DNA of 33,984 nucleotides from Deltaproteobacteria bacterium (GTDB lineage: Bacteria > Desulfobacterota > Syntrophia > Syntrophales > UBA2210). Below the pieces are notes generated by a model that was not told the origin of the DNA, ran no database searches, and saw nothing but the letters and a program-made list of their open reading frames with translations. The position numbers and the translations under genes are program-made. This document shows, piece after piece, positions 1 to 33,984 of the stretch (position 1 is its first letter; every line of letters starts with the position of its first letter). The DNA lies in assembly GCA_019313695.1 (NCBI GenBank), contig JAFDAS010000042.1:1-33984 (forward strand), written 5' to 3'.

Positions 1-33
1 TATTTGCACGAGGGGATTGTTATTATTGACCAT
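1..33 (-). CDS. 5' end of a truncated CDS leaving the window (MVNNNNPLVQI...), product unknown
   Basis: Minus-strand ATG at 33 preceded by AGGAGG (plus CCTCCT 39-44) at 5-nt spacing; open to the window edge. Confidence 0.45.
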   Translation of the reverse strand, partial: MVNNNNPLVQI

Positions 34-129
34 GGCATCCTCCTGTATGTTAAAGATGCCTTATTATCAACATACCAAAGGACTTTGTCAATGATTATTT
101 ATGACCACCCCTCAATTAACTCAACTCAA

Positions 130-915
130 TTAACTTTTAAACTCGGCAACCATCACGGTATGGTCGGACGGTTTTTCGGCAAGCCTCGGTTTGAGATCGA
201 TATGGCAGTCAACCGACAGGTCGGCCAGGGAAGAGGTCGCGAGGATATGATCAACCCGCCAGCCCAGCCCCCTGTTTACCGCCGCCGGAACCCTGTAGTC
301 AAAAAACGCGTATTGTCCAGCCTCTCCCGGATGATGTTTTCTGAACACGTCGGACAGGCCCCACGATGTGATGGAGTCGAAGGCATCCCACACTTCCGGC
401 GTAAAATCGGCATGTCCCAGGATCCGCTTGGGATCATGGACATCGATCTCCTCACGGGCAACATTGATATCCCCGCAACAGACAAGCATATCGTCAGGGG
501 AATAATGTTTTTCCAGAAAATTGCGTAGCCGGGCAAACCACTGAAGTTTGTGCTGGAATTGGGGCAGTTCTCTGCCGCGTCCCTGAGGCACATACAGGTT
601 CAATACCGATATCCCGGAGAATACACCCCGGATAAGGCGGTCTGTGTCGAAGGGCTCCGCATCCTCCAGGCCGGAAGAGACACCTTCCGGCTTTTCCAGG
701 GATGCTATGGCCACGCCGCTGTATCGCTTCCCCCCGCTGAAGGCCACATGGTATCCGGCCTGTTCGAAATCCCCCACCGGAAATTTCGCGTCCTCAACCT
801 TGGTCTCCTGCATGCACAGGACATCGGGACGATTCTCCCGAAGCCACGGTATGACAATGTGGAGGCGTGAACGTATGGAATTTACATTATAGGTGGCAAT
901 CTTGAAGGTAGTCAT
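130..915 (-). CDS. xth: Exodeoxyribonuclease III / AP endonuclease
   Basis: 261 aa; MTTFKIATYNVNSIRSRL..., LCMQETKVED, CCGDINVAREEIDVHDPK, GWRVDHILAT, KPSDHTVMVAEF motifs of the ExoIII/EEP family. Confidence 0.93.
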   Translation of the reverse strand: MTTFKIATYNVNSIRSRLHIVIPWLRENRPDVLCMQETKVEDAKFPVGDFEQAGYHVAFSGGKRYSGVAIASLEKPEGVSSGLEDAEPFDTDRLIRGVFSGISVLNLYVPQGRGRELPQFQHKLQWFARLRNFLEKHYSPDDMLVCCGDINVAREEIDVHDPKRILGHADFTPEVWDAFDSITSWGLSDVFRKHHPGEAGQYAFFDYRVPAAVNRGLGWRVDHILATSSLADLSVDCHIDLKPRLAEKPSDHTVMVAEFKS

Positions 916-1073
916 TCGTCAATGGTCCTGCCCTGATAAGAACTTGTTTTTTCGTGAAGGGAAGTCATTACTGTCCGGTGAAAATAAGTTGGTAGCCAGG
1001 TCATCAATCCGGTGGTTAAAAACACACTGGCTCCAAATGCAATATTGTTGAATATAAGCGTATTTCACCCGTT

Positions 1074-3218
1074 TCACTTAACCATCCTGAATCTCAGTAC
1101 AATGACGGTTCCTTTCGGCTTGTTGTCTTCAACCCAGGCATATCCGCCATAGCTCTCCATGGCCTTCTGAACGATATGGAGACCAAGGCCGGCGTGCCCG
1201 GTATCTCCATGCATGAATCCCTCTTCAAAAATCTTTTCCTTTATCTCGTCGGGGATGCCTGTCCCGTTGTCGGCAATGCGCACTTCGCACAGCTCTCTTT
1301 TTCTGCCTGTGGTTATCGCAATTCTGTTGGCCTTTCCATGGATGATGGCGTTTCTTACGATATTGTCAATGACGGAAACAAGAGAATTATCCGCCATGGC
1401 CTGGGCCTTGCCTCTGATTTCAAAGTCTATGGATGGATAGTTTTTGATGACTTCATCTATGGCGTCTCTTATCTCGAGTATTTTCAGTTCTCTGTGGCGG
1501 GAGATGAAGGATTCAAGCTCTCCCATCTGGCCTATAAGTTCCAGGCTCTTTTCCGTATGAGAGGATATCTCTTTCAGGAATTCCTCTTCTGGAGAGTTAT
1601 TGTAAAGATTGAGTGCGCTCTGCATGACCACGAGATCGTTTGTCAGGTCATGGCGGAGTATCTTGTTGATGAGTTCAATATGTTCCTGGTAGGCGCTTAT
1701 CTCTTCCTCTGCCCGCCTGCGGTCGGTGATGTCGGTTAATACTCCCTGTATTCCGACAATACGGTTATTTTTGTAGATTGGCCGGGAGTGTGTCCTGACC
1801 CAGACGGTTTCGCCGGACTTAATCAATAATCTATACTCGCTTGGGTCGGTAACTCCTGAGATAATTTTAAGAAAGCGGTCGGCGACGCGGGAGACATCTT
1901 CCGGATGGAGAAACTCAACCAAAGATCTTCCTGTGATTTCAGAGGGTTTGTAGCCGGTCACCTGTTCAACAGCGGGACTTACATAGTTCAGTATCCCTTT
2001 TTCATCGGCAGTATAGATGATCTCGCTCATGTTCTCCACAAGGTTGCGGAATCTCTCCTCGCTTTTGACCAGTAATGCCTCCATCTGCTTGTGTTTAGTG
2101 ACATCACGGACGATATCACTAAAACCGACAGGATTGCCTTTTTCGTCTCGGATAAGATAAGTGGAAAGTTCCATAGTCCTTTTGCCGCCATCTTTCCTGG
2201 TAATTTCGTAATCCGTTATCTTCGCGGATTCTCCCGTTCGATAGATCTTGTTAAATATACCGTACAGTCTCTTTGCGATTTCCGGACTGGTGTATTCCTT
2301 GTAGCTCATCCCCATGAGTTCTTCCGCTGGAAACCCCATTATCCTGAGCATTGTCTCGTTGAAGAAGGTGAATCTGCCGGCAAGGTCAAGCTCACAGTAG
2401 CCTTCTTCCTGGCTTTCAAAGATGGTGCGGAATCTCTCTTCGCTTTTTCTTAATGACTCCTCCGTGCGCCTGCGGTCGGTGATGTCAAGGATCTGGGCAA
2501 TTGTCCTGACTTTTCCCTTGGAATCTTTGGATATAGCGGGACTTATCTCAACGCGCCTCTTTGTCCCATCTTTTCGAACAACATTAAACTCATACCTCGG
2601 AGGAAGCTTTTTCCCGGCTTGTCTTCGTTTATATCTGTCAGCGACAAGTTTTTTGCCTTCTTCATCAATAAATTTTGTGAAATCCTGACCGACAATCTCA
2701 TCATTGGGATATCCCACAATCCGGCAGAACATATCATTTACATATGTGAACCTGTAATCCTCACCCACGATAAGAATCCCATCATGAGAATTTTCAACAA
2801 CAGAACGGAACTTTTCCTCGCTCTCCAGCAGTTTCTTTTCCATCTCGTATTTATACAGGGCCATCTTTACGGCGGCTTGCAGTTCCATATCCTCGAAGGG
2901 TTTGAACAGACAGCCGAAGGGCTCCGAGCGTGTGATTTCTTCAAGCCGGGCATCGTTTACATTGGCGGTGATGTACACAACGGGAATGCCAAAACGGGCA
3001 CGGATCTGACCGGCTGCCTCCACGCCGTCCATCTCTCCCCGCAATATGATGTCCATCAAGACCAGATCGGGTTGCAGTTCTTGAGCCTTCATTATTGCCT
3101 CTTTTCCCGAAGAGACAATGGCCGGCACATCGTACCCCATGGACTCCAGCTTGCGCTTCATTTCCAGGGCGATGATCTGCTCATCCTCAACAATCAGTAT
3201 CTTTGCTATTTCATCCAT
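1074..3218 (-). CDS. Hybrid sensor histidine kinase: N-terminal REC + multiple PAS + 'LRHDLTNDL' transmitter + HATPase
   Basis: REC start KILIVEDEQIIALEMK..DLVLMDIILRGEMDG..KPFEDMEL; PAS/PAC blocks ending DITDRRRAEE; phospho-acceptor region NKILRHDLTNDLVVMQSAL; NGTGIPDEI and GLGLHIVQKAME ATP-lid motifs. Confidence 0.93.
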   Translation of the reverse strand: MDEIAKILIVEDEQIIALEMKRKLESMGYDVPAIVSSGKEAIMKAQELQPDLVLMDIILRGEMDGVEAAGQIRARFGIPVVYITANVNDARLEEITRSEPFGCLFKPFEDMELQAAVKMALYKYEMEKKLLESEEKFRSVVENSHDGILIVGEDYRFTYVNDMFCRIVGYPNDEIVGQDFTKFIDEEGKKLVADRYKRRQAGKKLPPRYEFNVVRKDGTKRRVEISPAISKDSKGKVRTIAQILDITDRRRTEESLRKSEERFRTIFESQEEGYCELDLAGRFTFFNETMLRIMGFPAEELMGMSYKEYTSPEIAKRLYGIFNKIYRTGESAKITDYEITRKDGGKRTMELSTYLIRDEKGNPVGFSDIVRDVTKHKQMEALLVKSEERFRNLVENMSEIIYTADEKGILNYVSPAVEQVTGYKPSEITGRSLVEFLHPEDVSRVADRFLKIISGVTDPSEYRLLIKSGETVWVRTHSRPIYKNNRIVGIQGVLTDITDRRRAEEEISAYQEHIELINKILRHDLTNDLVVMQSALNLYNNSPEEEFLKEISSHTEKSLELIGQMGELESFISRHRELKILEIRDAIDEVIKNYPSIDFEIRGKAQAMADNSLVSVIDNIVRNAIIHGKANRIAITTGRKRELCEVRIADNGTGIPDEIKEKIFEEGFMHGDTGHAGLGLHIVQKAMESYGGYAWVEDNKPKGTVIVLRFRMVK

Positions 3219-3250
3219 TTTTTCACTTTCTTGTCAAAATATTCATTTTT

Positions 3251-3275
3251 GCGGGGGACAGAGCCCCCGCGCTAC
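3251..3275 (-). repeat. REP-like hairpin with GTAG head
   Basis: Minus strand GTAGCGCGGGGGCTCTGTCCCCCGC: GCGGGGG/CCCCCGC stem next to GTAG. Confidence 0.7.
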
Positions 3276-3278
3276 TTC

Positions 3279-3329
3279 GGGGACATGACCCGATTTAGTC
3301 CCGACATGTCGGGATCGGGATCGTGTCCC
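3279..3329. repeat. Palindromic repeat GGGGACATGACCCGATTT...CGGGATCGTGTCCC, copy 1
   Basis: Inverted arms; loop variant contains perfect palindrome CCCGACATGTCGGG at 3300-3313. Also present at 6195-6239 and 9676-9720. Confidence 0.75.
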
Positions 3330-3333
3330 AGGA

Positions 3334-3353
3334 GAAATAGGTATACTGTCCCC
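3334..3353 (+). repeat. Solo copy of the transposase right-end motif (AAATAGGTATACTGTCCCC)
   Basis: Same sequence as after the transposase CDS (~19315-19332) and at ~20494-20511. Confidence 0.75.
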
Positions 3354-3380
3354 TTATTCCTCCAACTCGCAACCCGTACC

Positions 3381-5252
3381 TCATATCCTCTTCCTGTACA
3401 CCTGTTCCTTGAAGGTGATCCTGAACGATGTTCCCTTGTTCCTGTCAAGTTCCACCGTGCCGTGGAGTTGTTCGGTGAGCATGTCTACCAGCTGCAGGCC
3501 GAAGGTCTCTGCGTTTTGGTAATCTATCCCTTCGGGGAAACCGATGCCGTCGTCTGTGACGGTCAGCGTGTATTTACATGTCTTCGTGTTTTGTGAGAGC
3601 TTTACGGCAATCTTTCCCTTTCTTCCTTCGGGGAAGGCGTGTTTCATCACGTTTGAGATAAGTTCGTTCGCGATAAGTCCCAGGGGTATTGCCGTTTCGA
3701 TATTGAAGGAAACGTCTTTTATGTGTGATGAGAAACTTACAACCCTCGAATCCACTCTGTGTACCTGAAACAGCCGGACTGACAGATCTTCCATATAGTC
3801 GTGGAAGTCGATCTGGGACAGATCCTTAGAGAGATAGAGCTTCTCATGGACAAGCGCCATCGACCTGATTCGGTCTATCAGTGAAAGGGCTCTTTCATCC
3901 TCTATATCTTTTGACTGGAGGGAGAGGAGGCTTGTGATTATCTGCATGTTGTTCTTTACCCTGTGATGAATCTCGGCAAGAAGGGTCTCCTTCTCCCTGA
4001 GAGAGTGCTTGATCTTTTCTTCGGCGCGCTTGCTGTCCTCCTCCAGTTTCATTCCGCGAAGAGCAATCGCCATGTCACCGGCAACCTCCTTCAAAAGTTC
4101 CTTTTCCTCCTCATCGGCAGTGACATCTGGCGCAAACAATATGGCAAGCAGTCCATAAAATCGGTCAGCGTGCTCGACACGGATAATTATGGTCGCATTG
4201 CTGGTGTGTGCTTCCTTGAATAAGCAATCTTCGCACTCTCCCGGTTTGTCTACAATCAGAAGCTTCTGTTTCTCAGCGATTATTCTTCTGATGCAGGAAG
4301 GATGACCGCCACCAATTACATGTTCGCTGAAACGAGATATGTCTTCCCTGAAACCCGCACCCTTGACAGTGGCAAAGGTTTTATCATCCAGCGAAAATCC
4401 GAGCCACGCAGCATCGTAGCCTCTTGCCTCTATCAGAATATTGCAGGCTTTCTGGAGCAGACTGTCTCTATCCTTTTCCACTACAATCATCTGATTGACA
4501 TTTCTGATGGCCATGAGGATGCTGTTCAGGCGTTTGACACGCTCCTCCGCGCGCCTGCGTTCTTCAATATTCTCAAACAGTCTGACGCGGATGTTATTGA
4601 ATGCTGTTACAAGTTGATCAAGTTCGTCGGGCCTGGATGATTTATGTGTTCTGCGATCCAGAACCAGTTCCCGGTCTAATTTATCCGGATCCAGTTGCCG
4701 TGTATATTCAGCCATTTGGATAATGTGGCGTGTAATCAGGAACTGAATAATCAGGAAGATGAAAAATGATGCGACAAGCGCCTTACCGGCGTTCGATGCC
4801 AGGACAATCAATGCGTGTGCCCAGAGGCGTTGATACACTCCCTCCAGACTAACAGTTACTCGAAGGGTTGCAGTTTGAAATGCTCCCTCAGGTGCATCGG
4901 TGTATTCCAGTGAAAACTCGCGAACGATGTCCTTTCTGGAGTTCGGGTTTCCCTGAGCGGCTATGATAACCTCTCCGGCTGTTCTTGTCTCAATGATTTC
5001 CAGGTATTCTATGTCCTGTAATTTCAACGCGCCTTGCAACTGCAATCTTAGTTGTTTCTCATCCATGTCATAAGCGCTGGTTGTAATGGATTTAAGGTAG
5101 CTGCTTTCGATAAACTCAATACTCTCGTGAACAGCAGCCAGATCCTCTCGATATTCCATATACAATTGAAAGGCGGTAGCCAGCAATGTAAAAGATGCAC
5201 TGCACAGTACGATATAAAATAGCAATTTTCTGGTTAATCTATTTTTCATCAT
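3381..5252 (-). CDS. Membrane sensor histidine kinase: TM + periplasmic domain + TM/HAMP-like + GAF + HisKA_2 + HATPase
   Basis: Two hydrophobic segments (LLFYIVLCSASFTLLATAF; ALVASFFIFLIIQFLI), GAF-like block, [32 protein letters not shown] HisKA_2 signature, DDGIGFPEGIDYQNAETFGLQLV. Confidence 0.92.
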   Translation of the reverse strand: MMKNRLTRKLLFYIVLCSASFTLLATAFQLYMEYREDLAAVHESIEFIESSYLKSITTSAYDMDEKQLRLQLQGALKLQDIEYLEIIETRTAGEVIIAAQGNPNSRKDIVREFSLEYTDAPEGAFQTATLRVTVSLEGVYQRLWAHALIVLASNAGKALVASFFIFLIIQFLITRHIIQMAEYTRQLDPDKLDRELVLDRRTHKSSRPDELDQLVTAFNNIRVRLFENIEERRRAEERVKRLNSILMAIRNVNQMIVVEKDRDSLLQKACNILIEARGYDAAWLGFSLDDKTFATVKGAGFREDISRFSEHVIGGGHPSCIRRIIAEKQKLLIVDKPGECEDCLFKEAHTSNATIIIRVEHADRFYGLLAILFAPDVTADEEEKELLKEVAGDMAIALRGMKLEEDSKRAEEKIKHSLREKETLLAEIHHRVKNNMQIITSLLSLQSKDIEDERALSLIDRIRSMALVHEKLYLSKDLSQIDFHDYMEDLSVRLFQVHRVDSRVVSFSSHIKDVSFNIETAIPLGLIANELISNVMKHAFPEGRKGKIAVKLSQNTKTCKYTLTVTDDGIGFPEGIDYQNAETFGLQLVDMLTEQLHGTVELDRNKGTSFRITFKEQVYRKRI

Positions 5253-5293
5253 TTCTCAAAATCCTTTGGATATCAGCAAATCGCTGTTATCTT

Positions 5294-6058
5294 TTATTTT
5301 ACCCACTTATCAAGGACTTTTTTAAATGTTCCGTCCTGCTTCATTTCGTCTAATACATCCTGCCATTTCTGAACAATCTCATCGGGCACCTGTTTCGAGA
5401 AAGCAATATATTTATGTTGATCCTTGATAACAACATAGACAATCTTCATATCTTCCGGATTAATCCCCTGCAATTTGGCATTGTAGATGCCCACCAGGTC
5501 GACAGTCGCCCACAGGTCAATCCGGCCCTTCATGAGTTTCACGGGATTGGTTTTTTCGCTGGCGCCCATAGTGTCAATATTGGTGAAACCCCGCTCGCGA
5601 AGATGCTTTTCCACAGAGTAGCCCTGAACCAGCCCGATTCTATCAACTTTTTTCGCGTCTTCCAGGCTTTTAATCTCTATTGTTGAATCCTTCCTGGCAA
5701 AAAACACCAGGCGTGAAGTTATTATCGGTCCCGCCCATTTAAAAAGATTTTCGCGAGCTTCCGTACGCGTCACCGTAAACAACATCACGTCCGGTTCTTC
5801 TGATAAATACGCGTACGCGCGTTTCCATGGCAGTGATCTGATATCATAAGATACATCAAGACGTTTCAAGGCTTCGCGCACCATTTCCGTTGCGATGCCT
5901 GTTGCTTTTCCATCTTTTGTGAAACAGACAGGTGGATATTCGAGAGTATACACTTGTGATATTTCTTCAAACCCCTGTTTTTCCGCTGAAACGTTACCGG
6001 CAATGATTGTAATGAATATGCAGGCAGACAAAATTACTAAAAAAATATTTCTTGTCAT
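5294..6058 (-). CDS. Extracellular solute-binding protein family 3 (periplasmic amino-acid-type SBP)
   Basis: Signal peptide MTRNIFLVILSACIFITIIAGNVSA; YPPVCFTKDGKATGIATEMVREALKRL, SBP_bac_3-like fold; start chosen at 6058 because of upstream GGAGGT (ORF track extends to 6097). Confidence 0.85.
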   Translation of the reverse strand: MTRNIFLVILSACIFITIIAGNVSAEKQGFEEISQVYTLEYPPVCFTKDGKATGIATEMVREALKRLDVSYDIRSLPWKRAYAYLSEEPDVMLFTVTRTEARENLFKWAGPIITSRLVFFARKDSTIEIKSLEDAKKVDRIGLVQGYSVEKHLRERGFTNIDTMGASEKTNPVKLMKGRIDLWATVDLVGIYNAKLQGINPEDMKIVYVVIKDQHKYIAFSKQVPDEIVQKWQDVLDEMKQDGTFKKVLDKWVK

Positions 6059-6101
6059 CTCATGACCTCCTTTGAATCCACCTCTGTTGCGTGTCATCTC
6101 T

Positions 6102-6191
6102 GCGGGGGACAGAGCCCTCGCGCTACGTTATTCTGTCGTAGCGTTGCCCCTCTGCGGGCAATATCTGTGGGGCACGGAGGCCCCGCGCTAC
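6102..6191. repeat. BIME-like cluster of three REP hairpins in alternating orientation
   Basis: 6102-6126 (minus), GTAGCGTTGCCCCTCTGCGGGCAA 6138-6161 (plus), 6168-6191 (minus); each has a GTAG head plus GC-rich stem. Confidence 0.7.
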
Positions 6192-6194
6192 TTA

Positions 6195-6239
6195 GGGGAC
6201 ATGACCCGATTTATTTTTATCAAATCGGGATCGTGTCCC
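6195..6239. repeat. Palindromic repeat GGGGACATGACCCGATTTATTTTTATCAAATCGGGATCGTGTCCC, copy 2
   Basis: Nearly identical to the copy at 9676-9720; inverted arms around an AT loop. Confidence 0.8.
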
Positions 6240-6248
6240 AAGAGAAAC

Positions 6249-6268
6249 AACCCGCAACCCGCAACCCG
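6249..6268. repeat. 7-bp tandem repeat (GCAACCC)n
   Basis: AACCCGCAACCCGCAACCCG, 2 nt from the stop codon (TCA 6271-6273) of the kinase. Confidence 0.8.
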
Positions 6269-6270
6269 TT

Positions 6271-9200
6271 TCACTTCACCATCCTGAATCTCAGCACAAT
6301 AACGGCTCCCTTCGGCTCGTTGTCTTCAACATATGCATATCCGCCGTAGTTTTCCATGGCCTTTTCCACAATGTGGAGGCCGAGACCGGTGTGGCCGGTA
6401 TCCCCGTGTATGAATCCCTCCTCAAAGACCTTCGCCTTTATCTCATCGGGGATACCTGTCCCGTTGTCGGCAATGCGCACCTCGCGCATATCCCTTTCTT
6501 TGCCTGTGGTTATTGTGATCTTGTCAGCCTTCCCGTGGATGACGGCATTTCTTACGATGTTATCTATCACGGAAGGAAGGGAATCATCGGCCATGATCAG
6601 ACCCCTGCCTTTGATTTTAAAGTCTATAAATGGGTAGTTCTTGATGACTTCATCGATGATATCATTTATCTTGTGTGGTTTCAGGTTGCTGTGACGGGAG
6701 ATGAAGAATTCAAGCTCTCTCATCCTGTTGATAAGGCCCAGGCTCTTTTTCGTATGAGAGGATATCTCCTGGAGCAGCTCCTCTTCGGGAGAATTATTGT
6801 AGAGGTTGAGCGCGCTCTGTATGACCACCAGATCATTCGTCAGGTCGTGGCGGAGTATCTGATTGATGAGGGCAAGGTGCTCCTGGTGGGACTTTATCTC
6901 CGCTTCAGCCCGCTTGCGGTCGGTGATGTCGCGGGCAACGCCAATTCTGCCTGTTGCCTTTCCAGTAGCATCCAGAAGCGAGGACACATTCAGTTCTATC
7001 GGAACAGTTCCTCCATTTTTGTGTTTCATTTCAATTTCAACAAGAGGGAATTCTTTACCGGCGAGACCCTCTTTGAAACGTTCAACCATTAAATTCACAT
7101 ATTCAGGAGCAATAACTTCCGTGAAATGGCGTCCGAGAAAGTCCTGCCAGGAAAAACCTGTAAGTCTTTCTACGACAGGACTAACATAGGTTAAATTCCC
7201 GTTTAAGTCTAAGGTATAAGTCATATCTGTTGCTGTCTCGGAAAGCGCGCGGTATTTCTTCTCAGAGTCGCGGAAAGCCTTCTCGGCCTTTTTACGGTCG
7301 GTAATGTCATCATACATGGCAACCACCCCGATCAACCCACCATCAACCATAATCGGAGATCCAGCTGCTATAACATCTACAGGAGAGCCATTCTTCCGAA
7401 AGCGTACAGTCTCCCAGGATAATAAAGCCTCCCCGCCCATGGTCGTCTTTGTGGCTCTCCTCGCTTCCTCCATGGCATCGGGGGTGGTGGCAACCAGACT
7501 GTCAAGCTCTTTACCGATTACCTCTTCCTGCGAATATCCGAACAGTTTCTCTGCTCCCGGATTCCATTTTACGACCTGATGGTGATGGTCCAGGGCAATG
7601 ATGGCATAAGGGGCTGCTTCCAGCACCCCCTCAAGATACTGGAAGCGTCTTTCAAGTTCGTTCTCCATCTTTTTGCGTTTCGTGACGTCACGGACTACGC
7701 CGCGAAAACCGGCCGGCTGATCTTTTTCGTCTCTCATCAGTGCGGCTTTAAATTCAATAGTCCTTATGCTGCCATCCCTTCTGATTACTTCGTAGTCCTC
7801 CAAATTGGCAGGTATTCCCGTCCGGTAGGTCTTGTTAAATGTCTTGTATATCTTCTTCGCGGTTTCTGGGGAGGTATATTCAAGGTCGCTCATCCCCATG
7901 AGTTCATCTGCTGAAAATCCTAATACTCCGCGCATAGCCTCATTGAAAAAGGTAAACTTCCCTGCAAGATCAACTTCATAGTAACCATCTTCCATGCTCT
8001 CAATGATGGTGCGGAATCTCTCCTCGCTTTTTCTCAGAGCTTCCTCGGCCTGTTTGCGCTCGGTGATGTCGCGCCAGACCGTGTGAAGAATTTGATTTTT
8101 TTCATCGTCAGAAATAACGGTTAACAGCACTTCAACGGGAAAAATTTCTCCATCAGATTTCTTATGATACCATTCGAAACGGTGACTGCCGTTTTTAAAA
8201 GCTGTTTTCATCAGTTCATCTGCTTTTGCAAATGACAGTTTCCCGTCCGGTTGTTTTTCCGGGGATAATTCTGAAGGATGCATATTTAATAACTCATCTT
8301 TTCTATTATAACGAAGCATTTTAATTGCGGCTTGATTACAATCCACAAATTTCCCATTATGAATAATTAAAATAGCATCTTCTGATTTTTCAAATAACTC
8401 TCTATATTTTTTCTCACTCTCCCGCTGCGCCTCCTCCACCTCCTTTCGTTTCGTGGCATCGCGGACTATGCCGCGGAAACCGGCCGGCTGGCCTTTTTCG
8501 TCTCTCATCAATGACACATTAAACTCAAGAACCCTTGTGGAGCCATCCCCTATGGTTACTTTGTAATCTGCCACATCCGCAGGGGCTCCCGTCCGGTAGA
8601 CCTCGTTAAAGGTCTTATACAGTCTCTTTGCGGTTTCCGGCTCGGTGTATTCGAGGTCGCTCATCCCTATAAGTTCATCCGCCGGAAACCCAGTCATCCT
8701 GCGCATAGCCTCATTGAAAAAGGTAAACCTCCCGGCAAGATCAACTTCATAGTAACCATCTTCCATGACCTCAATGATCGTGCGGAATTTCTCCTCGCTC
8801 TTTCTCAGAGCTTCCTCGGCCCGCCTGCGGTCGGTGATTTCGCGGATGTTCATTATACCTTCAACCGCCGTGCCGTCTTCGTCAAACACAAAGTTTCCTA
8901 CGCCTTCCACCCATATATAGTGTCCGTCGGCATGCCTGACACGATATTCGACCCTGCCCGGCTTAGACGCAGCAATGGCCGTTTTAAACAACGCCCCCAC
9001 ATGTTCCAAGTCTTCCGGGTGCATTGCCTCGAAAGAAGATACTCCAACCCATTCTTCCGGTTCATATCCGAGAATATCTTTGAGAGACGGTCCGGCATAC
9101 AGGATCTTCCCGTTCAGATCTATCAGAAGAACTATGTCATTCATGTTTTCCGTAATCAGGCGGAGCATTCGTTCGCTTTCCTTCAGTTTCTTCTCCATCT

Positions 9201-9573
9201 CGTGTTTATACAGGGCCATCTCTACTGCGGCGTGCAGCTCCATATCCTCGAAGGGCTTGAACAGACAGCCACAAGGCTCTGAGCGCGTGATATCTTCCAG
9301 TCTGGCATCACTGACATTGGCAGTGACGTACACAACGGGGATGTCAAAACGGGTGCGGATCTGATCGGCCGCCTCCACGCCGTCCATCTCTCCCGTTAAG
9401 ACAATGTCCATCAAAACCAGATCCGGGTGCAGTTCGTCGGCCTTTTTGATTGCCTCTTCGCCCGAAGAGACAATGGCAGATACATCGTACCCCATGGATT
9501 CCAGCTTGTGCTTCATTTCCAGGGCGATGATCCGTTCATCTTCAACGATCAGTATCTTTGGTTTTTTATCCAT
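6271..9573 (-). CDS. Hybrid sensor histidine kinase: REC + about six PAS domains + 'LRHDLTNDL' transmitter + HATPase
   Basis: 1100 aa; REC KILIVEDERIIALEMK; repeated PAS/PAC blocks (several ending DITDRK/R, DATKRK or DVTKRK); NQILRHDLTNDLVVIQSALNLY; GLGLHIVEKAMENYGG. Confidence 0.93.
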   Translation of the reverse strand: MDKKPKILIVEDERIIALEMKHKLESMGYDVSAIVSSGEEAIKKADELHPDLVLMDIVLTGEMDGVEAADQIRTRFDIPVVYVTANVSDARLEDITRSEPCGCLFKPFEDMELHAAVEMALYKHEMEKKLKESERMLRLITENMNDIVLLIDLNGKILYAGPSLKDILGYEPEEWVGVSSFEAMHPEDLEHVGALFKTAIAASKPGRVEYRVRHADGHYIWVEGVGNFVFDEDGTAVEGIMNIREITDRRRAEEALRKSEEKFRTIIEVMEDGYYEVDLAGRFTFFNEAMRRMTGFPADELIGMSDLEYTEPETAKRLYKTFNEVYRTGAPADVADYKVTIGDGSTRVLEFNVSLMRDEKGQPAGFRGIVRDATKRKEVEEAQRESEKKYRELFEKSEDAILIIHNGKFVDCNQAAIKMLRYNRKDELLNMHPSELSPEKQPDGKLSFAKADELMKTAFKNGSHRFEWYHKKSDGEIFPVEVLLTVISDDEKNQILHTVWRDITERKQAEEALRKSEERFRTIIESMEDGYYEVDLAGKFTFFNEAMRGVLGFSADELMGMSDLEYTSPETAKKIYKTFNKTYRTGIPANLEDYEVIRRDGSIRTIEFKAALMRDEKDQPAGFRGVVRDVTKRKKMENELERRFQYLEGVLEAAPYAIIALDHHHQVVKWNPGAEKLFGYSQEEVIGKELDSLVATTPDAMEEARRATKTTMGGEALLSWETVRFRKNGSPVDVIAAGSPIMVDGGLIGVVAMYDDITDRKKAEKAFRDSEKKYRALSETATDMTYTLDLNGNLTYVSPVVERLTGFSWQDFLGRHFTEVIAPEYVNLMVERFKEGLAGKEFPLVEIEMKHKNGGTVPIELNVSSLLDATGKATGRIGVARDITDRKRAEAEIKSHQEHLALINQILRHDLTNDLVVIQSALNLYNNSPEEELLQEISSHTKKSLGLINRMRELEFFISRHSNLKPHKINDIIDEVIKNYPFIDFKIKGRGLIMADDSLPSVIDNIVRNAVIHGKADKITITTGKERDMREVRIADNGTGIPDEIKAKVFEEGFIHGDTGHTGLGLHIVEKAMENYGGYAYVEDNEPKGAVIVLRFRMVK

Positions 9574-9587
9574 AGTTTCACCCCATT

Positions 9588-9611
9588 AAATAGTGACAGC
9601 GACTATTTTTT
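9588..9611. repeat. Palindromic repeat AAATAGTGACAGCGACTATTTTTT
   Basis: Reverse complement of repeats at 20579-20603 and 20627-20652. Confidence 0.8.
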
Positions 9612-9647
9612 CCTTCTTCTTTGATCCCCTTGCGGATAATTTTTTCT

Positions 9648-9672
9648 GCGGGGCACGGAAGCCCCACGCTAC
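9648..9672 (-). repeat. REP-like hairpin with GTAG head
   Basis: GCGGGGCACGGAAGCCCCACGCTAC. Confidence 0.6.
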
Positions 9673-9675
9673 TTC

Positions 9676-9720
9676 GGGGACATGACCCGATTTATTTTTA
9701 TCAAATCGGGATCGTGTCCC
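9676..9720. repeat. Palindromic repeat GGGGACATGACCCGATTTATTTTTATCAAATCGGGATCGTGTCCC, copy 3
   Basis: Inverted arms; matches copy at 6195-6239. Confidence 0.8.
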
Positions 9721-9727
9721 AGGAAAA

Positions 9728-9749
9728 GCAACTCGCAACCCGCAACCTG
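9728..9749. repeat. 7-bp tandem repeat (GCAACCC)n
   Basis: GCAACTCGCAACCCGCAACCTG directly next to the stop (TCA 9751-9753) of the ATPase gene. Confidence 0.75.
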
Positions 9750-9750
9750 A

Positions 9751-10956
9751 TCAAAACCCGGAGACCAGGAAATCTCTTATATTCATATGCCTTATTCCTT
9801 TGAATTCGCTGCCTGTCATCTCGTCCATGGAGACAACGATTTTGGGGAAATTGTCCCTGATTGTTAGAAGGTTGCCGAATTCACGGTCACGAACCTTCTG
9901 ATCGGTAATCATATAGGCTACCTGTACATAGAGCCTCTTCCCCTTTTTTTCACACGCGAAATCGATCTCTTTTTCGCCGATCCTGCCAACGGTTATCTCA
10001 TACCCCGATCTCTTGAGGTGAAGAAAGACAAGGTTTTCCAGTATCCTTCCGATATCGGCCTGCCGGTAACCGATAATCGTGTGTCGCAGGCCAAGGTCTT
10101 CAAAATAGTATTTTTCACCGATCTCGAATATCTTTTTGCCTGCAATTTCCGAACGCCGCACCTTCAGGATAAAAAAAGCCGATTCAAGATGTGAAAGATA
10201 GTTAAGGACAACATTTGGCGAGATATTTGTTTTCTGGGATTTAAGAAAATCACTGATTTTTTTCGCCGAAACCAGGCTCCCCGCATTGTCGGCCAGATAT
10301 ATGACCAGCCTCTCAAGAAAGGCGATGTTTCTGATTCTGTTCCTTTTGACAACATCCTTGAAAAGAATCGTATTATAGATATTCTTCAGGTAGTCATAGA
10401 CAATATCATCTTCGAGTTTCAGATTGATCAGATAGGGAAGGCCTCCGTATTTGATATATTTCAGGAATGCCTCAGGACTGTTTTGAAGCTTATGAAAATC
10501 TAGGAATTCAATATAGGATAGACTAAATACCTTTATTTCAATATAACGCCCGCTTAAATAGGTGGCCAGCTCTCCGGAAAACAGCCCGGCATTGCTCCCT
10601 GTACAGTAAATATCATACCCGCCCTCGGCAAAAAGACTGCGCAGGGCTCTTTCAAACTGGTCGATATCCTGAATTTCATCAATAAAAACATAGCGATTCT
10701 TTTTGCCTTTGGCCTTGTCTTTAATATATGCCAGCAATGACTTGTAATCATCTATAAAATCAAACTCGTACAGTTCTTTGTTGATATAAATAATCTGCGC
10801 TTCGGGGTCAGAGGCGGTGATGACATCCATAATCTGAAAAAGGAGATAACTCTTTCCGACTCTCCTCTGTCCGGTTAGGACCTTAATGATATCCTTGCCG
10901 ATGTAAGGTCTTATCCTGTCAAGATAATGTTGTCTGGTAATGTATTCCTTTATCAT
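9751..10956 (-). CDS. AAA+ ATP-binding protein with DUF4143-type C-terminus
   Basis: YIGKDIIKVLTGQRRVGKSYLLFQIMD Walker A; KNRYVFIDEIQDI Walker B; YCTGSNAGLFSGELATYLSGRYIEIKVFSLSYIEFL; C-terminal EKEIDFACEKKGKRLYVQVAY. Confidence 0.9.
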   Translation of the reverse strand: MIKEYITRQHYLDRIRPYIGKDIIKVLTGQRRVGKSYLLFQIMDVITASDPEAQIIYINKELYEFDFIDDYKSLLAYIKDKAKGKKNRYVFIDEIQDIDQFERALRSLFAEGGYDIYCTGSNAGLFSGELATYLSGRYIEIKVFSLSYIEFLDFHKLQNSPEAFLKYIKYGGLPYLINLKLEDDIVYDYLKNIYNTILFKDVVKRNRIRNIAFLERLVIYLADNAGSLVSAKKISDFLKSQKTNISPNVVLNYLSHLESAFFILKVRRSEIAGKKIFEIGEKYYFEDLGLRHTIIGYRQADIGRILENLVFLHLKRSGYEITVGRIGEKEIDFACEKKGKRLYVQVAYMITDQKVRDREFGNLLTIRDNFPKIVVSMDEMTGSEFKGIRHMNIRDFLVSGF

Positions 10957-11069
10957 AGATTAAACTCCCAGAATGTTTTAAGTATAATTAAAACTATTCA
11001 GGCATTAAGTCAATCTTTTAAGTATGGGTTCATGTCTGACACCACGTAAAGTGGTCTTCTCTAATCCCC

Positions 11070-11122
11070 ATAGTGTTGCCCCTCCGCGGGCAACATATCG
11101 GCGGGGGACAGAGCCTCCACGC
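11070..11122. repeat. Degenerate REP pair
   Basis: ATAGTGTTGCCCCTCCGCGGGCAACA then GCGGGGGACAGAGCCTCCACGC; heads degraded relative to 6102-6191. Confidence 0.55.
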
Positions 11123-11163
11123 TTGATACTTGAAACTTGAAACTCAAAAATCCGGCGAGGGGA

Positions 11164-11190
11164 AACCCGCAACGCGCAACCCGCAACCCG
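11164..11190. repeat. 7-bp tandem repeat (GCAACCC)n
   Basis: AACCCGCAACGCGCAACCCGCAACCCG, 2 nt from the ancestral stop (11193) of the frameshifted kinase. Confidence 0.8.
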
Positions 11191-11192
11191 GT

Positions 11193-13000
11193 TCACTTCA
11201 CCATCCTGAACCTCAGGACAATAACGGTTCCCTTCGGCTTGTTGTCTTCCACCCAGGTATAACCGCCATAGCTCTCCATGGCCTTTTGGACGATGTGGAG
11301 ACCGATGCCGGTATTGCCTGTATCCCCCCGTGCATGAATCCCTCTTCAAAGACCTTTTCCTTTATCTCATTGGGAATGCCTGTTCCATTGTCGGCAATGC
11401 GAACCTCGCACATATCTCTTTCTCTGCCTGTGGTTATTGTAATTTTGTCGGCTTTTCCGTGAATGACGGCATTTCTTACGATGTTGTCTATGACGGAAGA
11501 AAGGGAATCATCGGCCATGACCCGGGCCTCACCCTCAATTTCAAAGTCTATGGATGGATAGTTTTTAATGACTTCATCTATAATATCTCTCATTTCATAG
11601 ATATTCAGTTCCCTGTGACGGGAGATGAAGGTCTCAAGCTCTCTCATCCTGTTGATCAGGTCAATGCTTTTCCCTGTGCGGGAGAATATTTCTTTCAGGA
11701 GTTCTTCTTCAGGGGAGTTGTTGTAAAGGTTAATGGCGCTCTGTATAACCACGAGATCATTTGTTATATCGTGGCGGAGTATCTGGTTGATGAGGGCAAG
11801 GTGCTCCCGGTGGGCCTTTATCTCCTCCTCGGCCTGCTTGCGGTCGGTGATGTCATCATAGATGGCGACCACCTCGCTGGAAGGGAGTCTATATACATAG
11901 TTTTCCCTCCAGCCGGTTATGCGTTCATCACTATACATGGCATCGGAGAAATGCTCAGGTTTTCCGGTCTGCCACACCCTCTGGAATACCTCAAATATGC
12001 CGAATCCCTTTACTCTTGGAAATGCCTCGGTTATACGCTTTCCGACGACGGATTCTCTGCTTATCCCATCTATATTTTCCGCGCCTTTGTTAAAGTCCTT
12101 AAATATGAAATCCTCTCCATTATCCACGGCTTCATAAACGGCGACACCGCTTCTCATGTTTTCAAACAGCTCCCTGAACCTGACCTCACTCTCCCGCAGG
12201 GCCGCCTCCGTTTTCTTACGCGCGTCAATCTCTCTGTTGAGATCGTCTATGGAGGCTGTGCTTTTCTTCAGATTCTGTGTCATGTTATCAAACGCCCTTG
12301 AAAGGTGGCCGATTTCATCCTTTGCGTCTGTTCCCACCCTGTGATCCAGATTGCCGGCGCCGACAATCCGTATACCTTCCTCCAGTCTTGTTATCGGCGC
12401 TCCGATGCTCCTGCTGATCCATAAGGCGATTGATGAAACAAGACCGGCAAAGACTATAAACAGGATAACAATCAACAAACCGGTTTTCCGCTGGACAGAT
12501 ACCAGGTTTGCCTGAATTACCTGATTCATCCGAAAGACCCGGGAAACCATTATCTGAGACTCCACCAGCAGGTCGCCTGTCAGTTTAACTTCCAGTCTGG
12601 ATATCCCGTTTTTACGATGTTCGCCATATCCATGCTCCTCCCCGGAAATTGCAACCAGTTCGGCAAAGATATTTGAAAATCGTTCAAGGCTTTTGAGCGT
12701 TTTTTTCAAAGTGTCTTTTTCACCCGAATCTTCAAAAACATTTGCCTTTTCCGCCAGGAGCTTTGCCAGAGAATCATGGCTTGCTTTCCACTGCATGAGC
12801 GAACGTTCTCCGGGATGGAGCAGATACTCATGCGTTATGATTTTCAGTTCAGCCATATTTTGGGATACTCTGCCTGTTGTGATCTCTTTTTGGCCCCATT
12901 CGTTCATTTCCCTGTACGCGCTGAAAATAAACAGGCCAACCGTGACAGATATGATCAGGGTCAGGATAACAGCGATCTGTAATCTGGTCTTGATTTTCAT
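11193..13000 (-). pseudogene. Sensor histidine kinase (TM + 4HB-like periplasmic domain + HAMP + PAS + transmitter) with frameshift in the HATPase C-terminus
   Basis: ORF 11213-13000 reads ...KVFEEGFMHGGIQAIPASVSTSSKRPW...; paralogs read FEEGFMHGDTGHTGIGLHIVEKAME.... C6 run at 11324-11329 versus CTCC or CCCC in paralogs; restoring frame gives DTGNTGIGLHIVQKAMESYGGYTWVEDNKPKGTVIVLRFRMVK* ending at 11193. Confidence 0.85.
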
Positions 13001-13013
13001 AGGGTTACTGCTC

Positions 13014-14072
13014 CTAACGGATTATGGTTATTGCCTCAGGCTTTACCGCGTCCATAGCGTTCGTATCAATAAGATTGAGATAGTTGGGGAACGTTTTTCC
13101 ATCAACAACCCTGTTTTGTATCGCCCACCTTGCTATCTCGTCCCATGATACAAGCAGGGCCTGGTCCAGCGAAAGCTCGAACGTGAAATCATCCCAGACC
13201 GCGTTCACCGTCTCTTTATCGAGGTTGAAGGCCTTTGTTATTATACCCTGCGCCTCTTCTCTGTTTCCCTTTATAAATGTATCGGCCCTGTCGATGGCCC
13301 TCAGAAACCTTTTCAGGGCCTTTGGATGCTCACTGGCAAAGTCTTTCATCGCCGCGAAATTAAAGGTCGCCCGGTAGATATCTCCACCCGGCAATTCTAT
13401 GGCGTTGTCCCCTGACAGCTCCTTTGCCTTCTGGGCGTACGGCTGCCAGACAGAAATGGCGTCCACTTTCCTGTTCTTCAGGGCGTCTGCCAGGTCGAAT
13501 GTCCTGGTATCGATCATTTCCACCTCGGAGATCGACAGCCGGTTATGGATCAGAAACGCCCCCAGATAGTAGTGGCCTGACGTCCCTATGCTTGCACCCA
13601 CTTTTTTCCCTTTCATATCCGCGCCCGCCCTGATTCCGCTGTCCTCTCGCGCGATTATCCTGACAAAGAGGTATGAGTGGGTAAATGTGGCAAAGATGCA
13701 GAAATCATCCCTCTTAAAACCGTTAAATACAACAGGCATATCCGCCACGGTAGATATGTCCATTTCCCCCGCGAATAGGGCCTGCGTGGCCGCTTTGCCG
13801 CTGCCGTATTCCTTCAGTGTAACATCAAGGCCCTCTTTTGCAAAATACCCCTTCTCCTTTGCGATATAAACGGGAACGGATAAGAACGACTTTGAGGCGC
13901 CAAGCCTTATCTTTTCTTTGATCTCCGGAGATTCACCCTGCCCGCAGCTCACAAGAAAGCAGACGCCAACTGCCAGAATCAGAACGGCAGAGATTGCTGC
14001 CGCCCGAACGGGGAATTTCTTCTTCTCCCGAGTCTGTGCTGCCGGCCATTTTTTTTCGTTTTTCCCGATCAT
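13014..14072 (-). CDS. NMT1/TauA-like ABC-type substrate-binding lipoprotein
   Basis: Lipobox LVSC|GQG; KIRLGASKSFLSVPVYIAKEKGYFAKEGLDVTLKEYGSGKAATQALFAGEMDISTVADMP typical of NitT/TauT SBPs; start set at 14072 by GAGGA RBS (ORF track extends to 14213). Confidence 0.88.
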   Translation of the reverse strand: MIGKNEKKWPAAQTREKKKFPVRAAAISAVLILAVGVCFLVSCGQGESPEIKEKIRLGASKSFLSVPVYIAKEKGYFAKEGLDVTLKEYGSGKAATQALFAGEMDISTVADMPVVFNGFKRDDFCIFATFTHSYLFVRIIAREDSGIRAGADMKGKKVGASIGTSGHYYLGAFLIHNRLSISEVEMIDTRTFDLADALKNRKVDAISVWQPYAQKAKELSGDNAIELPGGDIYRATFNFAAMKDFASEHPKALKRFLRAIDRADTFIKGNREEAQGIITKAFNLDKETVNAVWDDFTFELSLDQALLVSWDEIARWAIQNRVVDGKTFPNYLNLIDTNAMDAVKPEAITIIR

Positions 14073-14091
14073 TTTTATGTCCTCATTTTTC

Positions 14092-14116
14092 TGTGGGGCA
14101 CAGAGCCCCCGCGCTA
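14092..14116 (-). repeat. REP-like hairpin with GTAG head
   Basis: TGTGGGGCACAGAGCCCCCGCGCTAC. Confidence 0.65.
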
Positions 14117-14186
14117 CGTTTATGATAAAATTAGATACTTGAAACTTGAAACTCAAAAAGCCGACGATGGGAATCCCTGCGCCTCC

Positions 14187-14254
14187 CAGTTTCCAGTTTC
14201 CAGTTTCACTCAACTCTGTCCCTGACCCCTGACCCCTGATCCCCGACCCCTGAC
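14187..14254. repeat. 7-bp tandem repeats (CAGTTTC)x3 and (CCCTGAC)x5
   Basis: 14187-14207 CAGTTTCCAGTTTCCAGTTTC; 14220-14254 CCCTGACCCCTGACCCCTGATCCCCGACCCCTGAC. Confidence 0.85.
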
Positions 14255-14256
14255 AA

Positions 14257-16788
14257 TCACTTCACCATCCTGAATCTCAGGACAAAGACGGCGCCCTTCG
14301 GCTCGTTGTCTTCAACATATGCATATCCGCCGTAGCTCTCCATGGCCTTTTCCACAATGTGGAGACCGATACCGGTATGGCCTGTCTCCCCGTGCATGAA
14401 TCCCTCTTCAAAGATTTTCGCCTTTATCTCATCGGGGATGCCTGTCCCGTTATCGGCGATCCGCACCTCGCACATGCCCGTCGCTTCACCTATCGTTATC
14501 TCAATCCTGTCGGCCTTTCCATGAATGATGGCATTTCCTATGATGTTATCTATAACGGAAGAAAGAGAATCATCGGCCATGACCGGGGTCTTGCCTTTGA
14601 TTTCAAAGTCTGTGGATGGATAGTTTTTGATGACTTCATCTATGGTGTCCCTCATCTCACATATCTGCAGTTCTCTGTGGCGGGAGATGAAGGATTCAAG
14701 TTCTCTCATCCTGCTGATCAGCTCAATGCTTTTCCCCGTACGGGAGGATATCTCTTCCAGAAGTTCTTCTTCGGGGGAGTTGTTGTAGATGTTGATGGCG
14801 CTTTGTATGACCACGAGATCGTTCGTCAGGTCGTGGCGGAGGATCTGGTTGATGAGGGTAATGTGCTCCTGGTGGGACTTTATCTCTTCCGCGGCCTTTT
14901 TGCGGTCGGTGATGTCGCGAACGTTCATTATACCTCCAACCGCCGTGCCGTCTTCGTCAAACACAAAGTTTCCTACGCCTTCCACCCATATATAGTGTCC
15001 ATCGGCATGCCTGATACGGTATTCGGCCCTTCCCGGCTTAGACGCAGCAATGGCCGTCTTAAGTAACGCCGCCACGTTTTCCATGTCTTCCGGATGAACT
15101 ATCTCGAAAGAAAAAGTTCCAACCCTTTCTTCCGGTTCATATCCGAGAATCTCTTTGTGGGACGGCCCGGCATACAGGACCTTTCCGTTCAGATCCATCA
15201 GAAGAACTATGTCATTCATGTTTTCCGTAATCAGGCGGAACATTTTCTCGCTTTCTTTCAGTTTTTCCTCTGCCCGCTTGCGGTCGGTGATATCGCGCAT
15301 GGAACCAACAAGCTTGATCGGATTGCCCTGTTCATCCTTCACCAGCAAAGTTGTAATCGAACAGGGATGTTTCGAACCATCTTTATCTGTCAGGGAGATT
15401 TCAAAATCATTAACTTTTTCTTTGTCTAAAATCAGCTTCAGAAATTCATCCCTCTCTTCCGGATTAGTGTAAATATCATACAATGACATCCCAATTAACT
15501 CTTGCCTCTTGTATTGAGATACGTTCTCGACTGAAGTGCTGATTTCCAAAACAGTGCCATCAAGGCCTGCTTCGTAATAAACATCCTGGATGCTTTCAAA
15601 TATTCTTCGGTATTTTTCCTCACTCTCACGCAGGGCATCTTCCGCCCGCTTGCGTTCATTAATCTCTCTATTGAGATTGTCTATGGAGGTTGTATTTTTC
15701 TTAAGATTTTGCGTCATGTCATCAAACGCCCTTGACAGCCGGCCGATCTCGTCCCTTGAGCTTGTGCCTACTTTATAATCCAGATTTCCCTTTTCGATCT
15801 CTTCAGTGCCGTGGAGCAGATTCACGATCGGCCTGGATATTTTCCCGGAGATCAGCATGGCAATTATTATGCCCGCGGCTAAAAGAATGATCACTATCCA
15901 GAACATCATGTACGTCAGCCTGAAAACGGGGGCGAAGGCCTCACTTTCATCTATCTCCGCCAGCAGGCACCAGTCCATCCCGGCGATTTCATGGTGGATT
16001 CCAAGAACCCTTCTCCCATGATAATCTTCATAAACGTGCATAATCGTTTTTTCTGCATGATTATCATTATACAGCCACTCTCTTGATTTTTGTGTGTCCA
16101 CCCTTTGTTTAAGGATGGAATCGTCCATGAACCTTGAAGGGGTTATCATGTAGCCATCTCTGTTTATCAGATATACCTCCCCTGTTTCTCCAAGGCCCGT
16201 CCTGTCTTCCATCATTCCGTTCAGATAATCCAGGTCGAACCGGATAACCAGGATTCCTGCCGGATCATCGGTATTACCATCGGTAATCGGCACTGATATG
16301 GCAAGCAAAGCTTTCCCCTCACCAGTCTTGGAAAGGTGGAAATCTTTGGCACAGATTTCTTTTTTCCCGGTGATGAAATGGGGGTCAACACTCCTGTCCT
16401 GGCCGATCCTCTCTTCGATATTCGAGGCGACGACCCTGCCATTCGTATCAAGAACCATAATGTCAAAAAACTCGGGATTGACGGCCGCCGTATTCTTCAA
16501 CCGTCTTATAACCGTGTTCAGATTTTCGTTATACGCGACATCCGTCTCGCTTGAAGACAATAATTTTTTGATGACCTCGCTCGCAGACAGCTGCATTACA
16601 AGCCTTTTTTTCTTACCGAGGAAGGTCTCGACATGCTGCGCCCTCGATTGCGCGGTTGTTTCGAGATGCCTGAGAACCTGCTCAGTAATGATATCCTTTG
16701 AAACGGTATGGCTCACCGCAATGATCGCCGCGCCTGTTATCAGAACCGCCGAAAAGATGGTCGCAAGTATCTGTGCCCGTATATTCAT
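14257..16788 (-). CDS. Sensor histidine kinase: Cache-type periplasmic sensor + HAMP + 2 PAS + 'LRHDLTNDL' transmitter + HATPase
   Basis: N-terminal TM, Cache-like region (SVDPHFITGKKEICAKDFHLSKTGEGKALLAISVPI..GEVYLINRDGYMITPSRF), second TM, HAMP, two PAS/PAC, NQILRHDLTNDLVVIQSAIN, GIGLHIVEKAMESYGG. Confidence 0.93.
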   Translation of the reverse strand: MNIRAQILATIFSAVLITGAAIIAVSHTVSKDIITEQVLRHLETTAQSRAQHVETFLGKKKRLVMQLSASEVIKKLLSSSETDVAYNENLNTVIRRLKNTAAVNPEFFDIMVLDTNGRVVASNIEERIGQDRSVDPHFITGKKEICAKDFHLSKTGEGKALLAISVPITDGNTDDPAGILVIRFDLDYLNGMMEDRTGLGETGEVYLINRDGYMITPSRFMDDSILKQRVDTQKSREWLYNDNHAEKTIMHVYEDYHGRRVLGIHHEIAGMDWCLLAEIDESEAFAPVFRLTYMMFWIVIILLAAGIIIAMLISGKISRPIVNLLHGTEEIEKGNLDYKVGTSSRDEIGRLSRAFDDMTQNLKKNTTSIDNLNREINERKRAEDALRESEEKYRRIFESIQDVYYEAGLDGTVLEISTSVENVSQYKRQELIGMSLYDIYTNPEERDEFLKLILDKEKVNDFEISLTDKDGSKHPCSITTLLVKDEQGNPIKLVGSMRDITDRKRAEEKLKESEKMFRLITENMNDIVLLMDLNGKVLYAGPSHKEILGYEPEERVGTFSFEIVHPEDMENVAALLKTAIAASKPGRAEYRIRHADGHYIWVEGVGNFVFDEDGTAVGGIMNVRDITDRKKAAEEIKSHQEHITLINQILRHDLTNDLVVIQSAINIYNNSPEEELLEEISSRTGKSIELISRMRELESFISRHRELQICEMRDTIDEVIKNYPSTDFEIKGKTPVMADDSLSSVIDNIIGNAIIHGKADRIEITIGEATGMCEVRIADNGTGIPDEIKAKIFEEGFMHGETGHTGIGLHIVEKAMESYGGYAYVEDNEPKGAVFVLRFRMVK

Positions 16789-16824
16789 TTCAAAATCTCC
16801 GTAGTGTTGTCCCTATTTTTTCCG

Positions 16825-16848
16825 CGCAACCCGCAACCCGCAACCCGC
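16825..16848. repeat. 7-bp tandem repeat (CGCAACC)n
   Basis: CGCAACCCGCAACCCGCAACCCGC, one base before the stop (TCA 16850-16852) of the LytS-type kinase. Confidence 0.8.
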
Positions 16849-16849
16849 C

Positions 16850-18454
16850 TCATATCCTCTTTCTGTACACCTGTTCCTTAAATGTAATCTTAAATGATGT
16901 GCCTTTGCTTTTGTCAAGTTCCATCGTGCCGCTGAGTTGCTCGGTTAACATATTGGTCAGTTGAAGGCCGAAGGTTTTGGGGTTTTGGTAATCGATCCCT
17001 TTAGGGAAACCGATGCCGTCGTCTGTGACGGTCAGCGTGTATTCTCCTGCCTTTTTGTTTTGTGTGAGTTCTACGGCAATCTTCCCCTTTCGGCCTTCAG
17101 GAAAGCCGTGTTTCAGGGCGTTTGAGATAATCTCGTTCGCGATAAGTCCCAGGGGTATCGCTGTTTCGATATTAAAGAGCACGTCTTTTATGTGTGACGA
17201 GAAACTTACAATCCTTGAGTCCACTCTGTGTACCTGAAACAGATAGGTTGCCATACTTGTTATATAGTCATTGAAGCTGATGCTGGAGAGGTCTTCTGAA
17301 AGGTAGAGTTTCTCATGGACAAGGGACATGGACCTGATTCGGTCCTCGCAATTTTTGATCAGTGAAAGGGCTCTTTCATCTTCTATGTCTTTTGACTGGA
17401 GGGATAGGAGGCTTGAGATTATCTGCATGTTGTTCTTTACTCTGTGGTGAATTTCGGCAAGGAGGGACTCTTTTTCACGGAGGGAGCGTTTGATCTGATC
17501 TTCGGCGTGTTTGCGGTCGGTGACATCGCGGACAAACTCCATCACTCCGGTTACCTCGCCCGAATTCGGATCCTTCATTGGATAACCGTAAAGTTCAATC
17601 CACTCAACAGGAGATCCCGGCAGTCCCGGCACCACGTCCCACTCTATTTTGCCGGACTCGATGCAGCGGAGGGTCGGACAGGGGTCACACGATTTATCGG
17701 CATTGTGATAACATTCATAGCATTTTCTCCCTTCCAGGGGGAGATTTTTCGCATACCACTGATTCATTATCTCATTGACATGGCGAATCGTTAGATCCGT
17801 GTTCAGAACGCTGATACCGTCCTGTATGCTTTCGAATAAAGCTCTCAGGAATTGTTCGCTCTCCCGCAGGGCCTTCTGTGCATAAATGTGTTCTTCCTGG
17901 TCCGCGAGCAGTGTCCCTAAGAAGAGGGCGCCTAATGGAAATATCAACATCACCGGGATTGAAATTTTATGAAGGACTTCAAACGCGATGGACCATGGCA
18001 GTGTCAGCATCCATAAGAGCATAAATATATGTACGATAACCCCGAAGGCAAACAGGTAAAGCGGTTTTATCACATCAGGGTTTTTGCGACGCAAATAGTG
18101 GTAGCCTGCACCAAGTGCCGCAGAGGTGAAGACAACGCCAAGTCCTGTCAAAGCCCCGGCTCCGCCAAGCCCAAGGCGATAAGCCCCCGCAATCAGGGCT
18201 GAAACAGCGGCAGCGGCAGGTCCGCCAAACAGGCCCGCCATACTGACGACTATTGAGCGGCCATCGAAGATAATGCCGGGCGCATAATGAAAGGGGATCA
18301 TCATCCCTGTCACCGCTACTCCACCAAAGAGAAAACCGGCAAGAATCCGGCCTGTCATCTCTCCACGCTTCCATATACGTGTCAAAAAGCTATACAGAAT
18401 GCTCAATGCGAGGAGCAATGCCACATTACTTATAAGGTCTGTAAAAATAGTCAT
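16850..18454 (-). CDS. LytS-type (5TM-5TMR_LYT-like) membrane sensor histidine kinase with Cys-rich PAS and HisKA_2 transmitter
   Basis: Multiple N-terminal TMs with [43 protein letters not shown] (5TMR-LYT-like); PAS with [52 protein letters not shown]. Confidence 0.9.
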
Positions 18455-18615
18455 ACCCGGATACTCCTTTAGGGTCTTTTAGAGTCTTCGTTTGTGACTT
18501 TCGATAGAAACCTCCTTTTCTGCGAAGAAAGTATAAGAAAAACGGCCTTATGTGTCAATGGAATAATAGTAAAAAGAGTAAAAAGGAGTAAAAAGGGGAC
18601 AGTATACTTAATTCA

Positions 18616-18644
18616 TTGACACCATGAAATAATCTCTGTATGCT
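18616..18644 (+). promoter_or_regulatory. Putative sigma70 promoter of the transposase
   Basis: TTGACA (18616-18621), 17-nt spacer, TATGCT (18639-18644). Confidence 0.55.
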
Positions 18645-18650
18645 ACTGAC

Positions 18651-19319
18651 ATGGCAAGAATGGCGCGGGTTGTTGTACCCGACATACCCCATCACATCAC
18701 TCAACGTGGGAATCGTCGTCAAGAAACTTTTTTCTGTGATGAGGATTACCATGAGTATCTCGCATTAATGGCTGCTTCGTGCAAACGTTATGGTGTAGAG
18801 ATCTGGGCATATTGCCTTATGCCTAACCATGTTCATTTAATTGCTGTGCCTCAAACGGAAAACGGTCTTCAGCGGGCCTTTGGTGAAGCGCATCGACGTT
18901 ATACCCGCCGCATTAATTTTCGAGAGAACTGGCGGGGCCATCTATGGCAGGAACGGTTTGCTTCTTACCCGATGGGCGAAAACCACCTCCTCGCCGCTGC
19001 CCGGTATATTGAGTTAAATCCTGTAAGGGCTCGTATGGTTGAGGACCCGGTTAATTACCATTGGAGTAGTGCGGCAGCCCATATAAACGGGCATGATGAT
19101 GGCCTTGTGAGTGTTGGTCCTCTCCTGGATATGATAGACGACTGGGGTGATTTTCTGTCGGGAGGTATAGAGAAAGAAGATATGGAGAAATTGCGTTTGC
19201 ATGAACGAACGGGCAGGCCGCTTGGTGACAAGATTTTCATCGAACATCTGGAAAATGTAGTTGGCAGAATCCTGCGAAGGCAAAAACCGGGTCGCAAAAA
19301 GAAAAGAGACGATAAATAG
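18651..19319 (+). CDS. REP-associated tyrosine transposase (Y1_Tnp family)
   Basis: MARVVVPDIPHHITQRGNRRQETFF; HUH motif LMPNHVHLIAVP; YIELNPVRARMVEDPVNYHWSSAAAH. Confidence 0.95.
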   Translation: MARMARVVVPDIPHHITQRGNRRQETFFCDEDYHEYLALMAASCKRYGVEIWAYCLMPNHVHLIAVPQTENGLQRAFGEAHRRYTRRINFRENWRGHLWQERFASYPMGENHLLAAARYIELNPVRARMVEDPVNYHWSSAAAHINGHDDGLVSVGPLLDMIDDWGDFLSGGIEKEDMEKLRLHERTGRPLGDKIFIEHLENVVGRILRRQKPGRKKKRDDK

Positions 19320-19360
19320 GTATACTGTCCCCGGAAAAAGGGAAGGAAGAGAGGCATATT

Positions 19361-19625
19361 ATGTTCAAACTCACTGATTATATTCCCAAAGCGAAGCTGA
19401 AAATATTCTGCCGGAGAAATCATATAACCAAAATGTCTCTTTTCGGTTCCGCCCTGCGTGATGAATTAAAGCCGGGCAGTGATATTGACATTCTTGTGGA
19501 GTTTGACAAAAACCATATTGGCAGAGATGTTCGGCAGAAAAGTCGACCTGCGCACACCCGCTGAACTCAGCCGGTATTTCAGAGATGATGTCATGGAAAA
19601 AGCGAGGGTGGAATATGCAATTTGA
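19361..19625 (+). pseudogene. MntA-like minimal nucleotidyltransferase antitoxin, disrupted by internal deletion/frameshift
   Basis: Frame 1 (19361-19564) has [21 protein letters not shown] (GSX10DXD); frame 2 from 19527 reads [32 protein letters not shown] ending 19625, the expected MntA C-terminus. The usual linker between VEF and GRKVDL is missing. Confidence 0.8.
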
Positions 19626-19956
19626 AGATAAAATCCGCCTGCGGCATATTCTTGATGAAGCTGCTGAAGCCTGTCATTACGTAGAAGGTATTACGTTTGA
19701 TGAATTTGCCAAAGAGGGTAAAACCGTTCGGGCTGTCATTCGGTGTATAGAAGTTATCGGCGAAGCAGTCTCAAAAATATCCATTGAATTCCGCGAAGAA
19801 CATCCGGATGTTCCCTGGCAGAAAATAATCGGAATGCGTAATCGCTTGATACATGTTTATTTTGATATTGATTACAATATTATTTGGCAGACAGCTAAAG
19901 AAAACCTGCCGCCTTTAATTGAACAACTGCAATCAATTTTAAAAAACGAAGAATAG
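19615..19956 (+). CDS. HepT-like HEPN-domain toxin (DUF86 family)
   Basis: [25 protein letters not shown]...; HEPN motif RNRLIHVYF (RX4HXY); ATG overlaps the disrupted antitoxin's stop. Confidence 0.87.
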
Positions 19957-19959
19957 AAA

Positions 19960-20109
19960 ATGATACAGATAGGCAAATTCATCATCAACACTCCGTATGA
20001 ACAGCCGAAATATTACTGGTATTATGACCGGTGGTATCGCTCATTTGAAAAATGCGAGGGCCGCAGGCCTGCCGGATACGTTGTCGCCATGCCGGAGGGC
20101 AGGAGGTAG
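19960..20109 (+). pseudogene. N-terminal remnant (49 aa), possibly of a DEAD/DEAH-helicase restriction-type protein
   Basis: MIQIGKFIINTPYEQPKYYWYYDRWYRSFEKCEGRRPAGYVVAMPEGRR*; resembles from memory the N-terminus (INSPYEEPxxHW...EGRRPAGY) of large restriction/helicase proteins; stops abruptly. Confidence 0.5.
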
Positions 20110-20120
20110 GATTGAAGATT

Positions 20121-20495
20121 ATGAAATTCACAGCAGATATAATCACATGCGAGAACGAAAGAGACATAATTCTCTCGGTATGTCGATCTGGTCCCGATGG
20201 AATTGAGCACGAGGTGATTATTCAGAGAGGCCCCCGGGAATTTGAGTCTTTCGAGGAACATCCCGGTCCAAAGCTCTCTTGTGATGAACTCGGGCTTGAT
20301 CTCGTCCCGGGACCCGAGAAGATCACCTTTTCAGGAGATATCATGACGATAGTTTTGTCTGAACCAGAGAATATTGAGGTGGATATTTCCAAGCTCACCA
20401 GAGATGATCAAGAGGAACTCAAGACCGTAGCCAGGGCCCTGTTCAGAGTCAGCCCCTACTTCACTCCCGGGTCGCAGAAAGAAAAGGGACGATAA
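20121..20495 (+). CDS. Hypothetical protein; faint resemblance to Imm10-type immunity proteins
   Basis: 124 aa from ATG 20121; MKFTADIIT...EVIIQRG...EKITFSGDIMTIVLSE..IEVDIS..DDQEELKTVARALF. C-terminal ~9 aa are encoded by a mobile-repeat sequence. Confidence 0.5.
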   Translation: MKFTADIITCENERDIILSVCRSGPDGIEHEVIIQRGPREFESFEEHPGPKLSCDELGLDLVPGPEKITFSGDIMTIVLSEPENIEVDISKLTRDDQEELKTVARALFRVSPYFTPGSQKEKGR

Positions 20496-20513
20496 ATAGG
20501 TATACTGTCCCCT
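20465..20513 (+). repeat. Solo copy of the transposase 3' end
   Basis: gggtcgcagaaagaaaagggacgataaataggtatactgtcccc matches the transposase end (~19290-19332) with about two mismatches. Confidence 0.85.
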
Positions 20514-20578
20514 TATTTTCCCTTATTTTCTGATGTTCGCGGCATAGACAATCCTCTCTGACGTATCGGTCAGGAATT

Positions 20579-20652
20579 AAAAAATAGTCGCTGTCACTAT
20601 TTTACTTTCACTATTTTACTTACACTAAAAAATAGTCGCTGTCACTATTTTT
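20579..20652. repeat. Two direct copies of palindrome AAAAAATAGTCGCTGTCACTATTTT
   Basis: 20579-20603 and 20627-20652, 48-bp period. Confidence 0.88.
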
Positions 20653-21276
20653 GAGGATGTAGTCACGGACGGGATCGGGAACGAGATGTCTGATGGAGAG
20701 GTTCGCTTTTACACGGTTTCTTATGTCTGTGGAGGATATGTCCAGAAGGGTCAGCCCCCTGAAGAATATGGAACAGCCGGCGGGTCCCCTGAAGCCGTCC
20801 GCGGCGCTGTCATATTGAAACAGAGAGGCAAAATCGGGGGGGAATGTGTCTGTCAGTTTTTTTGTCTCATACCCCGGCCTGGTCATGACAACAAAGTTGC
20901 ACAGTCGAACCAGATCTTTCCATTCTTTCCACATCGGGATCTCGTGGAAGGCATCCTGTCCCAGCATGAAATAGAACTCGGTGCCGTCCGGCGAGTTATC
21001 GAGGAAGTGTCTGACGGTTTCAATGGAGTAGGACTTGCCACCTCTCCTGTTTTCTATGTCTGAAATTGAAAATGAAGGATTACCCTCTATGGCCAGTCTG
21101 AGCATCCGCTCCCTGTGGTGAAAAGGTGGGATATCTCTGCCTGCCTTGAGGGGTTGCACGCGGGCGGGAATGAATATTATTCGGTCAAGGCGGAACAGTT
21201 CAAGGAGCTCTTCAGCGCATCTCAGGTGCCCGAGATGCACTGGATCAAAGGTTCCTCCGAATAGTCCCCACTTCAT
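20620..21276 (-). CDS. nadD: Nicotinate-nucleotide adenylyltransferase
   Basis: [61 protein letters not shown]. Confidence 0.95.
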
Positions 21277-22553
21277 CTTCTTATCTGCCCGTCGCCGTAG
21301 ATTATGAATTTTGTGGTTGTCAACTCTTCGAGCCCCATGGGGCCGAATGCGTGGAGTTTCGTGGTGCTTATGCCCATTTCCGCTCCCAGCCCCAGCTCGA
21401 ACCCGTCGCTGAATCGCGTGGAGGCGTTTACCAGCACAGTTGAGGAATTGACTTCATTGAGGAATCGCTGGGAGTTTTTATAGTCGCTTGTGACGATTGC
21501 TTCTGTATGGAGAGATCCGTATTTCTCTATATGCGCTATGGCCTCGTCGATGCCGTCAACTATTCGTATCGCGAGGATAAGGTCAAGATACTCTTCGTAC
21601 CAATCGGCCTCGGTCGCCTCTTCCACGTCCGGCAGGATGGCCCTGGTCTTGTCACAGCCCTTCAACGTAACTCCGGCCTCGCGAAATTTTTCAGCCATTG
21701 CAGGGAGAAACCTTCCGGCAATATTCCTGTGTACCAGCAGGGTTTCCATGGCATTGCATACGCCCGGCCTCTGGGCCTTGGCGTTGAGGGATATGTTGAC
21801 AGCCATTTCGATATCGGTGCTCTCGTCCACAAATACGTGGCAGACCCCCTTGTAGTGTTTAAGAACAGGTATCCTGGACATGCTGACAACTGCCCGAATA
21901 AGTCCCTCACCCCCTCTGGGAATGATAAGGTCTATATGCTCCTCAAGCTTCAGCATTTCATTGACGGCATCTCTGTCGGTTGTGGAAATTATCTGTATGG
22001 CGCCCTCCGGGATACTGGTTTCTTTCAGGACGCCCTGCAGTATCCGGGCAATGGCAAGATTGGAATTTATCGCCTCCGATCCACCCCGCAGTATGACGGC
22101 ATTTCCGGATTTCAGGCAGAGGGCCGCGGCGTCCGCGGTTACGTTCGGACGGGACTCGTAGATTATTCCTATTACACCGAGGGGAATCCTTCTCTTCCCG
22201 ACGAGCAGACCGTTCGGCCTTTTCCTCATACCGGTGATTTCTCCGACCGGATCGGGAAGGGCGGCAATTTCCGCGAGACCGTCCGCCATGTCCTTTATCG
22301 CCGTTTCGTTCAGCGTCAGCCTGTCTATCATGGCATCGGACAGGCCCTTGTCTCTTGCGTATTCAAGATCCCTGGCGTTTTCCCCGATGATGCGAGCCGA
22401 TTCTTTTACCAGGGTTTCCGCCATCTTCAGGAGAGCCTCGTTTTTTGCGGTGGACGAAATGTTCGCGAGAATGCCGGCGGCTTTTCTGGCCCTGACCCCT
22501 GTCTCTGTAATCTCTGTTTTGATATCCATTGTGTGTCCTGCTATATTATTCAT
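21273..22553 (-). CDS. proA: Glutamate-5-semialdehyde dehydrogenase
   Basis: [60 protein letters not shown]; 4-nt overlap with nadD. Confidence 0.96.
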
Positions 22554-22586
22554 ATTTTCTCATTGAGAAGAATTAATCTATAGTAT

Positions 22587-23723
22587 ATGAAAGGCCGTGT
22601 CAAGATTGACAGTTTCGTAAGAAATCCAATTGAGAGAACGGAAACAGAGATAGCTATGAATGAAATATGTGTCAGTGCCGGGAAAAATGTGTACGAAATT
22701 ATACAGGATAGCGGATTCGATTTTGACAGTGTCGCCACTTATGTCGGAGCTGCTTCGGGGCCGAGATGGCTTGTGGCCAGCGGTTTCGACCTCTCGCTCT
22801 TGAAGAGCGGGGTGCTCGGCAATAAACGTCCCACGGTTCTTGCGGGTTCATCAGCGGGCGCGATGCGCTTCTCCGCATGGATGCAGCCGGAGCCTGAAAA
22901 GAGTTATGAGAAGCTCATCGAGGCGTACATCGCCATGAATTTTACCAGGAAGGATACACCGGAGACGATTCTGCAGTCTATCCGCAATCTTATAGATTTC
23001 TACATCGATGATGATGCCCTGTCGTTTGCACTGACCAACAGAAAATACCGGCTGGCGATAACGACGGTCCGTGCCAAAAGACTTGCCGCTTCGAACGTAA
23101 GATGGCTGCAGGGGCTGGCTCTTGGAACGGGATTTGTATGCAATGCCCTCAACCGACGCATGATCCACAGGTTTTTTCAGAGGGTGGTGTTTCACAACAG
23201 TCCGATCCTGCCATATTTCTGTCTCAACCACGATTTCAGGGGACAGACGATCCCTTTGAATGAGGCAAATTTCAAACACGCGCTTCTGGCCTCCTCTGCG
23301 GTGCCTCTTGCTGCCGCCGGCGTCAGAGACATATACGGCGCGCCGGGTGGTATGTATCGAGACGGAGGGCTTACGGACTATCATCTCAACCAGAAATACT
23401 CCGGTGGAAAGGGTGCGATTACCCTTATGTTCAACCACCAGAAGCGCATAATACCCACATGGATGGATAAGAGACTCCCCTCCCGGCAGCCTCCCCGGGA
23501 GTATCTGGAAGATGTGCTGATGGTGCATCCGTCGGATGACTTCATCCGTAAATTGCCCTATAACAGGGTGCCTGATCGCGGGGATTTCAAAAGGTATGCC
23601 GATAATCCTTCGAAGAGAATTAGGGGATGGAAACGGGCGGTCGTGGTCTCGGAGCACCTCGGAGAACAATTCCTGGAACTCGTGGAAAACGGAAGACTGC
23701 GCGATGTTGTAGAGAAGATGTAG
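22587..23723 (+). CDS. Patatin-like phospholipase family protein
   Basis: Nucleophile elbow LAGSSAGAMR (GXSXG) and YRDGGLTDYHL; start could be 22656. Confidence 0.82.
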   Translation: MKGRVKIDSFVRNPIERTETEIAMNEICVSAGKNVYEIIQDSGFDFDSVATYVGAASGPRWLVASGFDLSLLKSGVLGNKRPTVLAGSSAGAMRFSAWMQPEPEKSYEKLIEAYIAMNFTRKDTPETILQSIRNLIDFYIDDDALSFALTNRKYRLAITTVRAKRLAASNVRWLQGLALGTGFVCNALNRRMIHRFFQRVVFHNSPILPYFCLNHDFRGQTIPLNEANFKHALLASSAVPLAAAGVRDIYGAPGGMYRDGGLTDYHLNQKYSGGKGAITLMFNHQKRIIPTWMDKRLPSRQPPREYLEDVLMVHPSDDFIRKLPYNRVPDRGDFKRYADNPSKRIRGWKRAVVVSEHLGEQFLELVENGRLRDVVEKM

Positions 23724-23732
23724 ATGTCCCTA

Positions 23733-24461
23733 CTACCCCTGGATATCGTATATTTCCACGCCTGGCGGGGGGGTGAAGTCGAATAATTCATCCGGAGGAT
23801 TGGTGTTGAACTTGATGTCGCTGAAGGTGAGACGGGTGGTATTGTCGTACATGTCGATGAAGGCGCACTCTGTAATACGGAAATTGTCCCTGTCCACGGT
23901 GATCAGGAGATTCTTGATGCCGGCTTCGTATTTGCGCGGTGTAAGGGTCATGACATAATTGCCTTTTGTGTCCATGGGACCGCTGTCGGGAAAGGACACT
24001 TCAAAATCATCTTTCAACCTCCCGATACCTGTGAGGAACCTTATGGTCATCTTTGACGACATAACATTTTTAGCGTCCTGGACATAAACGATATTGTCGT
24101 CCGGCATGTACAGCCACGCCTTCGTGGGGTTTATAATCAGCTTCTTCATGGAAGGTTTCGTGTAATCCCACAGCATCCTTTCAGGTTTCTTCAGATAGAC
24201 CGTGCCTTCCTCTCTTGTTGTCCTGTCTATGGATTTAATGGTTGCTTCCTGTATGAAATTCGCCCTGAAATCCACTGTATGATCATACGCCGTCTGTATC
24301 TTCGCGACAATTTCACCTAAGGGCAGGGTTTGGGAAAGGGACGTTGTTCCCGGAAGGATCAGGGCCGGGATCACAGACAGGACCAGAAAAAATTTCCACC
24401 TGTGATAACGTCTAATAATAAAATCGGTCATAGGCTGTAGGGTAAACATGCGATAACACAT
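23733..24461 (-). CDS. lolA: Outer-membrane lipoprotein carrier protein LolA
   Basis: Signal peptide; VDFRANFIQEATIKSIDRTTREEGTVYLKKPERMLWDYTKPSMKKLIINPTKAWLYMPDDN. Confidence 0.87.
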   Translation of the reverse strand: MCYRMFTLQPMTDFIIRRYHRWKFFLVLSVIPALILPGTTSLSQTLPLGEIVAKIQTAYDHTVDFRANFIQEATIKSIDRTTREEGTVYLKKPERMLWDYTKPSMKKLIINPTKAWLYMPDDNIVYVQDAKNVMSSKMTIRFLTGIGRLKDDFEVSFPDSGPMDTKGNYVMTLTPRKYEAGIKNLLITVDRDNFRITECAFIDMYDNTTRLTFSDIKFNTNPPDELFDFTPPPGVEIYDIQG

Positions 24462-24642
24462 AGATAGTTATAACTGTTGGTTATTATTGAATATAATTCA
24501 TTGCCTAAATTGTGGGCAATGAGGTGCGAGATATCGGTAACAGTACGTTTACATGTTTCATCAACAGATTTATCAACAATCTTGTGCACAGTTTTGTGGA
24601 AAGCTGAACGCGGGTTGTGGATCCCTCCTGGAAGGTGAACAA

Positions 24643-25716
24643 TTACGAGATCTTTACCCTCCATCCGAAGGGATCTTCTTTTTCACCATACTGAATCCGG
24701 AGGATTTCATTGTACAGCTTTTCAGTCAGTGGGCCTGTGTTGCCGTCACCGAGCACATGGTCTTTTCCACGGTAGTGGATCTGTCCCACCGGTGATACAA
24801 TGGCGGCGGTTCCCGACGCGAAGGCCTCTTTAAGGGTTCCATCGGCGTTGGAGCTCAATATCTCATCCATCGACAATTGTCTCTCCAGGATGTTGATTCC
24901 CCATGATCCTGCCAGACGGATCACGGAATCACGCGTAATGCCCGGTAGAATACTTCCTGAGAGAGGGGGCGTTATCAGGTCATCTCCGATAACAAAGAAG
25001 ATGTTGCTTGTTCCCACCTCTTCAACATATTTCCGTTCTCTTGCATCTAACCACAGCACCTGGGCACAGCCCTTTTCCGTCGCCTCCCGGGTTGCATAAA
25101 GGCTGGCCGCGTAATTGCCTGCCGCCTTGCAGTCTCCCACACCTCCGAGGGCCGCTCTGACATATTTTTCGCTCACGTATATCCTGGTCGGACTGAACCC
25201 TTCCGGATAGTACGCTCCGACCGGGCTCATAATTATATAAAACAAGTATTTGTCGGAGGGGCGCACTCCGAGGGCAGCATCCGTCGCGATCATTGTCGGC
25301 CTGATGTATAACGATGAGCCCGCGCCGCGTGGTATCCAGTCCCTCTCCAGAAGCACAAGTTGTTTCAATCCCTCCATGAACAAATCATTGTCCATAGGTG
25401 GCATGCACAGTCTTTCCGCGGATCGGCCCATCCGGTTTATGTTCTCTTCCGGTCTGAACAGATAGACGGAGTCGTTTTCCCCTCTGTAGGCTTTCATGCC
25501 TTCAAATATCTCCTGCCCGTAGTGGAGACACATGGCGGCCGGATCGAGAGACAGGGGCCTCAGAGGCTCTATGGAGGCGTTGTGCCATCCCTTATCACTG
25601 TCGTATTCCACAATGAAGAAATGGTCGGTGAATATCTGTCCGAACCCTAATTTCGACTCATCTTCGGGTTTCGGTTTCATGATCTTCGGATCGACTTTTT
25701 TAACTTTGATATCCAT
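24643..25716 (-). CDS. ilvE: Branched-chain amino acid aminotransferase
   Basis: LHYGQEIFEGMKAYRG, GGVGDCKAAGNYAASL, EEVGTSNIFFVIGDDLITPPLSGSILPGITRDSVI. Confidence 0.95.
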   Translation of the reverse strand: MDIKVKKVDPKIMKPKPEDESKLGFGQIFTDHFFIVEYDSDKGWHNASIEPLRPLSLDPAAMCLHYGQEIFEGMKAYRGENDSVYLFRPEENINRMGRSAERLCMPPMDNDLFMEGLKQLVLLERDWIPRGAGSSLYIRPTMIATDAALGVRPSDKYLFYIIMSPVGAYYPEGFSPTRIYVSEKYVRAALGGVGDCKAAGNYAASLYATREATEKGCAQVLWLDARERKYVEEVGTSNIFFVIGDDLITPPLSGSILPGITRDSVIRLAGSWGINILERQLSMDEILSSNADGTLKEAFASGTAAIVSPVGQIHYRGKDHVLGDGNTGPLTEKLYNEILRIQYGEKEDPFGWRVKIS

Positions 25717-25911
25717 CTTGATCTTCCTTTCAGAAATGGGTGCAGTCCCCGATTATCCCTGTTGCTGAAAATCAGCGCTGAATGAGCAGGGAAGGCTTTA
25801 ACCTTGTCCCGGGCGACTGATGCCGCCCATGCTCACCTGTTTATGTCTGAATAGTTAGGGAAATACACGCAAACATATCTGCCTGTCAAGGGCAAAAATC
25901 ATAGTTTTTGC

Positions 25912-27438
25912 TTAGATTGCGTCTCTGTCAAGGGTTCTATACTGGATGGCCTCTGATATGTGGGGCTGGCGGATTTTTTCCTCACCTTCAAGGTCCGCGA
26001 TGGTTCTGGCCACCTTCAGTATCTTGGTGTAGGCCCTTGCGCTAAGGCCAAGCCTGTCAACCGCCATCTCAATCAGTCTCTTGGAATCTCCGTCAAGGGC
26101 GCAGTGCTCTTTTATCTGCCTGTTGGACATCCTCGCGTTGCACAGTATGCCGCCCTTGAATCTGTTCTTCTGAATATCCCCCGCTCCGTTCACGCGCTTT
26201 TTTATGGTTTCGGATATTTCCCCTTCGGACCTCCCCGATAGATCCTTGTATCTTATGGATGGCACCTCTATGTGGATATCTATCCTGTCTAACAGGGGAC
26301 CGGATATCCTGGTTCTGTACTGTCTTATCTGATGGGGAGTGCACCTGCACTGTCTTTTGCTGTCGGTGAAATAACCGCAGGGGCATGGGTTCATGGCGGC
26401 CACAAGCATGAATCTGGCAGGGTAGGTTGCCGAGGCGGAAGATCTTGAGACTGTTATATGGCCGCTCTCCAGGGGCTGCCTCAATACCTCCAGCACATTT
26501 CTCTTGAATTCCGGCAATTCATCCAGAAAGAGGACGCCGTTATTAGCGAGGCTTATCTCTCCCGGCCTCGGTATTCTTCCCCCTCCTACAAGGCCCGCGT
26601 CGGATATGGAGTGATGAGGCGCGCGAAATGGTCTCACGGCCAGGAGAGAATCTTTTTTGCCAAGCAGTCCGGCCACGGAATGAATCTTTGTTGTTTCGAT
26701 GGCCTCTTCAAATGTAAGGTCGGGCAGGATCGTCAGGAGACGCTGGGCCAGCATGGTTTTGCCGGAGCCGGGCGGGCCGATCATGATTATGTTGTGCCTT
26801 CCGCTGGCCGCTACCTCCATCGCCCTCTTTGCCTGATTCTGGCCGTTGACCTCGCTGAAATCGAAGGGGTAGTGAAGATTCCGGGAGAACAGTTCGGATA
26901 TGTCTGTCTCAATGGGAGGGAATTCTTTTGTGCCGTTAAAAAACTCAACCACATCGTGCAGATAATCAACCGCTATTACATCTATCTTTTCAACCATTGC
27001 GGCTTCCCCGGCATTTTCCCTTGGAAGCACGATCCCTTTCAACCCCATCTTCGCCGCCTGGATTCCGGCCGGCAGCGCGCCGTGGATGCCTTTAATTCTT
27101 CCGTCCAGTGACAATTCTCCTGTGAACATGTATTCGGAGAGCCGTTCCTTTTCAATTACTCCTTGTGCCGACAGGATGCCCACGGCTATCGGGAGGTCAA
27201 AACCTGTCCCCTCTTTCTTGATGTCCGCCGGGGCGAGATTTATGGTCACCCTGTTTCCGGGAAAGCTGTACCCGGAATTTTTTATGGCGGATTTTATCCT
27301 GTCCTTGCTCTCCCTTACAGACGCGTCGGGGAGACCAACTGTAGAAAACTGCGGGAGACCCCGGGAGATATCCACTTCTACATCAACCGGATAGGAATCG
27401 ATGCCTATTATGGCGCTGCTTGTTATCTTGACGATCAA
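25912..27438 (-). CDS. YifB/ComM family Mg chelatase-like AAA ATPase
   Basis: ALIGIDSYPVDVEVDISRGLPQFSTVGLPDASVRESKDRIKSAIKNSG-type N-terminus; IGPPGSGKTMLAQRLLTILP; FRAPHHSISDAGLVGGG; MNPCPCGYFTD. Confidence 0.95.
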   Translation of the reverse strand: MIVKITSSAIIGIDSYPVDVEVDISRGLPQFSTVGLPDASVRESKDRIKSAIKNSGYSFPGNRVTINLAPADIKKEGTGFDLPIAVGILSAQGVIEKERLSEYMFTGELSLDGRIKGIHGALPAGIQAAKMGLKGIVLPRENAGEAAMVEKIDVIAVDYLHDVVEFFNGTKEFPPIETDISELFSRNLHYPFDFSEVNGQNQAKRAMEVAASGRHNIIMIGPPGSGKTMLAQRLLTILPDLTFEEAIETTKIHSVAGLLGKKDSLLAVRPFRAPHHSISDAGLVGGGRIPRPGEISLANNGVLFLDELPEFKRNVLEVLRQPLESGHITVSRSSASATYPARFMLVAAMNPCPCGYFTDSKRQCRCTPHQIRQYRTRISGPLLDRIDIHIEVPSIRYKDLSGRSEGEISETIKKRVNGAGDIQKNRFKGGILCNARMSNRQIKEHCALDGDSKRLIEMAVDRLGLSARAYTKILKVARTIADLEGEEKIRQPHISEAIQYRTLDRDAI

Positions 27439-27564
27439 TTCAGATGCCTCGCGAAAGTTTTCCTCAGACCGTTCACCTCTGATTTAGCCATGCCACATGC
27501 TATTGGATGAAGGGGATTATGGCAAGGGATTTTTACTGTTTTCGAAAGTCAGGAGCTGTTATAT

Positions 27565-27570
27565 TATAAT
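27565..27570 (+). promoter_or_regulatory. Putative -10 box (TATAAT) of the murI promoter
   Basis: TATAAT 22 nt upstream of the ATG at 27592; no convincing -35. Confidence 0.35.
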
Positions 27571-27591
27571 TTCTTGAAGGGAGAAACGATT

Positions 27592-28410
27592 ATGATGGGT
27601 TTTTTTGACTCAGGTTTTGGTGGATTGACGGTACTGAAAAGTGTTGTTCAGGAGCTGCCGGAGTACAATTATCTGTATCTCGGTGACAACGCGAGGGCTC
27701 CCTACGGGGAGCGTTCCCCGGAAACGGTATATGAGTGCACATTACAAGCCGTTGATTTTCTTTTGAAGGAAGGGTGTCTGCTGGTTATTATTGCCTGCAA
27801 TACCGTGTCTTCAGGGGCCCTGAGAAGGATCCAGCAGGAATTTCTGCCGAGTGCATATCCCGACAGGAAGGTGCTTGGTGTGGTCAGACCTTCAGCCGAG
27901 GAAATAGTGGATAGGGGGTGCCGGAGAATAGGTATCCTTGCCACGGAAGGGGTTGTCAGGTCGAAGATTTACACGGAAGAGCTTGAAAAGCTAAACCCCT
28001 CAGTGAAAATATTCTATCAGGCCTGTCCGCTCCTGGTACCGATAATAGAGGCTGGAAAACAGGACGAAGAACATTCTGATGTGGTTGTGTCCGAATATCT
28101 GGGCAGTCTGTTTGCTCGGGAGGGCGATATAGACTCGATACTCCTTTCATGCACCCATTATCCGATACTCTATGAAGCATTCAGGAGACACACCCCTCCC
28201 CATGTGAAAATCCTCACTCAGGGGTCGATCATTGCAAGCAAACTGCGGGATTACCTGGCCAGACACCCGGAGATAGAAGAGAGACTCTCCAGAAAAGGCA
28301 CCCGGGCGTTTTTTTCCACCGATTCTCCGGAAAAATTCAATCGACTTGCCAGCGTGTTTTACGGAGAATGCATACAGTCAATGCCGGTAACTCTTGGTTT
28401 TTCTGATTGA
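27592..28410 (+). CDS. murI: Glutamate racemase
   Basis: MGFFDSGFGGLTVLKSVVQELP; YLGDNARAPYGERSPETV; IACNTVSSGALRRIQ; LLSCTHYPIL. Start by AAGGGAG RBS (ORF track starts at 27574). Confidence 0.95.
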   Translation: MMGFFDSGFGGLTVLKSVVQELPEYNYLYLGDNARAPYGERSPETVYECTLQAVDFLLKEGCLLVIIACNTVSSGALRRIQQEFLPSAYPDRKVLGVVRPSAEEIVDRGCRRIGILATEGVVRSKIYTEELEKLNPSVKIFYQACPLLVPIIEAGKQDEEHSDVVVSEYLGSLFAREGDIDSILLSCTHYPILYEAFRRHTPPHVKILTQGSIIASKLRDYLARHPEIEERLSRKGTRAFFSTDSPEKFNRLASVFYGECIQSMPVTLGFSD

Positions 28411-28443
28411 TATTTCCAGCAGATAAAATATTGTAAAACATAA

Positions 28444-28469
28444 AAACGCCGGCCAGATGGCCGGCGTTT
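28444..28469. terminator. Bidirectional hairpin terminator between murI and the MFS gene
   Basis: AAACGCCGGCC-AGAT-GGCCGGCGTTT, perfect 11-bp stem between convergent genes. Confidence 0.85.
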
Positions 28470-28488
28470 CCTGTGGTTTTTCTGATGG

Positions 28489-29817
28489 CTATGCCTTCTT
28501 TGGTGGTTTTGATAGCAGCGTAAGGCCGGCGCCCAGCAGGCATGCGACTGCTGCAATCATAAACGGGGTTACCCATATTGAAGGATCACCTCCGCCCTTG
28601 GCGGCATCCTTGAAGTATCCGGCGATCTGGGGGCCGATGACACCGGCAAGACCGTATGATACGAATATGAAGCCGTAGTTTAGCCCCACGTTTTTATTGC
28701 CGAAATAATCTGCCGTTACGGCAGGGAAGAGGGCGAAGTTGCCACCGAAATTAAAGCCGATGATACAGGCACTGATAATCAGTGTAAGGACTGTTCCACC
28801 CATTTTGTAAAAGAGGAGCATGATGATTCCCTGGAACAGACACATGAGGAAGATAGACGTTTTACGCCCGAGTTTATCAGAGGCAATTCCCCAGACGATA
28901 CGACCGAGACCGTTGAAAATAGCATACAGGGCCATGGCTGTGCCGGCCGCGGCAGAGGCGGCGGCGGCAGTCATTCCTGCGGCTTTCAACGCATCGATAC
29001 CAAACAGCTTAATGCAATAGATGACCATCAATCCGGAGATGGCTGAAAACAGGAATGTAACCCATAGCATATAAAACTGGGGGGTCTTCAGCATTTCGCC
29101 GGACGAAAAGTTAACCATACCTAAAGCCGCACTACCCGGGTTTGATCCCGCCTTTGACGATACGGGTTCTGGGGGAGTCCATCCTTCCGGTACATAGCCC
29201 TCCGGTGGATCAATCATGACGATACTTCCCACGAGGACTGCAACAAGGAAAATGACTCCATAAAGGAGGAAGACGCTCTGAACACCTCCGAGACCGAAGA
29301 AATTCAACTTGTCGACCAAACCAAACCAGGAACCCGCCGACTTAACCCATATTGTTGCACCGAAACCGAATCCCGCGACAGCCAGTCCCGTAACCATGCC
29401 TTTTTTGTCGGGGAACCACTTTACTCCCACAGAAATTGGGACAACATAGGCCAGCCCGATACCGGTGCCGCCGATGACTCCGATGAAGAGCAACTGGGTA
29501 AAAAATGAAGAACCGAATAATCCGCCCAGGATGTAACCTGCTCCCAGGACAAGGCCTCCAATGGATGCCAGCTTCCTCGGGCCTGTCACCGCAAGCATTC
29601 TTCCGGAAAGGATCATTACTACTGAAAAAACCAGAAGGCCGATTGAAAAGACCCATGCCGCCTGAGTAGCGCTGAAACCGTACATTCCACCCTTGGCAAC
29701 GGACATGGTAAGCTTGGGTGTGAAGACCGACCACGCGTAGATAGCGCCGAGACACAACTGGATTAAAACGGCGCCTATTACAACATACCAGCGATTCATT
29801 AACTTCTCTTGTGCCAT
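28489..29817 (-). CDS. OFA-type (oxalate/formate antiporter-like) MFS transporter
   Basis: MNRWYVVIGAVLIQLCLGAIYAWSVFTPKL; 12-TM pattern; GGTGIGLAYVVPISVGVKWFPDKKGMVTGLAVAGFGFGA. Start set by GGAGGA RBS (ORF track extends to 29850). Confidence 0.92.
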   Translation of the reverse strand: MAQEKLMNRWYVVIGAVLIQLCLGAIYAWSVFTPKLTMSVAKGGMYGFSATQAAWVFSIGLLVFSVVMILSGRMLAVTGPRKLASIGGLVLGAGYILGGLFGSSFFTQLLFIGVIGGTGIGLAYVVPISVGVKWFPDKKGMVTGLAVAGFGFGATIWVKSAGSWFGLVDKLNFFGLGGVQSVFLLYGVIFLVAVLVGSIVMIDPPEGYVPEGWTPPEPVSSKAGSNPGSAALGMVNFSSGEMLKTPQFYMLWVTFLFSAISGLMVIYCIKLFGIDALKAAGMTAAAASAAAGTAMALYAIFNGLGRIVWGIASDKLGRKTSIFLMCLFQGIIMLLFYKMGGTVLTLIISACIIGFNFGGNFALFPAVTADYFGNKNVGLNYGFIFVSYGLAGVIGPQIAGYFKDAAKGGGDPSIWVTPFMIAAVACLLGAGLTLLSKPPKKA

Positions 29818-29988
29818 TTGTTCTGCTTCCTCCTTCTTAAAAACTGACAAATTTATACCGCTTAAGATTACGGCTCGCTTGCAAATCGCCGCTTGAGTAC
29901 CCCAAAATTATATCAAACATCAAGTAAAAAATTCCTGGGATTTTAATTATCAGATTGGTGCTCGATGTCTGGGGTGATGCCTGAGTAG

Positions 29989-30017
29989 TTGCGCTACACA
30001 GTATTCTTCATTATAAT
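29989..30017 (+). promoter_or_regulatory. Putative sigma70-type promoter of pyk
   Basis: TTGCGC (29989-29994), 17-nt spacer, TATAAT (30012-30017). Confidence 0.45.
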
Positions 30018-30091
30018 CCCGATATGTCGGTATTTACGAATCCATCAATGTTGATATCTATAAAATTCAGACAGACAGGAGCCGCTTTCTT

Positions 30092-31537
30092 ATGAAACTT
30101 TCACTGCCATGCTGCAAGACAAAGCTTATCTGTACGATAGGCCCGTCGTCGGATTCCGAAAATGTTCTAAGGGATATGCTGGAAAGCGGTATGAGTATCG
30201 CCCGTCTTAATTTTTCCCATGGAACACCCGAAGATCACAAAAAAGATATAGAGCTTATCCGCTCAACCGCGGCGAGCGTTAACCGGATAGTGCCTATCCT
30301 CGTCGATCTTCCGGGACCGAAAATAAGAGTGGGCATCCTCGAAAATGAACCCATTTTCCTCGAAAGAGGAAATATCGTAACACTTACAACAGAGAAGGTC
30401 CACGGAACAGACAATCTTATACCTGTGACCTACAGGAGGCTTACCGAAAGTGTTCATCCGAAAAGTGTAATCTATCTCAACGATGGATTTATCGAACTTG
30501 AGGTTATTGAGGTAAAGAAGAATGAAGTTGCCTGCAGGGTAATTTCGGGAGGCCAGCTGCTTTCAGGAAAAGGGCTGAATCTTCCAGGGGCGCGCCTCTT
30601 TGCAACCTCTCCGACAAAAAGAGACCTTGAACTGATGGAATCGGCCCTCGATGAGGGGATAGACATCTTTGGTATCTCTTTTATTGAGTCGGCGGAGGCG
30701 ATAGAGCGTGCAAGGGAGTTCGCCCGGAAGAAAGGCAAAGAGATATATATAGTGGCCAAGATTGAGAGGGCCGGCGCTGTGGAGAATATCGATGATATCC
30801 TGCAAGTGGCTGATGCCCTGATGATTGCGAGAGGAGACCTCGGGGTCGAAGTACCCATTGAGGAGGTTCCGGCACTGCAGAAAGAACTGATAATGAAGGC
30901 AAACATTGCCTGCCGTCCCGTCATTACGGCAACACAGATGCTGGAATCTATGGCGGAAAACACAAGGCCTACACGGGCCGAGACTACCGATGTAGCCAAT
31001 GCCATTCTTGACGGGACAGATACTGTCATGCTTTCCGAAGAAACGGCGATAGGAAAATATCCTGTCGAGACAGTTTCAGTGATGGCGCGTATTGCCTCTG
31101 TTACCGAAAGCAGGCGAAGGACCATAAGGTCTTCAGCCTTTATCCGGAATCTCCTGCATGAAGACCTCCGCAAAGGACAAATTACCGTGCCCGACATGAT
31201 ATCTCTCAACGTCTCTGAAACAGCAAGTGCGCTGCATGCGAAGTTCATAATAACCCCGACAGAAACAGGGACAACGGCACGGCGTATCGCCCGGTTCAAA
31301 CCGGAAGGCTGGGTCATAGCCTCCAACCCCCGAACGAGTATATGTGATTTCCTCTTTTTTTCCTATGGAGTTTGTCCTACCATTATGGAAACGACTCACA
31401 CCGGATGGCGTGACAGCATCCTTGGCAAACTGAAAGAGGAGAAACTTGTCCGGAAAGGCGAATATGTAATCATGACAGAAGGCAGATTTTCAAAAGGAGA
31501 GGGGAGCACCGATTCCCTCTCCATCATCACCGCCTGA
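30092..31537 (+). CDS. pyk: Pyruvate kinase
   Basis: KTKLICTIGPSSDSENVLRDMLESGMSIARLNFSHG; IVAKIERAGAVENIDDIL; MIARGDLGVEVP; ITATQMLESMAENTRPTRAETTDVANAILDGTD. Confidence 0.97.
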   Translation: MKLSLPCCKTKLICTIGPSSDSENVLRDMLESGMSIARLNFSHGTPEDHKKDIELIRSTAASVNRIVPILVDLPGPKIRVGILENEPIFLERGNIVTLTTEKVHGTDNLIPVTYRRLTESVHPKSVIYLNDGFIELEVIEVKKNEVACRVISGGQLLSGKGLNLPGARLFATSPTKRDLELMESALDEGIDIFGISFIESAEAIERAREFARKKGKEIYIVAKIERAGAVENIDDILQVADALMIARGDLGVEVPIEEVPALQKELIMKANIACRPVITATQMLESMAENTRPTRAETTDVANAILDGTDTVMLSEETAIGKYPVETVSVMARIASVTESRRRTIRSSAFIRNLLHEDLRKGQITVPDMISLNVSETASALHAKFIITPTETGTTARRIARFKPEGWVIASNPRTSICDFLFFSYGVCPTIMETTHTGWRDSILGKLKEEKLVRKGEYVIMTEGRFSKGEGSTDSLSIITA

Positions 31538-31548
31538 TGCCGTCCTTT

Positions 31549-32037
31549 TCACAGACTCAGGTCTATTATCAGTTGCGCGATACCTTCCATATCGTTGATG
31601 TCGAGACAGGGAACATCAATCGCCATTTGTTTATCGCTGGCGACGGCAATCAGGTTGTCTTCCCTGGAACAGAGCATGTCCCGCTTCAGGGTGGCGCGAA
31701 AGACCTCTATCTTTGGATATGGATTTCCCTTGAATCCCTCCGTAATGATAATATCCACATCATGGATGTACCTGTCCCTCAACTCTTCAATTCCAGGGTT
31801 TTTCTCAGAATTTTCAATGACAGCAATCTGACCGGGAGATGACATGACGGTCATCCGCGCGCCCGCTTTCCTGTGGCGCCAGCTGTCCTTTCCCTCGCGG
31901 TCGATATCGAATCCACGGTTACTGTGCTTGATTGTGGCTACTCGCCAGCCCTTCCGTGTCAGTTCCGGTATTACCTTTTCGATCAGGGTGGTCTTTCCGG
32001 AACCTGATTTGCCCACGATAGATACTACAGGGATCAT
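31549..32037 (-). CDS. mobB: Molybdopterin-guanine dinucleotide biosynthesis adaptor protein MobB
   Basis: MIPVVSIVGKSGSGKTTLIEKVIPELTRKGWRVATIKHSNRGFDIDREGKDSWRHRKAGA; IITEGFKGNPYPKIEVFR. Start at 32037 gives a 4-nt overlap with the upstream gene. Confidence 0.93.
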   Translation of the reverse strand: MIPVVSIVGKSGSGKTTLIEKVIPELTRKGWRVATIKHSNRGFDIDREGKDSWRHRKAGARMTVMSSPGQIAVIENSEKNPGIEELRDRYIHDVDIIITEGFKGNPYPKIEVFRATLKRDMLCSREDNLIAVASDKQMAIDVPCLDINDMEGIAQLIIDLSL

Positions 32038-32813
32038 GTTTTCTCCAGACGTTTTATTTTCCTGTCTATAAAGCGGAGGCAGGGACGCATGTTTGGCGTG
32101 CCGCCGCCCTCCGAGATAATCTGCATGATCTTGCGGTGGTCCAGTATCGCGGAGCCGCCGAGATGTGTCACCGGAGTCCCCGCGAACGCCTCGCCGCACA
32201 TGGGTGTGGATGGCCCCAGTATCGTTACGTGTCTCGGATTGCCAAGTCTGTTGAGAATTTCCTCAATGGTATTATTAAGGATCGAAGTGGCGGTAATTAT
32301 GGCTACACTGCATTCCGCAAGGATCTTGTCGCTGTCTTTCCGGTCGAGGATCTCCTCTATCCGGTTCGGATCTTTTTCCATGATGCGGAGATTTGCACCC
32401 GTTTTTCTTATTGGTTCCACAAGGGGGCCAAAATATCCCACCATGGCCACCCTGTCCGCGGGGGACAGGTTCATCAGAGCGATGGAATCCCTTTCCGGTT
32501 CTTCGGCAATATCAGGGCAGATTATCGCGTTTACCGTAGCCAGACCCAGCGCCTTTTCCAGGGGATTTCTGCCATTGACCAGAAGGTCTAAAAGTTCTGA
32601 AGCATCAGACCCTGCCAGCGTACCTGCTTTGTCGAGAGTCCCGCAACCGGGGGGCAGTTCATTTCTCAGCAGGGCGGACAGGCCCGGCCTGTCCCCTTCC
32701 AGCAGCACCCCGACATAACCCAGGCCGATTCTTACTTCTTCAACATGAAGTTTCCGGCTGCGGCCTGACAGGTATTCATGGATGTGCCGTGATATATCGT
32801 CCGCCTTTATCAT
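32034..32813 (-). CDS. DUF364/DUF4213 domain protein
   Basis: MIKADDISRHIHEYLSG...; MVGYFGPLVEPIRKTGANLRIMEKDP; TILGPSTPMCGEAFAGTPVTHLGGSAI. Start 32813 supported by GGAAGGA RBS (ORF track extends to 32906 into a repeat). Confidence 0.82.
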   Translation of the reverse strand: MIKADDISRHIHEYLSGRSRKLHVEEVRIGLGYVGVLLEGDRPGLSALLRNELPPGCGTLDKAGTLAGSDASELLDLLVNGRNPLEKALGLATVNAIICPDIAEEPERDSIALMNLSPADRVAMVGYFGPLVEPIRKTGANLRIMEKDPNRIEEILDRKDSDKILAECSVAIITATSILNNTIEEILNRLGNPRHVTILGPSTPMCGEAFAGTPVTHLGGSAILDHRKIMQIISEGGGTPNMRPCLRFIDRKIKRLEKT

Positions 32814-32881
32814 CGTGCTGTCCTTCCAGGAGAGGCCGTATGTATTTGCGAAGCAGTCGAGCAGAACAAAAAATGATGGGT

Positions 32882-33000
32882 TCGTAAAAAGTCCCAAAAA
32901 CGTCATGCCGGACTTGATCCGACATCCAGAACATATTGAAATTACTGGATTCCGGCTTCCGCCGGAATGACAAAAAATGGTGTTTTCTGACTTTTTACGA
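32882..33000. repeat. MITE-like dispersed repeat with inverted ends TCGTAAAAAGTC / GACTTTTTACGA
   Basis: 32882-32893 and 32989-33000; internal inverted GTCATGCCGG / CCGGAATGAC; minus strand encodes the familiar 'FRRKPESS' repeat peptide. Confidence 0.8.
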
Positions 33001-33203
33001 GTGCATCAAAAATGATTATACCAAAAAAGTGCGCGCAGGCAAGGATAAAAGGGATAAAAGGGGTTTGGCGTAAATCCCAGCGGTTTAGCCGTAATAATCT
33101 CAAACAGTTAAATTTTTGAATGCGGCTGAAGCAAATTTTTCACGGAGCCGTCACAGGAAATATCATCAATTATTTATCAAAATAACCTTGACATTTCCCT
33201 GGG

Positions 33204-33363
33204 TGATTGTTAGGAGCTACTTTGCATGACCGCTGGTCATTTTTAATATCATTCTCTCCGATCCGCTTTTTCTAAAGGACATATTCCATGAAGGGCGGAC
33301 AATGGGTATGACTGGAAACGGTCATGCCTCCCATGTCTGGAAAGGGGACCAACTAAGCAATCA
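33204..33363 (+). ncRNA. Candidate molybdenum/tungsten cofactor (Moco/Tuco-like) riboswitch leader of formate dehydrogenase
   Basis: GGTATGACTG-GAAA-CGGTCATGCC (10-bp stem, GNRA loop) inside GGACAATGGG/CCCATGTCT, then GTCTGGAAAGGGGACCAACTAAGC; possible closing stem TGATTGTTAG (33204-33213) / CTAAGCAATCA (33353-33363). Confidence 0.55.
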
Positions 33364-33399
33364 TGTTCTTATCAAAACTTTAAGGAAGGAGTGCATATT

Positions 33400-33984
33400 A
33401 TGGATGTTAGCAGAAGAGGTTTCTTGAAGATCTCCGGCACAGCGCTGATGGCGAGCGGAATAGGCATTAATCTGAAGCCTGTGGCAGCTCATGCGCAGCC
33501 GTTAAAGATCAAATACGCTAAAGAAACCACAACGATCTGTCCTTACTGCGCAGTTGGATGCGGGATCATTGTATCCACCAGGGGCGGAAAAGTCATAAAT
33601 ACAGAGGGAGACCCGGATCATCCTGTAAACAGAGGTTCGCTCTGCACAAAGGGTGGTTCCATTTACCAGCTTTCGCAGAATAAGAATCGACTTGACAAGC
33701 CGCTCTACAGGGCGCCTTATTCCGACAAGTGGGAAGAAAAATCCTGGGAATGGATGATCGAGAGGATTGCCCGGAATGTAAAAAAGAGCAGAGACAATAG
33801 CTTCGTGACAAAAAACAGCAAAGGACAGGTGGTCAACCGCGCGGATGGCATAGCATCCGTCGGCAGCGCCGCCATGGATAACGAAGAGTGCTTCATTTAT
33901 CAAAAATTCTTGAGGGGGTTGGGCCTGGTATATATTGAACATCAGGCCCGTATCTGACACTCCGCTACTGTTGCGGCTCTGGCA
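33400..33984 (+). CDS. Tat-exported formate dehydrogenase major (alpha) subunit, selenocysteine-containing, truncated by window end
   Basis: Tat signal MDVSRRGFLKISGTALMASG; 4Fe-4S motif CPYCAVGCGIIV...GSLCTKG; QARI-TGA-HSATVAALA with UGA at 33955-33957 at the conserved Sec position. RBS AAGGAAGGAG. Confidence 0.92.

Follow-up and report, generated by a model that had tools for sequence, protein, structure and literature searches.

The leader of the formate dehydrogenase (FDH) gene at the right-hand end of a contig from a Syntrophales-type deltaproteobacterium appears highly structured, and this raises the question as to whether it belongs to the Moco/Tuco class of riboswitches and, if so, which metal cofactor it recognizes and in which direction it switches the gene. 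A search of the whole stretch of DNA analysed here (33,984 nucleotides; hereafter the window) with the Rfam covariance models recovered a full-length match to RF01055 at 33244-33363 of the plus strand with 75.4 bits (E 1.1e-16), well above the curated cut-off of 36 bits. This is the sole Rfam match in the window, and a role for the minus strand was rejected, the match there being at chance level only. A sequence-only reading of this DNA had proposed the same class and asked for this search, which bore it out; the nested stems, the GAAA tetraloop (33315-33318), the GCCTCCC motif (33326-33332) and GTCTGGAAAGGGGACCAACTAAGC (33335-33358) that it had pointed to are likewise all present. From the interval that it gave, 33204-33363, the right end was retained, but the left end lies 40 nucleotides too far out, the true start being 33244; a long P1 beginning at 33204 falls outside the family fold, as 33204-33243 comprise the promoter and a small palindrome. 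The Moco-II RNA is also associated with Moco genes. It is a Moco-associated candidate like the window element, yet its covariance model (RF01713) does not match the window, and we rejected this identity; in a table entry Moco-II is given as a candidate RNA of Proteobacteria (PMC2864571). In itself the window element is ordinary, and it fits cleanly into a known class.

Stems P1, P2, P4 and P5 and the conserved junction nucleotides are present in the window and supported by covariation. The P1 core of the family corresponds to 33254-33259 with 33344-33349, the receptor positions in P2 agree with the RF01055 model, and the model positions of P3 are deleted in the match (Table 1). The window genome and relatives of its order supplied 46 copies for an alignment, and in every copy just four nucleotides separate P2 and P4; therefore P3 is absent from all 46, each of which also bears the GAAA loop on P4. 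When the RF01055 structure minus P3 was placed on this alignment, which is not independent of RF01055 because it includes sequences whose matches that model selected, 86% of the cells were paired, 23 pairs were changed on both sides, and the covariation score was 0.39 as against 0.19 in shuffles. None of 500 shuffles equalled the real alignment on any measure, and structures slid along it as a control dropped to 42-50% paired. The lack of covariation named earlier as a possible refutation thus failed to appear: covariation is strong among these homologous leaders, which mostly precede the same FDH. Three outer pairs of the P1 model (33246/33357, 33249/33354 and 33254/33349) are unpaired in the window, and some FDH leaders elsewhere (L066, L080) are without the aptamer or have damaged-looking remains of it, as might be expected if the window element were a decayed, non-functional remnant; nevertheless, we regard this as highly improbable, given that the core helices are all intact at 75 bits, the family covaries, and the aptamer is kept in 41 of the 149 related genomes searched and at 95% FDH identity. 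As to the two leaders in which the aptamer looks decayed or lost, that of L080 has neither the GGAAAC nor the CCTCCC signature, and that of L066 retains a hairpin that resembles P1 and has a T run.

Table 1. Features of the window and the compact relatives of its riboswitch
Feature	Coordinates	Strand	Basis or remark
MobB (ORF as listed; true start probably nearer 32030)	31549-32199	-	PF03205, E 7.9e-48
DUF4213/DUF364 protein, annotated as putative heavy-metal chelation; adjoins MobB, divergent from FDH	32034-32906	-	
Likely promoter: -35 TTGACA (33188-33193), 17-nt spacer, extended -10 TGTTAGGAG (33208-33216)	33188-33216	+	conserved block
Palindrome ATGACCGCTGGTCAT between promoter and aptamer	33226-33240	+	
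RF01055 Moco/Tuco riboswitch aptamer, P3-less	33244-33363	+	75.4 bits, E 1.1e-16; covariation
P1 5' strand CUCUCC	33254-33259	+	partner 33344-33349 (aptamer) or ribosome-binding site (alternative)
P2 with internal tetraloop-receptor-like bulge (CUAA 33272-33275, AUG 33288-33290)	33262-33299	+	model alignment
P4, capped by GAAA tetraloop (33315-33318)	33304-33329	+	
P1 3' strand GGGGAC (33344-33348 paired)	33344-33349	+	
Ribosome-binding site GGAAGGAG	33384-33391	+	alternative fold: predicted pairing with 33250-33259
Formate dehydrogenase alpha subunit, N-terminal part, cut by contig end	33400-33984	+	TIGR01553 best, PF04879
Compact Moco-like RNAs, coordinates given	L122:444-516; L126:3853-3925; L123:56-144; L117:615-705		
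Compact Moco-like RNAs, further loci: L156-L161, L165-L167, L171-L173, L175, L176, L185			

Upstream of the aptamer, TTGACATTT and a TTG-TA block line up in seven of the eight close leaders compared; the -10 element of the window is a poor match and was omitted by a simple promoter scan. We infer that transcription starts near 33223, about 30 nucleotides ahead of P1, which places the start upstream of the aptamer and therefore removes the conflict between P1 and a TTGACA-derived start lying within it that had been raised earlier. The palindrome ATGACCGCTGGTCAT is partly kept in the close relatives L061 and L064, and may serve as an operator or form a hairpin at the 5' end.

The gene downstream proved, as had been read from the sequence, to be an FDH; it encodes the alpha subunit and has a TGA (selenocysteine) codon in frame. 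It starts 37 nucleotides beyond the aptamer, providing the Mo/W-cofactor gene context typical of RF01055, and its TGA (33955-33957; context HQARI-U-HSATVAAL) is followed by a further 27 bases before the contig ends. Contig C146 (L144) of the same genome overlaps and continues the gene, the frame of which appears to shift there, an effect that may stem from an assembly error. The window genome contains a tRNA-Sec, and SECIS_3 was matched, below its cut-off, at the TGA of FDH homologues. MobB indeed lies nearby, and the DUF4213/DUF364 protein next to it is possibly a tungsten/molybdenum handling gene.

With respect to the ligand, the P3-less form was linked to the tungsten cofactor by Regulski et al. 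2008, 17 of the 19 organisms that have P3-less RNAs also possessing tungsten-cofactor genes, and the relationship of P3 to the metal being a correlation (PMC2408646). The window shares with this Tuco form stems P1, P2, P4 and P5, the GAAA loop with its receptor, the absence of P3, a tungsten-enzyme gene context and a position in the 5' leader; the exact pairing of the FDH with a P3-less RNA goes unmentioned in the searched portion of the text of that paper (PMC2408646). Among the relatives, the named ones of which are mostly Syntrophales-type metagenome genomes, tblastn placed the same FDH downstream of 32 of 45 copies and AOR-type operons downstream of six, and HMM searches of the remaining seven recovered one AOR (L028), one diheme protein (L011), and a WtpA-like (L008) and a TupA-like protein (L054), these last two below the HMM cut-offs. 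Viewed from the side of the gene, 21 of 80 FDH homologues in the named genomes have the RNA upstream by model R1, with three of the 21 being weak (L093, L117, L123). The window genome itself carries a second P3-less copy ahead of an iron-sulfur/AOR operon, a WtpA above cut-off and six AORs, and hence displays the tungsten metabolism expected of a host of the Tuco subclass; no ModA above cut-off was found in it. A third RF01055 match in this genome (C121, 16.6 bits) was taken as chance. The second riboswitch is separated from its AOR operon by a short reading frame (L005:5766-6033), and a similar frame occurs in L028 (MVIS...YFPFYTFVCLI); these may encode a small protein.

Because of the P3-less form, the regulon, the combination of WtpA and six AORs with no ModA, and the 17 of 19 organisms noted above (PMC2408646), the tungsten-pterin cofactor is the likelier ligand of the window riboswitch, failing which the molybdenum cofactor would be. 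Loss of P3 is by itself no proof of tungsten, because P3-less RNAs are also found in another class, where they lie ahead of a ModA-like protein (L182) and of a gene of the XDH family (L157). These RNAs, together with the correlative nature of the link between P3 and metal (PMC2408646) and the description of WtpA-type transporters as carrying both tungstate and molybdate, would fit recognition of the molybdenum cofactor, or of both cofactors without discrimination; the transporter and enzyme complement of the window genome and the order-level regulon, with its AORs and tungstate-type transporter proteins, render this less likely.

The expression platform of the window was approached through predicted folds of the leader. 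An intrinsic terminator was rejected in this role, there being none between the aptamer and the ATG. In the minimum-energy fold of the free leader (-57.5 kcal/mol; enforcing the aptamer gives -49.4) 33244-33259 are paired to 33384-33400, which covers GGAAGGAG and the AUG, with P2 and P4 staying in place. The long-range closing stem of the sequence-only reading hence exists in the predicted fold, but not as P1, since its left arm joins the ribosome-binding site and start codon. Once P1 is imposed, the ribosome-binding site of the window costs 2.5 instead of 5.4 kcal/mol to open; over 19 leaders this cost is lower in 13 and higher in one. Specific release of this site by P1, although evident in the window and in some of the close leaders, is not general, other downstream stretches being released equally on average (mean percentile 0.57). 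When covariation between the 5' flank and the ribosome-binding region was tested over the 19 leaders by an exchange of 5' and 3' partners, the swapped partners were nearly as good (p 0.13, not significant), and this covariation was set aside as proof of a switch. From the predicted folds, the window riboswitch probably controls translation, and the platform looks like a competition between P1 and a ribosome-binding site about 35 nucleotides downstream of it, whereas in the Tuco form that site lies inside P1.

A further view of polarity came from relatives below the Rfam cut-off. The FDH leaders of L122 and L126, which are more distant, fold into an RNA of 71 nucleotides and three stems that keeps the Moco core (UCC-GA, AAGG..CC-CGCC-AU, AAAGGAAGC) and has no GAAA loop or receptor. 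A model built from these two (R2) detects L123, to which RF01055 gives 35.1 bits, one bit short of its cut-off, and picks up more copies among 395 genomes of the phylum. The compact RNAs, of 71-90 nucleotides, are P3-less, devoid of the GAAA loop and receptor, and found in other Desulfobacterota; several score 20-32 bits with RF01055, below its cut-off, and they are unmatched by Moco-II RF01713. This branch was found neither in the open-licence literature searched nor above the Rfam cut-off. Thirteen aligned copies covary, with none of 500 shuffles reaching the real value on four measures and one of 500 on a fifth, and with doubly changed pairs at 6/6 in P2 and 6/8 in P4, in an alignment fitted to the model structure, which favours this result. 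The rebuilt model R3 has matches in 10 of 17 genomes of one class, the weaker ones being largely full-size RNAs; weak R2 matches at L162-L164 and the R3 match at L194 were put down to chance, as no tungsten-type gene or shared terminator was seen there. The downstream genes, assigned by HMM for those tested and from the first residues for others, with L185 outside the assignments, are AOR or iron-sulfur/AOR operons, FDH and one NuoE/NuoF-like pair. L167 has two compact modules in tandem. No aptamer match was obtained in the FDH leaders L118, L121 and L125, though their ends are terminator-like. Across lineages one FDH gene has a full-size, a compact or no such leader, and this, together with the compact branch, makes a less ordinary picture than the window element by itself.

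In 18 of 18 compact copies the 3' strand of P1 is the 5' arm of a predicted intrinsic terminator, with six or seven of its seven bases paired in the hairpin downstream, after which a T run usually comes. Where this strand is altered (GGAUGCC in L176, GGAAACC in L185), the other hairpin arm is seen by eye to alter too. Such sharing would amount to an ON architecture. Within the class that R3 covered, several P3-less RNAs of full size ahead of a ModA-like protein or porins have terminators whose loops are complementary over 9-12 pairs to the CCCGUGUUUGG region of the aptamer (L177, L182, L187, L189, L190), an arrangement that suggests an OFF architecture. At L157:882-1288 (minus strand) a tandem full-size pair lies upstream of the XDH-family gene and runs divergently to a compact copy that precedes an AOR. 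We tentatively propose, at somewhat less than even confidence, that the compact branch switches tungsten-enzyme genes ON at the level of transcription, that several full-size P3-less RNAs ahead of other genes in the same genomes carry OFF-type terminators, and that the FDH switch of the window shares the ON polarity by way of its ribosome-binding site.

In the mechanism that we envisage for the window, CUCUCC of the P1 5' strand would have two alternative partners, GGGGA (33344-33348), which closes the aptamer, and GGAAGGAG of the ribosome-binding site. In the absence of ligand the latter pairing would hide this site and the start codon; ligand would stabilise P1 and free them, and therefore the enzyme would be made only when the cofactor is present. 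For ON polarity in the window we see an even chance. The same riboswitch might instead be OFF, with the cofactor stabilising P1 and a coaxial outer stem (about 33244-33254/33389-33400) such that the ribosome-binding site stays hidden: even with the aptamer enforced the outer stem partly covers that site (GAG) and the AUG, and OFF-type terminators accompany some full-size P3-less RNAs of another class. The E. coli moaA riboswitch, which has the aptamer core in common with the window and was reported in 2008 to act translationally, is also an OFF switch, sensing Moco and not Tuco (PMC2408646); unlike the window, however, it has a P3 and its ribosome-binding site within P1, and by RNA-seq it was reported in 2025 to act through transcription termination (PMC12121620). 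Given that the site in the window lies outside P1 and opens more easily once P1 forms, that compact relatives ahead of orthologous FDH/AOR genes have the ON architecture, and that it appears harder to explain why an enzyme should be repressed while its cofactor is abundant, we consider OFF polarity a possible but less probable outcome. Returning to the ON reading, we hold with good confidence the composite picture of a P3-less Moco/Tuco riboswitch in the leader of a selenocysteine-containing FDH that most likely senses the tungsten cofactor, probably acts translationally and may well be an ON switch. Membership of the family, the loss of P3, covariation and gene context are shown by computation, and the ligand, the translational step and every polarity are inferred from these and from the sequence.

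These observations tie an FDH common in Syntrophales-type bacteria to the probable direct sensing of its own metal cofactor, and suggest that the cofactor can turn on enzymes that use it and turn off some other genes of the regulon. The comparative set offers material on how Moco/Tuco RNAs distinguish metals, and the compact aptamers would be convenient members of the family for in vitro work.
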